Part shown: one piece after another, positions 1 to 64,000 of the stretch
How positions within the stretch are numbered: the first letter of the stretch is position 1
How the letters are laid out: each line of letters starts with the position of its first letter
Assembly: GCF_000382365.1 (NCBI RefSeq)
Contig: NZ_KB908232.1
Span: forward strand, 1 to 64,000
From: Pannonibacter phragmitetus DSM 14782
Lineage (GTDB): Bacteria > Pseudomonadota > Alphaproteobacteria > Rhizobiales > Stappiaceae
Reading direction: 5' to 3'
Length of the DNA: 64,000 nucleotides
Program-made: the position numbers and the translations under genes
The notes under the pieces: generated by a model
Seen by the model: only the letters and a program-made list of their open reading frames with translations
Told to the model about the DNA's origin: nothing
Databases searched by the model: none

Positions 1-214
1 AGGTGTTCCTGGCCTCCATTCGCGGCTGCTCGATCTGGCAAAGCTCCTTGCGCCAACGGAAGAGCTGGCTGACATGGATACCGGCCCCACGGGCAATCTC
101 CGAAAGAACCGCTTCCGGCTCGAGGCAGGCTGCAACGAGCCGCTCCTTATCCTCCCGAGACCAGCGCCTGCGGCGCTCGACAGATGTGATCACTGCAATC
201 GGCTGCTTCGTCAT
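1..214 (-). CDS. tnpA: IS66-family transposase accessory protein OrfA (partial, C-terminus outside window)
   Basis: Reverse translation from the ATG at 214 gives a basic helix-turn-helix protein that starts MTKQPIAVITSVERRRRWS. It continues with a helix-turn-helix of the IS66 OrfA/IS3 OrfA type (the section ending SQLFRWRKEL). This protein is the DNA-binding accessory product of IS66 elements, normally followed by tnpB and tnpC. Only the first 71 codons lie in the window and no stop is seen. The start is chosen because it is the first ATG in frame. Whether the element is intact cannot be judged. Confidence 0.8.
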   Translation of the reverse strand, partial: MTKQPIAVITSVERRRRWSREDKERLVAACLEPEAVLSEIARGAGIHVSQLFRWRKELCQIEQPRMEARNT

Positions 215-291
215 ACGACTACTCCTAGTGTTGCACTAGGACTTCCGATGTTCGCCATCACCGAACAAGGCGGCACTCACCGTGGGGTTAC
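1..291 (-). mobile_element. End of an IS66-family insertion sequence (truncated by window start)
   Basis: The open frame at 1-214 on the minus strand encodes the start of an IS66-type OrfA. About 77 bp upstream of it the minus strand reads GTAACCCCACGGTGAGTGCC from position 291, which looks like an IS66-type terminal inverted repeat (such ends usually begin GTAA). The element therefore probably ends near 291 and extends beyond the left edge of the window. The exact boundary and any 8-bp target duplication cannot be confirmed because the other end is absent. Confidence 0.6.
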
Positions 292-616
292 GTTGGTTTC
301 CGACACTTAAGCGCTGCATCGGTCAATATTTCGGGCCTCCTCGCGGAAAAGTACCGTCACGCGGTTTTTGGAGGCCGATGGCGTCGAAAACGCTTATATT
401 TCAGCGTATTATCTCGAAAAAAGTACCGTCATTGGCCTCGTTTGACCTGACGGTACTTTCGTTTTCCCGGTTGATCAATGGGGGCGAGGCCCGTCAGCGA
501 GGCTGCCAAACGCGATCCATGCCCACCGATAGATGTCGATAGGCGCAGAAGGAATTTTTTTCAGTTGGTTAGATCGTATTTCAGCGTAAATTCGGCGGCG
601 TTCGGAGGGGTCTGAA
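292..616. other. Non-coding stretch between the IS end and guaA, rich in short repeats
   Basis: No convincing gene. The AAAAGTACCGTCA motif occurs twice in direct orientation (347-359 and 419-431) and once inverted (TGACGGTACTTT, 448-459). The 12-mer TATTTCAGCGTA also occurs twice (397-408 and 577-588). The composition is more AT-rich than the flanking genes. This looks like the remnant end or recombination site of a mobile element rather than a promoter region of guaA, which is transcribed away from here (its 3' end is at 617). Confidence 0.5.
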
Positions 617-2188
617 TCATTCCCACTCGATCGTGCCGGGGGGCTTGGAGGTGATGTCGTAGGTGACGCGGTTGATGCCTTCGACCTCGTTTATGATGCG
701 GGTCGCGGTTTCGCCAAGGAATTCGTGGGTGAAGGGGTAGTAATCCGCCGTCATCCCGTCCACGGAAGTTACCGCGCGCAGGGCGCAGGCGTAGTCGTAG
801 GTGCGGCCATCGCCCATGACGCCGACGGTGCGCACCGGCAGAATGGCGACGAAGGCCTGCCAGATCTCGTCATAAAGGCCGTGCTTGCGGATCTGGTCGA
901 TATAGACCGCATCCGCCTTGCGCAGGATCTCCAGCTTGGCACGGGTGATCTCGCCCGGGCAGCGGATGGCAAGGCCGGGACCGGGGAACGGATGGCGGCC
1001 GATGAACTTCGCCGGCAGGCCCAGTTCGCGGCCGAGGGCGCGCACTTCGTCCTTGAACAGTTCGCGCAGCGGCTCGACGAGCTTCAGGCCCATCTTTTCC
1101 GGCAGGCCGCCGACATTGTGGTGACTCTTGATCGTCACCGACGGGCCGCCGGAGAAGCTGACGCTTTCGATCACGTCCGGATAGAGCGTGCCCTGCGCCA
1201 GGAACTCGGCGCCATCGATGCTGTTGGCGTGTTTCTGGAACACGTCGATGAACAGCCGGCCGATGGTCTTGCGCTTCACTTCCGGATCGGTGACGCCTTC
1301 AAGCTCGCCCAGGAACAGCTCCTGCTCATCTGCATGGATGAGCGGGATGTTGTAATTGTCACGGAACATGGTGACGACCTCTTCGGCCTCACCCTGCCGC
1401 AGCAGGCCGTGGTCGACGAAGACGCAGGTGAGCTGATCACCAATCGCTTCGTGAATGAGAACGGCTGCCACCGAGCTGTCTACACCACCGGACAGGCCGC
1501 AGATGACCCGCTTGTCCCCCACCTGCGCACGGATCTTGGCAATGGCCTCGGCGCGGTAGGCGCCCATGGTCCAGTCGCCCTTGAAACCGGCAAGGCGCAC
1601 GAAATTCTCGTAAAGCGTCCGGCCATTCGGCGTGTGGTGCACTTCCGGGTGGAACTGCACCGCATAGAAATGCCGCTCCGGATCTGCCGTGATCGCAAAG
1701 GGCGCGTTCGGCGAGGTGCCATAGACCTTGAAGCCCGGCGCAATGCGGCTGACGTGGTCGCCGTGGCTCATCCACACCTGCTCGCGCCCTTCGGCGAACC
1801 ATCCGGCGATGAAGGCATCGCTCTGATCGGACGGGGTCACATAGGCGCGGCCGAATTCTGCCGTGCCGCCGCCGCCGGAAATCTTGCCGCCATCCACCTG
1901 GCCGCCCAGATCCTGCATCATCACCTGCTGTCCGTAGCAGATGCCAAGGACCGGCACGCCGAGGGTGTAGACCGACTTCGGCGGGCGGGGAGAGCCTTCG
2001 CGGGTGACCGAATCCGGCCCGCCGGAGAAGATCACCGCCTTCGGCTTGAAGGCCGCCAGAAAGTCATCCGTGACGTTCTGATAGGGGTGGATTTCGCAAT
2101 AGACATTCAGCTCGCGCAGACGCCGGGCGATGAGCTGCGTCACCTGGGAGCCGAAGTCGATGATGAGAAGACGGTCGTGCTGGGTCAT
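617..2188 (-). CDS. guaA: GMP synthase (glutamine-hydrolysing)
   Basis: Converts XMP to GMP with glutamine and ATP, the last step of de novo guanine nucleotide synthesis in the cytosol. The 523-residue length is standard. The class I glutamine amidotransferase domain comes first, with the nucleophile Cys84 in GICYGQQ and the FHPEVHHT histidine/glutamate pair near residue 180. The ATP-pyrophosphatase domain follows, with its PP-loop GLSGGVDSS near residue 233. The C-terminal dimerisation domain ends with the typical KPPGTIEWE. The ATG at 2188 fits the family's N-terminus. A housekeeping gene, next to an IS66 end. Confidence 0.98.
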
Positions 2189-2312
2189 GAGCAGCTTCTA
2201 GCGGGTCAGAGGGTGGATTTGAACCGGAATCTTGCGCCTTGCAAAGCTTTTGTGAAGGGCTGCGCCCTGCCCTGTCCCGGCTCTTGAAACGGCAGCCGCA
2301 AGCGGCACGGAG

Positions 2313-2840
2313 TCAGGCGTTTTCCTTGGTCTGCAGAGAGCCCAGAAGGCTGGCAAGGCGGATGCGGTCCGGCGTGCCGAGGCCTTTCATGATCTCCGCT
2401 TCCAGCGGCACCAGACGGGCGTTGATTTCATCGGCAAGGTCGCGGCCGGCCTTTGTGGGCTTCAGCACCACAAGGCGGCGGTCCTGCCGGTTCTCACTCT
2501 TCTTCAGGAACTTGCGGTCGGTGAGGCGCATGGCGGCACGGCTGATGGCCACCGCATCCAGCCCGGTCTTCGCCCCAAGATCGCGCACCGAGCCTTCGCC
2601 CGCCTCGATCAGCGCCGCCAGAACCAGCCATTCGGCCAGGGCCAGGCTGTGCTGGCTTTGCAGCGCCTTGACGAGGCGGCGCTCCACCAGCCTTGCGGCC
2701 GAAATGATTTTCAGCGGCAGAAAATTGTCGAGCCCGGTCTCGGGCACCGTGTCGAAAAGGCTGACCTGACCAGCCGCCTGCGCCGGTGCCGGCTTGGCTG
2801 CGGATTTGGCTCTGGGCTCTTTGCCGCCTGACTGTTTCAT
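2313..2840 (-). CDS. MarR-family transcriptional regulator
   Basis: A 175-residue protein with a Pro/Ala/Lys-rich N-terminal tail of about 30 residues and then a MarR winged helix. The recognition helix region reads LGAKTGLDAVAISRAAMRL, followed by the wing with ENRQDRRLVVLKPTKAG, which carries the DRR motif typical of MarR wings. These proteins are dimeric repressors that respond to phenolic or other small ligands. It stands alone, with guaA downstream on the same strand after a gap of about 120 bp. The target is unknown; the inverted repeat at 2962-2978 is a possible autoregulatory site. Confidence 0.88.
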   Translation of the reverse strand: MKQSGGKEPRAKSAAKPAPAQAAGQVSLFDTVPETGLDNFLPLKIISAARLVERRLVKALQSQHSLALAEWLVLAALIEAGEGSVRDLGAKTGLDAVAISRAAMRLTDRKFLKKSENRQDRRLVVLKPTKAGRDLADEINARLVPLEAEIMKGLGTPDRIRLASLLGSLQTKENA

Positions 2841-2961
2841 GTTCCGTGCCCTTCCGGCGCAGGCCGCGCGTCCTTGTGAAGATCCGTCCGGCGGCCGATG
2901 GCGCAGCCACAGGAGACATCAACGGCATCTCCAAGGCTTGCAAGCCGCCCGCTTAAAACAA

Positions 2962-2978
2962 TTTCAGTTCATCTGAAA
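2962..2978. promoter_or_regulatory. Inverted repeat in the 480-bp divergent gap (possible MarR operator)
   Basis: The region 2841-3323 lies between the divergent marR and TPR genes and holds no supported gene. TTTCAG-N5-CTGAAA at 2962-2978 is a perfect 6+6 palindrome in a short AT-rich patch of otherwise GC-rich DNA, about 120 bp upstream of the MarR start. Size and setting suit a MarR dimer site, but only one copy is seen, so the link is inference. Confidence 0.35.
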
Positions 2979-3323
2979 AGGCTTTGCTGCCGGGCCGCGC
3001 AGTCTCCTCCACAGAATTTGCGCGCACCGCATTTCACGCGCGCAGCGGCGCCCCCTCGCCGGTTGCATGGCGAAAAGCCGCGTGATGGCGCGCAGGAGGG
3101 CGGGAAAAAACCTTCCGCCGCGCCAAGATGCGGGTGGACAGGCCCGTTCTGACCCCGATCCGCCTTTTGACCGCCCCAGAGTGAGTGCTTAGACTATGGG
3201 CAGTTCATGCTTTTTGATTCGATGCGGAACGCATGGGGGTCAGGGGGCAGAAACAGGAATGGCAAGCAAACAGGAGCCAGAGGGTGGCAGTACCGCTCAA
3301 GGCTCCGGAAATGGTCGTCTGAC

Positions 3324-5087
3324 ATGACGGATGCGGAGGACACCCGGCTGAAGGAAGCAACAGCCACCGGCGGCGGAGCCGGCGGACGGGAACCTGTGTC
3401 TGCAAACACCTCATCCGCAGCCTCGCAAGGGGACGCAGCAGGCCTTGGCCCGATCAGCGCCAGCAGCATCGAGAGCGCCCACCGGCTGGCGCGCCGCCTG
3501 CTGCGCGAGGGCCAGTTCGAGGAGGCAGCCACGCACCTGCGCAAGATTGTCTTTGCCGAACCTGCCAACACGCGGGCGCGCGCCAGCCTTGGCAACTGCC
3601 AGCTGATGACCGGCGACCTCGTCAATGCCGAAGCCTCGTTCCGCGCCGTGCTGGAGATGGATCCCAAGGATCAGAACGCGCTTTATGGCCTCGCCACGCT
3701 GCTGCTGCGGCGGGAGGCCCATGATGAAGCGGCCATTCATGCGGCGAAGCTGGTCGAGGTGCTGCCGGACAGTGCGGCCGCGCTGTCATTGCTGGCCGAA
3801 ACAGGGTCACAGGATGCGCGTCCTGGTGCCGCCATCGCCAATTACCGCCATGCCCTGCGGTTTGATCCCGATTACCAGCCGGCTCTCCTTGGCCTTGCCA
3901 ATCTTCTGTTGAAGCGCCACCGCTTCGATGAGGCGCGGGAACTGGCCGAGCGTGCCACCCAGGGCGGCGCGGGGCCGGTGGAAGCGCTCGTCGTTCTGGG
4001 CGACGTGATGGCCGCCCAGGGAGAGATGGTTGCCGCCAGACGCGCCTTTGAAGCAGCCCTTGGCCGCGATGCGCAGCATCATGCCGCACGCGTCAAGCTC
4101 AGTTCGCTGGCCCGGCGCGCCGGTGACATCAAGATGGCCCTGCGGCAGGCGGATGATGCCTGGACCGAAGCTCCCGATTTCCGCGAGGCGGGCAATGCCT
4201 TGGGCGCAGCCCTTGCCGCACTGGGCGAGCGGCAAGCGGCCCGCGAGGTGCTGACCAGCGTCGCCAATGGAAGGCAGGCACCCGACTGGGTGCGCCATGT
4301 CATCGAAACCCACCGCAAGGTGGACATGCCCTCCGTCGACTGGGTTGCCAGCGAGGAAGCGCTTCATGCGGCCAAGGCCAGCAAGACGGCAGCCATGGCC
4401 GCGCTGACAGCTGCTGCCGAGGCGGACAAGGCCGCTGCCATGGCCCGCGCCGCTGCCACAAAGGCGCTGGCAAAAGGCGCCGTCATGGCCGCAAGTGCGG
4501 AGCCGGACGAAGATCCTTTGCCGGCTGATGACCATGATGAGCCGGCAAAGGAGATGGCAGCCTCAGCCGAATCTGCCGGAGATGCCAGCCGCGAAAACAT
4601 CACTGCCGGTGACTCGGACACGGGCGGCGCAAGTCTGCCAGGACCTGCAGCACAGGTGGAAGAGTCAGCCGAAGCCCCTGCCGTAACAGAAACGGGCAGA
4701 GGCCCAGACAGCGCGGCAGTTGACCGGCAAGCAGAAGAAGAACTGCCCTTCACTGCAGCCGAAGCAGACCCTGCCCCGGAGGCTCACACGGCTGTAATGC
4801 CCGGTGTGCTACCTGAGGCGGATCTTGAGTCTGCAGCGGTGGCACAGGGCGGACAGGACGATGCATCTGCCGCTCAGGCGGATACTGCAGTGACACCTCA
4901 GGATCAGCCTGCAAACCGGGACGCAGGCCAGTTGCCTGCGGAGCCCGGACAGGACGAAGCTGAACCCCGCGTGAAAGAAGAAGCCCCTCAGGGCGAACTC
5001 ATCTATGAGCCGGACGACGCCTGGACGGATGAAGCGGATCTGAACGATCTTGCCCGCCTTGACGGCAAGGCACCGCCTCAGGACTGA
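3324..5087 (+). CDS. TPR-repeat protein with a long acidic alanine-rich tail
   Basis: A 587-residue protein from the ATG at 3324. Residues ~35-350 are consecutive tetratricopeptide repeats (for example the stretch with AEPANTRARASLGNCQL and the repeat around MDPKDQNALYGLATLL). These are scaffolds for protein-protein contacts. The last ~230 residues are low complexity, rich in Ala, Glu, Asp and Pro, and probably disordered. There is no signal peptide or membrane segment, so it is likely cytosolic. The frame stays open to 3207, but the upstream residues are basic and atypical. A 22-codon frame (3259-3327) with a better ribosome site overlaps this ATG as ATGA and might be translationally coupled. 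Function not recognised. Confidence 0.75.
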   Translation: MTDAEDTRLKEATATGGGAGGREPVSANTSSAASQGDAAGLGPISASSIESAHRLARRLLREGQFEEAATHLRKIVFAEPANTRARASLGNCQLMTGDLVNAEASFRAVLEMDPKDQNALYGLATLLLRREAHDEAAIHAAKLVEVLPDSAAALSLLAETGSQDARPGAAIANYRHALRFDPDYQPALLGLANLLLKRHRFDEARELAERATQGGAGPVEALVVLGDVMAAQGEMVAARRAFEAALGRDAQHHAARVKLSSLARRAGDIKMALRQADDAWTEAPDFREAGNALGAALAALGERQAAREVLTSVANGRQAPDWVRHVIETHRKVDMPSVDWVASEEALHAAKASKTAAMAALTAAAEADKAAAMARAAATKALAKGAVMAASAEPDEDPLPADDHDEPAKEMAASAESAGDASRENITAGDSDTGGASLPGPAAQVEESAEAPAVTETGRGPDSAAVDRQAEEELPFTAAEADPAPEAHTAVMPGVLPEADLESAAVAQGGQDDASAAQADTAVTPQDQPANRDAGQLPAEPGQDEAEPRVKEEAPQGELIYEPDDAWTDEADLNDLARLDGKAPPQD

Positions 5088-5200
5088 TCTCTTAACAGCA
5101 CATCATTAGGGACAATCCCCCCCCCCCGGCGCTCCAACACAGGCGCGCCAATGGCATTGCCTTGCGCGAGCAGAGCCGGGGAACAACGGATCGCAGCCTC

Positions 5201-5290
5201 ATACCAAGGCGCAAAGATGCTGACGCATCATGCCCTCAAGCCACTCATGCGCTGCACGGGCCTGACCGGCACCCCATGAACAAGCTGCAC
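5201..5290 (+). repeat. Hairpin repeat, copy 1 (decayed right half)
   Basis: Begins ATACCAAGGC and contains the GATGC-TGAC-GCATC palindrome followed by ATGCCCTCAAG and GCTGCACGGGC. It thus matches the left half of the copies at 46250 and 52927. The right half, including the terminal TTGGTAT, is no longer recognisable. It lies in an intergenic region ~200 bp upstream of the aromatic operon promoter. Confidence 0.7.
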
Positions 5291-5464
5291 CGCTCTTCCG
5301 TCACAGACAGCACATCCGGCAGGCCGAAGCATGGCAACGGCACCATGCAGGAGATCTCCGCCCGGCAGGCTTCCTCATTCGCACATCCGGCATAGATCCG
5401 GCACGCTGCCCGCAATACGGTTTTTCACTGACAGAACAATCACTTATGCGATACGCACATTTCC

Positions 5465-5506
5465 ATACCTTTTGGTATTGACAGCGGGGCGGAACTGAGG
5501 CCTACT
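5465..5506 (+). promoter_or_regulatory. Putative promoter and TetR operator of the aromatic operon
   Basis: ATACCTTTTGGTAT (5465-5478) is a palindrome with ATACC/GGTAT arms. Its last base is the first T of a consensus -35 hexamer TTGACA (5478-5483), with a weak -10 (CCTACT, 5501-5506) 17 bp further on. The 18 bases from 5465 match the site at 19544-19561 in front of the ferredoxin reductase at 13 positions. An operator touching the -35 box suggests repression by the TetR protein at 18827. Inference from sequence only. Confidence 0.5.
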
Positions 5507-5537
5507 TCCCTTCGAAATTCGGGAGGAGGAGCCCCAC

Positions 5538-7064
5538 GTGTCTCAGGCAGCCTTGATGGCGCAGAGTATCTCTGCGCTTGCGCGCAACACTGTTGCCGAA
5601 ATCTTTCTCAATTCGCTGGAAACCGCGCCGGACCGCCGGTTTGCGAAGAGTTTCACCGCAGACCTCACCTACCGCGAAGCTGCACTTGCCGCTGGCGCCA
5701 TTGCTGCCCGGCTTGCCGGAAAGGTGGACAGCAAGCCCGTGGGCTTTGTGCTTCCAAACAGCGTTTCGCTGCTCATAACATACCTTGGAGTACTGTTTGC
5801 AGGTGGTCAGCCGGCCCTGCTGAACCCGGCTCTGCCCACCCAGACCCGGACGAAGCTGCTCGACCGGCTGGCCCCTGCAGCCATCATCACCAGCGACCCG
5901 GAACTGACTGGCCCGGACGTGATCTTCATCACCGATGCCGGCCTTCCGGATCTGGTGGCCGAGGGTGTGATCCCGCAGAACAGGGCGCAGCCCGATGACG
6001 TTGCCGTGTTTCTTTACAGCGGCGGCACCACGGGCGTGCCGAAGCGGGTGGCCCATACGCACCGGGCGCTTTGTGCCGCCGTGGAGCGGATGGAATGGGG
6101 CTGGCCGACGGTCGATGGTGATGTGTGGCTGCCGATTGCGCCCTTCACCCATGTTTATGGCTTCCTGATGGGCGTGGCCAATCCGATGCTGAACGCCGGC
6201 AGCATCATCATTCCAGACCGGTTCCATCCGGCCACCATTGTCGAGATGCTGGCGGAGCACGATGTCACGGTCTTCGGCGGCGGGCCTCCGGCCATTTATC
6301 AGGGGCTCTTGTCCGTGCCGGACCTCGGGCGTGGCAGCCTGCCTTCGCTGCGCGTCTGCCCGGGTGGCGGCGCGCCCTTCCCTGTCGAGCTGCACCGGCG
6401 CTGGCAGGAGGTCACGGGCCTCACCATCCACGAAGGCTACGGCATGACGGAAATCGCCCCGATTGCCATCAACAATGCGCAGACCGGCATCAAGCTTGGC
6501 GCAGCCGGAAAACCTGTGCCGGGCACCCAGATCCAGATTGTCGATACGATGACGGGCACAAGGCTTATGCCTGCGGGCGAACCGGGTGAAATCCGGGTGC
6601 GTGGCCCCCACCAGATGACCGGCTATGCCGATAGCCGGGAAGAAACCGCACAGATGCTGCGTGATGGCTGGGTCTACACCGGCGATATCGGCGTGCTGGA
6701 CGAAGACGGATTCCTGACGATTACCGACCGGAAGAAGAACGTCATCTTCCACAAGGGCTTCAACGTGTTCCCGCGCGAGATCGAGGAAGTGCTGATGACG
6801 CATGAGGCGGTGTCCTCCGTGTCTGTCGTCGGCACGCCGGATGAACGTTCGGGCGAAATCGCCGTGGCCTTTGTTGTCGCCCGGGCGCCCGTTGAGGCGA
6901 AAACGCTCATGCAGCACTGCGCGGCGGCACTGGTGCCCTACAAGATTCCGGCCCGGATCGAGTTTCTCGACCAGATGCCGCTGACGCCAGCCGGCAAGGC
7001 GGACAGGATGGCCATGCAGTCCATGGCCGCGGCGCCGAAGACGCCTGACGGACCCGCAAGCTGA
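5538..7064 (+). CDS. AMP-forming acyl-CoA synthetase/ligase
   Basis: A 508-residue member of the ANL superfamily that activates a carboxylic acid to its CoA thioester via an acyl-adenylate. The P-loop reads YSGGTTGVPKRV (~residue 160). Other signatures are the GYGMTE motif (~300), the YTGDIG aspartate (~380), DRKKNVIFHKGFNVFP, and a C-terminal catalytic lysine in PAGKADR. The GTG start follows GGGAGGAGG. As first gene of the aromatic operon it could activate an incoming aromatic acid or the aliphatic/aromatic acid released by the ring-fission hydrolase. The substrate cannot be read from sequence. Confidence 0.9.
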   Translation: MSQAALMAQSISALARNTVAEIFLNSLETAPDRRFAKSFTADLTYREAALAAGAIAARLAGKVDSKPVGFVLPNSVSLLITYLGVLFAGGQPALLNPALPTQTRTKLLDRLAPAAIITSDPELTGPDVIFITDAGLPDLVAEGVIPQNRAQPDDVAVFLYSGGTTGVPKRVAHTHRALCAAVERMEWGWPTVDGDVWLPIAPFTHVYGFLMGVANPMLNAGSIIIPDRFHPATIVEMLAEHDVTVFGGGPPAIYQGLLSVPDLGRGSLPSLRVCPGGGAPFPVELHRRWQEVTGLTIHEGYGMTEIAPIAINNAQTGIKLGAAGKPVPGTQIQIVDTMTGTRLMPAGEPGEIRVRGPHQMTGYADSREETAQMLRDGWVYTGDIGVLDEDGFLTITDRKKNVIFHKGFNVFPREIEEVLMTHEAVSSVSVVGTPDERSGEIAVAFVVARAPVEAKTLMQHCAAALVPYKIPARIEFLDQMPLTPAGKADRMAMQSMAAAPKTPDGPAS

Positions 7065-7138
7065 CAAACCAACAGGAATGACCGGGGCCGCAATCCGGCT
7101 CCGGTGTGCAATGAGCACTGCAAGGGAGGTGCATGCCC

Positions 7139-8188
7139 ATGACATACTCAAAGGTACTGAATCGCCGTCAGGTTCTCGCAGGCACAGCCGGTGCCGCAGC
7201 CCTCGTCACGCTGGGCCGTCCGGCCCGTGCTGAAACGGTTGTGCTGCGCTACAATCAATGGTTCCCGACCGCGCACTGGTCCCAGTCCGGCGGACTTTAC
7301 AAGTGGTTCGACCAGATCAAGGAAGTCACGAACGGCCGCGTCGTGGTCGAGCCTTCGGCAAAGCCGCTGGCACCGCCCAACCGCAACTATCAGGCCGTTG
7401 CAGACGGTGTGACGGATCTGGCCTGGGGGCCGCATGGCTATACGCCCGGTGTCTTCCCGCTCACTGAAATGGTGGAACTGCCTTTCATTACCGAACATGC
7501 GGGCATCTCCTCCGCGGCCTACTGGCGGCTGTGGAAGGAGAAATTTGAAAAGACCGGCATGCAGAACCAGGTGGTGACGCTGGCCATGCATGTGACGGCA
7601 GGCGGCAACATTCACATGAACAACGGCGTTGTCCGCTCGGCCTCTGATCTCTCCGGCAAGAAGCTGCGTGTGCCGACACCTGTTGTGGGCCGCGTGCTGC
7701 AAACCATGGGCGCCGTGCCGATCAATGGCTCCTTGTCCGAACTGCGCGAGATGATGTCGCGGGGCATCGTCGATGGCACGGCCATTTCCTCGGAGCTGAC
7801 GGTTGGCTTCAAGGTGGACAAATACGTCACCTCGGTCACGGAAGTGCCGGGCGGGCTCTTCTCCAGTTCCGCTTTTGTCGTGATCTCGCAGGACAAGTGG
7901 GCGCAGATCTCTCCGGAAGACCAGCAGGCGATCCTCGCCATTTCGGGCGAGAAGCTCAGCCGCTTCATGGGCGATCTCTGGCAGAAGTTCGACGACGAGG
8001 CCAAGGCCGCGTTCAAATCGAGCCTCGGCGAAAATTACATCACCGCATCGCCGGAATTCATCAAGGAACTGGAAGGCCACTTCGCCGAAGAACGCGCAAG
8101 CTGGCTGAAGCAGGCGGAAGCCGCCGGTGTGAATGGTCAGGAGGCGCTGGACTTCTACCAGGCCCAGATCGCCGCACTCGGCAAGTGA
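7139..8188 (+). CDS. TRAP transporter substrate-binding protein (DctP family), Tat-type signal
   Basis: Periplasmic receptor of a tripartite ATP-independent transporter, which uses ion gradients to import organic acids. The N-terminus carries NRRQVLAGTAGAAALVTLG, a twin-arginine-like signal with a cleavage region near ARAET. The domain then follows the DctP/TAXI-like pattern, with the substrate-contact arginine in SGKKLRVPTPVVGR. GGGAGG precedes two ATGs, 7133 and 7139; 7139 has the better spacing. It is followed by the two membrane subunits and surrounded by ring-degradation genes, so an aromatic or aryl-alkyl acid is the likely cargo. Confidence 0.9.
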   Translation: MTYSKVLNRRQVLAGTAGAAALVTLGRPARAETVVLRYNQWFPTAHWSQSGGLYKWFDQIKEVTNGRVVVEPSAKPLAPPNRNYQAVADGVTDLAWGPHGYTPGVFPLTEMVELPFITEHAGISSAAYWRLWKEKFEKTGMQNQVVTLAMHVTAGGNIHMNNGVVRSASDLSGKKLRVPTPVVGRVLQTMGAVPINGSLSELREMMSRGIVDGTAISSELTVGFKVDKYVTSVTEVPGGLFSSSAFVVISQDKWAQISPEDQQAILAISGEKLSRFMGDLWQKFDDEAKAAFKSSLGENYITASPEFIKELEGHFAEERASWLKQAEAAGVNGQEALDFYQAQIAALGK

Positions 8189-8201
8189 GGACAGACTGCT
8201 G

Positions 8202-8702
8202 ATGCGCGCTGCCTTTCACCATCTCACCCGGTTCTGCAATGCCGTCACACTCACGTCCCTCTTCGCCCTTGTGGTGGTGACGGGCGTGGATGTGGCTGGC
8301 CGGGTGCTCTTCAACGCACCGCTTGGCTTTGCCTACGAACTGATCGGCGTGCTCCTGGGCATTGCCGTCTTTGCCGGGCTGGTGGATGCGAACTGGCGGC
8401 GCGATCACATCCGCATCGACCTTGCCGACACGCTGCTCGGCAAGGTTCCCGGACTGGAAAGGCTTGCCGATGGATTTGTCTGGCTGCTGGAGCTGGCCTT
8501 CAGCCTGCTTCTGGCCGTCATGGTCGCCAGGCAAGCGCTTCTGCTGAAGGATTATGGCGAGCAATTCCTCTTCCTGCCCATGGCAAAGTGGCTGCCGATC
8601 ATCCTGATTGCAGTGTTTCTGGTTCTCTCCCTCAGCGGCTTTGCCGTTCACCTCCTCACGCGCAACAAGGCGCCCGGAAGCCCGGCGCGGAGCCAAGACT
8701 GA
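8202..8702 (+). CDS. TRAP transporter small permease subunit (DctQ family)
   Basis: A 166-residue integral membrane protein with four predicted hydrophobic helices, for example around SLFALVVVTGVDVAGRVL and LLELAFSLLLAVMV, and the DctQ-like segment ending NWRRDHIRID. It forms the small membrane subunit of the TRAP complex with the next gene. The ATG at 8202 lies 13 bp after the receptor stop. Its TGA overlaps the dctM start (TGATG), a sign of translational coupling. Confidence 0.9.
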   Translation: MRAAFHHLTRFCNAVTLTSLFALVVVTGVDVAGRVLFNAPLGFAYELIGVLLGIAVFAGLVDANWRRDHIRIDLADTLLGKVPGLERLADGFVWLLELAFSLLLAVMVARQALLLKDYGEQFLFLPMAKWLPIILIAVFLVLSLSGFAVHLLTRNKAPGSPARSQD

Positions 8703-9994
8703 TGACGATCACCCTCCTCTGCCTGCTGGCACTTGCCGTGCTGCTGTTTCTGCGCACGCCGATTGCAGTCGCGACAGCTTTGACAGGTCTTGCCGGCCTT
8801 ACGGCTCTGCAGGGCTGGAAAGCGGCCTTCTCGCAGATTGGCATCATTGCCACTGAAACAGTTCTGACCTACGAGTTCGCGGTCATTCCTCTGTTCATCG
8901 TCATGGGCGCCTTCATCGCCCGCTCAGGCATTGCCGAAGAGCTGTTCAACGCCTGTTACGCGCTGGTCGGCCAGCTGCGCGGCGGGCTCGCCCTCTCCAC
9001 AATCGCAGCCTGCGGCGGCTTCGGTGCGGTGTCCGGCTCCAGCCTTGCGACGGCGGCCACCATGTCCGGCATCGCCTATCCGCAGATGAAGCGCTATGGC
9101 TACTCGGACGAACTGGCCACCGGCTCCATCGCCGCCGGTGGCACGCTGGGCATCCTCATTCCGCCCTCCATCGCGCTGGTCTTCTACGGCATCATGACCG
9201 AGACGGACATTGGCGAGCTGTTCATAGCCGGCATCATTCCGGGCCTGCTCGGCATCCTGTTCTACATGGGTGCGGTCGGTGCCGTCGTCCTGCTCAATCC
9301 GGCAGCAGGTCCCGCCGGAGAGCCCATGAGCCTTCGTGCCCGGCTCAAGGCCTTTGCTGGTGTCTGGTCCACGATCGCACTGTTCGGCCTTGTCATGGGC
9401 GGCATCTATGCGGGCCTGTTCTCTCCGACGGAAAGCGCCGGTGTGGGGGCCTGCGGCGCGCTGCTGATTGCACTTGCCCGCGGCAAGGCGTCGATGACCA
9501 TGGTGCTGGACTCCCTGCGCGATGGCATGCGCACCACGGTGCAGCTGATGATGATCCTCATCGGCTCCTTCATCTTCGCCAATCTGGTCAATGCCGGGCG
9601 CGTGCCTCAGGCGCTGGTTGCCTGGGTGGAGAGCATGCAGCTTGCGCCGATCCTGGTCATCCTCGTCATCGTCGGCATTTATGTGGTGCTGGGCTGCGTG
9701 CTGGAATCCATCTCCATGATGCTGCTGACGGTGCCGGTGTTCTACCCGCTGGTGGCGAGCCTTGGGTATGACCTCGTCTGGTTCGGCATCGTTGTGGTCG
9801 TGGTGGTTGAAATCAGCCTCATCACCCCGCCGGTCGGCCTCAATGTCTTCGTCCTGAAATCGGTGCTGCCGGGTGTGCGGCTGACCACGATCTTCCGGGG
9901 CGTTTCCCCCTTCGTCCTCGCCGATGTGCTGCGTGCAGCGCTGATCATCGGCGTTCCCTCCATCTCGCTGGCGCTGCCCGCGCTCATGCGCTGA
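8702..9994 (+). CDS. TRAP transporter large permease subunit (DctM family)
   Basis: A 430-residue polytopic protein of the DctM/SiaM family, normally 12 membrane helices, that forms the substrate channel. Typical landmarks are GAFIARSGIAEELF, the GFGAVSGSSLATAATM segment, GGTLGILIPPSIALVFYG, and LITPPVGLNVFVLK near the C-terminus. The start overlaps the stop of the small subunit. It is part of the aromatic operon and transcribed together with the hydrolase 19 bp downstream. Confidence 0.95.
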   Translation: MTITLLCLLALAVLLFLRTPIAVATALTGLAGLTALQGWKAAFSQIGIIATETVLTYEFAVIPLFIVMGAFIARSGIAEELFNACYALVGQLRGGLALSTIAACGGFGAVSGSSLATAATMSGIAYPQMKRYGYSDELATGSIAAGGTLGILIPPSIALVFYGIMTETDIGELFIAGIIPGLLGILFYMGAVGAVVLLNPAAGPAGEPMSLRARLKAFAGVWSTIALFGLVMGGIYAGLFSPTESAGVGACGALLIALARGKASMTMVLDSLRDGMRTTVQLMMILIGSFIFANLVNAGRVPQALVAWVESMQLAPILVILVIVGIYVVLGCVLESISMMLLTVPVFYPLVASLGYDLVWFGIVVVVVVEISLITPPVGLNVFVLKSVLPGVRLTTIFRGVSPFVLADVLRAALIIGVPSISLALPALMR

Positions 9995-10013
9995 ACTTGT
10001 CCGGAGATCCGAT

Positions 10014-10841
10014 ATGCCCGGCTCACACGACTATTCCCTTCAGATCACCGCAGCGGACCACCGCACCAACCTGCACCGCAACGGCAGCGGCAAACCCGTT
10101 GCCCTGCTGCATGGCTCTGGCGCCGGTGTCTCGGCCTGGGCCAACTGGCGCAAGGTCTTCGGCCCGCTGTCGCAGCAATTCGACGTGGTTGCGCCCGATA
10201 TCGCAGGCTTTGGCGCAACGGAACTCAAGGCCGATACCCAGTACAACATCATGTTCTGGGTGGAGCACTTCATCGCCATTCTTGATGCGCTGGAAATCAG
10301 CAAGATTTCGGTCGCCGGCAACTCCTTTGGCGGTGCGCTCGGCCTGATGACGGCAATCCACCACCCGGACCGCATCGACCGGCTGGTGCTGCTCGGCACC
10401 CCCTGCGGCCGCTTCCCGATGACCGATGGCCTCAAGGCTCAGGGCGAATTCGACGGCTCCATGGAGAGCCTGCGCCGTGCCATGAGCTTCTTCCCTTATG
10501 ACAGCTCGATCCTGACCGAAGACCTGATCGCCGCCCGGTTCGAAGCCGCCACACGCGATGGCGCGCTGGAAGCCTTCCGCCGCCTGATGCCCCCGCCCTC
10601 CGGTGACAATCCGGAAGTGCGCGGCATCCCGGAAAAGCTGCTGCGCCAGGTGAAGCACAAGACGCTGATCCTTCACGGGCGCGAGGACCGGGTGGTGCCT
10701 TACGAGCGGGCACTGGACATGCACCAGTGGCTGGAAAACTCGGAACTGCACTCCTTCGGCAAGTGCGGCCATTGGGTGCAGATCGAGCGGGAAGCCGAAT
10801 TCATGGCATTGGTGACCACTTTCCTTGGAGGCAAGGCATGA
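10014..10841 (+). CDS. Alpha/beta hydrolase, meta-cleavage product hydrolase type
   Basis: A 275-residue serine hydrolase. The catalytic triad is visible: Ser104 in GNSFGG, Asp225 in GREDRVVP and His253 in CGHWVQ. The oxyanion region is LLHGSGAGVSAWANW, as in BphD, CarC and MhpC. These enzymes cut the vinylogous 1,5-diketone formed by extradiol cleavage into 2-hydroxypenta-2,4-dienoate and an acid. The gene directly precedes the LigAB-type dioxygenase and overlaps its small subunit by ATGA, which supports that step. The acid released depends on the unknown ring substituent. Confidence 0.9.
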   Translation: MPGSHDYSLQITAADHRTNLHRNGSGKPVALLHGSGAGVSAWANWRKVFGPLSQQFDVVAPDIAGFGATELKADTQYNIMFWVEHFIAILDALEISKISVAGNSFGGALGLMTAIHHPDRIDRLVLLGTPCGRFPMTDGLKAQGEFDGSMESLRRAMSFFPYDSSILTEDLIAARFEAATRDGALEAFRRLMPPPSGDNPEVRGIPEKLLRQVKHKTLILHGREDRVVPYERALDMHQWLENSELHSFGKCGHWVQIEREAEFMALVTTFLGGKA

Positions 10842-11095
10842 GCCGCAACACACTCGAAAAGGTCCTGTACGACCTGTCCACCTCGGGCGCGAACAAGAAG
10901 ATGTTTGCCGCCGACCCGGACAAGTTCCTGTCCCGCTACCAGCTCTCCGAAGAAGAGCGCGGACTGATCACCGGATACAAGGTGCGCGAGATCGCCGACC
11001 TCGGCGTGAACACCATGCTCACCTGGGGCTTCTGGCTGCAGAGCGGACGGGGCCAGCGGGACTACATGAAGGTAATGAAGCGAGAGGAGGCTTGA
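10838..11095 (+). CDS. LigA-like small subunit of a class III extradiol dioxygenase
   Basis: An 85-residue helical protein with the LigA/CarBa-type pattern (KFLSRYQLSEEERGLITG, then a region around LGVNTMLTW). In protocatechuate 4,5-dioxygenase and 2'-aminobiphenyl-2,3-diol dioxygenase the small alpha subunit caps the active site of the catalytic beta subunit. The gene for that subunit follows three bases later. The ATG at 10838 overlaps the hydrolase stop. The assignment rests on family pattern and gene order. Confidence 0.82.
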   Translation: MSRNTLEKVLYDLSTSGANKKMFAADPDKFLSRYQLSEEERGLITGYKVREIADLGVNTMLTWGFWLQSGRGQRDYMKVMKREEA

Positions 11096-11098
11096 GCC

Positions 11099-11929
11099 AT
11101 GGCTGAGATCGTTGGCGGTTTTGTCGTTCCCCACAACCCGATCATGTTCTACGCGCCGGATGCACCAAGCGCCGCGCAAAAGCAGGTGGTGCTGGATGCC
11201 TACGCGGCGACGGCACGGCGCATTGCGGAGCTGAAGGCCGACACCGCAATCATCATTGGGTGTGACCACTACATACTCTATGGTACTGAATGCCTTCCGC
11301 GTTATGTCATCTCCACCGGCGAGATGGATGGTCCGGTGGACCAGTTGCCCGGTCTGAAGCGCGAGCCGATCGACTGCCATGCAGCGCTGGGAACCCACAT
11401 CTGCAAGGAAGGCTTCGAGACCGGTTTCGACTGGACCGTCGGCCGCGCCATGGCGGTGGATCATTCCGTCGCCATTCCGCACCACTACATGGTCAAGCCG
11501 AACCCCGGCATGAAGTCGGTTGCCGTGATGCTGGCCTGCGGCGTTGATCCCTATCTGCCGATGAAGCGTGCCTGGGAACTGGGCGAGCAGATCGCGGCAG
11601 CGGTGAAGAGCTTCCCCGGCAGCGAGCGCGTCGTGGTCATCGGCTCTGGCGGCATTTCCCACCATGTGGGGGACGAGCGCATGGGCGAAGTCAACCCGGA
11701 CTTCGACAAGCGCGTTCTGGCTGCCGTCACCACTGGCGACAAGGCCGCCATGCTGGGTTTCACGGACGAGATCATCCTTGCTGAAGGGGGCAACGGCGCC
11801 ATGGAAATCCGCACCTTCGCCTGTGCCATGGCGGCGGTGGGCGCGGCGGGTGGCCAGGTGGTTGCCTATGAGCCGATCACCGAGTGGGTCACCGGCATGG
11901 GCTTTGCCGAGCTGAGGGCAGCCGCATGA
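11099..11929 (+). CDS. LigB-like catalytic subunit of a class III extradiol ring-cleavage dioxygenase
   Basis: A 276-residue LigB-family protein. Residues matching the LigB active site are visible: His12 (VPHNP), His57 (GCDHYI) and Glu236 (AMEIRTF) as Fe(II) ligands, and His188 (SGGISHH) as catalytic base. It opens a catechol-type ring beside the hydroxyls using O2. With the hydrolase and mhpDFE it makes a complete meta pathway. The two-subunit LigAB architecture paired with a C-C hydrolase resembles carbazole CarBaBb-CarC more than protocatechuate pathways, but the substrate is not known. Confidence 0.9.
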   Translation: MAEIVGGFVVPHNPIMFYAPDAPSAAQKQVVLDAYAATARRIAELKADTAIIIGCDHYILYGTECLPRYVISTGEMDGPVDQLPGLKREPIDCHAALGTHICKEGFETGFDWTVGRAMAVDHSVAIPHHYMVKPNPGMKSVAVMLACGVDPYLPMKRAWELGEQIAAAVKSFPGSERVVVIGSGGISHHVGDERMGEVNPDFDKRVLAAVTTGDKAAMLGFTDEIILAEGGNGAMEIRTFACAMAAVGAAGGQVVAYEPITEWVTGMGFAELRAAA

Positions 11930-12258
11930 TGGCAGAAACGCTGGACATGGTGCGGATCTGCGACGCCTCGGACATCTCCGGCGGCGAGATCCTGAAGGTG
12001 ACCATCGAGGGGCATGAGCCCCTCGGTGTGACCGAAGCGGACGGCAGCTTCTACGTCTTTCCCGACACCTGCCCCCACGCCAATGAGTCGCTGGCCAAAG
12101 GCTGGGTGGAGGATGGGCGCGTGGTGTGCCCGGTGCATTTCGCCGAGTTCGAACTGGGCAATGGTGACGTGCACAACGGCCCCGTTGGATGCGGCAAGCT
12201 GAAATTCTTTGACTGCGAACTGCGCGGCGACGGGCTTTACGCCCGGCTCGCCGGCTGA
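11926..12258 (+). CDS. Rieske-type ferredoxin of a ring-hydroxylating dioxygenase
   Basis: A 110-residue small Rieske protein with the [2Fe-2S] ligands in CPHANESL and CPVHF. It shuttles electrons from the FAD reductase to the terminal oxygenase (BphF/CarAc-like role). The start ATG (11926, with a second ATG at 11929) overlaps the end of the ligB-like gene. It lies immediately before the oxygenase subunits. The matching reductase is probably the gene at 19581. Confidence 0.92.
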   Translation: MMAETLDMVRICDASDISGGEILKVTIEGHEPLGVTEADGSFYVFPDTCPHANESLAKGWVEDGRVVCPVHFAEFELGNGDVHNGPVGCGKLKFFDCELRGDGLYARLAG

Positions 12259-12294
12259 TCCGGCCTCCCCCGAACAGACTAAGGGAGCTTATGG

Positions 12295-13719
12295 ATGTGT
12301 GAACATGACGGCTGCGCAGGCAGCGCAGAAGCGGGCGGCAACCGCCCCGACATGCGGCCGGTCTATCCCAGGGCCGGCAGCTACCCGGACTTCGCCGGGC
12401 TTGTAGACACGCAGCGTGCACAGGTCGACCGCAAGGTCTTCCATGACAAGGCTGTCTACGAGGCAGAGCTGCGCCAGATCTTCGGCCGCGCCTGGCTTTT
12501 CCTTGCGCATGAGAGCCAGATCCCCGAGCCGGGCGATTTCATCCGCACCTACATGGGCGAGGACAATGTCATTGTCGTGCGCCAGCGGGACAAGTCGGTC
12601 AACGCCTTCCTGAACTCCTGCCCGCATCGCGGCAACCGGGTGTGCATGGTGGACGCGGGCAAGAAGGCACGCGGCTTCATCTGCAATTACCACGGCTGGT
12701 CCTTCGGCATCGACGGCGGCCTGCGCGGTACTGACGGCAAGGTCTATGACACGGATGTCACCTTCGACAAGGCCGGCATCGGTCTCACTCCGGTGGCGCA
12801 GGTCGCCTCCTACAAGGGGCTCATCTTCGGCACCTTTGATCCGGAGGCTCCGAGCCTGACCGAGTTTCTGGGTGATTTCACCTGGTATCTCGACGTGATG
12901 CTCGACAATGACGAAGGCGGCACCGAATTCATCGGCGGGGCCATCAAGTCCGTCGTTGACTGCAACTGGAAATTCCCGGCGGAGAACTTCGTCGGTGACA
13001 TTCTCCATGCCTTCTGGACGCATCAGTCCGGTGCGCAGGCCATTCTGGGCGGAGGCGTCGATCTGGGCGCGCGCTATGACGAGCTGGCCTTCCAGGCGTC
13101 GGTCTACGGCCACGGCATCGAGACCAATCTCGACAAGGTCGGCAACACCCGCACCCTCGGCTATCCGGAGCTGGTGGACTACGTCTTCTCCCGGCAGAAG
13201 GAAATGGCGGAGCGTCTGGGGGATGTACGGGCGCGCATGGTGGGGGCGGTTTCTTCCGCCACCGTGTTTCCGAACTTCTCCTTCCTGCCTGGTCAGGCGA
13301 CATTCCGTGTCTGGCATCCGCGCGGGCCGGACAAGATCGAGCTGGTGGTCTGGACCCTCGTCAACAAGAACATGCCCGAACACATCAAGGAACTGTACCG
13401 CAAGGGCGTGATGATGACGTTCTCGCCTGCCGGTGTGTTCGAAATGGATGATGGCGAGAACTGGGAATATTCCACCCGGGTCAACAAGGGCTACGTCACC
13501 CGCCAGCAGCCCCTGCACTATGCACTTGGCCTCGGCACCAGGGATGAGACCCGCGATCTGCCGGGCATCATCCACAAGGGCTCGCTGAACGATGCGAACC
13601 AGCGCCTTTTCTACACGCGCTGGGCCGAGTTCATGCGCCACGACAACTGGCACGACCTGCAGAACGGGGAAACCGCCCCGCCGCGCCGGGCCGTGCAGCA
13701 GCAGCAGGCAGCGGAGTAG
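12295..13719 (+). CDS. Aromatic ring-hydroxylating dioxygenase, alpha subunit
   Basis: A 474-residue terminal oxygenase subunit. The Rieske centre is Cys109/His111 (CPHRG) and Cys130/His133 (CNYHGWSF). The mononuclear iron site has the bridging Asp235 and ligands His238 and His243 in GDILHAFWTH. The enzyme adds O2 to an aromatic ring as a cis-dihydrodiol, or triggers angular attack and substituent loss. AAGGGAG at 12281 places the start at 12295. A four-codon ATG...TGA frame starts at 12291 and overlaps it. The first 20 residues are Cys/His-rich and unusual, and Met20 is an alternative start. Confidence 0.94.
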   Translation: MCEHDGCAGSAEAGGNRPDMRPVYPRAGSYPDFAGLVDTQRAQVDRKVFHDKAVYEAELRQIFGRAWLFLAHESQIPEPGDFIRTYMGEDNVIVVRQRDKSVNAFLNSCPHRGNRVCMVDAGKKARGFICNYHGWSFGIDGGLRGTDGKVYDTDVTFDKAGIGLTPVAQVASYKGLIFGTFDPEAPSLTEFLGDFTWYLDVMLDNDEGGTEFIGGAIKSVVDCNWKFPAENFVGDILHAFWTHQSGAQAILGGGVDLGARYDELAFQASVYGHGIETNLDKVGNTRTLGYPELVDYVFSRQKEMAERLGDVRARMVGAVSSATVFPNFSFLPGQATFRVWHPRGPDKIELVVWTLVNKNMPEHIKELYRKGVMMTFSPAGVFEMDDGENWEYSTRVNKGYVTRQQPLHYALGLGTRDETRDLPGIIHKGSLNDANQRLFYTRWAEFMRHDNWHDLQNGETAPPRRAVQQQQAAE

Positions 13720-13723
13720 GCCC

Positions 13724-14272
13724 ATGCTTGACATCGCCAGACCCTTTACGGACTTCACCCGCTACGCCGATAGCGAAACCGAACGGCTCGTCACCCGCTT
13801 CCTCCATGCAGAGGCCCGGGTGCTGGACCGGGAGGCCTATCAGGAATGGCTGGAGACCTTCATCGACAAGGACATCCGCTACTGGATGCCGGACATGGAA
13901 ACCCGCCGCCGCGACGACAAGCGCGGCACCTTCTGCTACGGCGAGTCTGCCTATTTCGATGACACCTGGGACGAGCTGCATGTGCGCGTGAAGCGCTACA
14001 ACGAGCCCTCGGCCTGGGCTGACAATCCTGCCACCCGCCACGCGCATCTCATCAGCAACATCGAGGTGTTCGAGACGGATGACCCGCATCTGGTAGCGGC
14101 CTGCTCGGCCTTTACCAACGTGCGCAACCGCAACGAAACGGATCAGGACATCATCCACGGCCGGCGCGAAGACGTGCTGCGGCGGGAGGGAGACGGTTTC
14201 CGTCTGCTGCGCCGGCGCATCTTCATCGTGCAGAACGTGCTTCTGTCCAAGAACCTGAACACCTTCCTGTGA
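13724..14272 (+). CDS. Aromatic ring-hydroxylating dioxygenase, beta subunit
   Basis: A 182-residue SnoaL/NTF2-like structural subunit that forms the alpha3-beta3 oxygenase with the preceding gene (spacing 4 bp). The family pattern is visible in RFLHAEARVLDREAYQEWL, the YWMPDMETRRR region and the C-terminal RRRIFIVQNVLLSKNLN. Length is normal for the family. It carries no catalytic residues itself. Confidence 0.93.
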   Translation: MLDIARPFTDFTRYADSETERLVTRFLHAEARVLDREAYQEWLETFIDKDIRYWMPDMETRRRDDKRGTFCYGESAYFDDTWDELHVRVKRYNEPSAWADNPATRHAHLISNIEVFETDDPHLVAACSAFTNVRNRNETDQDIIHGRREDVLRREGDGFRLLRRRIFIVQNVLLSKNLNTFL

Positions 14273-14280
14273 GAACACCC

Positions 14281-15090
14281 ATGAGCGGACGGCTTCAGGG
14301 ATACAGCGCCATCGTCACGGGTGGCGGCAAGGGCATCGGGCGGGCGGTGGTGGACCGTTTCGTGGCAGAGGGCGCGAGGGTTGGCGTTCTCGTGCGCAGC
14401 GAGGCGGATGCCGGGTCGCTCACCGGGCAGCATGGCGATGCCGTGCTTCCCGTGCTGGGCGATGTGCGCAGCTGGGCGGACAACAGCCGTCTGGTCGAGG
14501 CCACAACTTCGGCCTTTGGCAAACTGGATGTGCTGGTGCCCAATGCGGGCGTCTATGATTTCTCCGACCGGTTCGAGACGATCTCCGGCGAGGATCTGCA
14601 GACCCGTTTCGAGGAACTGTTTGCCGTCAACGTGCAGGGCTACCTGCTGGCGGTGCGCGCAGCGCTCGATCCCTTGCGCGCCTCGCAGGGCTCGGTGGTC
14701 TTCACCCTCTCCTCTTCCAGCTTCTATCCGGGCGGCGGCGGCGTGCTTTACGTGTCGTCCAAGCACGCGCTGGTGGGCACGGTGAAGCAGCTTGCCTTCG
14801 AGCTTGCTCCGGACATCCGCGTCAACGCGGTTGCGCCCGGCGGCACGCGCACCGGTCTAGGCGGGCTCAGTTCGGCCGGACACAGCCGCTCGCTCGCAGA
14901 TATTCCCGGCTTCGATGCCATGGTCGCCAAGACCGTGCCGCTCGGCTTCCTGTCCGAGCCGGAGGATCACGCCGGTCTTTATGTAACGCTCGCCTCCAGG
15001 GAGGAGGCCCGCTTCGTCACTGCCGAAATCATCCGCTCGGACGGGGGACTGATGGTGCGTGGCGGCGGACGCAAGAGAAAGGAAGCCTGA
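14281..15090 (+). CDS. Short-chain dehydrogenase, probable cis-dihydrodiol dehydrogenase
   Basis: A 269-residue classical SDR. The nucleotide-binding loop is TGGGKGIG (residues 13-20), the NAG motif is at 88-90, and Tyr157/Lys161 form the YVSSK catalytic pair. Placed directly after the oxygenase subunits, it most likely rearomatises the cis-dihydrodiol to a catechol using NAD+, as BphB/NahB-type enzymes do. The frame can be read from a GTG at 14269, but ATG 14281 after the beta-subunit stop fits the family N-terminus. Confidence 0.88.
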   Translation: MSGRLQGYSAIVTGGGKGIGRAVVDRFVAEGARVGVLVRSEADAGSLTGQHGDAVLPVLGDVRSWADNSRLVEATTSAFGKLDVLVPNAGVYDFSDRFETISGEDLQTRFEELFAVNVQGYLLAVRAALDPLRASQGSVVFTLSSSSFYPGGGGVLYVSSKHALVGTVKQLAFELAPDIRVNAVAPGGTRTGLGGLSSAGHSRSLADIPGFDAMVAKTVPLGFLSEPEDHAGLYVTLASREEARFVTAEIIRSDGGLMVRGGGRKRKEA

Positions 15091-16076
15091 TGAGCAAGAC
15101 CGATGCTGCACTGGCCGGGCTGAAGGCCCGCATGCGCCTTCCGGTGATCGCAGCCCCCATGTTCCTCGTCTCCGGCCCGGACATGGTGACCGCCGCCTGC
15201 CGCGCAGGGGTCATGGGCGCCCTGCCCGGCCCAAATGCCCGCACCACGGCGGATCTGCGCGACTGGTTTGAAACCATCTCCGGCAATCTCGGCCCGCAGG
15301 ATGCACCCTGGGCCTTCAACATGATCACCCACACCAGCTATGGCCGCTTTGACGAGGAAATCGCCCTTGTTGCCGAGTACAAGCCGGCGCTGGTCATCAC
15401 CGCGCTGGGCGGGCCGCACCGGGTGACAGATGCCGTGCACGGCTATGGCGGGCTTGTCTTTGCAGACGTGAACTCGCCGCTCTATGCCCGCAAGGCCGTC
15501 GAGAAAGGCGCGGATGGGCTGGTGCTTGTCTGTGCCGGTGCGGGCGGACACACGGGCGAATATGCCATGATGCCCTTCATCGACGAGGTGCGCTCCTTCT
15601 TTGACGGGCCGCTGATCGTGGGCGGCGGCATCTCCACCGGGCAGGCGGTGCGGGCGGTCGAGAACCTTGGCGCGGACTTCGCCTATGTGGGCACCCGTTT
15701 CCTCGCAGCGCCCGAAACCATGATCCCGGATGAATACCGGCAGATGGTCATCGCCAGCCACATGGAAGACCTCATCGCCTCGCGCGCCATCACCGGAGCC
15801 TTGGGCAACTGGATGAAGGCCAGCGTCGAGCGGGCCGGAATTTCCCTCTCCGACATGAAGGCAGAGGCAAAGATCGACTTCTCCGGCGACATGCATTCCG
15901 GCGCCAAGGCCTGGAAACATGTGTGGAGCGCAGGCCAGGGCGTCGGCGCCATCACCGCCAGCGAGCCGGTGGCCCGCATCGTGGACGGGCTGAGCGAAGG
16001 CTATCTCGCCGCCTTTGCGGCAGAGCGCGCCCGCACCGGCTTTGCGGAGAGACTTTCAGGAAGGAATGCAGCATGA
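15090..16076 (+). CDS. Nitronate monooxygenase-like FMN enzyme (NMO / 2-nitropropane dioxygenase family)
   Basis: A 328-residue TIM-barrel flavoprotein. Family landmarks are PVIAAPMFLVSGPDMVTAA at the N-terminus, GAGGHTGE around residue 150, and the phosphate-binding GGGISTG and GTRFLA. The family oxidises nitronates, but many members act on unknown substrates. Its job inside a ring-cleavage operon is not obvious: it may detoxify a nitro compound such as a propionate-3-nitronate, or act on an unsaturated intermediate. The start overlaps the SDR stop by a base. Confidence 0.85.
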   Translation: MSKTDAALAGLKARMRLPVIAAPMFLVSGPDMVTAACRAGVMGALPGPNARTTADLRDWFETISGNLGPQDAPWAFNMITHTSYGRFDEEIALVAEYKPALVITALGGPHRVTDAVHGYGGLVFADVNSPLYARKAVEKGADGLVLVCAGAGGHTGEYAMMPFIDEVRSFFDGPLIVGGGISTGQAVRAVENLGADFAYVGTRFLAAPETMIPDEYRQMVIASHMEDLIASRAITGALGNWMKASVERAGISLSDMKAEAKIDFSGDMHSGAKAWKHVWSAGQGVGAITASEPVARIVDGLSEGYLAAFAAERARTGFAERLSGRNAA

Positions 16077-16858
16077 GCATCATCGAACAGGCCGCAGACC
16101 GCCTCTGGCAGGCGCGGCAGACCGGCACCCCTTGCGCACCTGTGCGCGACCTTCTGGGCGAAAGCGATGTGGCCGCCGCCTATGCCGTACAGGAGATCAA
16201 CACCCGCCGGCAGCTTGAGAAAAGCCGCATCGTGGGTGCCAAGATCGGCCTTACGTCCCGCGTGGTGCAGCAGCAGCTTGGGGTGCACCAGCCCGACTTC
16301 GGTCTGCTCTTTGCAGACATGGATGTTCTGAATGCAGGCATCGTGCCTTTCGCAGAGCTGAGCCAGCCCAAGGTGGAGGCGGAAATCGCCTTCATTCTCG
16401 GCAAGGATCTGCCCCATGCCGATTGCACCAGCGCCGAGGTAATCGCCGCCGTTGACCATGTGGTTCCGGCGCTGGAAATCGTCGGTTCGCGGGTCGCAGG
16501 CTGGGACATCCGCATCACCGACACCATCGCCGACAACGCTTCCTCTTCGCATTTCGTGCTGGGGCCGGTGGCTAAACCGCTGGCAGCGGTGGATCTGCTC
16601 GACTGCGCCATGGAACTGGAGCTGAACGGGGAGAAGAAGTCCTCCGGCAAGGGCCGCGCCTGCCTCGGCTCCCCCCTCTCCGCTCTCGTCTGGCTCGCCC
16701 GCACCATGGCCGCCAGCGGCAGGCCGTTGCAGGCCGGGCATGTGGTGCTTTCCGGGGCGCTTGGCCCCATGGTGGCCGTCAGCCCCGGCGGCACCTGCAC
16801 CGCCCGCATTGAAGGCCTTGGAGAAGTCAGCGTCGAATTCGGAGGACTTGCGGCATGA
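16073..16858 (+). CDS. mhpD: 2-keto-4-pentenoate (2-hydroxypenta-2,4-dienoate) hydratase
   Basis: A 261-residue member of the MhpD/BphH/DmpE hydratase family that adds water to 2-hydroxypentadienoate to give 4-hydroxy-2-oxovalerate. Typical segments are [20 protein letters not shown], the acidic metal-binding region [14 protein letters not shown], and [14 protein letters not shown]. It overlaps the NMO-like gene by ATGA and the next gene by ATGA. It is the first of the three-step lower meta pathway. Confidence 0.95.
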
Positions 16859-17799
16859 GCAAGGTCAAATGCGCCATCATCGGCTCGGGCAACATCGGCA
16901 CCGACCTGATGATCAAGATCATGCGCCTGTCGGACGTGCTGGAATGCGCCGCCCTGGTGGGCATTGATGCAACATCCGATGGCCTTGCCCGCGCGGCACG
17001 GCTGGGCGTTGCCACCACCCACGAAGGGTTGGAGGGCCTGCGCGCCCTACCCGTCTACAAGGACATCGCCATCGTCTTCGATGCCACATCGGCAGGTGCG
17101 CACAAGCGCCACAGCGAGGCGCTGATTGCAGATGGCAAGCAGGTGATCGACCTGACCCCCGCTGCCATCGGCCCCTACACCATCCCGCCGGTCAATCTGG
17201 ATGCCAATCTGGATGCGCCGAACGTCAACATGGTGACCTGCGGCGGTCAGGCGACGATCCCTATCGTTGCCGCCATTTCCCGCGTGACAAAGGTGCACTG
17301 GGGCGAAATCGTCGCCTCCATCGCCTCGAAATCCGCTGGCCCCGGCACCCGCGCCAATATTGACGAGTTCACCGAGACGACGGCAGCCGCCATCGAACAG
17401 GTGGGCGGTGCGGACAAGGGCAAGGCGATCATCATCCTCAATCCGGCAGAACCGCCGCTGATCATGCGCGACACGGTGATCTGCCTTGCGGATGACGCCA
17501 GCAGGGACGCCATCCGCGCCTCGATCCTCGCCATGGTGGAGGAAGTGCGGGCCTATGTCCCCGGCTACCGCCTGAAGCAGGACGTGCAATTCGAACGCAT
17601 CGGCGGCAACGCGCCGCTGTGGATCCCGGAACTGGGCCGCCACGTGGACGGGCTGAAGGTAACCGTCTTCCTCGAAGTGGAAGGCGCGGCGCATTATCTG
17701 CCCGCCTACGCCGGTAATCTCGACATCATGACCTCTGCCGCCATGAAGACGGCCGAGCGCATCGCAATCCTGCGCAACTGGGTGAAGGAGGCTGCGTGA
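16855..17799 (+). CDS. mhpF: Acetaldehyde dehydrogenase (CoA-acylating)
   Basis: A 314-residue enzyme of the MhpF/BphJ/DmpF family. The Rossmann loop is [11 protein letters not shown] and the catalytic Cys129 lies in [12 protein letters not shown]. It converts acetaldehyde, CoA and NAD+ to acetyl-CoA, and in this family receives the toxic aldehyde by channelling from the partner aldolase encoded next. Length is usual, and there are overlaps with both neighbours. Confidence 0.97.
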
Positions 17800-18824
17800 T
17801 GGGCAAGCTGTTCATTCATGACGTAACCCTGCGCGACGGCATGCACGCCATCCGTCACCAGTATGATCTTGGCCATATCCGCGACATCGCCCAGGCGCTG
17901 GACGAGGCAGGCGTTGATGCCATTTCCGTTGCCCATGGCGACGGGCTTACCGGCTCGACCATGACCTACGGTTTCGGCCGCCACACGGACGGCCAGTGGA
18001 TTGCGGAAGCGGCAAAGGTGATCAAGCGGGCAAAGCTGGCCACCCTGCTGCTGCCCGGCATCGGCACCATTCATGACCTGAAGAAAGCCCATGATCTGGG
18101 TGTCACGTCGGTGCGCATCGCCACCCATTCCAGCGAGGCAGACGTTTCGGCCCAGCACATTGCGGCAGCCCGCGGCATGGGCATGGATGTGGTCGGCTTC
18201 CTAATGATGTCACACATGACGGAGCCAGAGGTTCTGGCCGGTGAGGCGCTGAAGATGGAAAGCTACGGCGCCCATTGCGTCTATGTGACGGACTCGGGCG
18301 GCGCCATGACCATGCGCGACTATGCAGCCCGCATCACCGCCCTGCGCAGCGTGCTGAAGCCGGAGACGGCAGTGGGCGTGCATGCCCACCAGAACCTGTC
18401 ACTGGCCGTCGCCAACTCCATCACCGCCATCGAGCATGGAGCAACCCGTATTGACTGCTCTCTGGCCGGCATGGGTGCAGGCGCAGGCAACACGCCCATC
18501 GAGGCCTTTGTCGCGGTCGCCAACAAGATGGGCCTGCCGCATGGCTGCGATCTGTTCAAGCTGCAGGACGCTGCCGACACTCTGGTGCGCCCCTTGCAGG
18601 ACCGTCCCGTACAGGTGGACCGGCAAACCCTGTCGCTCGGCTATGCCGGTGTCTATTCCAGCTTCCTGCGCCATGCGGAAAAGGCATCGGCAGACTATGG
18701 CGTCGATGCCCGCGAGATCCTCATGGAACTTGGCCGCCGCCGCATGGTGGGCGGTCAGGAAGACATGATCGTGGATGTGGCGCTTGATCTGGCCGCCGCC
18801 AGAGAGAAACCGGCAGCGCAATAG
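17799..18824 (+). CDS. mhpE: 4-hydroxy-2-oxovalerate aldolase
   Basis: A 341-residue class II aldolase (DRE-TIM) that splits 4-hydroxy-2-oxovalerate into pyruvate and acetaldehyde in a complex with MhpF. The active-site RDGMHAIRH (Arg12, Asp13, His16) and the metal-binding VGVHAHQN are present. The C-terminal communication domain includes [20 protein letters not shown] 17799 overlaps the mhpF stop; a GTG three bases earlier is the alternative. It is the last gene of the operon, with its stop two bases from the convergent tetR stop. Confidence 0.97.
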
Positions 18825-18826
18825 GC

Positions 18827-19510
18827 TCAGCGCGTGCGCTCTTCCCGGGGCGCACGCAGGCAGGCCATGGCTGCGGAGATGAACTCCTCGTTGTCCAGCG
18901 GCTTCAGCGTCTTGTGCAGCACCGAGTCCCCCATCATCAGGCAATAGGCGAGATAGGCCCGGGTGCGGGCCTCCTCATCGGAAAAACCCTCGATGCGGAA
19001 CAGCTCGGCGAAATACTCGTAACGGATATGGTCCACTTCCTCGACCGCATTGCGCGGCAGATCGACCCGGCGGCCCCAGTCGCGGATGCTCATCTCGACC
19101 TGGGCAAAGGCCGGAGACTTGGGCATGCGCGGCAGGGCCATCAGCTTGCGCAGCCGCTCAAAGCCGGTCTCGTTGGCCTTGGAAATGTTCTGGATGACGT
19201 TGAGCGTCATCTTCCGCTGCCAGTTTTTCAACATGGCTGCAAGAAGTTCGGCGCGTGTCTTGAAGTGCCAGTAGAAGCTGCCCTTGGTCACGCCCAGCTT
19301 CTGGCACAGGGTATCGATGCGGATGCCGCGCACATTTTCGCGCACGAGAATTTCGGTCGCCGCTTCCACCCAGTCGGTTTCGGTCAGCGGGCTGTCCTTC
19401 ACCCGGCGCGTCGGCGAACGGCGCAAGGGCGTATTTCCATCTGCCGCTGCATCGGCGGGCACCGCCGGTTCATTCGCAGCGGAGGGACTGTCGTTGGAAC
19501 TGCCGGTCAC
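18827..19510 (-). CDS. TetR-family transcriptional regulator of the aromatic locus
   Basis: A 227-residue regulator. The N-terminal HTH is clear in DTLCQKLGVTKGSFYWHFK, followed by a ligand-binding C-terminal domain. A longer reading starting at 19579/19582 would run into the divergent reductase and the operator. I prefer the GTG at 19510, which has GGAAGG six bases upstream. This leaves a 70-bp divergent promoter region. The ~40 residues before the HTH are Ala/Pro-rich and probably disordered. Likely a repressor of both the 5538 operon and the 19581 reductase, via the two similar palindromes. Confidence 0.85.
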   Translation of the reverse strand: MTGSSNDSPSAANEPAVPADAAADGNTPLRRSPTRRVKDSPLTETDWVEAATEILVRENVRGIRIDTLCQKLGVTKGSFYWHFKTRAELLAAMLKNWQRKMTLNVIQNISKANETGFERLRKLMALPRMPKSPAFAQVEMSIRDWGRRVDLPRNAVEEVDHIRYEYFAELFRIEGFSDEEARTRAYLAYCLMMGDSVLHKTLKPLDNEEFISAAMACLRAPREERTR

Positions 19511-19543
19511 GGGGAAACCTTCCAGAAGCCTGTCTTCCTCTCC

Positions 19544-19561
19544 AAACCTTACGGTACTGAA
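19544..19561. promoter_or_regulatory. Putative TetR operator, second copy
   Basis: AAACCTTACGGTACTGAA lies in the divergent gap between tetR (GTG 19510) and the reductase (ATG 19581). It shares 13 of 18 bases with 5465-5482, including the ACCTT..GGTA core. ACC-N4-GGT arms make it palindromic. Two copies in front of the two units of one pathway are what a pathway-specific repressor would need. Confidence 0.5.
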
Positions 19562-19580
19562 CTCTCTTTTGCGAGGCATC

Positions 19581-20777
19581 ATGAGTAGAAAAACTGTGTT
19601 TATCGCGGGCGCCGGACAGGCAGGCGCGGTCTGTGCCATGGCGCTGCGGGACAAGGGATTTCAAGGCGAAATCATCCTGGCAGGCGAGGAGCCGCACGCC
19701 CCTTACGAGCGGCCGGAGCTGTCCAAGAAACTGGTCAGCGGCGGACGCAGCCTTGCCGATGTCACCATACTTGATGCCGCAAAAGCCGAAAGCCTCGGCA
19801 TCCGCCTCCTGACCGGCTGCACCGTTTCGGGCCTTGACCGGGACGCACGCAAAGTTGGGACGGACGCTGACAGCTTCTCCTATGACTGGCTGGTCCTGGC
19901 CACTGGCGGGCGGGCACGCGCCCTGCCCGGGGCTGCCCTCACCGGCCTGCCGCTGGTCTCTGTCCGCAAGGCGGAAGATGCGGAGCAGCTCAAGGCTCTC
20001 ATCGCTTCAAGCCGCAGCGTTGCCGTTGTTGGCGGCGGCTGGCTGGGACTGGAGGCCGCCGCAAGCTGCCGTCAGGCAGGCCTTGAGGTGGATGTTCTGG
20101 AAATGGCGCCGCGCCCTTGTGCCCGTGTTGCCCCGCCTGCCCTGTCAGAAGCCCTCAGCGCCCTTCATGCAGCCAACGGCATCCGCCTGCACTGCGGTGC
20201 AGGCTTCAGCTTCGTGCCGGGCGGCATACGCCTTGCAGATGACACAGCCCTGACGCCGGATTTCCTGATTGCCGCCATCGGCATGGAAGCCAATGACGGG
20301 CTGGCGGCTGCCGCAGGCCTTGCCACTGACCGGGGCATCGTCGTGGACAGCCAGTTCCGCACCAGCGATCCTTCCATCTTTGCAATTGGCGACTGTGCCG
20401 TGGCAACGCAGAGTGACGGCAGCCGCTTGCGGCTGGAATCCTGGCAGAATGCCAATGTCTCCGGCCTCGCGGTGGCCTGTCAGATCACCGGCACGCCGCT
20501 GCCTGCTCCCGAACCGCTGTGGTTCTGGTCGGATCAGTTCGATGCCAAGGTGCAGATGGCGGGCAGCCTTGAGGGCGCGGAGGAAGTAATCCTGCGCGGC
20601 AGCGGCACGGAGCAGATGGCCTTTCATCTGACAGGAGGACGCCTTATCGGCGCCTGGGCGCTCAACTGCGCCCGCGACTTTGTCCTTGCCCGCCGCTGGC
20701 TGGCGCAAGGCACCCGGCTTGCCGCAGACCGGCTTGCGGATGGCACTCAGCCGCTGAAAGCCTGCACCGCAGCATAA
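19581..20777 (+). CDS. FAD-dependent ferredoxin reductase of the ring-hydroxylating dioxygenase
   Basis: A 398-residue NAD(P)H:ferredoxin reductase of the BphA4/CamA/ThcD type. The FAD-binding GAGQAGAVCAMALR lies near the N-terminus, with YERPELSKK just after. The NAD-binding VVGGGWLGLEAA is near residue 150, IFAIGDCA near 275, and a C-terminal reductase domain follows. It passes electrons from NADH to the Rieske ferredoxin at 11926. It is separated from the main operon by the TetR gene but shares its putative operator. Confidence 0.93.
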   Translation: MSRKTVFIAGAGQAGAVCAMALRDKGFQGEIILAGEEPHAPYERPELSKKLVSGGRSLADVTILDAAKAESLGIRLLTGCTVSGLDRDARKVGTDADSFSYDWLVLATGGRARALPGAALTGLPLVSVRKAEDAEQLKALIASSRSVAVVGGGWLGLEAAASCRQAGLEVDVLEMAPRPCARVAPPALSEALSALHAANGIRLHCGAGFSFVPGGIRLADDTALTPDFLIAAIGMEANDGLAAAAGLATDRGIVVDSQFRTSDPSIFAIGDCAVATQSDGSRLRLESWQNANVSGLAVACQITGTPLPAPEPLWFWSDQFDAKVQMAGSLEGAEEVILRGSGTEQMAFHLTGGRLIGAWALNCARDFVLARRWLAQGTRLAADRLADGTQPLKACTAA

Positions 20778-20797
20778 AAGCCCTTCCCGGAATGCCA

Positions 20798-20840
20798 AAA
20801 GGCCGCCTGCGGAACACTTCCCGCAGGCGGCCTTTGTTTT
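20798..20840. terminator. Strong bidirectional terminator hairpin
   Basis: A perfect 15-bp stem (AAAGGCCGCCTGCGG, 20798-20812, with its complement at 20821-20835) has an 8-base loop and is followed by GTTTT. On the minus strand it is followed by a short T run. It lies between the convergent reductase and dctM genes, so it can end both transcripts. Confidence 0.88.
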
Positions 20841-20852
20841 CATCCGGGCGCT

Positions 20853-22124
20853 TCAGATCAGTGCCAGCGAAAAGGCCGGCACGAAGGTGACCAGCAGCAG
20901 CGCCACCAGAAGCGTGGCGAGGAAGATCCAGCCGTCGCGCAGGAACTCGACCAGTTTGGCCCCCGTCAGGTTGCACACCATCAGCAGCACCGTTCCCACT
21001 GGCGGCGTCAGTGTGCCGATGGAGAGGTTGAGGATCATGACGATGCCGAAATGCACCGGATCAATGCCGAGCTGCATGACCACGGGCTTGAGCAGCGGCA
21101 CGAGAATGATCATCAGCGCCGTGCCCTCGATGAACATGCCCAGCACGAGCAGCAGAACGTTGACGGCAATGAGGAAGACCCAGGGGTCGGTCGTCAGGCT
21201 GGTAATGATCTCCGCCATGGCAACACCGGCCCGCTCCACCGAAAAGATCCAGGCAAGGGCCGACGAGGTCATGATGACCAGCAGGATCGAGGCGGTCTGG
21301 CGGCCGGTTTCGGCAAAGGCGCGGCCCACATCCGAAAGCTTCATTTCCCGGTAGATCAGGAAACCGATGGCGAGGGTGAAGACCGTGGCAACGGCACCGG
21401 CTTCCGTCGGCGTGAAGATCGACAGGCGGATGCCGCCGACGATGACCAGCACGAGGAAGATGGCGGGCCATGCGCCGATGAGCGTCGTCTTCGTTTCTGC
21501 GGCAGTGGGCCAGCTCTCGCGCGACGGCTTCAACCCCTTGCGGCGGGCGTTGATCCACACGGCCATGATCAGCAGCGCCGCACAGAGCAGGCCCGGCAGG
21601 ATGCCGGCGGTGAACATGGAGCCGATCGAAACGTCAGCCACCAGCGCATAGATGATCAGCGCGATGCCGGGCGGGATGATCGGGGTGATCAGCGAGCCGC
21701 AGGCGGTGATGGCAGCGGCCGCACCGGCGCTGTAGCCCTGGCGGCGCATTTCCGGCACCAGAATGCGGCACATCATGGCAGCATCAGCAAGGTTCGAGGC
21801 CGAGATACCGCCCATCAGGGTGGATAGCATGACGTTGGTGTGGCCAAGACCGCCGGTCAGGCGTCCGACCATCAGATCCGCCAGCTTCATCAGGCGCCCG
21901 GCAATGCCGGTGGTGCCCAGAAGCGTGCCGAGCAGCACGAAGAAGGGAATGGCCAGCAGCGAGGGGTTCTGCGTCGGCGCAATGATCCGCTGCACGGAGA
22001 TCTGCAGGGGCACCGAGGAGAAGAACACGAAATAGGCGACCACAGCCGCGAACATGGCGAGATAGATGCGCATGTTCAGGGCAAAGAGCGCGAACATGAG
22101 AGCAATGATGATGAACCAGGTCAT
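20853..22124 (-). CDS. TRAP transporter large permease (DctM family), second system
   Basis: A 423-residue polytopic membrane protein. Family landmarks include AIPFFVLLGTLLGTTGIAGR, GGISASNLADAAMM, ACGSLITPIIPPGIALIIY and a C-terminal GTLTPPVGTVLLMVCNL. It forms the transport channel with the dctQ gene 57 bp upstream. The order receptor-dctQ-dctM with a preceding GntR gene is typical of sugar-acid TRAP loci. Confidence 0.95.
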   Translation of the reverse strand: MTWFIIIALMFALFALNMRIYLAMFAAVVAYFVFFSSVPLQISVQRIIAPTQNPSLLAIPFFVLLGTLLGTTGIAGRLMKLADLMVGRLTGGLGHTNVMLSTLMGGISASNLADAAMMCRILVPEMRRQGYSAGAAAAITACGSLITPIIPPGIALIIYALVADVSIGSMFTAGILPGLLCAALLIMAVWINARRKGLKPSRESWPTAAETKTTLIGAWPAIFLVLVIVGGIRLSIFTPTEAGAVATVFTLAIGFLIYREMKLSDVGRAFAETGRQTASILLVIMTSSALAWIFSVERAGVAMAEIITSLTTDPWVFLIAVNVLLLVLGMFIEGTALMIILVPLLKPVVMQLGIDPVHFGIVMILNLSIGTLTPPVGTVLLMVCNLTGAKLVEFLRDGWIFLATLLVALLLVTFVPAFSLALI

Positions 22125-22181
22125 GGACGTCTTTCTGAACGCGAATACGTGGCCGTCAGGAAGGAAAGTGAGGGCGGGAGA

Positions 22182-22664
22182 TCAGGCCTTGTGCTCAGGA
22201 TCGGCGGGCGGGTTTGCCGCCGCATCAGGCCGGTAGAGACGCCAGGCCATGACGAGCGCGGTGCCACCGGCGCCGATGACGATCGCCAGATCCAGCCAGA
22301 ACCACGAAATGCCGAGGATCTGCGTCTTCTTGAATGCCGTCGCCTTGGCGAGCGCCCAGCCCTGCCAGGCCATGAAGGCAAGAAGCCCGGCGGATGCCAG
22401 ATTGACGGCAAACACCATCAGACGGCGCGGCAGGCCCTTCAGCGCATTTTCCAGAAGATCGATGGTCAGATGCTGCCGGTTCGCCTCGCAGGCGATGGCA
22501 CCGATCATGACGATCCAGATCATCAAGATGCCCGAGACCTCTTCGGTCCAGGCAAAGGGCGTTCCCATAAGATAGCGCGCGATGACGGCTGCAACGGTCA
22601 TCAGCACGAGCAGGGCCACGCATACGGCCCCGAAGGCCGAGGCAGCACGGAAGATGAGGGACAT
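22182..22664 (-). CDS. TRAP transporter small permease (DctQ family), second system
   Basis: A 160-residue membrane protein with four hydrophobic helices. It contains the DctQ signature region TPFAWTEEVSGILMIWIVM followed by GAIACEANRQHLTIDLLEN. It is the small membrane subunit that pairs with the DctM at 20853. It follows the receptor gene by about 58 bp. Confidence 0.93.
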   Translation of the reverse strand: MSLIFRAASAFGAVCVALLVLMTVAAVIARYLMGTPFAWTEEVSGILMIWIVMIGAIACEANRQHLTIDLLENALKGLPRRLMVFAVNLASAGLLAFMAWQGWALAKATAFKKTQILGISWFWLDLAIVIGAGGTALVMAWRLYRPDAAANPPADPEHKA

Positions 22665-22722
22665 GACAGTCTCCGCGAAGAGGGAGGACCGGCCGCTTGC
22701 GGGAAGCGGCCAGCCGGAAGGA

Positions 22723-23697
22723 TCACTTGGCGAGTTCTGCCTGGATCATGTCATAGAGGCCCGGCGTCCATTCCGGGAACTGGGTGTAGAAGGGCATGGT
22801 CTTCTCGCGGAAGGCCGCCACATCCGGCTGGGTAACATTCACGCCAGCTGCCTTCATCTCCGAGAGAATGCGCTCTTCTTCCTGAGCAGCAATCTCCTGG
22901 CTGTAAAGGCCAGCCTCGTAGCCGGTCTTGTGCAGCATTTCGAGAACCTGCGGGTCGAGGGTGGAGAAGAACTCTTCACCGCCCAGCCACAGGGCCGTGT
23001 TGGTGAGATAACCGATCATGGAGAGCTCCTTGGCCGGCTCATGCAGCTTCTGGCCGTAGAGCACCGGCAGCGGGTTTTCCACGCCGTCGATCACGCCCTG
23101 CGTCAGGGCCGGATAGACTTCGCCCAGCGGCATCGGCGTCGGGGTGGCGCCCATCAGCTCGATGGCCTTGATCTGCATCGGATTGTTCGGAACGCGGATC
23201 TTCAGGCCCTTCAGGTCTTCCGGCTTTTCCACCTTCTTGGTCGCCAGCAGCTGGCGGGTGCCATAGAGGTAGTTCGGAATGACGATGTGAATGCCCTTGG
23301 CGCGCAGCTCCTGATCCTTCTGCTTGAACCAGTCGCTCTCGTAGATCTTCAGCAGCTGCTGCGGATTGTCGGCCAGATACGGCCCGAACAGGATGCCCAG
23401 ATCCGGATCGAAGTCGGTGAGGAAGCCGGCGTCGGCGATGGTCACCACGTTCACGCCGAGCATGGCCTGCTCGATCACGTCCTTCTTCGCGCCCAGCTGC
23501 GAAGAGGGAAACAGCTCCAGCGCCACCTTGCCGCCGGAAGCTTCCTTCACGAGATCGGCCCAGCGGTGCATCACCTTGTCGACCGGCTCGCCCGGATTGT
23601 TCTCATAGGCCACCTTGACGACCACTTCCTGCGCAGCCACCGGCAGAATGGCCGCGACGCCCATGAGCGCGGCAAGCGCAAGCGATTTCAGTTTCAT
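22723..23697 (-). CDS. TRAP transporter substrate-binding protein (DctP family), second system
   Basis: A 324-residue periplasmic receptor with a Sec signal peptide (MKLKSLALAALMGVAAILPV, cleavage near VAAQEV). The DctP fold signatures are visible: the selectivity arginine in LKGLKIRVPNNPMQIKAIE and the GEVYPALTQGVIDGVENP segment. Such receptors bind C4-dicarboxylates, uronates or other sugar acids. The neighbouring GntR/FCD regulators and zinc dehydrogenase favour a sugar acid. The gene is 25 bp downstream of the GntR gene. Confidence 0.94.
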   Translation of the reverse strand: MKLKSLALAALMGVAAILPVAAQEVVVKVAYENNPGEPVDKVMHRWADLVKEASGGKVALELFPSSQLGAKKDVIEQAMLGVNVVTIADAGFLTDFDPDLGILFGPYLADNPQQLLKIYESDWFKQKDQELRAKGIHIVIPNYLYGTRQLLATKKVEKPEDLKGLKIRVPNNPMQIKAIELMGATPTPMPLGEVYPALTQGVIDGVENPLPVLYGQKLHEPAKELSMIGYLTNTALWLGGEEFFSTLDPQVLEMLHKTGYEAGLYSQEIAAQEEERILSEMKAAGVNVTQPDVAAFREKTMPFYTQFPEWTPGLYDMIQAELAK

Positions 23698-23722
23698 TTA
23701 AAATTCCTCCACTTGGGTGAGT

Positions 23723-24412
23723 TCAGACAGTGTCAGCCGCCTGATTTGCGAGAGCCGCAAACACGGCTCCCGAATAGTCGAAATGGGTGTTAAGGCTGGC
23801 CGTCAGCCCGGCGGCATCGCGGGTGCGCAGCCTGTCGATGATGTCCTGATGCTGGGCATGGGACTCGACCGTCTGGGCCGAACGGGACTTACCCACCTCC
23901 ATGTAGAAGCGCAGCGGCACCGACAGCACCCGGTACATGCGGATCAGCACCGTGTTGCCCGCCGCCTCCACCATGGCCATGTGAAAGTCATAGTCGTGCC
24001 CGGCGGCTTCCGACACCGTCATGGCCAGGCGCATGCGTTCGTTGGCCTCGGTCATCTGGTCGAGATGCACGTCGGTCACGCCAATCGCAGCCAGAGGTGC
24101 GGCGCCGGTTTCCACGATGCGGCGGAAATTGAGCACGTCTTCCAGCGTCTTGGCGGAGTTGTCGAAATGCTGGGCGAAGATGGAAAAGATCGGATCGAAG
24201 TCCGGCTTGCGCACCTTGGCGCCGCGCCGCGTCTTCTCGATGAGACCGAAGGCTTCCAGATGGATCATGGTCTCGCGCACGGTGTTGCGCGCCACGCCGA
24301 AGCGTTCGGCCAGATCCCGCTCGTTCGGCAGCAGATCCCCGACTTGCATGCGCTCCACGATCTCCCGGCGCAGTACCTCGCGAATGTCCTCGACTGCTGA
24401 AAGTCCTGCCAT
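23723..24412 (-). CDS. GntR-family (FadR subfamily, FCD domain) regulator of the TRAP system
   Basis: A 229-residue protein. The N-terminal winged helix reads MQVGDLLPNERDLAERFGVA followed by a recognition helix beginning RNTVRE. An all-helical FCD ligand-binding domain follows, with a likely metal site (DYDFHMAMVEAAGN, and His residues near the C-terminus). It heads the TRAP operon. A TGGTTGGACCA palindrome 30 bp upstream is a good candidate for its own operator. Confidence 0.92.
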   Translation of the reverse strand: MAGLSAVEDIREVLRREIVERMQVGDLLPNERDLAERFGVARNTVRETMIHLEAFGLIEKTRRGAKVRKPDFDPIFSIFAQHFDNSAKTLEDVLNFRRIVETGAAPLAAIGVTDVHLDQMTEANERMRLAMTVSEAAGHDYDFHMAMVEAAGNTVLIRMYRVLSVPLRFYMEVGKSRSAQTVESHAQHQDIIDRLRTRDAAGLTASLNTHFDYSGAVFAALANQAADTV

Positions 24413-24433
24413 GGCCTCCCCTCCACTGGCTAT

Positions 24434-24454
24434 TGGTCCTATGGTTGGACCAAA
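24434..24454. promoter_or_regulatory. FadR/GntR-type operator upstream of the TRAP operon
   Basis: TTGGTCC-N7-GGACCAA is a 21-bp palindrome (24433-24453 region). The inner TGGTTGGACCA (24442-24452) fits the TGGT-N3-ACCA pattern that FCD-type GntR proteins usually bind. It sits between the two GntR genes, about 30 bp upstream of the start at 24412. Which of the two proteins binds it is not known. Confidence 0.6.
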
Positions 24455-24522
24455 CTCGGCGCTATGGTTCTCCCGGATGAGGGCCGGTTGTCAAGCCTTG
24501 TCAGACAAGCAGACTGAAAATT

Positions 24523-25449
24523 TCAGGCAGTGACCGCATCTGACCCGGGGCCCTCCGGCCAGATCACCGAGGCCATCAGCGTGCGCCGGGCGGTGGCGAG
24601 ATGGGCATCCAGCGCGGCTTCAGCGCGCTCTGCATTCCCCGCCTGAACCGCCTCGATAATGGCCATGTGCTCGGAGATTGCAGCGCGGTTGCGATGCTGC
24701 TCGTCGCGCTTGTTCCAGCGGTAATGGAAGTGCACGATGATGGAGATCGTACGGCTGAAATCGATGATGAAGCGGTTGCCGGATGAGGCGCAGAGCAACT
24801 GGTGGAAGGCTGCATCAAGCTGTGGAAAGGCGTCCAGCCCCTCGTCCGGCCCGGCCGCCAGAGCCTGATGCGCCAGCGAAAGTTCCTGCAACTCCCCTGC
24901 CCGCGCCCCGCCCGGCCCGCAGGCCGCCAGCAGCCCGGCCAGCGCCTTGCGCTCGAACATCTCGCGCACGGTGAACATTTCCTCGGCAAAGCCCCGGGTG
25001 AAGCCCTTCAGCACCCAGTGCCGGTTTGGCTGCTTCTCGATCAGGCCAAAGGGCTCGAAGCGGATCAGGAATTCACGGACGGAAGCCACATTGACCCCGA
25101 ACCGGCGGGCAAGCCCCGCCTCGCTCAGCACCGTGTTGGGGCGCGGATCGCCGCGCAGCACCCAGTCCAGAAACTGGCTTTCCACATGCGCCTGATGGGA
25201 CAGGGTTTCCGATTCCTCGAACCGGTCGGCCGCTTCCGGCAGGCGGCGCAGGACCTTTTCGCGCCCGTCCCAGTCGAGAATCCCGGCCTCGGCCAGATGC
25301 GCCAGCACGGCCCGAACGGTGGTCCGGCTCACGCTGAGAGCCTCCGCCAGCTCTGCTTCCGAGCCCAGCCGTTCGCCGGGCGCCATTTGCTGCAGGCGGT
25401 CCAGCATCAGATTCACATGCAGTTTGAAGAGGTTGCGGTTGCGCGCCAC
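24523..25449 (-). CDS. GntR/FCD regulator with two winged-helix domains
   Basis: A protein of ~308 residues, longer than a usual FCD regulator (~230). It appears to carry two N-terminal winged helices. The first spans ~15-70, with GSEAELAEALSVSRTTVRAV. The second spans ~90-150, with LSEAGLARRFGVNVASVREF. The FCD domain comes next (FTVREMFERKALAGLL to the end). The frame opens at a TTG (25470), but the GTG at 25449 has AGAGG seven bases upstream and is preferred. It is divergent from the zinc dehydrogenase. A ligand related to that enzyme's substrate is plausible. Confidence 0.8.
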   Translation of the reverse strand: MARNRNLFKLHVNLMLDRLQQMAPGERLGSEAELAEALSVSRTTVRAVLAHLAEAGILDWDGREKVLRRLPEAADRFEESETLSHQAHVESQFLDWVLRGDPRPNTVLSEAGLARRFGVNVASVREFLIRFEPFGLIEKQPNRHWVLKGFTRGFAEEMFTVREMFERKALAGLLAACGPGGARAGELQELSLAHQALAAGPDEGLDAFPQLDAAFHQLLCASSGNRFIIDFSRTISIIVHFHYRWNKRDEQHRNRAAISEHMAIIEAVQAGNAERAEAALDAHLATARRTLMASVIWPEGPGSDAVTA

Positions 25450-25466
25450 GAACAGGCCTCTGGTTT

Positions 25467-25486
25467 TCAACCGGGATCAACCGGAT
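25467..25486. repeat. Tandem 10-bp direct repeat upstream of the tandem-wHTH regulator
   Basis: TCAACCGGGA and TCAACCGGAT follow each other without a gap, one helical turn apart, in the divergent gap between the regulator (GTG 25449) and the dehydrogenase (ATG 25569). Direct rather than inverted half-sites on one DNA face would suit a protein with two DNA-binding domains per chain. Function inferred only from position. Confidence 0.4.
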
Positions 25487-25568
25487 TCAGTTTGACGGAA
25501 ACGGATCTTATTCAATAAAAAACCGTAAGCGATGCAAGCGCGCAGATCAAGAAAACGGAAGCTGCCCC

Positions 25569-26561
25569 ATGTCCATGATGAAGACCCTCGTATGTGCCGA
25601 GCCCGGCAAGTTTGAACAGACCCAGCGTCCGCGCCCCGAGGCAAAGCCCGGGCACGTGCGGGTGAAGGTCGGCCACATCGGCATCTGCGGCACGGATTAC
25701 CACATCTACGGTGGTCATCAGCCCTTCCTCGCCTATCCGCGCGTCATGGGCCACGAGCTTTCCGGCACCGCAGAGGAAGCCTCCTCCGATGGCCGGATTG
25801 CCAAGGGCGATCTCGTCGTGGTGAACCCCTACATCACCTGCGGCAAGTGCCACGCCTGCACCATCGGCAAGCCCAACTGCTGCGAGGCCATCGCCGTGCT
25901 CGGCGTCCACACGGACGGCGGCATGTGCGAGGAAATCGTGGTGCCGGAGGGCAATCTCTATCCGGCGGAAGGGCTGTCGCCCAAGGCAGCGGCCATGGTC
26001 GAGTTTCTGGCCATCGGTGCCCATGGCGTGCGCCGGGGCGGTGTGAAGCGCGGCATGAGTGCGCTGATCGTCGGTGCTGGCCCCATCGGCCTTGGCGCTG
26101 CGATCTTTGCCGCCATTGAAGGGGCAGACGTTACCCTGCGCGACACCTCACAGTCGCGGCTGGATCTTGCCCGCAAGGCCCTGCCCTCTGCCCGCTACGA
26201 ACTGGTGGGAGAGGAAACGCCGGGTGCCTATGACGTGGTCTTCGATGCCACCGGCAACATCAAGGCCATGAATGCAGGTCTTGCCCACGTCGCTCATGGC
26301 GGCGCCTATGTGCTGCTGTCCGTGGTCAAGGGCGATCTGGTCTTTGCCGATCCCGAGTTCCACAAGCGCGAGACGACGCTCTTCGCCAGCCGCAATGCGC
26401 TGAAGGAAGACTTCGAGCACGTCATTGCCAAGATCCGCAGCGGCGAGGTTCCGGTGGATGTGCTGGCGACCCATGAAACGAGCTTCGAGGACGCCGTGAC
26501 CAACCTGCCGCTCTGGGCAGAGGACCGGGGTACGCTGATCAAGGCCATCATCAAAGTCTGA
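25569..26561 (+). CDS. Zinc-dependent medium-chain dehydrogenase (sugar-acid/polyol type)
   Basis: A 330-residue MDR enzyme. The catalytic zinc region is GICGTDYH and GHELSG, the structural zinc site is CGKCHACTIGKPNCC, and the Rossmann loop is GAGPIGLG. Closest family feel is L-galactonate/L-idonate-type 5-dehydrogenases. It oxidises a secondary alcohol with NAD(P)+. Divergent from the tandem-wHTH GntR regulator and near a TRAP importer, it is likely the first catabolic step for the imported sugar acid. Exact substrate uncertain. Confidence 0.85.
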   Translation: MSMMKTLVCAEPGKFEQTQRPRPEAKPGHVRVKVGHIGICGTDYHIYGGHQPFLAYPRVMGHELSGTAEEASSDGRIAKGDLVVVNPYITCGKCHACTIGKPNCCEAIAVLGVHTDGGMCEEIVVPEGNLYPAEGLSPKAAAMVEFLAIGAHGVRRGGVKRGMSALIVGAGPIGLGAAIFAAIEGADVTLRDTSQSRLDLARKALPSARYELVGEETPGAYDVVFDATGNIKAMNAGLAHVAHGGAYVLLSVVKGDLVFADPEFHKRETTLFASRNALKEDFEHVIAKIRSGEVPVDVLATHETSFEDAVTNLPLWAEDRGTLIKAIIKV

Positions 26562-26562
26562 T

Positions 26563-27222
26563 TCAAAAACTTGCGCGCCGGATCAGCCTTGCGATCCGGC
26601 GCGCCGTTTCAGGCACCGGCTCGATGATGGGCACGGAAAACTGCCCCGCCAGAGCCCGTGCCGCAACGGCCAGCGGCCCGCCGCCGATGACAATCGCCTC
26701 GGCTGCATCTTCCGAAATGGCCAGATGAATGGCCTCTGCCAGAGCCGCTTCAAGCCGTTCCGGGTTTGCCATCACCTGATGCACATCGCCCGCCGTCAAC
26801 CGCACGGAAACGAGACTGTCACCAAGACCATAGGCCACTGCCCGTGCCTTGATCGGGACGGCCAGATCCGGGGTCGTCGTGACGACGCAGAACCGCCGCC
26901 CGCCCTCAGCCGCTGCCAGCATGCCCGCTTCCGCAATGCCGGTGACAGGAACCTGTAGAACGGCGCGCAGCTCCTCCAGCCCGGGATCGCCGAAGGCAGC
27001 CGTGATGACGCCGGAAATCCCCTCCGGCAGATGATCCGCCAGCGCCGCCACATGCCCTGCCGCTTCCGCCAAAGCCTTTGGCTCCGTGATCACCGGAGGC
27101 CCTTTGGCAACGGTCACGGGCAGAAACTCGATCTCCGGCACCGCCTCCGCCGCAAGCCGCACCATGGCAAGCGTCGTCACCACGGTGGTATTCGGGTTGA
27201 TCAGCGCCACGCGCGGCTTCAT
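26563..27222 (-). CDS. Asp/Glu/hydantoin racemase-like protein lacking both catalytic cysteines
   Basis: A 219-residue protein of the hydantoin/aspartate racemase fold, starting MKPRVALINPNTT as family members do. In active racemases two cysteines act as acid/base, in motifs like ACFGDPG and LGCAG. Here the corresponding positions are Ala76 (TAAFGDPG) and Gly181 (VIGGGPLA). Racemisation by the known two-base mechanism therefore seems impossible. It could be a lyase-like or binding relative (compare maleate isomerase or decarboxylase members). It is co-transcribed with the amidase upstream (10-bp gap). Confidence 0.82.
   Translation of the reverse strand: MKPRVALINPNTTVVTTLAMVRLAAEAVPEIEFLPVTVAKGPPVITEPKALAEAAGHVAALADHLPEGISGVITAAFGDPGLEELRAVLQVPVTGIAEAGMLAAAEGGRRFCVVTTTPDLAVPIKARAVAYGLGDSLVSVRLTAGDVHQVMANPERLEAALAEAIHLAISEDAAEAIVIGGGPLAVAARALAGQFSVPIIEPVPETARRIARLIRRASF
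26573..26604 (-). terminator. Terminator-like hairpin inside the 3' end of the racemase-like gene
   Basis: A 12-bp perfect stem GCGCGCCGGATC (26573-26584) / GATCCGGCGCGC (26593-26604). On the minus strand it is followed by AAGTTTTTG, where the TGA stop lies. It therefore ends the minus-strand transcript while coding for the last residues. The convergent dehydrogenase ends at 26561. Confidence 0.65.
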
Positions 27223-27232
27223 TTCTGCGACC

Positions 27233-28405
27233 TCACGCGGCTGCCATGCGGCGGGCGAAATCCAGAATCATCTCCTCCCCGCCCCTTGCCGTCACCAGCG
27301 AGAGACCAACCGGAGCCCCGTCCACCAAAGCGCCGGGAATTGTCAGCTCCGGCAGGCTGCTGAGGCCGGCAATGCAGGTGATGGGCATGGTGGCCCGGCG
27401 GTAAAGCTCAAGATCGGATTGGCTGGCGTCACGCAAGGGCGCCGGGCCGGGCGCCGTTGGCAGCAGCAGGATCACGCCGCCGGAAAGCGCTTCATCCATG
27501 GCCGCGCGGATGGCAGACCGGTCTTGCGAGACCTTGGCGAATGTCTCACCGGAAACGGCCTTGGCCGCCGCCAGCCTCTCGCCGACGCCGGGCCCGAAGT
27601 CCGGCCGCTCTGTCTCGATCCAGTCCCCCAGCGCGCCCCAGGCCTCATAAGCCTGATGCAGCCGGAATGTCTCGAACCAGTCGATCTCCCCGTAGAGCGG
27701 GATGGCATGGGTGAGCGCAGGCCCCAGCAGGCTTTCAGCCCGGGCGACACCTGGCGCAAGAGCGCTCCGCATTGCAGGGTCCAGCATGGCCCATATGGTT
27801 TCCGGCATCCACAGCCGCGCGGGGGCCGGTGCATTGCCTGCCTTGATGCCGAAGACCGCGCTGATCCGCAGCATCAGATCAAGGTCACGGGCAAACCAGC
27901 CCGGCACGTCGAAGCTGGGGGCCAACGGTTTCAGCCCCGTGCCATCAACGCGGCCATGGCCGGGACGCAAGCCGTAGAGCCCGCAGAAGGACGCAGGAAT
28001 GCGCACCGAACCGCCCGTATCGCTGCCAAGGGCAAAGTCCACGAGGCCTGCAGCCACCGCGGAGGCCGAACCGGACGACGAGCCGCCCGGCACCCGCAGC
28101 GGCGCAGCGCTGTTCAGCGGCGTGCCGGTGTGGGCATTGCTGCCGATCATGCTGTAGGCAAGCTCATCCATTTTCGTGAAACCGGCGAGCGCAGCCCCCG
28201 CATTCAGCACCGTTTGCAGCGATGGCGCTGTGACTGCGTCCGGCGCATGGCTTGCCTTCCAGGCCGGGCTGCCATTGCCCGCAACACGCCCCGCGAAGGC
28301 GTAATTGTCCTTGGCGGCAAAGGTAAGACCGCTCAATGGCCCTTCGCCCGCCACCAGCGGTGTGTCCAGAACCTCGATGAAGGCTTCGGCTGCATCATTG
28401 ATCAT
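27233..28405 (-). CDS. Amidase-signature family amidohydrolase
   Basis: A 390-residue enzyme with the Ser-cisSer-Lys triad of the family: Lys32 (AAKDNY), Ser109 (GGSSSGSAS) and Ser133 (GSDTGGSVRIPAS). The 77- and 24-residue spacings match the family. It hydrolyses an amide or ureide to acid plus ammonia/amine. The operon order gntR, amidase, racemase-like, opposite an ABC oligopeptide-type importer, suggests catabolism of an imported amide compound. It is shorter at the C-terminus than GatA. Confidence 0.93.
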   Translation of the reverse strand: MINDAAEAFIEVLDTPLVAGEGPLSGLTFAAKDNYAFAGRVAGNGSPAWKASHAPDAVTAPSLQTVLNAGAALAGFTKMDELAYSMIGSNAHTGTPLNSAAPLRVPGGSSSGSASAVAAGLVDFALGSDTGGSVRIPASFCGLYGLRPGHGRVDGTGLKPLAPSFDVPGWFARDLDLMLRISAVFGIKAGNAPAPARLWMPETIWAMLDPAMRSALAPGVARAESLLGPALTHAIPLYGEIDWFETFRLHQAYEAWGALGDWIETERPDFGPGVGERLAAAKAVSGETFAKVSQDRSAIRAAMDEALSGGVILLLPTAPGPAPLRDASQSDLELYRRATMPITCIAGLSSLPELTIPGALVDGAPVGLSLVTARGGEEMILDFARRMAAA

Positions 28406-28418
28406 GAAATCATTTTCC

Positions 28419-29153
28419 TCATGAGGTCAGGTCTATGCCGGCGCGGCGGGCCGCGCCCTGAATATGGGCAGCCATGGCGTGGCAGGCGGCATCCCGGTCC
28501 AGCCGGTCCACTGCTTCCATGATCGCCAGATGCTCACTGGCGGTCTCCACCATGCTTTCCATCCGCACCATGGGCACCCACTGGCTGCTCTGGAACTCCC
28601 GCGCCATCAGCCGGTGCATGGACTGGAAGATGCGGTTGCCGCAGGCCTCGACAATGAGGTCATGGAACAGGGTGTCCTGCTCTGCCGCCTCGACACTGCG
28701 GCCCGTGCGGGCAGCCGCCATCAGCGCCTCGACAGAGCGCCACAGCCGCCATTTCACATCACCGGTGAGTGCAGGCATGGCCAGGCGCAGTACCTGCGGC
28801 TCCATCGCCATGCGGAATTGATAGGTCTCCTCAAGCGAGTAACCGGTGCCGTGCGACCACAGATCCGCCGGCTGAAGGCTGGAGGCGGCGGCGACGAAGA
28901 GCCCACGCCGCTGTTCCACCCGCACAAGACCCAGCGCTTCCAGCATGGAAATCGCCTCGCGCACCGAAGGACGCGATGCGCCCAGAATGCCCGCCAGATC
29001 GCGCTGGGACGGCAGGGGATCGCCCTCCTCCAGCCCTTCATCGGCAATCATCGCCTGGATCGCCCGGGCCACGCGCGCCGGAACGGAGGCGGACGCGTCA
29101 TCCTCCGGCAGCGCCAGTGTGCCGTATGCGTCATGTGGTGAAAGACTGGTCAT
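28419..29153 (-). CDS. GntR-family (FCD domain) regulator
   Basis: A 244-residue regulator. The winged helix (EEGDPLPSQRDLAGILGASR, then SVREA) follows a ~25-residue tail. The FCD domain has the usual metal-site pattern (DTLFHDLIVEACGN, then a late H). It is the first gene of the amidase operon and divergent from the ABC importer. The palindrome at 29204 between them is a likely target. Confidence 0.92.
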   Translation of the reverse strand: MTSLSPHDAYGTLALPEDDASASVPARVARAIQAMIADEGLEEGDPLPSQRDLAGILGASRPSVREAISMLEALGLVRVEQRRGLFVAAASSLQPADLWSHGTGYSLEETYQFRMAMEPQVLRLAMPALTGDVKWRLWRSVEALMAAARTGRSVEAAEQDTLFHDLIVEACGNRIFQSMHRLMAREFQSSQWVPMVRMESMVETASEHLAIMEAVDRLDRDAACHAMAAHIQGAARRAGIDLTS

Positions 29154-29203
29154 ATCTGCCTAAATCTTCGCCTTGCATCAAAAATGCGCTGTTCATACGC
29201 TCA

Positions 29204-29218
29204 TCTGGTCAGACCAGA
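29204..29218. promoter_or_regulatory. GntR/FCD-type operator in the amidase-ABC divergent region
   Basis: TCTGGTCAGACCAGA is a perfect 15-bp palindrome with the TGGT-N3-ACCA core. It lies 51 bp upstream of the GntR start (29153) and 135 bp upstream of the ABC receptor start (29353). Its position allows control of both directions by the FCD regulator at 28419. Confidence 0.65.
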
Positions 29219-29352
29219 AGGATTTGGTAGCGCACGAAAACCTGACCTTCAAGTCAAAAATTAAAATGACTTCCAGACATTGCAAATCCCGCAAGTTCTG
29301 AAAAGTCGTTCAATAAGAAACATATCGAACCTCTCAGATAAGGAAGACATTG

Positions 29353-30963
29353 ATGGCGTTGAAGACATTCCGAAGCGCAGCACTTGCGGCCCTTTCGTTT
29401 GCCGCCCTTGCCGGCACGTCAATGCATGCTTTGGCAGCAGGCACGCTGCGTATCGGCATGACAGCGTCGGATATTCCCCTCACCACCGGTCAGGTCGATC
29501 AGGGCGGCGAAGGCATGCGCTTCATCGGCTACACGGTCTATAACTCGCTGGTCGAGTGGGATCTTTCGAGCGCCGACAAGCCTTCCGTCCTGACGCCGGG
29601 CCTTGCCACCGAATGGAGCGCCGATCCGGCCGACACCAAGAAGTGGACTTTCAAGATCCGCGAAGGCGTGAAGTTCCATGACGGCTCGGACTTCACCGCC
29701 CATGACGTGGTGTGGAACCTCGACAAGCTGCTGAAGACCGATGCGGAACAGTATGACCCGCGTCAGGCCGCACAGGGCAAGTCGCGCATTCCTGCTGTCG
29801 ACACCTACCGCGCCATCGATGACTACACGCTGGAAGTCGTCACCAAGGCTCCCGATGCGACCCTGCCCTATCAGCTCGCCTGGATCTTCATGAGCTCCAA
29901 GGCCAACTGGGAAGCCAAGGGCAAGAACTGGGAAGAAGTTGCCAAGGAGCCGTCCGGCACCGGCCCGTGGAAGCTTGCGAGCTTCGTCCCGCGCGAGCGC
30001 GCCGAACTCGTGCCCAACACCGGTTACTGGGATGAAGCCCGCATCCCGAAACTCGACAAGATGGTGCTGGTGCCCCTGCCCGAGCCGAATGCCCGCACCG
30101 CGGCGCTCCTCTCCGGTCAGGTGGACTGGATCGAGGCGCCCGCCCCGGACACGATCCCGGCCATCAAGGCACAGGGCATGACGATCACCTCCAATGCCTT
30201 CCCGCACAACTGGACCTGGCACCTGTCGCGCGCCGAAGGCTCGCCTTGGAACGACATCAACGTGCGCAAGGCAGCGAACCTCGCCATCGACCGTGACGGC
30301 CTGTCCGAACTGCTGGGCGGGCTGATGATCCCGGCCAAGGGCTTCGTGCCGCCGTCCAACCAGTGGTTCGGCAAGCCCACCTTCGACGTGAAGTATGATC
30401 CGGAAGAGGCCAAGCGCCTGCTGGCGGAAGCCGGTTACGGCCCGGACAAGCCGCTGAAGGTGAAGGCGCTGATCTCGCCCTCCGGCTCCGGCCAGATGCT
30501 GCCGCTGCCCATGAACGAATACATCCAGCAAAGCCTTGCGGAAGTGGGCATCGAGGTTGAGTTCATGGTGGTGGAATGGAACCAGATGATCAACCTGTGG
30601 CGCGCCGGCGCCAAGGACCCGAGCGTCGAGGGCTCCCAGTCGATCAACTTCACCTATTTCATCCAGGACCCGTTTACCGGCTTCCTGCGCCACCTGAGCT
30701 GCGACCTCGTGGCGCCGAACGGCACCAACTGGGGCCACTACTGCGATCCGGAGATGGAAGGCCTGTTCAAGCAGATCAAGACCACCTTCGATCCCGAAAA
30801 GCAGGATGAGGTGATCCGCAAGACCCACGAGAAGTTCGTCAATGACGCGCTGTTCCTGATGGTCACCCATGACGTTGCGCCCCGCGCCATGACCGGCAAG
30901 GTGAAGGGCTTCGTCCAGCCGCAGAACTGGTACCTGAACTTCTCCTCCATCACGATGGAATGA
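29353..30963 (+). CDS. ABC transporter substrate-binding protein, family 5 (dipeptide/oligopeptide type)
   Basis: A 536-residue periplasmic receptor of the DppA/OppA family. The Sec signal peptide starts MALKTFRSAALAALSFAALA, with cleavage after HALAAG. The family signature lies near residue 75 (ADTKKWTFKIREGVKFHDGS followed by DFTAHDV). It also contains RKAANLAIDRDGL. It is followed by two permeases and two ATPases. Family 5 receptors bind peptides, nickel or various amides and opines. With the amidase next door an amide or opine-like ligand is possible. Confidence 0.94.
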   Translation: MALKTFRSAALAALSFAALAGTSMHALAAGTLRIGMTASDIPLTTGQVDQGGEGMRFIGYTVYNSLVEWDLSSADKPSVLTPGLATEWSADPADTKKWTFKIREGVKFHDGSDFTAHDVVWNLDKLLKTDAEQYDPRQAAQGKSRIPAVDTYRAIDDYTLEVVTKAPDATLPYQLAWIFMSSKANWEAKGKNWEEVAKEPSGTGPWKLASFVPRERAELVPNTGYWDEARIPKLDKMVLVPLPEPNARTAALLSGQVDWIEAPAPDTIPAIKAQGMTITSNAFPHNWTWHLSRAEGSPWNDINVRKAANLAIDRDGLSELLGGLMIPAKGFVPPSNQWFGKPTFDVKYDPEEAKRLLAEAGYGPDKPLKVKALISPSGSGQMLPLPMNEYIQQSLAEVGIEVEFMVVEWNQMINLWRAGAKDPSVEGSQSINFTYFIQDPFTGFLRHLSCDLVAPNGTNWGHYCDPEMEGLFKQIKTTFDPEKQDEVIRKTHEKFVNDALFLMVTHDVAPRAMTGKVKGFVQPQNWYLNFSSITME

Positions 30964-30969
30964 GGCCTT

Positions 30970-30999
30970 CTGCCCGGCGGGGTCTTCTCCGCCGGGCAG
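30970..30999 (+). promoter_or_regulatory. Intercistronic hairpin after the receptor gene
   Basis: CTGCCCGGCGG (30970-30980) pairs with CCGCCGGGCAG (30989-30999) in an 11-bp stem with an 8-base loop and no T run. It lies just after the receptor stop and before the permease. Such hairpins commonly stabilise the upstream message or weaken readthrough, so that more receptor than permease is made. Confidence 0.6.
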
Positions 31000-31084
31000 G
31001 CTCTCCCGAGCATACCCCAGGATCCCGGCCGCAAGAGCCGGGACGCAAAAGACACCGGTTTCCAGAGAAGAGCGGCCACCGCCC

Positions 31085-32038
31085 ATGTTCATCTATCTTC
31101 TGCGCCGTCTGATCTATGTGCTGCCGGTTGCCATCGGCGTCAGCCTGATCTGCTTCCTGCTCGTGCATATCGCCCCCGGCGATCCGCTGACGGCCATCAT
31201 GCCGGTGGACGCGACGCAGGAGGAACAGGCCGCCATGCGCTCGGCCTACGGGCTCGACAAGCCCCTGCCCCTTCAATACGCCATCTGGGTCGGCAAGGTG
31301 GTGACCGGCGACCTTGGCAAATCCATCGCGACGGGCCGCCCGGTGGCGCAGGAAGTGTTCGGCGCTGTCCAGAACTCCCTGCTGCTGGCAATGATGGCAA
31401 GCCTCATCGCCTTTCCTGTCGGCCTGACGCTCGGATTTCTCGCTGGATACTGGCGCGGCACCGCCTTTGACCGCCTGGTGACGGGCGCTGCCATCACCGG
31501 CGTCTCCGTGCCCAACTACTGGCTCGGCATCGTGCTGGTCATCATCTTCTCCGTCCAGCTCGGCTGGCTTCCGGCCATGGGCGCAGGGCCCGGCGGTTCG
31601 GGCGAGTGGGTCTGGGACCTCGAGCACCTCAAGTATCTGATCCTGCCATCCGTCACCCTGTCTGTTGTGCCCATCGGGCTGGTCGCCCGCACGGTGCGTG
31701 CACTTGTGGGCGATATTCTCACGATGGACTTCGTGCAGGCGCTCTATGCCAAGGGCATGCGCCACCGCGAGGTGCTGCGCCACGTGCTGTGGAATGCCGC
31801 GCCCACGGCACTGTCTGTCATGGGCCTGCAGCTCGGCTATCTGCTGGGCGGCTCGATCCTGATCGAGACTGTGTTCAACTGGCCCGGCTCGGGTTTCCTC
31901 CTGTCCAACGCCATCTTCCAGCGCGATCTTCCGCTGCTGCAGGGCACGATCCTGGTACTCGCCATGTTCTTCGTCACCATGAACCTCCTCGTCGATGTGG
32001 CACAGGCCGCCATCGACCCGCGCATCAAGAGAGCCTGA
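31085..32038 (+). CDS. ABC transporter permease, DppB type
   Basis: A 317-residue inner-membrane subunit. The N-terminus (LRRLIYVLPVAIGVSLICF) forms the first helix. The DppB-family region HIAPGDPLTAI follows, then the EAA-like loop near residue 215 (ALYAKGMRHREVLRHVLWNA). It pairs with the DppC-type permease three bases downstream. Confidence 0.95.
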   Translation: MFIYLLRRLIYVLPVAIGVSLICFLLVHIAPGDPLTAIMPVDATQEEQAAMRSAYGLDKPLPLQYAIWVGKVVTGDLGKSIATGRPVAQEVFGAVQNSLLLAMMASLIAFPVGLTLGFLAGYWRGTAFDRLVTGAAITGVSVPNYWLGIVLVIIFSVQLGWLPAMGAGPGGSGEWVWDLEHLKYLILPSVTLSVVPIGLVARTVRALVGDILTMDFVQALYAKGMRHREVLRHVLWNAAPTALSVMGLQLGYLLGGSILIETVFNWPGSGFLLSNAIFQRDLPLLQGTILVLAMFFVTMNLLVDVAQAAIDPRIKRA

Positions 32039-32041
32039 GCC

Positions 32042-32941
32042 ATGAGCGTGACAAGCCCCGCGGCAGGCCCTGCCACGATCACCCCACCCGTGGTTCAGTC
32101 AGCCCCCGGCTACTGGTCCGGCGTCGCCCGCCGTTTCACCCGCGACCGGCTGGCCGTGGTCTGCCTCGTCATTCTGGCGGCGCTGGTTCTGGCCGCGATC
32201 TTTGCCCCGTATCTGGGCCTGGCCGACCCATACAAGGCCAGTATGATCCGCCGCCTGAAGCCCATCGGCTTCGACGGCAATCCGCTTGGCACCGACGAAC
32301 AGGGCCGCGACATGCTGGCACGGCTGATTTACGGCGGCCGCCTGACCCTGTTTGTCGGGCTGATGCCGGTGGTCCTGGCCTTCTTCATCGGCTCGGCACT
32401 GGGCATCATCGCCGGCTATGCGGGCGGCTGGCTCAACACGGTGATCATGCGCACCGTGGACATCTTCTTCGCCTTTCCGTCCGTGCTTCTCGCCATCGCC
32501 ATTTCCAGTGCGCTGGGCGCCGGCATCGTCAACAGTCTGGTGTCGCTCACCATCGTCTTCATCCCGCCCATTGCCCGCGTCGCCGAAAGCGCCACCGCAA
32601 GCGTCCGCTCCCTCGACTATATCGATGCAGCAAGGGCCAGCGGCGGCGGGGCGCTCACCATCATCCGCGCCCATGTGATCAGCAACGTCATCGGCCCGAT
32701 CTTCGTCTATGCCACCAGCCTCACCAGCGTGTGCATGATCCTCGCTGCCGGCCTCTCCTTCCTCGGCATCGGCGTGCGCCCGCCCGAGCCGGAATGGGGC
32801 CTGATGCTGAACACACTGCGCACGGCGATCTACGTGAACCCCTATGTCGCCGCTCTGCCCGGCCTGATGATCTTTGCCACCTCCCTCTGCCTCAACCTGC
32901 TCAGCGACGGCCTGCGCAGCGCCATGAACGTCAAGGACTGA
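32042..32941 (+). CDS. ABC transporter permease, DppC type
   Basis: A 299-residue permease. It starts with a short cytosolic tail and a first helix (LAVVCLVILAALVLAAIFAP). The DppC signature region is NPLGTDEQGRDMLARLIYGG, and the EAA-type loop is YIDAARASGGGALTIIRAHV. It forms the membrane channel with the preceding gene. Confidence 0.96.
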   Translation: MSVTSPAAGPATITPPVVQSAPGYWSGVARRFTRDRLAVVCLVILAALVLAAIFAPYLGLADPYKASMIRRLKPIGFDGNPLGTDEQGRDMLARLIYGGRLTLFVGLMPVVLAFFIGSALGIIAGYAGGWLNTVIMRTVDIFFAFPSVLLAIAISSALGAGIVNSLVSLTIVFIPPIARVAESATASVRSLDYIDAARASGGGALTIIRAHVISNVIGPIFVYATSLTSVCMILAAGLSFLGIGVRPPEPEWGLMLNTLRTAIYVNPYVAALPGLMIFATSLCLNLLSDGLRSAMNVKD

Positions 32942-32952
32942 GGAGCACGCAA

Positions 32953-34017
32953 ATGACAGCCACCAACGCCTTGAACGCAGAAACTCTTGCGCAGACCGAA
33001 GACAGGGGCGGCCCGGCCCAGCCCCTGCTGATGGCGCAGAACCTGACCAAGCACTTCCCCATCCGCTCCGGCCTTCTCAACCGGCGCACCGGCACGGTGC
33101 ATGCGGTGGATGACGTTTCATTCCATGTGAAAAAGGGCGAGACGCTCGGCATCGTCGGCGAGTCCGGCTGCGGCAAGTCCACCACCGCCCGCCTCCTGAT
33201 CGGTCTCATCCCGCATGATGCCGGCCAGATCATCTTCGACGGCGAGGCACTGGGCGCGGAACTGGCACTGAAGGACCTGCGGCGCGGCGTACAGATGGTG
33301 TTTCAGGACAGCTACGCCTCGCTCAACCCGCGCCTGACCATCCTCGACTCCATCGCCTTCGGCCCGAAGCTGCATGGCATGGACGATCCGGAAGGCCGCG
33401 CCCGCAGTCTGATGGAAAAGGTGGGGCTTGATCCGGCCCGCTTTGCCCATCGCTACCCGCACGAACTGTCCGGCGGCCAGCGCCAGCGCATCAACATTGC
33501 CCGGGCGCTCGCCATGGCCCCGCGCCTCGTCATCCTGGATGAAGCCGTCTCCGCCCTCGACAAGTCGGTGGAAGCGCAGGTGCTGAACCTGCTCAACGAT
33601 CTCAAGGCGGAGCTGGGCCTGACTTACGTTTTCATTTCCCATGATCTGAATGTGGTGCGCTACATTTCCGACCGGGTGATGGTGATGTATCTGGGCGAAG
33701 TGGTGGAAATCGGACCAGCGGAAAGCATCTACGAGCGGCAGGCTCACCCCTACACCGCCTCGCTCTTTGCCGCGATGCCCTCCATGGACCCGGACAACCG
33801 CACCATGGAACCACCGCTCGCAGGCGATCCGCCCAACCCGATCAACCCGCCCACCGGCTGCCGTTTCCACACCCGCTGCCGCTTTGCCGAAGGCGTCTGC
33901 GCTGCGGCCAAACCCGCCCTTGCCGCCCTTCCCGGCGCAGAGGATCACATGGCCGCCTGCCACATGCTGGAGCCCGCCTCCGGCCACAGCCTTGCCGTGA
34001 AGGAGGCAGCAGAATGA
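32953..34017 (+). CDS. ABC transporter ATPase, oligopeptide type (first of two)
   Basis: A 354-residue ATP-binding subunit. The frame is open much further upstream, but the real start is the ATG at 32953, 11 bp after the permease stop. Walker A is GESGCGKST, the Q-loop is in VFQDSYASLNPR, and the signature is LSGGQRQR. Walker B is RLVILDEA and the switch histidine is in FISHDLNVV. The C-terminal OppF-type extension has cysteines in CRFHTRCRFAEGVC, which bind an Fe-S cluster in some relatives. Confidence 0.95.
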   Translation: MTATNALNAETLAQTEDRGGPAQPLLMAQNLTKHFPIRSGLLNRRTGTVHAVDDVSFHVKKGETLGIVGESGCGKSTTARLLIGLIPHDAGQIIFDGEALGAELALKDLRRGVQMVFQDSYASLNPRLTILDSIAFGPKLHGMDDPEGRARSLMEKVGLDPARFAHRYPHELSGGQRQRINIARALAMAPRLVILDEAVSALDKSVEAQVLNLLNDLKAELGLTYVFISHDLNVVRYISDRVMVMYLGEVVEIGPAESIYERQAHPYTASLFAAMPSMDPDNRTMEPPLAGDPPNPINPPTGCRFHTRCRFAEGVCAAAKPALAALPGAEDHMAACHMLEPASGHSLAVKEAAE

Positions 34018-35018
34018 GCAGCACAATGACCACCGCCGCCCCCCTGATGGAATTCGACAATCTCACCGTCCGCTTCAAGGGCGAGCGCACGGTCCATGCC
34101 ATCAACGGCGTCAGCCTCACCATGCAGCAGGGCGAAACCCTCGGGCTGCTGGGCGAGTCCGGCTCCGGCAAGAGCGTGACGCTGAAGACGCTGCTGCGCC
34201 TGCTGCCGCCGCGCCGGACAGACATCGAAGGCAGCGTGCGGGTGAACGGCACCGATGTGATGAAGCTGCAGGGCGCAGCCCTTTCCGCCTTCCGGGGCAG
34301 CGAAGTCTCCATGGTGTTCCAGGAACCGGCGCTGGCGCTTGATCCTGTCTTCACCATCGGCGACCAGATCGCCGAAACCGTGATGCGCCACAAGGGCGTG
34401 AGCAAGCTGGCGGCCATGGATGTGGCGCTCGACATGCTCACCCGCGTGCGCATCCCCTCGCCCGAACGGCGGCTGAAGAACTATCCGCATGAAATGTCCG
34501 GCGGCATGCGCCAGCGCGCCATGATCGCGCTCGCGCTCGCCTGCCGTCCCAAGCTGCTGCTGGCTGACGAGCCGACCACCGCCCTTGATGCCACCGTGCA
34601 GATCCAGATCCTGCTGCTGCTGCGCGAATTGCAGAAGGAATTCGGCATGGGCGTGATCTTCGTCACCCACGACATTGGCGTTGCCATCGAGGTGTCGGAC
34701 CGGATCGCGGTCATGTATGCGGGCAATATCGTGGAGATGGGCCCGGCGCGCGAGATCATCCGCAACCCGCAGCATCCCTACACGCGCGGCCTTCTGGCGG
34801 CGAACCTGCATGATGTGGTCAAGGGCCAGCGGCTCGACGCCATCCCCGGCTCCCCGCCCGCGCTCGAAACAAAACCCGTCTCCTGCTCCTTCGCCCCGCG
34901 CTGCGCCTTCGCAACCGATGTCTGCCGGTCGCAGAAGCCAGAGCTTGTTCCGGCCAGCGGCCAGCCCACCCACGTCTCCGCCTGCTTCCACCCGCAAACG
35001 GCCAACGTGGCGGCTTGA
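34014..35018 (+). CDS. ABC transporter ATPase, oligopeptide type (second of two)
   Basis: A 334-residue ATPase. Walker A is GESGSGKSV, the signature is MSGGMRQR, Walker B is LLLADEPT, and the switch histidine is in FVTHDIGVA. The C-terminal oligopeptide-transporter extension is present (CSFAPRCAFATDVC). The start overlaps the previous stop by ATGA, so the two ATPases are probably made in equal amounts as a heterodimer. A GTCCCCGC hairpin (35035-35055) follows, before the convergent ade gene. Confidence 0.95.
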   Translation: MSSTMTTAAPLMEFDNLTVRFKGERTVHAINGVSLTMQQGETLGLLGESGSGKSVTLKTLLRLLPPRRTDIEGSVRVNGTDVMKLQGAALSAFRGSEVSMVFQEPALALDPVFTIGDQIAETVMRHKGVSKLAAMDVALDMLTRVRIPSPERRLKNYPHEMSGGMRQRAMIALALACRPKLLLADEPTTALDATVQIQILLLLRELQKEFGMGVIFVTHDIGVAIEVSDRIAVMYAGNIVEMGPAREIIRNPQHPYTRGLLAANLHDVVKGQRLDAIPGSPPALETKPVSCSFAPRCAFATDVCRSQKPELVPASGQPTHVSACFHPQTANVAA

Positions 35019-35084
35019 GCCCTCCCCCCGCGCCGTCCCCGCCCTGTGCGGGGACCTGCCGGGGAGGCAGTGCCTTACAACCTG

Positions 35085-36890
35085 CTACTGCGCATTCTCC
35101 ATGATCAGATCGGTCATTTCAAAACGGATGACATCAACGAGCCCGAGATCGGAAATGCGAAGTTCGGGGATCACGACCAGCGCCAGCAGCGAGTGCTGCA
35201 TGTAGGCGTTGTTGAGGGTGCAGCCGCAGGCCGCCATGGCCTCCACCATCGCCGCCGCCTTCGCAGCAACATCCACGGCGGGGCTGTCGGACATGAGGCC
35301 GGCGATGGGCAGTTCCACCAGCGCCAGTTCCTTGCCGTCCTTCCAGACGGTGACGCCGCCGCCCACCTCGCCCAGCCGGTTGGCGGCCTTCGCCATCATC
35401 TGCCGGCTGGTGCCGACGACGATCATGTGATGGCTGTCATGGGCGACGGTCGAGGCAATCGCCATCTCTCCCGTGTAGCCGAAGCCGGAGACAAAGCCGT
35501 TGACCACCTTGCCCGTGGCGCGGTGGCGCTCCACCAGCGCGATCTGGCAGACCTCGTCTTCCGCTTCCACCAGTCCGCCGGAGACGGGAAGCTCCGCCGT
35601 CAGCGCCTTGGTGGGGGCCTGATTTTCGACGACACCGATAACGCGGGCCTTCACCGCATTGGCCCCGGCAGGCGCGGGAATGGCGAAATCCGCCGCTTCC
35701 AGCACCTTGCCAAGCCGCACGGTCTCCCGGGCGCTTTGCGGCCAGTCATAATGCGGGCACTCCGCCAGCAGCTTGCCCCCCTGCGCCACCAGAACGCCGC
35801 GGGCATAGACATCCTCGATGGGCAGATCCGTGAGGCTGGAGGTGAGGATCACATCCGCCCGGCGCCCCGGCGCGATGGAGCCCAGTTCCCGCTCAAGGCC
35901 GAAGTGGGAGGCCGTGTTGATCGTTGCCATCTGCAGCGCGATCACCGGATCGCAGCCGCAGGCGATGGCATGGCGCACCACCCGGTTCATGTGGCCATCG
36001 TTCACCAGGGTGCCGGAGTGGCAGTCATCGGTGCACAGGATGAAGTTGCGCGGGTCGAGCCCCTTCTGCGTCACCGCCGTGATCTGGCTTTCCACGTCAT
36101 ACCAGGCAGAGCCCAGCCTCATCATGGAGCGCATGCCCTGACGAACGCGGGCGATGGCATCGGATTCCGCCGTGCCCTCATGATCATCCGCCGCACCGCC
36201 CGCCACATAGGCATGGAAGGGAATGCCCCGGTCGGGGCTGGCATAATGGCCGCCCACCGTCTTTCCGGCGGCCATGGTCGCCGCCATTTCCGCCAGCATC
36301 TGCGGGTCGCCGTTGATGACACCGGGATAGTTCATCATCTCGCCAAGGCCGATGATGCCCGGCCAGCTCATGGCTTCAGCCACATCTTCGGCGGAAATCT
36401 CGAAGCCCGTCGTCTCCAGCCCCGGCGCAGACGGCGCGCAGGAGGGCATCTGCGTGAACATGTTGATGGGCTGAAGCAGCGATTCGTCATGCATCATCTT
36501 CACGCCCGCCAGCCCCAGCACATTGGCGATCTCGTGCGGATCATGGAAGATCGTGGTGGTGCCATGGGGAATGACGGCAGCGGCAAATTCCGCCGGTGTC
36601 AGCATGCCGCTTTCCACATGCATGTGGCCATCGAGCAGCCCCGGAATGAGAAAGCGCCCTTCCGCCTCCACCACCTTCGTGCCTTCACCAATGCAGTGCG
36701 AGGCATCAGGGCCCACATAGGCAAAGCGGCCTTCACTGACCGCCACCTGCCAGCCATCGAGAACTTCCCGGCTCTGCACGTTGACGAGCCGTCCGCCCCG
36801 GATGAGGAGATCCGCAGGCGTCCGCCCCGCCGCCACCGCCACGAGCCGGGGAGCCGTTTCGGCCCAGGATTTGAAGGTGGACTGGCTCAT
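35085..36890 (-). CDS. ade: Adenine deaminase
   Basis: A 601-residue metal-dependent amidohydrolase that converts adenine to hypoxanthine and ammonia. The N-terminal metal motif is GLLDGHMHVESGMLTPAEFA. The AdeC-type MMHDESLLQPINMF and the CTDDCHSGTLVNDGHMNRVV segment follow. The C-terminal domain includes the DSHHMIVVG region. Length matches the family. It may work with the ABC importer or in general purine salvage. It is convergent with the ABC operon and divergent from the alcohol dehydrogenase. Confidence 0.95.
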   Translation of the reverse strand: MSQSTFKSWAETAPRLVAVAAGRTPADLLIRGGRLVNVQSREVLDGWQVAVSEGRFAYVGPDASHCIGEGTKVVEAEGRFLIPGLLDGHMHVESGMLTPAEFAAAVIPHGTTTIFHDPHEIANVLGLAGVKMMHDESLLQPINMFTQMPSCAPSAPGLETTGFEISAEDVAEAMSWPGIIGLGEMMNYPGVINGDPQMLAEMAATMAAGKTVGGHYASPDRGIPFHAYVAGGAADDHEGTAESDAIARVRQGMRSMMRLGSAWYDVESQITAVTQKGLDPRNFILCTDDCHSGTLVNDGHMNRVVRHAIACGCDPVIALQMATINTASHFGLERELGSIAPGRRADVILTSSLTDLPIEDVYARGVLVAQGGKLLAECPHYDWPQSARETVRLGKVLEAADFAIPAPAGANAVKARVIGVVENQAPTKALTAELPVSGGLVEAEDEVCQIALVERHRATGKVVNGFVSGFGYTGEMAIASTVAHDSHHMIVVGTSRQMMAKAANRLGEVGGGVTVWKDGKELALVELPIAGLMSDSPAVDVAAKAAAMVEAMAACGCTLNNAYMQHSLLALVVIPELRISDLGLVDVIRFEMTDLIMENAQ

Positions 36891-37098
36891 GGCGGCAAAC
36901 TCCTGAAAGAACTGACTGTTGCGCCATGGTTCGGTGCGGCGCCCCGGCTGTCAAGCCACAGTCAGGAGCAAGAAACAACCGGGAATTGATCTGGAGCAAG
37001 GCCGGCACCTCCTCTTCACTGGCACTCTCCGTTGCGAACCGCCGCCCTGAAGCATCCGCTCCAGCCGGCACAGCGCATTTTTGCTGGAGGGAGACATC

Positions 37099-38121
37099 AT
37101 GTCTGCGAAGATGAAAGCAGCCGTCGTCAGGGCTTTCGGAGCCCCGCTCGACATCAGCGAGGTTCAGAAGCCGGAAGCAACGGCGGGCAAGATCGTCGTC
37201 AAGATGATGGCGAGCGGCGTCTGCCACACCGATCTTCACGCCGCAGAAGGCGACTGGCCGGTGAAGCCCAATCCCCCGTTCATTCCGGGCCATGAAGGCG
37301 TCGGCTACGTCTGCGAGGTCGGCTCCGGCGTCAAGGGCGTCAAGGAAGGTGACCGGGTGGGCGTTCCCTGGCTGCATTCGGCCTGCGGCCATTGCAAGCA
37401 TTGCATGGGCGGCTGGGAAACCCTTTGCCACGACCAGCACAACACCGGCTACAGCGTCAACGGCGGCTTTGCCGAGTATGTGCTCGCGGACCCCGATTAT
37501 CTGGGCCACCTCCCGGATGGCCTCGACTTTGCGCCCGCAGCGCCCGTGCTCTGCGCCGGCGTCACTGTCTACAAGGGCCTGAAGGAAACCGAGACCAAGC
37601 CCGGTGAAACGGTGGTGATCATCGGTGTCGGCGGCCTCGGCCACATGGCGGTGCAATATGCCAGGGCCATGGGCATGAAGGTGGTTGCGGTCGATATCAG
37701 CGACGACAAGCTGAAGCTGGCCAGCAGCCTTGGCGCAGACCTGACGATCAACGCGCTGACCACCGATCCCGTGGCCGAGGTGCAGAAGCTGGGCGGCGCA
37801 GAGGGCGTGCTCGTCACCGCCGTCTCCACCAAGTCCTTTGCGCAAGGCTTCGGCATGCTGGCCCGGCGCGGCACCATGGCGCTATGCGGCCTGCCGCCCG
37901 GAGACTTCCCGCTGCCGATCTTCGACACGGTGCTCAACCGCAAGACCATTCGCGGCTCCATCGTCGGCACGCGCAATGACTTGGCCGAATCCCTCGCCTT
38001 TGCCGCCGACGGCAAGGTGAAGGCACATTACGCCATGGACAAGCTCGACAACATCAACGCGATCTTTGACAAGATGCGCGCAGGTCAGATTGATGGCCGC
38101 ATTGTCATGGACATTTCCTGA
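37099..38121 (+). CDS. adhP: Zinc alcohol dehydrogenase (AdhP/class with ethanol-propanol preference)
   Basis: A 340-residue MDR alcohol dehydrogenase. The catalytic zinc residues are in GVCHTDLHAAEG and GHEGVGYV. The structural zinc site is CGHCKHCMGGWETLC and the cofactor loop is GVGGLGHMAVQYA. The AdhP-specific HNTGYSVNGGFAEYV follows. GGAGGGAG at 37087-37094 fixes the start at 37099. It interconverts primary alcohols and aldehydes with NAD+. It is a single gene with no operon partner. Confidence 0.93.
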   Translation: MSAKMKAAVVRAFGAPLDISEVQKPEATAGKIVVKMMASGVCHTDLHAAEGDWPVKPNPPFIPGHEGVGYVCEVGSGVKGVKEGDRVGVPWLHSACGHCKHCMGGWETLCHDQHNTGYSVNGGFAEYVLADPDYLGHLPDGLDFAPAAPVLCAGVTVYKGLKETETKPGETVVIIGVGGLGHMAVQYARAMGMKVVAVDISDDKLKLASSLGADLTINALTTDPVAEVQKLGGAEGVLVTAVSTKSFAQGFGMLARRGTMALCGLPPGDFPLPIFDTVLNRKTIRGSIVGTRNDLAESLAFAADGKVKAHYAMDKLDNINAIFDKMRAGQIDGRIVMDIS

Positions 38122-38275
38122 AGACCCCAACCTTCAGGAGATCCCTCCGGCCGCGGGGCCGGTGCATGAAGGACAGGCTGCGGTTGTCTCACGGCAACAA
38201 GCCGCCTATAGTCCCGCGTGTACCGGGGCCGGAGGGCTTTCTTTCTTGCGTGGCTGCGGTGCACCCCCGCCTTGA

Positions 38276-39427
38276 TTGTCCCCGTTCCGCAGCGTTCCCT
38301 TGTCCCGACCTGATCCAGACGAAGACCAGCCCAGCCCGGTACCCCCCGGGACCGAGACTGCGCGCGCGCTGACACCGGATGTCCTGCGCCGCATCCTCTT
38401 TGGCAGCTTGCTGGGGGCCGCAGGCGGCATTCTGTTCTGGCTGGCGCACATGCCGCTGCCGTGGATGCTGGGCTCCATGCTCTTCACCATGGTGGCCTCG
38501 ATCTTCGGCGCGCCGATCCTGCCGCCAGGCCGCATCCGTCCTGCGCTTGTGGCTGTCATTGGCGTTCTGCTCGGCTCCGGCTTTTCACCCGCCCTCATCG
38601 GCCAACTGGGCGACTGGGTCATCTCCCTTGGCCTTCTGGCGCTCTATCTCGTTGTCTCCGGCGTGCTGGCCGTCCCCTTCTACATGAAGGTGGGCGGCTT
38701 TGACCGGGTCACGGCCTTCTGCTCCGGCATGCCGGGCGGGCTGATGGAAATGGTCAGCCTCGGCAAGGACCTCGGCGGAGATGAGCGCAAGATCATTCTC
38801 GCCCATGCCGCCCGCATCGTCGTCACCATCAGCCTCATCTCCTTCTGGTTCCGCATCATCGAGGGCCAGAGCGTGGGCACCGCCATTACCAAAGGCGGCA
38901 GTCCGTCCTGGCAGGACCTTGCCATCCTGGGGGCCTGCGGCGTCATCGGCGCCTTTACCGCGCTGAAACTGCGCCTGCCCGCTGCCACCCTTGTCGGCCC
39001 CATGCTGCTGAGCGCCGCCGTGCATGTCACCGGCATCACCACCAGCGCCCCGCCGCAGGGGCTGGTGATCGCCTGTCAGGTGCTGATGGGCACCATCATG
39101 GGCTGCCGGTTCCTAGGCGCCGGCCGGCGCGAGGTGATCCACGCCGTCTCCCTCAGCTTTGGCGCCACCTTGATGACCCTGCTGGTGACGCTGGCCTTTG
39201 CCTTTGGCTTTGGCGCTTTCATCGGCCAGACCACCTCGCAGATCGTGCTGGCCTATGCCCCCGGCGGCCTCACCGAGATGAGCCTCATTGCGCTGGCCAT
39301 GAAAGCAGAAGTCGCTTACGTGGCCAGCCACCACATCACCCGCATCGTGCTGCTGATTTCCTTCGCGCCATTGGTTCTCTCTCTCATCGACCGCCGCCCG
39401 CCAGGCCGCATCAAGCCGCGGGACTGA
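38276..39427 (+). CDS. AbrB-family integral membrane protein (putative ammonia monooxygenase/transporter family)
   Basis: A protein of up to 383 residues with about nine to ten membrane helices in two inverted-like halves. Each half contains a FCSGMPGGLMEMVSLG or LAYAPGGLTEMSLIA type motif, which is the hallmark of the AbrB/YgjV membrane family. The start is uncertain: the frame offers TTG at 38276 and TTG at 38300 but no ATG before the first helix (ILFGSLLGAAGGILFWLAH). The role in this family is unsettled, with regulation or transport proposed. Confidence 0.75.
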   Translation: MSPFRSVPLSRPDPDEDQPSPVPPGTETARALTPDVLRRILFGSLLGAAGGILFWLAHMPLPWMLGSMLFTMVASIFGAPILPPGRIRPALVAVIGVLLGSGFSPALIGQLGDWVISLGLLALYLVVSGVLAVPFYMKVGGFDRVTAFCSGMPGGLMEMVSLGKDLGGDERKIILAHAARIVVTISLISFWFRIIEGQSVGTAITKGGSPSWQDLAILGACGVIGAFTALKLRLPAATLVGPMLLSAAVHVTGITTSAPPQGLVIACQVLMGTIMGCRFLGAGRREVIHAVSLSFGATLMTLLVTLAFAFGFGAFIGQTTSQIVLAYAPGGLTEMSLIALAMKAEVAYVASHHITRIVLLISFAPLVLSLIDRRPPGRIKPRD

Positions 39428-39580
39428 TCCCTTCTGACTGGCGGCTCGGACCTGAGTTGATGCTGGGCGCCATGCCCGAACGCCGGTAGCCTCATGTCAG
39501 CAGCCGGTTCACAACGAGCAGAACAGGAAGAACAAAAACGCCCGCGTCACGGCCCTGTCACCTAAAGCAGCTATCACGCA

Positions 39581-39596
39581 ATTCATTCGAATGAAT
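39581..39596. promoter_or_regulatory. Perfect 16-bp palindrome, putative PhnF operator (site A)
   Basis: ATTCATTCGAATGAAT lies 11 bp upstream of the phnF start codon, where binding would block phnF and the phn genes behind it. Two relatives with 13/16 identity lie at 47219 and 47451 in front of the other phn-linked transcription units. Nothing else in the window was noticed with this pattern. Confidence 0.7.
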
Positions 39597-39607
39597 TGGA
39601 GGCCTTG

Positions 39608-40348
39608 ATGGCGCGTGAAACGTGGCAATCGATCCGGGACCGGCTGGCAGCTGACATTCTCTCAGGCGTTCTTGCACCGGAAACGCAACTGCCGACCGAG
39701 CCGGAACTCTGCGCCGAATTTGGAGCGGGCCGGCATTCCGTGCGCCGCGCCATCGCCGCGCTGGCCGTCGAGGGCAAGCTGCGGGTCGAGCAGGGACGCG
39801 GGACATTCGTTGAAAGCGCGCCTCTCATCAACTACCAGATCGGCCACCGCACCCGCTTCCGCCAGAACCTGATCAGCCAGGGCGTGACGCCTGCGGGCGA
39901 ACAGGTCTCCGATGATGTGATCCCCGCGCCGCGCCGGGTTGCCGAAGCGCTCGGCCTGCCGGAAGGAACGCCGGTTCACCGGCTGATGCGCCGCGGCCTT
40001 GCCGATGACGTGCCGGTAAATCTCAGCTTTGTCTACCATCCGCAGGCGCTGTTCCCGGACATGGCCGGGCAGCGCCGCGCGGGCCTGTCCGTCACCGATG
40101 TCTACCGCTCGCATGGCATCACCGACTACCTGCGCAAGAGCACCACCATCTACGCCCGCCGCCCGACGGCGGAAGAAGCCCGCCTGCTGAAACAGCACCA
40201 GGACCAGCCGGTTCTGGCCGTGACCAAGACCGATGTGGATCTGACCGGGCGGCCCATCGGCTATTCCCAGGCCATCTGGGCTGCCGGGCGCGTGCAATTC
40301 ACCTTCGATCTTCCCCCCGAAACCGGGAGCCCGGACCAGAATGACTGA
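39608..40348 (+). CDS. phnF: PhnF, GntR/UTRA-type regulator of the C-P lyase genes
   Basis: A 246-residue regulator with an N-terminal GntR winged helix (TEPELCAEFGAGRHSVRRAI). A C-terminal UTRA ligand domain follows (for example HRLMRRGLADDVPVNLSFVY, and the terminal STTIYARRPTAEEA region). ATG 39608 follows GGAGG (39598-39602); upstream TTG codons are less likely. It overlaps phnG by 8 bp. Probably an autoregulated repressor acting through the palindrome just upstream. Confidence 0.93.
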   Translation: MARETWQSIRDRLAADILSGVLAPETQLPTEPELCAEFGAGRHSVRRAIAALAVEGKLRVEQGRGTFVESAPLINYQIGHRTRFRQNLISQGVTPAGEQVSDDVIPAPRRVAEALGLPEGTPVHRLMRRGLADDVPVNLSFVYHPQALFPDMAGQRRAGLSVTDVYRSHGITDYLRKSTTIYARRPTAEEARLLKQHQDQPVLAVTKTDVDLTGRPIGYSQAIWAAGRVQFTFDLPPETGSPDQND

Positions 40349-40811
40349 CACTGCCCAGCCTGCCCTTGCACAGCAACCTGGCGCCGCCGCCCCCGATCAC
40401 GGCGCCATGCTGACAGCCCTTTCCCACGCCTGCGCGGACAGCGTGAAGCACTTCGCCGAAAGCCTGCTGCCGGTGCTGGGTGCCATTGACGTGCTGCGCA
40501 GCCGCACCGGCCTCGTCATGCTGCCCTTCCGCGACACGGTGAAGGGCACCGACTTTCACCTTGGTGAGGTTCTTGTGGCGGAAGCCGAGGTCCGCCTGAC
40601 CGGTCACGGCTCCACCGGCTATGGCATGGTCACGGGGCGCGATCTCGAATGGGCCATGGCCATGGCCCTGATTGACGCTGCAGCCGCCGCCGGGATTGAG
40701 CCCGCAGCCATCAGTGCCTTCGTTGCCGAAACCATCGAGGCCAATGCCGCCCGCGACCGGCAAAGCCTTTGCGCCATCGAGGCGACACGCGTCGACATGG
40801 AAACCTTCTGA
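40341..40811 (+). CDS. phnG: PhnG, C-P lyase complex subunit (divergent)
   Basis: A 156-residue subunit of the PhnGHIJ core complex, which with PhnI attaches phosphonate to the ribose of ATP in place of adenine. Recognisable landmarks are SRTGLVMLPFRDTVKGTDFH, LGEVLV and GYGMVTGRDLEWAMAMALID. These match the FNLGEMTVTRC and GRDK positions of ordinary PhnG only loosely. The divergence parallels that of PhnJ in the same operon. A Pro/Ala-rich N-terminal tail is present. Confidence 0.88.
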   Translation: MTDTAQPALAQQPGAAAPDHGAMLTALSHACADSVKHFAESLLPVLGAIDVLRSRTGLVMLPFRDTVKGTDFHLGEVLVAEAEVRLTGHGSTGYGMVTGRDLEWAMAMALIDAAAAAGIEPAAISAFVAETIEANAARDRQSLCAIEATRVDMETF

Positions 40812-40839
40812 TCCCCCTATTCCTCAAGGAGGCCCGGTC

Positions 40840-41412
40840 ATGGGTGCCCTGCCCGCCAGTTCACATGCCCTCATCACAGCGCCTTTGCGGGGTGAGGATG
40901 AAATCCGCGACAATGCTGCCTTCGAGGCGATCCTCTGGGCGCTGAGCCGCCCCGGTGATGTGCGCCATCTGCCCGAACCCGGCCCGCGCACCATCCTTCT
41001 CGCGCTCATCGACCGGGAATGCCGGGTCCATGCCGATGACCCGGTGATTGCCGGGCTTGCAGCGCAGACGGGTGCAACGCTTGCCCCGCTGCATGAGGCC
41101 TGCCACGTGTTCCTGCAACTGGACCCTCGCGCAGATGCGGCCCGGCTTGCCGCCCTGAAGACCGGCTCCGCACTCTACCCGGACGAGGGCGCGACCATTG
41201 TCACCGAAGCCCGCCTGGGCGAAGGCCAGCGCCTGCGCCTGTCGGGCCCCGGCATCGAAACCACGCGCGAGATCGCTGTCGCCGGCCTGCCACAGGGCTT
41301 TTTTGCCCTGCGCAATGACCTGTGCCGCTACCCGCTCGGCTTTGACCTCTTCATCGCCGATGGCAGCAAGGTGATGGGCCTGCCGCGCTCAACCCGGATC
41401 GAGGTGCTCTGA
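40840..41412 (+). CDS. phnH: PhnH, C-P lyase complex subunit
   Basis: A 190-residue subunit of the C-P lyase core complex with a PLP-transferase-like fold but no cofactor. Landmarks are NAAFEAILWALSRPGDVRHL and the C-terminal CRYPLGFDLFIADGSKVMGL followed by RSTRIEV. AAGGAGG precedes the ATG at 40840. The stop overlaps the phnI start. Confidence 0.92.
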   Translation: MGALPASSHALITAPLRGEDEIRDNAAFEAILWALSRPGDVRHLPEPGPRTILLALIDRECRVHADDPVIAGLAAQTGATLAPLHEACHVFLQLDPRADAARLAALKTGSALYPDEGATIVTEARLGEGQRLRLSGPGIETTREIAVAGLPQGFFALRNDLCRYPLGFDLFIADGSKVMGLPRSTRIEVL

Positions 41413-42536
41413 TGGCTTATGTCGCAACCCGTGGCGGGGAAAGGGCTATTGACCAGTCCGAGAGGCTCTACAGGGCCGGAATGGGCACCATTGGCGCGGA
41501 CCGCGTGGCGGAGATCCGCCAGTCCCTGCCCTGGCTGATCGGCCGGGTCATGGGCGAGGCCTCGCTTTATGAGGAGGATCTGGCGGCGCTGGCGCTGGCC
41601 CAGTCCGGCGGCGACCTCTATGAGGCCGTGCTGCTGCTGCGGGCCTGGCGCACCACGCAGCCGCGCCTTGCCATTGCCGAAACGGTGACGCAGGATCAGC
41701 TCTTCACCCACCGCCGCATCTCTGCCGCCTTCAAGGATATTCCCGGCGGCCAGATTCTTGGGCCCTCGCTCGACTATTCCCACCGGCTGCTGGCCACCGG
41801 CGTGCTGGAAGGCCGCCCTCTTGTGCCGGAGCCGGTTGAGCCGGCGCCCCTGCCCGCTCCCGCCCGCCAGCCGTCTCTGGCCGCCTGGCAGAAGGCGCAG
41901 GGCCTCGTCGCCGATCCGGCGCGCGAAGAGGTGGCACCGGACGATATTCCCGACCTGACACGCGAGCCGCTGCTGTTCCCGGCCAAACGCGCCCACACGC
42001 TGCAAAGCCTTGCCCGGGCCGACACCGGCGGCGTTCTGGCACTGGGCTATTCCGCCATGCGCGGCTACGGCAACGCGCATCCGACGGTCAACGAACTGCG
42101 CCTTGCTGAAGCGGAGGTGACTGTCCGTCATCCGTGCGGCACCCTGTTCAGCGCCGGGCGGGTCAAGGTCTCTCAGGCCGAAGTCACCTCCAAGGGCAAG
42201 TCGGGCCAGCTCGACCTTGGCTTCTGCGCCACGCTGGGCTGGAACGAGATCAAGGTCATCGCCGGAGCGACCCTCGACCTCAACGCTCCGGAAGCGCCGC
42301 AGAATTCGCCGGTGAACGAGGAATTCTTCCTCTATCACACCGAGCCGGTGGAGGCCTCCGGCTTCTGCATCCACTTCAAGCTGCCCCACTATGTCACCTT
42401 CCAGTCGGCGCTGGATGCCCTGCGCGACGCCAAGTCGAAGGCCACCGGGGGGAATGCTGCCGGGGCGAAGACGGCACCCGATCCCGTATCTGGCGCCGCA
42501 CCGGAGCCGGCCATCACCGGGGAGATTTCCGCATGA
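41412..42536 (+). CDS. phnI: PhnI, nucleosidase/transferase subunit of C-P lyase
   Basis: A 374-residue subunit that, with PhnG, H and L, makes alpha-D-ribose 1-methylphosphonate 5-triphosphate from ATP. The family N-terminus (YVATRGGERAIDQSERL) and the C-terminal HFKLPHYVTFQ histidine pair, which forms a zinc site in the E. coli complex, are retained. A ~35-residue Ala/Pro-rich tail follows. Unlike PhnJ, this subunit keeps its recognised metal-site residues. It overlaps phnJ by ATGA. Confidence 0.95.
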   Translation: MAYVATRGGERAIDQSERLYRAGMGTIGADRVAEIRQSLPWLIGRVMGEASLYEEDLAALALAQSGGDLYEAVLLLRAWRTTQPRLAIAETVTQDQLFTHRRISAAFKDIPGGQILGPSLDYSHRLLATGVLEGRPLVPEPVEPAPLPAPARQPSLAAWQKAQGLVADPAREEVAPDDIPDLTREPLLFPAKRAHTLQSLARADTGGVLALGYSAMRGYGNAHPTVNELRLAEAEVTVRHPCGTLFSAGRVKVSQAEVTSKGKSGQLDLGFCATLGWNEIKVIAGATLDLNAPEAPQNSPVNEEFFLYHTEPVEASGFCIHFKLPHYVTFQSALDALRDAKSKATGGNAAGAKTAPDPVSGAAPEPAITGEISA

Positions 42537-43450
42537 CCAGCCTTGCCAGCCTGACCAAGCCCTGGAAGGCGTTCTCCTACGGCTTCCTGGATGCCTCCGC
42601 CAAGCGTGAACTGCGCCGCAAGATGCTGAAGGCCGTCGCCGTGCCCGGCTGCCAGATGCCCTATGCCAGCCGAGAGGTGCCCATTGCCCGCGGCTGGGGA
42701 ACCGGCGGCCTGCAGGTGACGCTGACGCTGCTGAAGCCCTCGTCCGTCGTCAAGGTCATCGACCAGGGCGCCGATGACAGCGTCAACGCCGCTTCGATCC
42801 GCAAGTTCCTCGCCCGCGTCTCGGGCGCTGGTGAGACCTGGGACACGGGCGAAGCCACCATCCTGCAGTCCCGCCACAGGGTGCCGGAGGAGATCCTGCG
42901 GGAGGACCAGATCCTTGTCCTGCAGGTGCCGAACCCGGAGCCCTTGCGCCCCGTCGAGCCGAACATGTCGGTGGCCCGGCAGATGCACGCTGATGCCGAC
43001 TATGGCCGCCTCTGGCTGACCCTTTACGAGCAGATGGTCCGCTCTGGCCGCATCATGCAGGGCGCGGCCTATCCCAGCCTTGTCAACGGCCGCCATGTGA
43101 TGACGCCCTCGCCGATCCCGCGCTGGGATGTGCCGAAACTTCACATGGCGCGGCATCTGACCTTCCTTTCCGCCGGCCGCGAGAAGCGCCTTTATGCCGT
43201 GCCACCCTATACGAAGGTGGAGCCGCTGGTCTTCTCGGATGTGCCCTACAAGGTCGAGGAGCACCAGCCGCTCACCTGCCACCGCTCCGGCGTGACAGGT
43301 TATTTCATGAACGAGATCCCGCAGGACGATGGCAGCTCCTCCTTCGAGGTGTCCGACAGCCATTTCGGCATCAAAGCCATCCGCCGCAGCGAAGGCGAAG
43401 CCATCCCGGACATCGGGACCTGGTACAAGAACGGGGAGTTCCGCACATGA
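42533..43450 (+). CDS. phnJ: PhnJ, C-P lyase catalytic subunit lacking most Fe-S cysteines
   Basis: A 305-residue protein, clearly PhnJ over most of its length (RGWGTGGLQVTLTLL, KVIDQGADDSVNAASIR, PSPIPRWDVPK, SAGREKRLYAVPPYTKVE). E. coli PhnJ binds its [4Fe-4S] cluster and forms a thiyl radical with Cys241, 244, 266 and 272. Aligned here are Cys249, Ser252, Val273 and Gly279, so three are lost. The glycyl-radical glycine is kept (Gly39 in VPGC), but the tyrosine after it is replaced by Cys40. The protein has only two cysteines. The tail past 285 is longer than in E. coli. Reading frame and neighbours are intact, so it does not look like a decaying gene. Confidence 0.93.
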   Translation: MTSLASLTKPWKAFSYGFLDASAKRELRRKMLKAVAVPGCQMPYASREVPIARGWGTGGLQVTLTLLKPSSVVKVIDQGADDSVNAASIRKFLARVSGAGETWDTGEATILQSRHRVPEEILREDQILVLQVPNPEPLRPVEPNMSVARQMHADADYGRLWLTLYEQMVRSGRIMQGAAYPSLVNGRHVMTPSPIPRWDVPKLHMARHLTFLSAGREKRLYAVPPYTKVEPLVFSDVPYKVEEHQPLTCHRSGVTGYFMNEIPQDDGSSSFEVSDSHFGIKAIRRSEGEAIPDIGTWYKNGEFRT

Positions 43451-44277
43451 CCGTCCAAAGCCCCGCTCAGCGCATCGAGGCCGCGCCCCGGCTGATGACC
43501 ATTCCCCCGCTCCTCACCATGCGCGGCATTTCCCGCCGCTTTGGCGGGGTCACCGCCCTCGACGGTGTTGATGCCACCGTCTATCCCGGCGAAGTTCTGG
43601 GCATCGTCGGCGAGAGCGGTTCGGGCAAGTCGACGCTGCTGCGCATGATGAACCTCGAGGACACGCCCGGCAGCGGCACCTATCATCTCAATCTGCCAGG
43701 GCCTGACGGAGCGGGTCTGACCGGCAACCTGTTCGACCTCGGCCGGTTCGAGCGCCGGATGCTCTGCGCCCGCAACATCGGCATCGTCTACCAGAACCCG
43801 CACCTCGGCCTGCTGATGCGCCACTCCTCGTCGGGCAATGTGGCCGAACGGCTACTGGTGGCCGGGGAGCGCAGCTTCAAGGTGCTGCGCGGCAAGGCAA
43901 GGGATGCACTCGACGCCTCGGAATTCCCGCTGGAGCGCATGGACGCCCGGCCCATCGAACTGTCCGGCGGCATGCAGCAGCGCGTCCAGCTGGCCAAGGC
44001 CATCGCGCTGGAACCCTCGCTGCTGCTGCTCGACGAGCCCACCACCGGCCTCGATGTCTCGGTGCAGGCGCTGGTGCTGGACACGCTGAAGCGTCTTCAG
44101 CGCGACCGCGCCATCACCATGGTCATCGTCTCGCATGATCTGGGCGTCATCCACACCATGGCAGACCGCGTCATGGTGATGCGCCGTGGCAAGGTGGTGG
44201 AACAGGGGCTCGTCGACCAGGTGTTCCAGGATCCGCAGCACGAGTACACCCAGCAGCTCGTGCAGGCCAAACTTTGA
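43447..44277 (+). CDS. phnK: PhnK, ABC-type ATPase of the C-P lyase complex
   Basis: A 276-residue ATPase that docks on the PhnGHIJ core near PhnJ. Walker A is GESGSGKST, the Q-loop is in IVYQNPHLGLLM, the signature is LSGGMQQR, Walker B is LLLLDEPT, and the switch histidine is in VSHDLGV. It resembles oligopeptide-transport ATPases but has no permease partner here. About 20 extra N-terminal residues precede the domain. It overlaps phnJ by ATGA. Confidence 0.95.
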   Translation: MTVQSPAQRIEAAPRLMTIPPLLTMRGISRRFGGVTALDGVDATVYPGEVLGIVGESGSGKSTLLRMMNLEDTPGSGTYHLNLPGPDGAGLTGNLFDLGRFERRMLCARNIGIVYQNPHLGLLMRHSSSGNVAERLLVAGERSFKVLRGKARDALDASEFPLERMDARPIELSGGMQQRVQLAKAIALEPSLLLLDEPTTGLDVSVQALVLDTLKRLQRDRAITMVIVSHDLGVIHTMADRVMVMRRGKVVEQGLVDQVFQDPQHEYTQQLVQAKL

Positions 44278-44296
44278 CAACAAGGAACCAGTCCGC

Positions 44297-45046
44297 ATGC
44301 CCCCGCTTCTCGACGTGGAAGGTTTGTCAAAGCGCTTCCACATGTATCACCTCGACCAGGAACTGCACGCCTTCAGCGGCATTTCCTTCCGCCTCCATGC
44401 CGGCGAGTTCCTGTTGCTGCGGGGCGAAAACGGGGCTGGCAAATCCACCCTGTTGCGCACGCTCTACCGCAGCTACCTGCCGCAGGCCGGGCACATCTGG
44501 TACGCGGCCGGCGAAGGCCGCATCGACCTTGCAACAGCCGCCGATGTCGACATCACCCTGCTGCGGCGCCGTGACATCGGCTTCGTCACCCAGTTCCTGA
44601 CCGCGCGGCCGCGCGTTGCCGCCGTCGAGATCGTCGCCGAACCGCTGCGCCGGGCGGGCATGGCCAGAGCGGAGGCCCTTGACGAGGCACACCGCTGGCT
44701 TGAAGAATTCGGCGTGAAACGTGATCTGTGGCGTGCCTATCCCACCACGTTTTCCGGCGGCGAACAGCAGAAGGTCAACCTTGCCCGCGCTCTGATCCTG
44801 CCGCAGAAGCTTCTGCTTCTGGACGAGCCAACCGCCTCGCTCGATGCCGGTGCCCGCGCTGCACTGGTGCGGCGGCTGGCGGATCTGAAGGCCGGCGGAG
44901 TCGCCATGATCGGTGTTTTCCATCACCCGGGTGATGTGGCGGGCCTGATCGACCGGGAAATCCTTCTCACCACCCAGACTGAGCCGGAAACGGCGGTCCC
45001 CTACGCGCCTGCGGCAACCGGAGAACTTGATCATGTGGCTGTCTGA
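44297..45046 (+). CDS. phnL: PhnL, ABC-type ATPase of the C-P lyase pathway
   Basis: A 249-residue ATPase required with PhnG, H and I for coupling phosphonate to ATP-derived ribose. Walker A is RGENGAGKST, the signature is FSGGEQQK, and Walker B is LLLLDEPT. The switch position reads GVFHHPGDV, as in PhnL proteins. ATG 44297 lies 19 bp after the phnK stop. The end overlaps phnM by 14 bp. Confidence 0.95.
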   Translation: MPPLLDVEGLSKRFHMYHLDQELHAFSGISFRLHAGEFLLLRGENGAGKSTLLRTLYRSYLPQAGHIWYAAGEGRIDLATAADVDITLLRRRDIGFVTQFLTARPRVAAVEIVAEPLRRAGMARAEALDEAHRWLEEFGVKRDLWRAYPTTFSGGEQQKVNLARALILPQKLLLLDEPTASLDAGARAALVRRLADLKAGGVAMIGVFHHPGDVAGLIDREILLTTQTEPETAVPYAPAATGELDHVAV

Positions 45047-46205
45047 CTTTCGCATTGTCACCCCGAACGAGGTGATCGAACACGGCTCCCTGCGGATCGA
45101 GGATGGCTGCATCGCCGAACTGCGCGATACTCCGGTTGCGGGCGCAGAGCTTGAGGGGAACGGCCTTCTGCTGCTGCCCGGCTTTGTCGACATGCATGGC
45201 GACATGGTGGAACGCGAGGTCGAGCCGCGCCCGAATGTGCCGATGCCGCTGGAACTGGGGCTGCGCGATCTTGACCGGCGCCTCGCCGGATCAGGTTTCA
45301 CCACCGCCTATGCCGCCCTCTCCTTCAGTCCCATGTCCACCTACGGGCATCTGCGCAGCTATGAACACACCAGCGCCGTGATCCGCGAGCTGAAGGCAAT
45401 GCGGCACATGCTCAATGTCGATCACCGCGTCCACGCCCGGTTCGAGATCACCTTCCCCAAGGCACTCAGCGTCATCGAGGAATTGATCACGGAGGGAACC
45501 GTCGATCTCATTTCGCTCACCGACCACACGCCCGGCCAGGGCCAGTACCGCGACATCGAGCGGCACGTGCAGAAGATGGCCCGGGAAAGAGGCCTGAGCC
45601 GCGAAGAAGCGGCCGAGGCCATCGCCCGCCGCATCGAAGAGCGGACGCAGCCGGCCGGCGTTCTGGCCGAAACGCTCGAAGCCATTTCCAGCCTGTGCAT
45701 GGCGCATGGTGTCGCCCTTGCCAGCCATGACGACGACACAACGGACAAGGTGGAACTGATGCATGGCCTCGGCGTGGTCATCAGCGAATTCCCGGTGACG
45801 CTGGAGGCTGCCGCCGAAGCGCGCCGCTGCGGGCTGGCCACGGCCATGGGCGCTCCCAACGCCCTGCGCGGCCAGTCCTACTCCGGCAATCTCTCGGCCC
45901 GCGAGGCCCATGCCGCCGGTCTTCTCGACATGCTGGCCTCCGACTATCACCCCTCGGCCATGCTTCCGGCCCTGCTGGAACTCGCCGGAACAGACCGGGA
46001 TGGCCTTCCCGGCGCCGTGCGTCTGGCAACCCTCAACCCCGCAAAAGCCCTCGGTCTCGACGATCGCGGCTGCATCGAAACCGGCCGCCTCGCTGACCTT
46101 GTCATTGCAGATGATACGGGTATCGGCCATGTGCGGGCCACGCTGCGGCAGGGCCGGCTCATCTACTCCGGCGGCCATCTCGGGGCGCGCGCAAAGACGG
46201 CCTGA
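45033..46205 (+). CDS. phnM: PhnM, ribose 1-methylphosphonate 5-triphosphate diphosphatase
   Basis: A 390-residue amidohydrolase-fold enzyme that removes pyrophosphate from the PhnGHIL product to give the 5-phosphate, the substrate of PhnJ. Metal-binding and family motifs are FVDMHGDMVEREVEPRPN, SLTDHTPGQGQYRD, ASHDDDT and SDYHPSAMLPALLEL. The start ATG at 45033 lies within the end of phnL. It is the last gene of the first phn unit, followed by a hairpin and a repeat copy. Confidence 0.96.
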   Translation: MWLSDFRIVTPNEVIEHGSLRIEDGCIAELRDTPVAGAELEGNGLLLLPGFVDMHGDMVEREVEPRPNVPMPLELGLRDLDRRLAGSGFTTAYAALSFSPMSTYGHLRSYEHTSAVIRELKAMRHMLNVDHRVHARFEITFPKALSVIEELITEGTVDLISLTDHTPGQGQYRDIERHVQKMARERGLSREEAAEAIARRIEERTQPAGVLAETLEAISSLCMAHGVALASHDDDTTDKVELMHGLGVVISEFPVTLEAAAEARRCGLATAMGAPNALRGQSYSGNLSAREAHAAGLLDMLASDYHPSAMLPALLELAGTDRDGLPGAVRLATLNPAKALGLDDRGCIETGRLADLVIADDTGIGHVRATLRQGRLIYSGGHLGARAKTA

Positions 46206-46215
46206 GCCGCGCCTG

Positions 46216-46241
46216 CGGTGCCGCCACATGCGGCGGCACCG
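46216..46241 (+). terminator. Hairpin terminator after phnM
   Basis: CGGTGCCGCC (46216-46225) and GGCGGCACCG (46232-46241) form a perfect 10-bp GC-rich stem with a 6-base loop, 10 bp after the phnM stop. Only a weak pyrimidine run (TTCCTCTC) follows, so it may be a partial terminator or an mRNA 3' protector. Confidence 0.65.
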
Positions 46242-46249
46242 TTCCTCTC

Positions 46250-46351
46250 ATACCAAGGCTTTCGATGCTGACGCATCACGCCTTGAAAATGCTCAAGCGC
46301 CGCACGGGCTTAACCAATGCTCGATGAGTCAAGCTTATCGAACATTGGTAT
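46250..46351 (+). repeat. Hairpin repeat, copy 2 (complete)
   Basis: Runs from ATACCAAGGC to the inverted TTGGTAT. Inside are the GATGC-TGAC-GCATC palindrome and a terminal stem-loop (ACCAATGCTCGAT paired with TTATCGAACATTGGT). About 90% identical by eye to copy 3 at 52927. Its right end reads TGATACCAA on the minus strand and supplies the TGA stop of the methyltransferase gene. Confidence 0.85.
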
Positions 46352-47160
46352 CAGCCCGTTCTTGCCGGACGGGCCCGGCGCTGCGTCCAGCGCACCAGCG
46401 TGTCAAAGTGCATGTCCATCCGCGTCTCGCCCGAAAGGCCATGGGACGCGCAGATTTCCTGAAAATCCGCCATCACCCGCGACAGGCCAAGACGGCGGAC
46501 AACAGTCCAGACCACTGCCCGCGTCAGATAGAAATCGATCAGCTCCCGCGCTGTAAAGGCGCGGGACCAGGGCCAGCGCCGGCTGTGCGCGGTCAGGAAA
46601 CCGTCCAGTCCCGACAGTTCCTCATGGCTCGGCTCCTTGCGCTGCTCCCGGGCCTCCAGCTCCGCGCTGTTGGGATAATGTTTCCAGACATAGGCGTCGA
46701 ACCCGTCAAAGATCTGCCCCGGCCTGCGCCGGTTGCGCACAACCGCCAGAATGCCGCCCGGCGACAGGATCCGCGCAGCTTCGGCGTAGAATTTCGGCCG
46801 GTCGAACCAGTGCACGGCCGAACAGGCCACCACCAGCGAGGCAAAATCCGGCGGCAGGCTCAGCTGCTCGGCCGGGGCGCCGATGATCTGCACCTGCGGC
46901 GTATTGCGGAACCGGCGCATGAGCACGTGGCGCATGTCCTCTCCCGGCTCAGCCGCAATGACGCTCCAGCCATCACCAAGACCGGTGAGCAGATCGCCCG
47001 TCGAATTGCCCGGCCCCGCCCCCACATCGACGGCCACCTTCAGCCCGGAGCGGGCCGGACAGATCCGCGCCAGATGCGCAAACACCGCGGGTGGATACCC
47101 GGGACGGCCGGCCTCATAGAACTCGGCCAGTCCCTCGAACTGATGCGCTGTCTCGATCAT
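46351..47160 (-). CDS. Class I SAM-dependent methyltransferase linked to the phn locus
   Basis: A protein of ~269 residues. The SAM-binding motif I is VAVDVGAGPGNST, a later acidic motif is AAEPGEDM, and CSAVHWF and ILSPGGILAVV follow as in small-molecule methyltransferases. The start is taken as the ATG at 47160 (after AGGAAAAGG); an ATG at 47196 is also in frame. It is transcribed opposite to phnC, with a PhnF-like palindrome 59 bp upstream, which ties it to phosphonate metabolism. Substrate unknown. Its stop codon lies in repeat copy 2. Confidence 0.85.
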   Translation of the reverse strand: MIETAHQFEGLAEFYEAGRPGYPPAVFAHLARICPARSGLKVAVDVGAGPGNSTGDLLTGLGDGWSVIAAEPGEDMRHVLMRRFRNTPQVQIIGAPAEQLSLPPDFASLVVACSAVHWFDRPKFYAEAARILSPGGILAVVRNRRRPGQIFDGFDAYVWKHYPNSAELEAREQRKEPSHEELSGLDGFLTAHSRRWPWSRAFTARELIDFYLTRAVVWTVVRRLGLSRVMADFQEICASHGLSGETRMDMHFDTLVRWTQRRARPARTG

Positions 47161-47218
47161 TGCCTTTTCCTGACGCACCGGCCCGGCAAATGGCATGGAG
47201 CCGGCGGACAGTGTGAAA

Positions 47219-47234
47219 ATTGGTTCGAATGACT
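47219..47234. promoter_or_regulatory. Putative PhnF operator (site C), upstream of the methyltransferase
   Basis: ATTGGTTCGAATGACT matches the perfect palindrome at 39581 in 13 of 16 bases, keeping the TTCGAA centre. It lies in the 340-bp divergent gap between the methyltransferase and phnC. The rest of that gap (47235-47450) shows no gene or repeat. Confidence 0.55.
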
Positions 47235-47450
47235 TTCCGCCGTTTACATGACAGTTCAGCGAAGGACAGATGAACCTTTCATTGCAGCAAACTCCGGCCG
47301 TCAGCCCAGCCCACAGGCTAACCTATTGGATTGATGAGTTTAAACCGGGCTTCAGCCACCTCCTGAAAGACTTTCCGCAGCGGGAACAACGTCCCTTGCC
47401 CGTAAAAGCTGCATATCAGTCACGGATACGTCACAAAGGCCCAGACGAAA

Positions 47451-47466
47451 ATTCATTCGGATGACG
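47451..47466. promoter_or_regulatory. Putative PhnF operator (site B), upstream of phnC
   Basis: ATTCATTCGGATGACG matches the palindrome at 39581 in 13 of 16 bases (left arm perfect). It lies 35 bp upstream of the phnC start, a position suited to repression of the phnCDE transport operon. Confidence 0.6.
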
Positions 47467-47501
47467 CGGCGCTGTTACAGAGGGCGGGCAGTCTTCCCGT
47501 C

Positions 47502-48308
47502 ATGGAACAGAACATCCTTTCCCTCTCCGGCCTCGGCCGCTCCTTCGGCGCCACGCGCGCCGTCGACAACGTCACGCTCTCCATTGCCCCGGGCCAGTTC
47601 GTCGGGGTGATCGGACGCTCGGGCGCAGGCAAATCCACGCTGCTGCGCCTGATCAACCGGCTGATCGACCCGAGTGAAGGGACGATCCATTTCGGCGGTC
47701 TCAATGTCGGTGCGCTGAAGGGCAAGGCCCTGCGCGCCTGGCGCCGGGACTGCGCCATGATTTTCCAGCAGTTCAATCTGGTGGAACGGCTCGACGTTCT
47801 CACCAATGTGCTGGTCGGACGCCTCTCTGCCCACGGCTTCCTCAGTTCCATGGCGATGCAGTTCTCCGACGAGGAGCGCACGCTCGCCATCCACGCCCTT
47901 GACCGGCTTGACATGGCCCCGCAAGCGCTGCAACGGGCCGGAACGCTTTCCGGCGGCCAGCAGCAGCGTGTCGCCATCGCCCGCGCCCTCGTGCAGAACC
48001 CGCGCATCCTGCTTGCCGACGAGCCGATCGCAAGCCTTGATCCCGGCAATGCGACCCGCGTGATGGATGCCCTGCGCACCATCAACCGCGAGGATGGCAT
48101 CACCATCCTCGTCAACCTTCACACCCTCGACACCGCCCGCACCTACTGCGACCGGATCATCGCCATGCGCTCCGGCCGGGTGATGTTCGATGGCGCGCCG
48201 CGGCTGCTCACCTGCGAGGTGATGCGCAGCATCTACGGCAGCGAGGACCTCGAGGACTTCACCGAAACCGTGACATCGACGAGCCTCAGGGTCGCGATGC
48301 AGGCCTGA
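47502..48308 (+). CDS. phnC: PhnC, phosphonate ABC transporter ATPase
   Basis: A 268-residue ATPase. Walker A is GRSGAGKST, the Q-loop is in [12 protein letters not shown] (a PhnC hallmark), the signature is LSGGQQQR, and Walker B is ILLADEPI. The switch histidine is in VNLHTLDTA. It energises phosphonate import with PhnD and PhnE. First gene of the second phn transcription unit. Confidence 0.96.
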
Positions 48309-48327
48309 CCTCTCAAGGGAGACTGAC

Positions 48328-49236
48328 ATGCGTATCATTGCCGCCGCCACCGTGCTTGCCCTCGGCCTCGGTGCAACCACCGCCCACGCCCAGGACTGGA
48401 AGAACGACTACAAGGTCGTCAAGTTCGGCATTCTCTCGGGCGAGAACGAAAGCGACCGCGTCTCCCGCTACACCCCCTTCAAGGACTATCTGAAGCGGAC
48501 GGTAGGTGTGGATGTGGAGATCTTCACGGCCGGAAACTACGATGGCGTGATCCAGGCGCTCGCGGCCAACCAGATCGAATTCGCCTTCCTCGGCTCCTCC
48601 GCCTATGCGGCCGCCTACACGGAGTCCGAAGGCGGCATGATCCCGCTTCTGACACAGGTGCAGCAGGACGGTTCCACCGGCTACTTCTCGGTCATCGCCG
48701 TGCGCTGTGACAGCCCCTACAAGAAGATCGAGGACCTGAAGGGCAAGACGCTCGCCTTTGCCGATCCGGACAGCACCTCGGGCTACAACGTGCCCTACTA
48801 CAATCTCGACAAGCAAGGCTTCAAGCCGTCCGAATTCTTTGGCGCAACGCCCTTCTCCGGCAGCCATGAAGCGGGAGTTGCCGGTGTCGCCAACGGCCAG
48901 TTCGACGCGGCCGCCACCTATATCAACAACGAGATCAACGGCATTCCGCAGCGCATGGAAGCCAAGGGCATGATCCAGAAGGGCGAGATCTGCTGGATCT
49001 GGCAGTCACCGGAAATCACCTCCGGTCCTTTTGCGGCCCGCGCCAATCTGCCGGAAGGCCTGATCACCGCAATGAAGGACGCGGTCAAGAACGTCCCCAC
49101 GGCCGATCCGGTGGCCTTCAAGGAAATGTCCGGCGCCGAAAAATCCACGGCCAAGGGCTATGTCGAGGTCGACCATGACCGCTACCAGTGGATCATCGAC
49201 ATGCGCGACTGGTTCAAGAAGCAGCGCCGGAGCTGA
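48328..49236 (+). CDS. phnD: PhnD, phosphonate-binding periplasmic protein
   Basis: A 302-residue receptor with a Sec signal peptide ending near TTAHAQDW. Family landmarks are VKFGILSGENESDR, GNYDGVIQALAANQIEFAFL and DLKGKTLAFADPDSTSGYNV. The latter carries the serine/threonine residues that hold the phosphonate group. It follows phnC by 19 bp. It is separated from phnE1 by a repeat copy. Confidence 0.96.
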   Translation: MRIIAAATVLALGLGATTAHAQDWKNDYKVVKFGILSGENESDRVSRYTPFKDYLKRTVGVDVEIFTAGNYDGVIQALAANQIEFAFLGSSAYAAAYTESEGGMIPLLTQVQQDGSTGYFSVIAVRCDSPYKKIEDLKGKTLAFADPDSTSGYNVPYYNLDKQGFKPSEFFGATPFSGSHEAGVAGVANGQFDAAATYINNEINGIPQRMEAKGMIQKGEICWIWQSPEITSGPFAARANLPEGLITAMKDAVKNVPTADPVAFKEMSGAEKSTAKGYVEVDHDRYQWIIDMRDWFKKQRRS

Positions 49237-49253
49237 CATCAGCGCTCTGTGAA

Positions 49254-49353
49254 CAAGACCAACTCCCGATGAGCCTTGTTCATCGGGAGTTGGTCAAGCT
49301 CATGCCGCACTTGAGCAATTTCAGGGCGTGATGCGTCAGCATCGCAAGACCTG
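49254..49353 (-). repeat. Hairpin repeat, copy 4 (inverted, inside the phnD-phnE gap)
   Basis: Read on the minus strand it contains CGATGCTGACGCATCACGCC followed by CTGAAATTGCTCAAG. It ends in a strong stem-loop (ACCAACTCCCGATGA pairing with TCATCGGGAGTTGGT). The outer ATACCAA end is decayed. It lies wholly between phnD and phnE1, so it is transcribed within the operon and may form a strong RNA structure there. Confidence 0.8.
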
Positions 49354-49402
49354 GGGCGGTGACGCTGGGCATTGGCAGAAAATACGCAGCAACGGACAGC
49401 TC

Positions 49403-50314
49403 ATGACCCTTGTATCCCCGACAGTAACGGCCTTCGAGCGGGACTATGCCGCGCAACGCAGCCGCGCCCGGCTGACTTTCCTTGTCGTCTCGGCCCTCCT
49501 TCTGGTGCTGTTTCTGGTCACGGCCGGATTTTCCGACTTCTTCAAGGTCAGCCAGATCACACTCGCCGACGGCAGCCGCGCCGAGCGCTGGGTGCTGCTG
49601 GCCGGCCTGCCCCGGCTTGGCGAATATCTGTACAAGACCATCCCCGTCCTATCGCCCGCCAGCCTCGGCGAAGATCTGGCCGAATGGTTCTGGCGCTGGA
49701 AGGTCTGGCTCTGGCTGCTGCTGGAAACAATCCTGATAGCCTTCATGGCGACTGTTCTGGGCCTTGCCGGCGGTTTCCTGCTGTCCTTCTTCGCTGCCCG
49801 CAACCTGACACCGGGCCCTGTCACGCTGTGGGTTTCGCGGCGGGTGCTGGAAATTGCCCGGACTGTGCCGGATCTGGTCTTTGCACTGATCTTCGTTTTC
49901 TGCTTCGGCGCCGGGCCCCTGGCCGGTATGCTCGCCATCGCCTTCCACACCGCCGGTTCGCTCGGAAAGCTCTATTCCGAAGTGAACGAAAACATCGACA
50001 TGCGCCCGCTGGAAGGTGTGAAGGCGGCAGGCGGCAGCTGGTTCGACCAGATCCGCTATGGCGCGGTGCCACAGGTCATGCCGAATATCATCAGCTACAC
50101 GCTGCTGCGCTTCGAGATCAACGTCCGCTCCTCCTCGATCATCGGCTATGTGGGCGCCGGCGGTCTTGGACAGGAGTTCCGCACCGCCTTGTCCTATCAG
50201 GAATACACCGACCTTTCGGCCCTGTTCCTGATCATCCTGGTCACCGTCACCGTGATCGACTGGCTGTCGGAAAAGCTCCGCCATCACATCATCGGCCTGG
50301 AAAGGAACGCGTGA
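49403..50314 (+). CDS. phnE: PhnE, phosphonate ABC transporter permease (first copy)
   Basis: A 303-residue permease with a cytosolic N-terminus, helix 1 at LTFLVVSALLLVLFLVTAGF and several further helices. The EAA loop includes GVKAAGGSWFDQIRYGAVPQ followed by VMPN. The frame is open to 49328, but that segment is repeat copy 4, so the ATG at 49403 is chosen although its ribosome site is weak. The stop overlaps the start of the second permease (TGATG). Confidence 0.94.
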   Translation: MTLVSPTVTAFERDYAAQRSRARLTFLVVSALLLVLFLVTAGFSDFFKVSQITLADGSRAERWVLLAGLPRLGEYLYKTIPVLSPASLGEDLAEWFWRWKVWLWLLLETILIAFMATVLGLAGGFLLSFFAARNLTPGPVTLWVSRRVLEIARTVPDLVFALIFVFCFGAGPLAGMLAIAFHTAGSLGKLYSEVNENIDMRPLEGVKAAGGSWFDQIRYGAVPQVMPNIISYTLLRFEINVRSSSIIGYVGAGGLGQEFRTALSYQEYTDLSALFLIILVTVTVIDWLSEKLRHHIIGLERNA

Positions 50315-51213
50315 TGCAGCGCGACACCGCATATCGTCACGGCCCGGCTGCCGCCCCTGCCATCACCGCAGCCGAAATCGCCCGTGCCAGAGCCCGCCTG
50401 CCACATGCCTTCCGGCGCCCTCCGCTGCAGCGGTTCGCCCGGCCGTGCTTCTGGCTTGCTTTCACGGCCCTTTTTGCCTGGTGCCTCCATGATTTCGATG
50501 CGTCGCCCGAACGGCTCTGGAACGGACTGCAACGCCTTGGCCGGGTGCTGTCCTTCATGTTCCCGCCCCATATCTGGACGTCCTGGCGGGAAATGTCGGA
50601 GATCCTGACCGGCCTTGCCCAAACCCTGTCGATGGCCTTCCTCGGAACCGTGCTGGGCGCCTTCATCGCCTTTCCCCTTTCCTTCCTTGGCGCCCAGAAC
50701 ATCAACCGCATTCCGTTCCTGCGCTTCGGCGTGCGGCGCGGCTTTGATATCATCCGCGCCTTCGAGACGCTGATCCTGGCGTTGATCTTCATCCGCGCCT
50801 TCGGCCTTGGCCCTCTGGCCGGTGTGCTGGCGATTGCCGTCAGCGAGATAGGTGTGCTGGCCAAACTTTACGCCGAAGCCATCGAAAACACCTCGAAGAA
50901 GCCAGTCGAAGGCGTCATCGCCTCGGGCGGCGCACCGCTGCAATCCGTCCGCTTTGGCATTCTGCCACAGGTCCTGCCCGTGCTTCTGTCGATCACGCTC
51001 TACAATTTTGAATCCAATGTCCGCTCCGGCACGATCCTCGGCATCGTCGGCGCGGGCGGCATCGGCTTCCTGCTTTCCGACCGCATCGGCGCCTACCGCT
51101 GGGACGAGGCTTGGTCGATCATCTTCCTGATCATCGCCATGGTCTATGTCATCGACGCGCTATCGGCAGTCATCCGCACCCGTTTCATCGGCACATACAA
51201 CGGTACAAGATAA
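50314..51213 (+). CDS. phnE: PhnE, phosphonate ABC transporter permease (second copy)
   Basis: A 299-residue permease with a long basic N-terminal tail (~50 residues). Its EAA loop contains [20 protein letters not shown] followed by VLPV, and it keeps the [20 protein letters not shown] segment. Paired phnE genes are known from other alphaproteobacteria, and the two subunits probably form a heterodimeric channel. It is coupled to both neighbours by overlaps. Confidence 0.95.
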
Positions 51214-51821
51214 TGAAAACACTCTCCGAAGCCCCCAGCATCCATGAAACCGCAACGGTGGTTGATTGCCAGATCGGCAAGTGGACCGAAATCATGGCGC
51301 ATGTTTCCATGCGGGAATCGAGCCTTGGTGATTACTCCTACATCGTCAAGGGCGGCAACATTGTCTGGTCAACCATCGGCAAGTTCTGTTCGATTGCCGA
51401 AGGCGCACGCATCAATCCGGGCAACCATGCCACCTGGCGCGCCAGCCAGCACCACTTCACCTACCGCGCTGCCCAATACGGCCTCGGCGAGGACGATGCC
51501 GAGTTCTTCCTGTGGCGCAAGGATCATTGGGTCACCATCGGCCACGATGTCTGGATCGGTCATGGGGTCACGGTTCTGGCCGGGGTCACCGTGGGCACCG
51601 GTGCGGTCGTTGGCGCAGGCGCCGTGGTCTCCAAGGATGTGCCGCCCTACACCATTGCCGGCGGCGTTCCGGCCCGTCCGATCAAGCGGCGTTTCTCCGA
51701 AGCTCAGGCCGAAGCCCTGCAGGCCATTGCCTGGTGGGACTGGAGCCATGACGCCCTGCGCGAAGCCCTCCCGGATATCCGCATGCTGTCCATTGATGAG
51801 TTCATCGAAAAATACCGCTGA
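51213..51821 (+). CDS. Left-handed beta-helix (hexapeptide) acyltransferase of the phn operon
   Basis: A 202-residue protein. Hexapeptide turns run from residue ~15 to ~170 (for example [20 protein letters not shown] and [20 protein letters not shown]). A His in the catalytic position of xenobiotic/DapH-type acetyltransferases is visible (NPGNHATWR). Proteins of this kind recur in C-P lyase operons and are annotated as phosphonate metabolism proteins. The likely role is acetylation of an amino-phosphonate, as PhnO does with a different fold. The start overlaps the phnE2 stop. Confidence 0.85.
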
Positions 51822-51997
51822 CACCGTTTCACGATGAGCGCACCAGACCAGATGGTCAGGGCGTGCAATCCCGGCATCCGGCGGCGGAACAGGAGGCAGG
51901 AGGCCCACCTTCGGCCCCGGGGGATCTTGCGCCGCCGCGCGTGCCGGGGCACAAGCAGTGCGGACCTGACTTGATCCGGAAACCGGGAGGAACGCGG

Positions 51998-52927
51998 ATG
52001 ATCTTGTGTTGCGGCGAAGCGCTGATGGACATGCTGCCCAGGACCGTTGGCACGGAAGGCACAGTCTTTTTGCCGGTACCGGGCGGCGCCATCTTCAACA
52101 CGGCCCTTGCGCTTGGCCGCCTCGGCAACCGCGCAGGCTTCCTCTGCGGCATTTCAACGGATCTCTTTGGCGAGCAGCTTCTGGCCCATCTTGCGGCCTC
52201 CGGCGTCACTTCAGACCTGTGCATCCGCTCTGCCCGTCCCACGACGCTCGCCTTCGTGCGCCTCGTCAATGGAGACGCCACCTACACCTTCTATGATGAG
52301 AACTCGGCCGGGCGGCTGATCACGCCGGAGGACCTGCCGGTGCTGCCGGACGGGACAAGCGCCCTGCACTTCGGTGCCATCAGCCTGATCGGCGAGCCTT
52401 GCGGTACCGCCTATGAGGCCCTGCTGACACGTGAGGCCCCCGCCCGTGTGATCTCGCTCGATCCCAACATCCGCCCCGGTTTCATCACCGATGAAGCTGC
52501 CTACCGCGCCCGCCTTGCCCGCATCATTCCGCAGGCAGACATCATCAAGGTCTCGCATGAGGACCTGGACTGGCTGGCCCCCGGCGAGCCGTTCCAGGCT
52601 CTTGCACAAGGCTGGATCGCCAGCGGCGCGAAGATCGTCATCCTCACGCTGGGCAAGGATGGCGCAAGGGCTTTGACCCGCACGCTCGACGTGACCGTTC
52701 CTGCCCGCAAGGTCGAGGTGGTGGATACGGTCGGCGCCGGCGACACGTTCAACGCAGGTTTCCTCTCGGCGCTGGACGATGCGGACCTCCTGACCAAGGA
52801 GGCGATTGCAGGCATCGCGGACCAGAGCCTTGCAGCCGCACTGGCCCGTGCGGTCGCGGTCGCGGCCATCACGGTTTCACGCGCGGGCGCCAATCCGCCT
52901 TTCCGCAGCGAACTTTCCGGCATCTGA
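51998..52927 (+). CDS. PfkB-family sugar kinase (fructokinase-like)
   Basis: A 309-residue ribokinase-fold kinase. The substrate-binding GGAIFNTALALGRLG comes first. The catalytic DTVGAGDTFNAGFLSAL holds the general base aspartate and anion hole. GGGAGG sets the start at 51998. Position at the end of the phn operon is notable: C-P lyase pathways end in ribose phosphates and need PhnN/PhnP-type steps. No phnN or phnP is present in the window, so a kinase role on a ribose product is possible but unproven. The TGA stop comes from the adjoining repeat. Confidence 0.87.
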   Translation: MILCCGEALMDMLPRTVGTEGTVFLPVPGGAIFNTALALGRLGNRAGFLCGISTDLFGEQLLAHLAASGVTSDLCIRSARPTTLAFVRLVNGDATYTFYDENSAGRLITPEDLPVLPDGTSALHFGAISLIGEPCGTAYEALLTREAPARVISLDPNIRPGFITDEAAYRARLARIIPQADIIKVSHEDLDWLAPGEPFQALAQGWIASGAKIVILTLGKDGARALTRTLDVTVPARKVEVVDTVGAGDTFNAGFLSALDDADLLTKEAIAGIADQSLAAALARAVAVAAITVSRAGANPPFRSELSGI

Positions 52928-53028
52928 TACCAAGGCTTTCGATGCTGACGCATCACGCCTTGAAATTGCTCAAGCGCCGCACGGGCTTAACCAACGCTCG
53001 ACAAGTCAAGCTCATCGAGCATTGGTAT
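52927..53028 (+). repeat. Hairpin repeat, copy 3 (complete)
   Basis: Runs from ATACCAAGGC (its first A is the last base of the pfkB TGA stop) to TTGGTAT at 53028. It contains the GATGC-TGAC-GCATC palindrome and a right-hand stem-loop (ACCAACGCTCGA with TCGAGCATTGGT). Nearly identical to copy 2, with differences in the right-hand loop. Confidence 0.85.
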
Positions 53029-53298
53029 GAGACCGCTCTTCGCCGCCAGCAGAAGGGATCAGCTGCCCTCAGGGCGGCTGATTTCTTGTGCGCCGCAAAA
53101 CAAAGCCGGAAGACCTCCTGCCTCACATTCGGCAATCGAAGATTTTACCGGAAAAATTACATACAATCTGAAATTACAAAGAAGCCGGACCAACTGTCCT
53201 AAACGTCACTCAGCTGTCATTTTCATTTAAAGCTTCAGTAATCACCACATCCTATCGTAACGGCCAGAATCTTCCGCTTCGGCAGAAAGGCCTTACCG
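53029..53298 (+). other. Intergenic region with pfkB terminator, upstream of the chemoreceptor
   Basis: Together with repeat copy 3 this makes a ~370-bp stretch without a gene. It holds the hairpin at 53058-53082, then an AT-rich patch from ~53140 to 53240 that probably contains the chemoreceptor promoter. No clear promoter hexamers could be fixed. Confidence 0.5.
53058..53086 (+). terminator. Intrinsic terminator after pfkB and repeat copy 3
   Basis: ATCAGCTGCCC pairs with GGGCGGCTGAT (11 bp including one G-T pair, loop TCA), and TTTCTTG follows. It ends the second phn unit, after the repeat. Confidence 0.7.
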
Positions 53299-54981
53299 AT
53301 GGCACTCAAGCATATTCCGATCGTTCAGAAAATTCTGGCGGTCCTTATCCTCATGGGGCTTTGCGCGACCGGGATCGCGGCCGTCGCCTGGACGCAGATC
53401 AACACCCTCAGCCATTCCTTCACCGAAGTTGGTGCATCCGAGGAAGCGGCACGGGAAGCGATGGACCTGCGTATCGATATCATCGCCATCAGCCGCATGA
53501 CGTATCAGCTGGCACTTGCCCCTGAAAAGGCTTCCGATTTCCGCGCCGAGACAGACCGCCGGTCGACGGAAATGCTCGCACGCCTGCCAGTTCTCGAAGC
53601 GGTGGCCGACACGGCGCAAAAGCAGCAACTGGCGGATGTGCGCAAAGCCCTGGATGCCTATTTCAAGACCATCATTGCCATGGTGGACGTGGCCGCCAAG
53701 GATCCGGCTAATGGAGAAGCCATCAACAGCGCCCTTGCAACCGCTCTCTCCGGCCAGAAAGCCGTGACGGACGCAGTGAAGGTCTATAGCACCTACTCCG
53801 GCGACATGATGAAGACCCAGCGCGAGACGGCGTCCAGTTCCGCCATCTCCGCCGCAACCACCATGGTGGTCACGGCCGTCATCGCCATTATCGCAGGTAT
53901 CGGCATTGGCCTCTATGTCAGCCAGTATGGCGTGGCAAAGCCGATCAGACAGATGGTCGAAACGCTGACCCGGCTTGCCGGCGGTGATAATGCGGTCGCC
54001 GTTGCGGGCACGGACCGCCGTGATGAAATCGGCGCTGTCGCCAAGGCCGCGCTGATCTTCAAGGAAAACAGCATCCAGAAGGAACGTCTGCAGCGGGAAG
54101 CCGATGCGGAGAAGGCCAGTGCCGAAGCCCGTCAGAGGGAAATGATGGCGCGCATTGCCAAGGAATTTGAAGATGCCGTCGGCGGCATTGTCAGCAATGT
54201 CACGGTGGCCGCGAACCGTCTCGAAAAGGCGGCGCAGGCCATGTCCTCCAACGCGGAACACACGTCCCAGCAGTCCATCACCGTGGCAGCGGCCGCCGAG
54301 CAGGCCTCGGCCAACGTCCAGACCGTTGCTGCGGCAACCGAGGAACTGACCGCGTCCGTGCGCGAGATCGCCGGTCAGGTTGACCAGTCCAACCGCATGT
54401 CGAATGTGGCCGTGACCGATGCCGATACGGCCGCCCGCAAGGTTCACAGCCTGTCGGATGCAGCCCAGAAGATTGGTGACATCGTCGAGCTCATCAACGG
54501 CATCGCCAGCCAGACCAACCTGCTGGCGCTCAACGCCACCATCGAGGCGGCCCGTGCGGGCGAAGCCGGCAAGGGCTTTGCGGTGGTTGCCGCCGAAGTG
54601 AAGCAGCTCGCCGACCAGACAGCCAAGGCCACCACGGAGATTGCCTCGCAGGTCGCCTCCATCCAGCTCTCGACCACGGACTCGGCCGCAGCCATCACGG
54701 ATATCGCCGAATCCATCCGCAAGATGAGCCAGATCAGCGGCGCAGTTGCCGCCTCGGTGGAAGAGCAGTCCTCCGCCACGCAGGAAATTGCCCGCAACGT
54801 GCAGCAGGCCTCCAGCGGCACGGCGGAAGTATCCGGCGCGATCACCACGGTGACCCGCGCCGCCCAGGAATCCAGCTCCGCCTCGACGGACGTGCTGCAT
54901 TTCTCGGCCGATCTCGCCAAGCAGGCCGATCAGCTCAACCGCGAGCTCTCCCGCTTCCTCGGCACCATCCGCGCCGCCTGA
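53299..54981 (+). CDS. Methyl-accepting chemotaxis protein
   Basis: A 560-residue chemoreceptor. The first membrane helix is at 12-32, a four-helix-bundle-type periplasmic sensor spans ~33-190, and the second helix is near [24 protein letters not shown] domain ([19 protein letters not shown]) and the cytoplasmic signalling domain follow. The conserved hairpin tip is [20 protein letters not shown]. There is no C-terminal CheR/CheB pentapeptide. It stands alone, with no chemotaxis genes nearby. The ligand is unknown. Confidence 0.95.
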
Positions 54982-55000
54982 AAGCCGGGCGTGCCGGAAC

Positions 55001-55042
55001 AACAACGGGCGGGATGGTCACCATCCCGCCCGTTGTTTTTTC
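55001..55042. terminator. Strong bidirectional terminator
   Basis: A 17-bp perfect stem AACAACGGGCGGGATGG (55001-55017) with complement at 55021-55037, a three-base loop and a T run behind. The opposite strand also has a T run. It separates the chemoreceptor from the convergent lipid operon. Confidence 0.9.
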
Positions 55043-55063
55043 CTGCTGGCCAAGCAGCTCGGT

Positions 55064-55378
55064 TCAGATCGTGGGATCCTGCCGCTTTTCATTGAAGATC
55101 AGCCACAGATTCCGGACATAGATGATCAGCCCAAGGGCCTGTCCGGCGATGAACACCGGGTCCTGACGCTGGATCGAGTAGATCAGCAGCAATGTGCCGC
55201 CGCCGATGGAAAAGAACCAGAAGGCCACCGGCACGATGGACCGCCCTACCCGCTCCGATGCAATCCACTGCACCACAAAGCGCATCGAAAACATGAACTG
55301 GGCAACGAAGCCCAGAATGATCCAAACATCCAGCTGCTCAACGAAAACCGTATGCAGCCAGTCAAGCAAAGCGTTCAT
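55064..55378 (-). CDS. Lipid A biosynthesis N-terminal (LAB-N) domain membrane protein
   Basis: A protein of ~104 residues with three membrane helices. The LAB-N core is FVAQFMFSMRFVVQWIASE and PVAFWFFSIGGGTLLLIYSI, followed by QDPVFIAGQALGLIIYVRNL. ATG 55378 gives the family N-terminus; longer readings add an unrelated tail. In Rhizobium a comparable small protein works with the GT2 enzyme that makes a polyprenyl-linked sugar for lipid A, which fits the gene order here. Last gene of the operon. Confidence 0.88.
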   Translation of the reverse strand: MNALLDWLHTVFVEQLDVWIILGFVAQFMFSMRFVVQWIASERVGRSIVPVAFWFFSIGGGTLLLIYSIQRQDPVFIAGQALGLIIYVRNLWLIFNEKRQDPTI

Positions 55379-55415
55379 CTGAATTGCGGCTCCTGTGATC
55401 CGCTCCGGCGTGGTC

Positions 55416-56204
55416 TCAACGGGGTCCGGCGGCCGGTACGATGGCCGAAACCTCAGGGATGGATTTGCGGCGGCGGCGCAGCCACCAGACGCCAAACAGA
55501 TCGAGTGCGCCGATCAGGGCCCGGTCGAAGATGCCATATTTGGACGTGCCATGGCGGCGGTGCCGGTCCAGCACATCCACATGCACCACGCCATAGCCCT
55601 CGCGGATCACCAGCGCGGGCAGGAAGCGGTGCCAGCTGTCGAAGTACGGCAGCTGCAGAAAGACCTCGCGGCGCAGCGCCTTGAGGCCGCAGCCGCTGTC
55701 CCTCGTGTTGTCCTTCAGCATTGCACCGCGCAGGCGGTTGGCAAGCCGCGAGGCGATGCGCTTGGCCCGGCTCGCCTTGCGCCCCACCCGCTGACCGGCG
55801 GCCAGAGCCACGGACGGCCCGCCAGCTTCCAGAGCGGCCATCAGCTCCGGGATATAGGCGGGATTGTTCTCACCATCGCCATCGATCGTGGCAACAATCC
55901 GCCCGCGTGCATGGCGAAGCCCGGTGCGCACAGCGCAGGATTGGCCGCCAGACCGGGCATGGCGCAGGGGGCGCAGCCAGGGGTGGGAAGCGGCATAGCT
56001 GGCAAGAACCTGATCGGTGCCATCGGTCGAGCCATCGTCGATCACCAGCACCTCGAAGGCCCGGCCCTGGAGCGCCTCGGCAATTTCGTCCAGCAGGATG
56101 GGCAGGTTGTCGCGCTCGTCCTTGGCCGGCACGATCACGCTCACCTCAAGTCCGGCATCTGCCATGGCCTGTGCTGTACCGTTCATCGGCATCTCACTTT
56201 TCAT
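55416..56204 (-). CDS. GT2 glycosyltransferase (dolichol/polyprenyl-phosphate sugar synthase type)
   Basis: A ~262-residue family 2 glycosyltransferase. The fold starts with VSVIVPAKDERDNLPILLDE, the nucleotide-sugar aspartates are in VIDDGSTDGT, and the catalytic region is ATIDGDGENNP followed by DSGCGLKALRRE. It lacks the C-terminal membrane helices of ArnC. It probably transfers a sugar from a nucleotide donor to undecaprenyl phosphate. The start at 56204 overlaps the PAP2 stop; ATG 56192 is an alternative. The donor for the GT83 enzyme upstream is its likely product. Confidence 0.9.
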   Translation of the reverse strand: MKSEMPMNGTAQAMADAGLEVSVIVPAKDERDNLPILLDEIAEALQGRAFEVLVIDDGSTDGTDQVLASYAASHPWLRPLRHARSGGQSCAVRTGLRHARGRIVATIDGDGENNPAYIPELMAALEAGGPSVALAAGQRVGRKASRAKRIASRLANRLRGAMLKDNTRDSGCGLKALRREVFLQLPYFDSWHRFLPALVIREGYGVVHVDVLDRHRRHGTSKYGIFDRALIGALDLFGVWWLRRRRKSIPEVSAIVPAAGPR

Positions 56205-57108
56205 CCTGAGCAGCGGCGGGATGCGCGGCCGCAGACCGGCGCCCCAGTGCCGCATTCCAAAGCGCCCGGAAGGCTGCGCGTGCAGATAAACCGCCCGCAA
56301 TTGGCCTGATCCGGCCGCCGGGCAGCAGCACGAACCCGATGCGGCGCTTCGCCATCCAGCGGGCGCAGTAAAGCGTTGTCGCAGCGCCCAGCACCAGACC
56401 GGCAGCCACGTCAGAGGGATAATGCGCACCAACCATCACACGGCTGAAAGCCGCCCAGAAGGCCACGGCGGCGATCAGCCAGCGCCAGGCCGGAAAAATC
56501 AGCGCCAAAGCCAGCGCGAAGGCAGCAACAGTGGTTGAGTGCCCGGACGGAAAGCTGGTGTAGGTGCTGTGAAAGGCGAAGAGATTGAAGTCCACCGGCC
56601 CGGCCACTTCATAAAGCTTCGGCCGTGCGCGGCCGATGCTCCACTTCAGGATCACCACGAGAATGCCGCTGAGCGCGACGGCATAGAAGACAAAGGCCGC
56701 ATAGGTCCAGATCATGGCTCCGGCCAGACGGACCCTGACCCTGAGCGCCTGCGTGTTCACAAAAGCCAGATAGGCAAGGCAGAAGATCCCGGTCGACCAC
56801 AGGATCCAGTTGGACTTGCCCAGATCGGTCACCCAGGAAAACACCATGCCATATTCGGGCGGCAAGGCACGCACCCAGGGAATGGCGGGAATATCAAGCA
56901 GCACAAGACCGAGACCCGAGGCAAACAACAGTACGGCCAGCAGATCCTGCGGACGCTGGCCCGCGGCCAGAGGCTCATGCACGCCTTGAGCCCGCGCGCG
57001 GCGGTTCCCGATTATGGCGCGAATGGCCGCAACATTGGCTGCAAAGCGCTTGCGGATCTTGGAAAAACGACCGGATGCCATCAGGGGCCTTACCTCTTGC
57101 TCGCTCAT
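56194..57108 (-). CDS. PAP2-family lipid phosphatase
   Basis: A 304-residue membrane phosphatase. The tripartite PAP2 signature is intact: KWSIGRARPK, then FPSGHSTT and SRVMVGAHYPSDVAAG. Six predicted helices follow a ~50-residue basic N-terminus. Relatives include LpxE/LpxF (lipid A dephosphorylation) and undecaprenyl-diphosphate phosphatases. Sitting between GT83 and GT2 genes, with ATGA-type overlaps on both sides, lipid A or carrier-lipid dephosphorylation is the best guess. Confidence 0.9.
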   Translation of the reverse strand: MSEQEVRPLMASGRFSKIRKRFAANVAAIRAIIGNRRARAQGVHEPLAAGQRPQDLLAVLLFASGLGLVLLDIPAIPWVRALPPEYGMVFSWVTDLGKSNWILWSTGIFCLAYLAFVNTQALRVRVRLAGAMIWTYAAFVFYAVALSGILVVILKWSIGRARPKLYEVAGPVDFNLFAFHSTYTSFPSGHSTTVAAFALALALIFPAWRWLIAAVAFWAAFSRVMVGAHYPSDVAAGLVLGAATTLYCARWMAKRRIGFVLLPGGRIRPIAGGLSARAAFRALWNAALGRRSAAAHPAAAQDEK

Positions 57109-58847
57109 CTTGCGGCAGCTGCGGGCACATAAAGCCCCAGATCAAGCTGCCGCCCCCCGTTGATATTCAGGCCCTGTACCCTGCCTGCCAGCACGGGCAC
57201 AAGCCCATCCTTGCCGGCGGCGGCCAGAAACGCCTGTTCCTGACGGCTTTCCACCACGGCAAGGCGGCAGGAACCCGGCTCCTGCGCCAAAAAGGCAGCA
57301 GCTTCCTCCGGCGGGCCAAGAACGGTGTCCGTGCCCTGCAGGAAGACAAAGCTTGGCTCGCTGAAGCCGGTCGAGGCCACTCTTGCAGGTGTGCAGCCTG
57401 CAGCTTCGGAAATTGCGGCCACCAGGCGCGGACTGACCCAGATCGCCGACAGTCCAGGCCCCACAAAGCCCCAGAAGCCGGTGGTCATGGCAACCGCAGC
57501 CGCGCAGGAGCGCCAGAGCGCACCCGTCATGTCGCCGCGCAGCAGACGCATGGAGGCCCAGACGCTGATCACGGCCGCGATGACACAGAAGACCACGCCC
57601 GGAGGGGACGGCCAGTCGCCAAGGAACAGCGGCCCGGCCACGGAGGCCGCGGCAATCGCCACGGGCAGCAGCGCCAGCAGCACCGCCGCAATCCAGCGCA
57701 GCACCCGGCCGGAAGCCGGCCGCTCGTCCACGATCACCAGGGCAACGGGCAGCGCAAGAGCGGGCAGCAGCGGCATGGTGTAATGCGGCAGCTTGGTCGC
57801 CACCAGTTCAAACACCACCCAGGCCGGGAAGAACCAGGCCGCACAGAACTGCACCAGCGGCAGGGAGCGCAGCGCCCAGATGCGCGGGGCTGCCAGCGCC
57901 AGAAAAGCCGGCAGTGGCCAGAACACGGCAAGCATGGCCGCCATATGGGTCAGCGGCGGGGCACCGTGGCTCTCCTGCCCTTCGGCCACCTTGCCCATCA
58001 GATCGCGGCCGATGGCCTCTTCAAAGAAAGTGCCCTTGGAGGCAATCCAGATCGCCACAAACCACGGCAGCACCAGCAGGAGCGCCAGAACGGCACCCGG
58101 CAGCGGCGCGGCAGCGCGGAACCAGCCGATCCGGCGGCGCATCAGGGCGAGCGCGGCAACTGTCAGGCCAACGACCATCGGTGCCACCGGCCCCTTGACC
58201 AGAATGCCAAGCGCCAGCGCCACCCAGAAGACCAGTGCCAGCCCCCAATGGCGGCGTGTGGCATCATCCGCCAGATAGATCCGCGCCAGCGCCCCTTGCG
58301 CCAGAACGATGGAAGCAAAGAGCGTGGCGTCCGTCTTGCCGAGGCGGCTTTCAACACCAAGGATCAGCGCCAGAGCCACCAGCATGCCGGCCACGAGGGC
58401 GGCAGGCGGCCCGGTGAAGGCGCGTGCCGTCCAATAGACCGCCAGCACAACCGTCAGCGCCGCCAAAAGGGACGGCAAGCGGTAGACCCACAAGGGTGCG
58501 GACGCGTCATGTCCCGTGATCTTCACGGCAGCGGCCTGCAGCCAGTAGATGCCGATCGGCTTCTTGTAGCGCGGCTCCTCCTGCAAGCGGATGTCCATGT
58601 AGTCGCCGGTTTCCAGCATCTGCTTGGTGGCCTGGGTGAAGCGCGGCTCATCCCGGTCAAGCGGTGGAACGGCCGACTGGCCCGGCACAAACATGAACAG
58701 CGCCAGAAGAAGCAGCAATGCGGGGGCAAACAGGTCATGGCCAAGCAGCTTCAGCCAGGCCGTATGCGGCCGTGGATCGCGCGCCTGTGCCATGCCGGCT
58801 GCGCCGCCGTCGATGCTCTCGCCTGTCTGCTGCTCGGTCTCATGCAT
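57105..58847 (-). CDS. ArnT-like GT83 glycosyltransferase (lipid A or envelope lipid sugar transferase)
   Basis: A ~580-residue multi-pass membrane glycosyltransferase. The first periplasmic loop has the catalytic acidic motif PPLDRDEPRFTQATKQMLE and then RYKKPIGIYWLQ, as in ArnT and RgtA-D proteins. About 12 helices and a soluble C-terminal domain follow. It uses a polyprenyl-phosphate sugar in the periplasm. The start is probably ATG 58847; an open extension to 58916 overlaps the divergent promoter. It heads the four-gene operon. Confidence 0.92.
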   Translation of the reverse strand: MHETEQQTGESIDGGAAGMAQARDPRPHTAWLKLLGHDLFAPALLLLLALFMFVPGQSAVPPLDRDEPRFTQATKQMLETGDYMDIRLQEEPRYKKPIGIYWLQAAAVKITGHDASAPLWVYRLPSLLAALTVVLAVYWTARAFTGPPAALVAGMLVALALILGVESRLGKTDATLFASIVLAQGALARIYLADDATRRHWGLALVFWVALALGILVKGPVAPMVVGLTVAALALMRRRIGWFRAAAPLPGAVLALLLVLPWFVAIWIASKGTFFEEAIGRDLMGKVAEGQESHGAPPLTHMAAMLAVFWPLPAFLALAAPRIWALRSLPLVQFCAAWFFPAWVVFELVATKLPHYTMPLLPALALPVALVIVDERPASGRVLRWIAAVLLALLPVAIAAASVAGPLFLGDWPSPPGVVFCVIAAVISVWASMRLLRGDMTGALWRSCAAAVAMTTGFWGFVGPGLSAIWVSPRLVAAISEAAGCTPARVASTGFSEPSFVFLQGTDTVLGPPEEAAAFLAQEPGSCRLAVVESRQEQAFLAAAGKDGLVPVLAGRVQGLNINGGRQLDLGLYVPAAAAR

Positions 58848-58995
58848 ATGACTGTTCCGGAACCGTTTGCACCTGCCATGTGATGCTGCACCGCTTCCTA
58901 CAGGAGAGCAATCCAAAGGGGAACCTGAGACTTGCGCGAAACGTGGTTTCCACTATCGTCCTCCCGCCCTTTCCATGGAACAGTACCCGAGGCCG

Positions 58996-59832
58996 ATGAC
59001 CCTGATTGTCCAGATAACCGACCTTCACCTGCGCCCGCGCGGCCTTGCCTGTTACAGGGTGAGCGACACAAACATGCTTGCGGCCCGTGCCTTCCGCGCC
59101 ATTGCCGCCCTGCCGCAGAAGCCCGATGCCGTTGTCATCACCGGCGACCTGACGGATGGCGCCGATGAACGGGAATATGCCCTGCTGCGCCAGCTCTGCC
59201 GCCAGATGCCCTGCCCGGTCTATGTGATGCCGGGCAATCATGACCTGACAGCCGCCATGCGCAGCGAACTGGCGGATTTTCCGGGTGTCGGGGATGCGCC
59301 CGCCGGGGACAAGCTGCACTATGCCGTTACCATCGGCGGCCTGCGCCTCGTAGTGCTGGACAGCAGCGTTGCGGGCAAGCCTTATGGCCGGCTGGGCGGG
59401 GACCAGATCGCCTGGCTTGACCAGACCCTTGCAGCCGATCACACCCCCACCCTCGTTGCCCTTCATCACCCGCCCAGGGTGACCGGCATCGCCCATATGG
59501 ACGTGATCGGCCTTGCGGACACCGAGGCGCTTGCGGCGATCCTTTCACGCCATCATCACGTGGAGCGGCTGATCTGCGGTCATGTGCACCGGACAATCAT
59601 CGCGCGCTTTGCCGGTACGGTCATGACCCTGTGCCCCAGCACGGCCCATGCCTGCGTTCTGGACTTCGCGCCGGACGCCCCTGCCGAATTTGTGATGGAA
59701 CCGCCTGCGTTTTTTGTGCACCGGCTCGACCCGGAGGCTGGTTTGTCCAGCCATCTTCACTATGTAGAGGCATATCCGGGGCCCTATCCCTTCTTTGCGG
59801 ACAAGGGCGTCAGCTGGCCTGGCGGAAAATAA
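58996..59832 (+). CDS. Metallophosphoesterase, CpdA-like (cyclic nucleotide phosphodiesterase type)
   Basis: A 278-residue calcineurin-fold enzyme. All metal motifs are visible: QITDLHL, GDLTDG, PGNHDLT, ALHHPP and CGHVHR. It most resembles CpdA cAMP phosphodiesterases. ATG 58996 is preceded by GAGG and gives the family N-terminus; an in-frame ATG at 58975 is possible. It is divergent from the GT83 operon and followed 28 bp later by the CAP-domain gene. Confidence 0.9.
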   Translation: MTLIVQITDLHLRPRGLACYRVSDTNMLAARAFRAIAALPQKPDAVVITGDLTDGADEREYALLRQLCRQMPCPVYVMPGNHDLTAAMRSELADFPGVGDAPAGDKLHYAVTIGGLRLVVLDSSVAGKPYGRLGGDQIAWLDQTLAADHTPTLVALHHPPRVTGIAHMDVIGLADTEALAAILSRHHHVERLICGHVHRTIIARFAGTVMTLCPSTAHACVLDFAPDAPAEFVMEPPAFFVHRLDPEAGLSSHLHYVEAYPGPYPFFADKGVSWPGGK

Positions 59833-59860
59833 CAACATCCTTTCAAGATCCTGAGGGACG

Positions 59861-60403
59861 ATGCTGAGACCTAATCTTTCCCGACGCGACGCCCTGCGCC
59901 TGACCTTGCTTGGCGCAGCCGTTCTTCCCCTTGCGGCCTGTGGCGGCGGATCCGGCAGCCAGTTTGATCGAAATGTGCCCATTGATCCGGTCTCCGTTGA
60001 CCGGGACGAGATGCTGCAGAGGCTGAATGGCTTCCGGGCGGAAAACGGCTTGCCGCCGCTGCGGGCCGACGGGCGCCTGAACGAAATCTCGGCATGGATG
60101 GCCAACCACATTGCCCGCTGGGACAGCATGGACACGCGCGAGCACCGGGCCATCGCCCTTGCCCGCCGTCTGGATGGGCATGGCTATGACCACTATGCGG
60201 CCGCTGAAAACCTCGGCGCCGGCTATGACAGCCTCGATGCCGCCATGGCCGGATGGAAGGGGTCTGCCGGCCACCGGCGCAACCTGCTCAATCCCTATGT
60301 GACCCGGGTCGGCATTTCGCGGGTGCGCCGCCCAACCGGCAAGTGGCGCCATTTCTGGGTGATGACCCTGGCCCGGCCCAAGGAAGATGGCCGTCCGGGC
60401 TGA
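59861..60403 (+). CDS. CAP/SCP-domain lipoprotein
   Basis: A 180-residue secreted protein. The N-terminus combines SRRDALRL, a twin-arginine-like pattern, with a lipobox LAAC (lipidated Cys near residue 27). The CAP (cysteine-rich secretory/PR-1) domain follows, with LNGFRAENGLPPLRADGRL and AENLGAGYDSLDAAMAGWKG. The active-site-like SAGHRRNLLNP completes it. Bacterial CAP proteins are extracytoplasmic and their function is mostly unknown. Confidence 0.88.
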   Translation: MLRPNLSRRDALRLTLLGAAVLPLAACGGGSGSQFDRNVPIDPVSVDRDEMLQRLNGFRAENGLPPLRADGRLNEISAWMANHIARWDSMDTREHRAIALARRLDGHGYDHYAAAENLGAGYDSLDAAMAGWKGSAGHRRNLLNPYVTRVGISRVRRPTGKWRHFWVMTLARPKEDGRPG

Positions 60404-60423
60404 CAACGCTCAAAAGCTGAACT

Positions 60424-60537
60424 AAAAAAAGAGGCGGGCCAAAAGCCCGCCTTTAAAGTCTGGTTTCCAGAGACCCCAAGAGGGGAACCGGCACGAAGCC
60501 GGTGAGAGCGCCGCTCCAAAAGTGGAGTATCAGTCTC
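60424..60537 (-). ncRNA. Candidate small RNA with its own promoter and intrinsic terminator (~114 nt)
   Basis: Read on the minus strand, a consensus promoter (60544-60572) is followed by a chain of stem-loops: CTCC/GGAG (60514-60527), ACCGGC/GCCGGT (60487-60503), CCCC/GGGG (60474-60485) and TCTGG/CCAGA (60459-60471). Last comes a perfect 8-bp terminator stem (60432-60452) with a run of seven T (60424-60430). No open frame with a ribosome site is present. I recognise no known family. It lies between the convergent CAP and YcaO genes. Expression could also come from YcaO readthrough, making it a structured 3' UTR. Confidence 0.7.
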
Positions 60538-60543
60538 AGGTTT

Positions 60544-60572
60544 TTTCTAAGCCGTCAGACCGGACCTGTCAA
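60544..60572 (-). promoter_or_regulatory. Sigma-70-type promoter of the candidate small RNA
   Basis: On the minus strand a perfect -35 TTGACA (60572-60567) is followed after 17 bases by TAGAAA (60549-60544), which matches the -10 consensus at four of six positions. This places the transcription start near 60537, directly ahead of the stem-loop series. Confidence 0.65.
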
Positions 60573-60649
60573 GCGCTCTGCCATCCGGATTTCCACGCAT
60601 CTGACTGCGGCAAACAGGCCGGACTTCACATGCAGTGGCAGCCGCCGGT

Positions 60650-62122
60650 TCAGAACGGATAGCGCCGTCCGGAAAACGCGCTTTCGTCTGCAGGACCGGA
60701 CCTCAGCCCCCACAGGACCGGGGCCGTGAAAAGCCGCGGATTGCCGAAGCGGGGGAGCCAGGAGCACAGATCCGGGCTGATGGCCTTCACGCAGGCAAGC
60801 CCGGCCTCCGCTCTTGAGCAATCCGCAAGCCAGATCCGGATGTTCTGCGCCCTCAACGAGGTTTCGAACTCCTGCCAGGAAAACTCGCGCTCCAGCGCCC
60901 TTGCGGCAGAGACCGCAGGCGCCTTCATCCTCAGATCCTGCCGCACGTCCATTGCGGCATAGGACAACAATGGTGAGCCAGTTCTGCCGGCCTTGTCCCG
61001 AACAGATGCACGGCCCGCAAGCTCCAGTGAAAATTCACCTTGTACGAGTTCTCCGATTGCAGACTGAAGCACCGCCCCAGGCTCCAGCCCGCCGGCCACA
61101 CCGATCACGCCGGATTTCCCGTCTTCACCATGGGAAACGGCCGCAATCACATGCAAGGAAAAGTCAACCGGCAAGTGAAGAAAATGGGTGACGCGCGCCC
61201 GTGCAGAGAGCCAATCAGCACATATTTTAGGCAGATACTCTCTCACCTGCCCCGGGGGCAGAGGGGTTATCCCCAACCGGTTGTGCCACCAGATCCCGGC
61301 AGCGTCCCTTTCGGCGAGTTCCAGCACTGCCCGCCGGGCTGCTGTTTCCCGGTCCGTCCAGACGGCCGCCCCCAGCGTCGAACCAAGCGTCGATCCAAGC
61401 GGGAGCTGCGCTATCCCCGCGTTCTGTCCTTCGCCAAGGAGAACTGCAAAGGCAGGAATCAGCGCAGCCTCATCCGAGAAGGCAGAGGTAACACGCATCC
61501 GGCGCTGGGACAGCCGGTTCCAGCCGATCCTCTGGTCCTCCCATACCGCAGAAAGCGCGGGAACGCGGGCGGCCAGCTCCTTCTCCTGAGCGGCGCTGAA
61601 CTGCAGGAAGGCCCCGGCCGGCAGATCCTCGTCCTCTTCGCCTTGCCGCTCCAGGACGAGCGGATCCTCCGGCCCTTGCGAGATCAGACTGAGCCTTTCC
61701 GCCAGTTCGCCGAGGCAGCCGAGGACGGCCCGGTGCCGCTCCAGCCCCTGCCCGCCGCAGGCCAGCTGCGCCAGAAGTGGCTGGAGAGCCTCACGCCGCC
61801 AGCCCTGAGGCAGTGCCCCCGGCATGGCCGTACAAACATGAACCGGACAGTCCGCCAGCGGTGCAAAGGCGATCCGGGGCCCGAAACGGTCCAAAAACCC
61901 GGCAAACAGGCGCAGGGTCTCAGGCGGAATGCCTTCTGCGGCCTGCACCCTGCCGCCGCGCTGCTCCAGAAGGCCGCAGGACAGAAGGAAGGCCAGAGCC
62001 TGCGCCGTTTCTCCCCCAACGTCACGGCCCTGCGCCGCTGATCGGAGCGCCCCATGCGGCTCCGCTCCGGCCGTCTCGGCAGCGCGCAGAAATGCCCCTT
62101 TTTGTGCCACTGCCTTGTCCAC
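60650..62122 (-). CDS. YcaO-domain protein (RiPP cyclodehydratase-like)
   Basis: A 490-residue protein. A ~85-residue N-terminal region of winged-helix look (ALAFLLSCGLLEQRGGRV) is followed by the YcaO domain. It has the two ATP-binding ExxER motifs, in LGELAERLS (residues 139-143) and LELAERDAAGIWWHN (268-272), and a later ELVQGEFSLEL. YcaO proteins phosphorylate peptide backbones to form azolines, thioamides or amidines. The C-terminus ends RRYPF without the PxPxP of azoline-forming members. GTG 62122 is the only early start. It is divergent from two small NHLP-like peptide genes. No partner protein (ThiF/TfuA type) is seen in the window. Confidence 0.85.
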   Translation of the reverse strand: MDKAVAQKGAFLRAAETAGAEPHGALRSAAQGRDVGGETAQALAFLLSCGLLEQRGGRVQAAEGIPPETLRLFAGFLDRFGPRIAFAPLADCPVHVCTAMPGALPQGWRREALQPLLAQLACGGQGLERHRAVLGCLGELAERLSLISQGPEDPLVLERQGEEDEDLPAGAFLQFSAAQEKELAARVPALSAVWEDQRIGWNRLSQRRMRVTSAFSDEAALIPAFAVLLGEGQNAGIAQLPLGSTLGSTLGAAVWTDRETAARRAVLELAERDAAGIWWHNRLGITPLPPGQVREYLPKICADWLSARARVTHFLHLPVDFSLHVIAAVSHGEDGKSGVIGVAGGLEPGAVLQSAIGELVQGEFSLELAGRASVRDKAGRTGSPLLSYAAMDVRQDLRMKAPAVSAARALEREFSWQEFETSLRAQNIRIWLADCSRAEAGLACVKAISPDLCSWLPRFGNPRLFTAPVLWGLRSGPADESAFSGRRYPF

Positions 62123-62355
62123 AAGCCTTCACCGCTCAAGAGTTGCATTGCTGGCGAGCTCCAGCCCGCCTCTTGCCGAAGTGCTCTGTCCGGCGCAGCC
62201 TGATCGAGCAACGGCAGCCCGGCCAGATCATCTGACGGGAACACGTGACACCAGCATCAGGCAAGGCCCTTCGACCCAGGAACATAACAGTTTCCAGGAA
62301 GAGCTTCGCTTTACCCGGTGCCTGCAGGTCAAACACCAGAATGAAGAGGTTCGTC
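62123..62355. other. Divergent promoter region between YcaO and the precursor peptides
   Basis: A gap of 233 bp between oppositely transcribed genes with no supported coding frame. It should hold promoters for both directions, but I could not fix convincing -35/-10 pairs or an operator. Two open frames crossing it are extensions without ribosome sites. Confidence 0.4.
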
Positions 62356-62628
62356 ATGAAGCAGGAAGCCATTCTCGACAGCAAGCTCTCCCTCGGCGCG
62401 CTCATCGGCAAGACCGTGAATGATGCGGCCACTGCCAGCGAAGCTGCAACCGCTGCTGCCAAGCATCTTTCCGGCGTTACCATCCATGCGGACAGTGCCG
62501 ACACCGTGCATCTGGTCATTCCTTCGGTCATCGACACCGCACGCCTTGCGGCCGCCGACGAAACCTATTTCGAGGAACTCGGCCGGAAGGCCCTGGGCGC
62601 CTGCTACTACGACATCCTGCCGGAGTAA
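62356..62628 (+). CDS. NHLP-like small peptide A (possible RiPP precursor)
   Basis: 90 residues. The middle and end (GVTIHADSADTVHLVIPS, then LAAADETYFEELG) follow the pattern of nitrile-hydratase-leader peptides, whose leaders end in a beta segment with a VHLVLP-type motif and a Gly-rich cleavage zone. The tail after Gly81 is ACYYDILPE, the only part with Cys, Tyr-Tyr and Pro. It is a candidate core. GAGG seven bases before ATG 62356 sets the start; ATG 62341 is in frame. Divergent from the YcaO gene. Confidence 0.65.
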   Translation: MKQEAILDSKLSLGALIGKTVNDAATASEAATAAAKHLSGVTIHADSADTVHLVIPSVIDTARLAAADETYFEELGRKALGACYYDILPE

Positions 62629-62636
62629 GCCCGGAA

Positions 62637-62673
62637 TACAGGTCAGCCCGCAGATGTGGCGGGCTGACCTGTA
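62637..62673 (+). promoter_or_regulatory. Perfect 15-bp hairpin between the two peptide genes
   Basis: TACAGGTCAGCCCGC (62637-62651) and GCGGGCTGACCTGTA (62659-62673) form an uninterrupted stem with a 7-base loop, 9 bp after the peptide A stop and 37 bp before peptide B. No T run follows, so it is not a standard terminator. It could protect the upstream message and set different levels of the two peptides. Confidence 0.7.
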
Positions 62674-62710
62674 CAACCAATGCTCTGAAGATCTTTCAAG
62701 GAAAAGTGCC

Positions 62711-63016
62711 ATGGCCCGCTTTCCCCTGCCCGCCTCCAAGATCCCGGCTCTTGGCCGCATTCTGGCTGAGGCAGCTGCTGATCCGGACAAGCGTGAAGCA
62801 CTCTGCCGCAATCCGGCAGCGGTTCTGGCCGCTGCAGGCCTGCCCGCAAGCCTGACTGCCCTGTTCGACTTCAGGATCATCACAGAAACGCCCGGAAGTC
62901 GTCATGTGGTGCTGCCTTTCCGCTACAATGCGGAAAAGCTGGCCCTCGCAGACGCTTCCTATCTGCAGGATATCGAGGCCAGCCTCGGTCAGGACAGACC
63001 GGCCGCGCGCCATTGA
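62711..63016 (+). CDS. NHLP-like small peptide B (possible RiPP precursor)
   Basis: 101 residues. Residues ~27-70 follow the nitrile-hydratase-alpha-like leader well: REALCRNPAAVLAAAGLPAS, then a beta segment FRIITETPGSRHVVLPF. The end, LALADASYLQDIEASLG, aligns with LAAADETYFEELGRKALG of peptide A. Only QDRPAARH follows the last glycine, so a core peptide is less obvious. AAGGAA lies upstream of ATG 62711. It may be a second precursor or a leader-only helper. Confidence 0.65.
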   Translation: MARFPLPASKIPALGRILAEAAADPDKREALCRNPAAVLAAAGLPASLTALFDFRIITETPGSRHVVLPFRYNAEKLALADASYLQDIEASLGQDRPAARH

Positions 63017-63088
63017 CAAGAGTTCCGGTCGGCGCAAGACCCTGCCCGCCACCTTCCGGCATTGCGTCAGAGGCCATAGCCGCGAGAA

Positions 63089-64000
63089 TCAAGCGCGCCG
63101 GGTGATCCCGACAGTCTCCCGCAGGCTGTTCAGGGCCATGTCGAAGGAGGCCCGGGCCTCCGGATCCTGAAAGAGGTTGGCCTCATCCAGCCATTGCCGC
63201 AGCTGTACGGAACTGTGCCAGCGCGAGGACGCTCCCAGTTGACGCTCCATACATTGCAGCAGCAGGGCACGGGCTGCTTCCGCATCCTGCATGTGTCCTG
63301 CCCTGTACAGCGCGGCGAAGCGGGTGGCCAGACCATGCAGATTGTCAAAGGGGCCGCGTCTTGCGTAGTCGGCCGACCGTTCATAGTCGCCAAGCGCAAA
63401 GAATACATTCGCCAGATATCCATAGACGATGCGCGGCGTGACAATCAGCCCGTCAAAGCCCTTCTCGGCCGTCTTGAGCGCGCTTTCCCGCTCTCCGATA
63501 TAGGCAAGCGCTTCAGCGGCAGAAATAGCATTCATCGGATCGAGCGGATTGAGCTTCAGAGCCTGTATGAAGGCACGCCGGGCATCTTCCGGGCGGCGGG
63601 AACGGATCAGCGCCCAGCCATTCACCCGGTGATTCACCACTTGCCAGGGATCCAGAGCCACGGCCTTTTCTGTCAGGGAAAGCACATGCTCGGCATCCGC
63701 AATCTGAACTTCCCCGGTCGGGTAAAACAGCGCCTGCTTCATCAGGATCGAAGCCTGACCGGCATAGGTCAGGCTGAAGGCAGGATCGCTGGTCTGCAGG
63801 TCTTTCATGATTGCCAGGGCCTTGCGGTCGGCGGCAGCGTTGAACTCCCAGATCAACGCATCGGCCTGGCACCAGCGCGCAAATGGGCTGCGGCCCGGCC
63901 GCTGGCGCAGGCGCCCGATAATATGACTGTGGATGCGGCTGACCGTGCGGTAGACGGCTTCGTGAAGCTCGTGGCTGGACCTGACCAGATCGAGATCTAT
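63089..64000 (-). CDS. TPR-containing protein (N-terminus outside window)
   Basis: The frame is open from 64000 down to the stop at 63089, 303 codons, with no start needed inside the window. Several TPR-like helical pairs are visible (for example DPWQVVNHRVNGWALIRSR and ALKLNPLDPMNAISAAEALA). The layout resembles the C-terminal half of CadC/HilA-like or cyclase-type regulators with TPR arrays, but the effector part is not visible. It is convergent with the peptide genes, leaving a 72-bp gap. Confidence 0.65.
   Translation of the reverse strand: MDLDLVRSSHELHEAVYRTVSRIHSHIIGRLRQRPGRSPFARWCQADALIWEFNAAADRKALAIMKDLQTSDPAFSLTYAGQASILMKQALFYPTGEVQIADAEHVLSLTEKAVALDPWQVVNHRVNGWALIRSRRPEDARRAFIQALKLNPLDPMNAISAAEALAYIGERESALKTAEKGFDGLIVTPRIVYGYLANVFFALGDYERSADYARRGPFDNLHGLATRFAALYRAGHMQDAEAARALLLQCMERQLGASSRWHSSVQLRQWLDEANLFQDPEARASFDMALNSLRETVGITRRA

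Follow-up and report, generated by a model that had tools for sequence, protein, structure and literature searches.

Does a carbon-phosphorus (C-P) lyase operon whose PhnJ lacks most of the cysteines thought essential encode a decaying copy, an ordinary enzyme working in an unusual way, or a different enzyme? The question is raised by an operon in the first 64,000 nucleotides of contig NZ_KB908232.1 of Pannonibacter phragmitetus DSM 14782, hereafter the window (Table 1).

The variant PhnJ and its operon

The PhnJ reading frame is open, and the protein belongs to the PhnJ family by Pfam PF06007 (385.9 bits; cut-off, 25). The earlier note, made from the sequence alone, had described the partner genes as intact and coupled; phnF, phnG, phnH, phnI, phnJ, phnK, phnL, and phnM are indeed all open, with phnJ starting 4 nt within phnI and phnK starting 4 nt within phnJ. 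The operon has the phnGHIJKLM gene set of a C-P lyase complex, of which PhnG, PhnK, and PhnL score under the NCBIfam cut-offs. The order FGHIJKLM is complete at 85/96 variant loci. Among the 11 others, five are on short contigs whose ends lie close to the missing genes, phnF is inverted at three, phnF was not found at two, and phnM was not found at two (one of these with phnF inverted).

Table 1. Features of the phn operon in the window
Feature	Position	Strand	Observation
phnF, GntR-type regulator	39608..40348	+	TIGR02325 198.5 bits, above cut-off
phnG	40341..40811	+	TIGR03293 88.3 bits, slightly below cut-off 89
phnH	40840..41412	+	TIGR03292 112.5 bits, above cut-off
phnI	41412..42536	+	PF05861 344.5 bits; zinc-site histidines His223, His321, His326 kept; canonical Cys253 replaced by Ala256; loop nearby shortened
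phnJ variant, 305 aa	42533..43450	+	Gly39, Arg114-His115, Gln131, Cys249 retained; remaining three cluster/thiyl cysteines absent
codons Gly39-Cys40 (E. coli Gly32-Tyr33)	42647..42652	+	Gly 101/101, Cys40 94/101
codons Arg114-His115 (E. coli Arg107-His108)	42872..42877	+	101/101 variant, 58/58 canonical rows
codons Cys249-x-Arg251-Ser252 (E. coli Cys241-x-x-Cys244)	43277..43288	+	Cys249, Arg251 101/101; 252: Ser 98, Thr 3, Cys 0
codons Glu272-Val273 (Val273 at E. coli Cys266)	43346..43351	+	Glu272 101/101
codon Gly279 (at E. coli thiyl Cys272)	43367..43369	+	Gly 96, Ala 3, Met 2 of 101; canonical Cys 58/58
phnK, non-transport ABC ATPase	43447..44277	+	best family TIGR02323 209 bits, below cut-off 303; nucleotide-binding motifs retained
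phnL, non-transport ABC ATPase	44297..45046	+	best family TIGR02324 234 bits, below cut-off 256; nucleotide-binding motifs retained
phnM, ribosylphosphonate triphosphate diphosphatase	45033..46205	+	NF011988 557.7 bits, TIGR02318 427.9 bits, both above cut-offs
phnC, transporter ATPase	47502..48308	+	TIGR02315 319.7 bits, above cut-off
phnD, substrate-binding protein	48328..49236	+	TIGR03431 292.5 bits, above cut-off
phnE1, permease	49331..50314	+	TIGR01097 260.2 bits, above cut-off
phnE2, permease	50314..51213	+	TIGR01097 280.9 bits, above cut-off
hexapeptide-repeat transferase	51213..51821	+	PF00132 46.9 bits

In phmmer, the variant matches E. coli PhnJ (chains 4xb6_D and 7z15_D) as far as residue 278, its numbering being shifted by 7 to 8. 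As the earlier note had proposed, the multiple alignments place Cys249 at E. coli Cys241, Ser252 at Cys244, Val273 at Cys266, and Gly279 at Cys272, with the spacings of 3 and 6 preserved; the loop separating the two pairs is 1 residue shorter than in E. coli. Only the first of the three radical S-adenosylmethionine (SAM) cluster cysteines (E. coli 241, 244, and 266) is retained, and the thiyl cysteine (E. coli 272) is Gly, Ala, or Met in 101/101 variant rows. These 101 rows, from Alphaproteobacteria and Thermus plasmids, represent 94 distinct sequences, some genomes being entered twice; the 58 canonical rows compared with them include L078 and Methylibium and leave out Haloarcula and L160. Position 273 holds Val, Leu, Ile, Ala, Met, or Thr, with no Cys in 96 variant rows or in two Thermus rows. 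Because the same loss occurs in all 101 rows examined, it is not due to chance.

Other parts of the site are kept. The glycyl-radical glycine (E. coli Gly32, here Gly39) is present in 101/101 rows, as are the equivalents of the E. coli ligand residues Arg107, His108, and Gln124 and the loop GWGT. In E. coli, Arg107 and His108 contact the ligand by cryo-EM, and Arg107, His108, and Gln124 contact the ribosyl or cyclic phosphate (PMC9947105). Cys249, Arg251, Asn260, Pro263, and Glu272 are fixed in 101/101 rows. In PhnI, the histidine pair pointed out earlier (His321 and His326, equivalent to E. coli His328 and His333) is retained and, together with His223 (E. coli His219), forms a zinc site present in 95/95 variant rows; Cys253, found in 15/15 canonical PhnI proteins compared, is Ala in 94 and Thr in 1 of 95.

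Cys40, which replaces the equivalent of Tyr33, and Cys249 are the sole cysteines of the window PhnJ, again in line with the earlier description. To the question, posed earlier, of whether a whole clade shares both the cysteine loss and the extra Cys40, the answer is yes for the loss alone: position 40 is Cys in 94 rows, Tyr in 6, and Ser in 1, so Cys40 is dispensable, and 6/101 rows contain just one cysteine in the entire protein. A role for Cys40 as a new radical relay was dropped given its absence in 7/101 rows.

Origin, selection, and distribution of the variant

In the tree, the variant PhnJ rows cluster as a single group (SH-aLRT 97), with support of 84/86 when the cysteine tail and column 40 are removed. 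Trees were built from 60 and 58 chosen rows, the latter without the long-branch L160 and the duplicate canonical L072 row. With the tail columns removed, 83% of 200 bootstrap trees recovered a single origin; Thermus and the Alphaproteobacteria may therefore have lost the cysteines separately. The dN/dS check among relatives that had been suggested revealed purifying selection on variant phnJ (0.024 to 0.167 in ten pairs). At 0.027, PhnJ was the lowest of seven variant-operon genes measured, a set without PhnK and PhnL in which PhnH reached 0.241.

A second, canonical phnJ was the finding that the earlier note had named as speaking against its interpretation, and one with all four cysteines exists in the same genome (G000:C2:204094-204906, 480 bits). 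The variant is not this genome's sole C-P lyase, and nothing therefore shows that the variant complex performs the canonical reaction there. A canonical-score second PhnJ also occurs in 28/34 named variant genomes. In ten distinct genomes (two judged by score alone), the variant is the sole PhnJ found; their stated completeness is 99% for six and 91 to 94% for three, one having no figure. Variant-only strains include Devosia subaequoris DSM 23447, D. marina, D. indica, and D. elaeis. At four Devosia loci (L067, L068, L112, and L124, from three species), a canonical-type phnM2-phnN-hexapeptide transferase-phnCDE set adjoins the variant operon, without canonical phnGHIJKL, and these accessory genes have a dN/dS of 0.025 to 0.061.

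Genes that could handle a cyclic phosphate product were sought in the same genomes. Both DUF1045 and PhnN are present in 8/8 variant-only genomes tested, which are not independent cases because Devosia accounts for five and a second genus code for two more. In the genome-level test, DUF1045 and PhnN each scored over the cut-off in 17/17 and PhnP in 0/17, so that a putative cyclic phosphodiesterase and PhnN are both available. The available text of PMC3840354 proposes that a 2H-type phosphoesterase carries out the PhnP step, and DUF1045 may be that enzyme; its presence is weak evidence because DUF1045 also occurs in 7/20 genomes without any PhnJ found. At the locus itself, PhnN was found at 13/100 variant loci versus 9/19 other loci and DUF1045 at 4/100 versus 7/19.

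The neighborhood was also searched for helper genes and replacement ligands. A PhnD homologue occurs at 77/100 variant loci (median identity, 61%) and the hexapeptide transferase at no fewer than 44/100, with 10/19 at other loci. No constant helper gene emerged at variant loci: adenine deaminase was found at 0/100, methyltransferase at 15/100, and Opp-type binding protein or permeases at 4 to 7/100, all of these counts being lower bounds, as some loci are short or from the same genome. OppF matches were taken as other ABC ATPases. PhnI Cys319, found in 95/95 alphaproteobacterial variant rows versus 0/15 canonical proteins compared, was dropped as a replacement ligand. The window PhnD lacks the amine-binding pair Glu177/Asp205 of E. 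coli PhnD (PMC12718374; matched to the E. coli chain by counting), as do 83/83 variant-locus PhnD stretches and 12/13 stretches at other loci, some of which are in variant-only genomes; missing at variant and most other loci alike, the pair is uninformative as a substrate hint.

Candidate reactions of the variant complex

Many bacteria carry a second, well-conserved version of C-P lyase with a PhnJ that has lost three of four cysteines thought essential, and this suggests a related enzyme working by a different route. Among the options left by the earlier note (another radical route, another cluster-binding mode, or a different reaction), the evidence excludes a three-cysteine cluster within PhnJ and favors a different reaction. 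Our leading explanation, a tentative one, is that the variant is a paralogous sister of C-P lyase that has no cluster and cleaves by a polar route, probably acting on another substrate class. For its reaction and product, we infer a scheme in which PhnI, with PhnG, PhnH, and PhnL, would link the ribose of ATP to an organophosphorus compound, and PhnM would take off pyrophosphate. The PhnI/PhnJ zinc pocket would then split the P-X bond without radicals, in a polar reaction in which the ribose 2'-hydroxyl would attack phosphorus to give 5-phosphoribosyl 1,2-cyclic phosphate, which would pass to the DUF1045 phosphodiesterase and PhnN. Such a reaction would require a better leaving group than an alkyl carbanion; therefore, in nature the complex probably acts on a phosphate ester, a phosphoramidate, or an activated phosphonate, not methylphosphonate. 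The remodelled tail (Cys249, Arg251, Asn260, and Glu272) may have taken on a new task, for example, as acid or nucleophile. Besides the low share of variant loci carrying PhnN and DUF1045, two features count against this polar scheme: PhnC, PhnD, and both PhnE proteins score as a phosphonate importer, which favors a phosphonate substrate, and Gly39 is invariant although a radical-free enzyme need not keep it.

The same two features suit an alternative that we regard as unlikely but serious, namely, that the variant performs ordinary C-P cleavage with a radical made otherwise: by a Cys249 thiyl, by a separate radical enzyme activating Gly39 in trans, or by a cluster bound through Cys249 together with non-cysteine ligands or a different subunit. 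Cys249 is as invariant as Gly39, the variant stands alone in three Devosia species that retain a canonical-type transporter, PhnM2, and PhnN, and the E. coli cluster site lies ∼30 Å from Gly32, its role being unsettled in print and the mechanism still termed an unresolved conundrum (PMC9947105; PMC7916636). Against this alternative, no cysteine is conserved at 100% in variant PhnG, PhnH, PhnK, PhnL, or PhnM, and only Cys249 is in PhnJ; PhnI Cys319 does not track the loss, because the Thermus variants lack it, whereas Methylibium and L078, which keep four cysteines in PhnJ, have it; and no gene family other than those of phn, the transporter, and the hexapeptide transferase was found at more than 4/19 loci.

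We consider it improbable that PhnJ is purely structural, the complex either ending at a ribosylated compound (for activation, storage, or detoxification) or relying on another enzyme for completion. The absence of three of four radical-chemistry cysteines in all rows would fit, as would the location of PhnN and DUF1045 mostly away from the operon and the retention of conserved site residues in PhnI, PhnK, PhnL, and PhnM (nucleotide-binding and site residues were compared with a canonical set without L160, L078, Methylibium, and Haloarcula). Against a structural role, PhnJ has the lowest dN/dS of the genes measured and newly fixed tail residues, and genes handling the cyclic phosphate occur in all eight variant-only genomes tested. 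Very improbable is an accessory role beside a canonical PhnJ supplied in trans by a second operon: the second copies in the window genome and most named variant genomes would permit it, but the ten variant-only genomes contradict it, barring a gene missing from their assemblies. Ordinary decay of a redundant copy, which the four-cysteine copy might suggest, is refuted by the dN/dS values, the intact operons, and the residues invariant in 101 rows; with the tree grouping and the variant-only genomes, these bear out the earlier view of a divergent, selected lineage.

It is possible, if somewhat doubtful, that the polar scheme represents a second enzymatic solution on the C-P lyase scaffold, one that would activate organophosphorus compounds on ribose and then cleave them without a SAM/[4Fe-4S] radical, perhaps tolerating oxygen, and that would replace the canonical complex in some lineages. 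A natural group lacking the cluster cysteines and keeping the substrate pocket pulls apart the machine's two halves and opens the question of mechanism to testing; in the boldest case, if the variant still cuts C-P bonds, the textbook cysteines would be unnecessary for the reaction. Surveys take phnJ as a sign of C-P lyase or of the potential to form methane (PMC6852614; PMC9381506; PMC8774927). Because annotation labels members of the variant subfamily simply as PhnJ and Rhodobacteraceae often appear among the best 80 named loci, such counts may include a gene that does not make methane.

Comparison with known systems

The variant resembles the E. coli C-P lyase PhnJ (PDB 4xb6 and 7z15-7z19) in its PF06007 domain, its partners PhnG, PhnH, PhnI, PhnK, PhnL, and PhnM, the glycyl-radical glycine, the equivalents of Arg107, His108, Gln124, and the GWGT loop, and the first cluster cysteine. 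It differs in the replacement of Cys244, Cys266, and Cys272, in the change of PhnI Cys253 to Ala, and in the newly fixed Arg251, Asn260, Pro263, and Glu272. No description of a cysteine-poor PhnJ group was found in the literature searched.

The nearest relatives in the tree are the PhnJ proteins of Methylibium petroleiphilum plasmid RPME01, genome G415 (L078), and Haloarcula (joint support, 100/100), which, unlike the variant, keep all four cysteines. The branching order among them is weakly supported (63/34), Haloarcula being a long branch; Methylibium and Haloarcula have the stretch PSPIPRWD in common, and the Methylibium operon carries phnN and phnP. The phn operon of Thermus thermophilus HB8 plasmid pVV8 (Ohtani 2012, as cited in the available text of PMC5529391) has the same loss pattern, CRRTG...YEVSD, and groups with the variants, whereas the Thermus plasmid proteins differ in their 59 to 63% identity, Tyr at position 40, and Ala at PhnI 319. 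According to the available text of PMC3840354, a Rhodobacteraceae phn cluster supports growth of an E. coli phn mutant on methylphosphonate. GpxB, a transporter for which the available text of PMC12718374 reports no link to a C-P lyase-like operon, is a PhnT-family importer of glycerol-1-phosphate and indicates that phosphonate-type importers can transport phosphate esters.

Residues of the variant PhnJ and its partner proteins

The window phnJ is a complete frame (see table). In an alignment with E. coli PhnJ and 58 four-cysteine (canonical) relatives, E. coli Cys241, Cys244, Cys266, and Cys272 correspond to Cys249, Ser252, Val273, and Gly279, and Gly32-Tyr33 corresponds to Gly39-Cys40, as the earlier note had assigned them; the functional roles of the E. 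coli residues follow passages of PMC9947105 and PMC7916636. The loss of these three cysteines is shared by the whole group. Among 101 variant rows (94 distinct sequences), position 252 is Ser in 98 and Thr in 3, position 273 is Val, Leu, Ile, Ala, Met, or Thr and never Cys, and position 279 is Gly in 96, Ala in 3, and Met in 2; all four cysteines are present in 58/58 canonical rows. The additional Cys40, also put forward as a possible clade feature, occurs in 94/101 variant rows but is missing from the other 7. Cys249, Arg251, Asn260, Pro263, and Glu272 are each found in 101/101 variant rows, as are Gly39, Arg114, His115, Gln131, and Gly54-Trp55-Gly56-Thr57, and position 260 is Asp in 58/58 canonical rows versus Asn in all variants. 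Because six variant PhnJ proteins have a single cysteine each, a cluster held by three PhnJ cysteines is impossible. The variant tail evolves somewhat faster than the remainder of the protein in some pairs, but newly invariant residues adjoin the lost cysteines, which shows more than mere drift. No account of a PhnJ without these cysteines was found in the search listings and passages of open-licence PubMed Central papers that were covered.

Features of the window and of compared genomes, with coordinates
Feature	Location	Strand	Remarks
phnJ variant	window 42533-43450		complete frame, 305 residues; PF06007, 385.9 bits
Adenine deaminase gene	window 35085-36890	-	~2.7 kb upstream of phnF
SAM-dependent methyltransferase gene	window 46351-47196	-	opposite strand, between phnM and phnC
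Second PhnJ of the window genome	G000:C2:204094-204906		all four cysteines
Variant operon, Mesorhizobium sp. AR07 plasmid	L180 769-8538		adjoins Opp-type ABC importer and alkaline-phosphatase-family gene; DUF1045 and phnN downstream
Sole PhnJ match of one Devosia genome	G893 C1:3300715-3301529		split into two adjacent pieces

The PhnI partner is altered together with variant PhnJ. The canonical PhnI motif Thr/Ser-Glu-Cys is conserved, and its cysteine aligns with E. coli Cys253; this position is Cys in 15/15 canonical rows and Ala in 94 and Thr in 1 of 95 variant rows, in which the loop following the motif site is shorter. Four-cysteine Haloarcula has Ser at that site, so this cysteine and the cluster are not strictly coupled. 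The zinc histidines of PhnI, reported earlier for the window, are retained in 95/95 variant rows; variant PhnM also retains its conserved histidines, and variant PhnK and PhnL their nucleotide motifs. Variant PhnI begins with Met-Ala-Tyr or Met-Gly-Tyr (start at 41412 in the window), and several canonical PhnI starts are one residue shorter. Because the N terminus of E. coli PhnI is described in a passage of PMC9947105 as binding zinc in the open state, this difference in start suggests that the processed N terminus may differ between variant and canonical proteins.

Two neighboring genes of the window were also compared. Release of adenine from ATP by PhnI (reported in part of PMC3840354) would make sense of a link between adenine deaminase and phn genes, but the deaminase gene is found at 0/100 variant loci. 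A homologue of the methyltransferase gene is found at 15/100.

Descent, selection, and distribution

The PhnJ tree and dN/dS comparison proposed in the earlier note support its reading of a lineage rather than decay. Variants fall on one side of a branch with an SH-aLRT of 97 (quick tree method); when the cysteine tail and position 40 are excluded, the variants including Thermus are supported at 84 bootstrap/86 SH-aLRT and the proteobacterial variants alone at 100/99. The nearest nonvariant rows, the four-cysteine PhnJ of Methylibium, locus L078, and Haloarcula, join the variants at 100/100, with weak support for the branching order among them (63/34). Pairwise dN/dS of variant PhnJ is 0.024 to 0.167 in 10 pairs of relatives, including 0.024 to 0.028 in three pairs of Devosia with the variant as sole PhnJ type (variant-only). 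Together with the residues invariant across 101 rows, these results identify variant PhnJ as a lineage and not a relic. A single loss of the cysteines is the simplest history, one change sufficing in 83% of 200 bootstrap trees built without the tail and position 40; alternatively, Thermus and Alphaproteobacteria may have lost them separately.

In a family sample of 87 genomes judged by identity, the variant occurs in 4 of the 5 from the window's genus, its own included, and in none of the remaining 82. It was found in 15/397 genomes of an order-wide sample (72 to 100% identity, with every other match at ≤57% among the matches listed) and in 5/398 of a phylum sample, all of the window's own class. 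Two variant-typical peptide patterns, matched against 84,980 named species genomes, yielded 545 relatives, and the best 80 of these were retained. The total is a maximum, since one of the patterns can also be matched by four-cysteine sister sequences. Named hosts include Pannonibacter, Devosia, Paracoccus, Marivita, Tritonibacter, Thalassovita, Rhizobium, Phyllobacterium, Aureimonas, and Paenochrobactrum. Relatives at 59 to 63% identity lie on Thermus thermophilus plasmids, pVV8 of strain HB8 among them, and both Thermus plasmid PhnJ sequences inspected have the same loss pattern.

Near-identical or identical variant PhnJ occurs in three distant genera (Haematobacter massiliensis plasmid pOT1-5, L179; Paracoccus shanxieyensis, L083; Aureimonas altamirensis, L103), a spread that looks like recent plasmid transfer. 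On plasmid pOT1-5, integrases lie upstream and phnM is separated from phnC by an IS66 element; the plasmid also has a PhnJ of canonical score. One genome (G171; loci L042 and L160-L163) holds five PhnJ genes, including the very long-branch four-cysteine L160.

Genomes with and without a canonical PhnJ

A canonical phnJ elsewhere in the genome, named in the earlier note as evidence against its reading, is indeed present in the 4.78-Mb window genome, which may therefore perform canonical chemistry outside the window. By profile score rather than cysteine-by-cysteine reading, 28/34 named variant genomes have a second PhnJ. Ten distinct genomes, two of them by score only, lack one, among them Paenochrobactrum gallinarii and Devosia sediminis. 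Scored in the same way, 75 Devosia genomes comprise 30 with canonical PhnJ only, 14 with both, 7 with the variant only, 21 with none, 1 with canonical PhnJ plus a partial match, and 2 with fragments only. The split PhnJ of genome G893 is perhaps a broken canonical copy.

The canonical cluster of Devosia is ordered M2-N-F-(GH)I-J-K-L-hexapeptide transferase-C-D-E1-E2 (L170 and L172; G, H, and L themselves not queried), M2 being the canonical-type PhnM. In the variant-only loci L067, L068, L112, and L124, which represent three species (D. marina, D. indica, and D. sediminis; L067 and L112 are one species with the same coordinates), homologues of M2, N, the transferase, C, D, and E1 persist in canonical order, with E2 seen in L067 and L068 and the N and transferase genes adjacent in L067. 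This block is oriented away from the variant F-G-H-I-J-K-L-M-C-D-E-E operon, and its genes have dN/dS of 0.025 to 0.061 between L067 and L068. D. subaequoris (L069) retains N and the transferase gene, and D. elaeis (L071 and L189) retains N, C, D, E1, and E2 ~9 kb beyond its variant operon. DUF1045 and PhnN occur in 8/8 variant-only genomes tested; DUF1045 occurs in 12/12 genomes with a canonical-type PhnJ match versus 7/20 in which no PhnJ was found. We infer that the upstream task has passed to the variant complex, which delivers a product usable by PhnM and PhnN. Three variant-only Devosia loci (L181, L182, and L183) hold a small extra cluster of PhnM-like, PhnN-like, and DUF1045 genes apart from the main operon.

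Proposed chemistry and substrate

The variant complex keeps the residues that serve ribosyl transfer (by PhnI with PhnG, PhnH, and PhnL), the PhnM diphosphatase, and the PhnK/PhnL ATPases, together with the zinc histidines. The assigned SAM-radical cysteines are gone except Cys249, with Gly39 remaining. An unusual radical route is a possible alternative, with which the invariance of Gly39 and an importer that scores as phosphonate type are consistent. A PhnD-type importer is no proof of a phosphonate substrate, because a PhnT-type importer is described in part of PMC12718374 as carrying glycerol phosphates. The gene neighbors of the Mesorhizobium operon are a possible hint of a larger or ester substrate. 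Polar cleavage in the kept pocket is the likeliest route; it would probably require a leaving group superior to an alkyl anion, and we therefore favor action of the variant on another substrate class. That pocket, between PhnJ and PhnI, is retained by the variant; according to a passage of PMC9947105, the cryo-EM model places 5-phosphoribosyl 1,2-cyclic phosphate in it.
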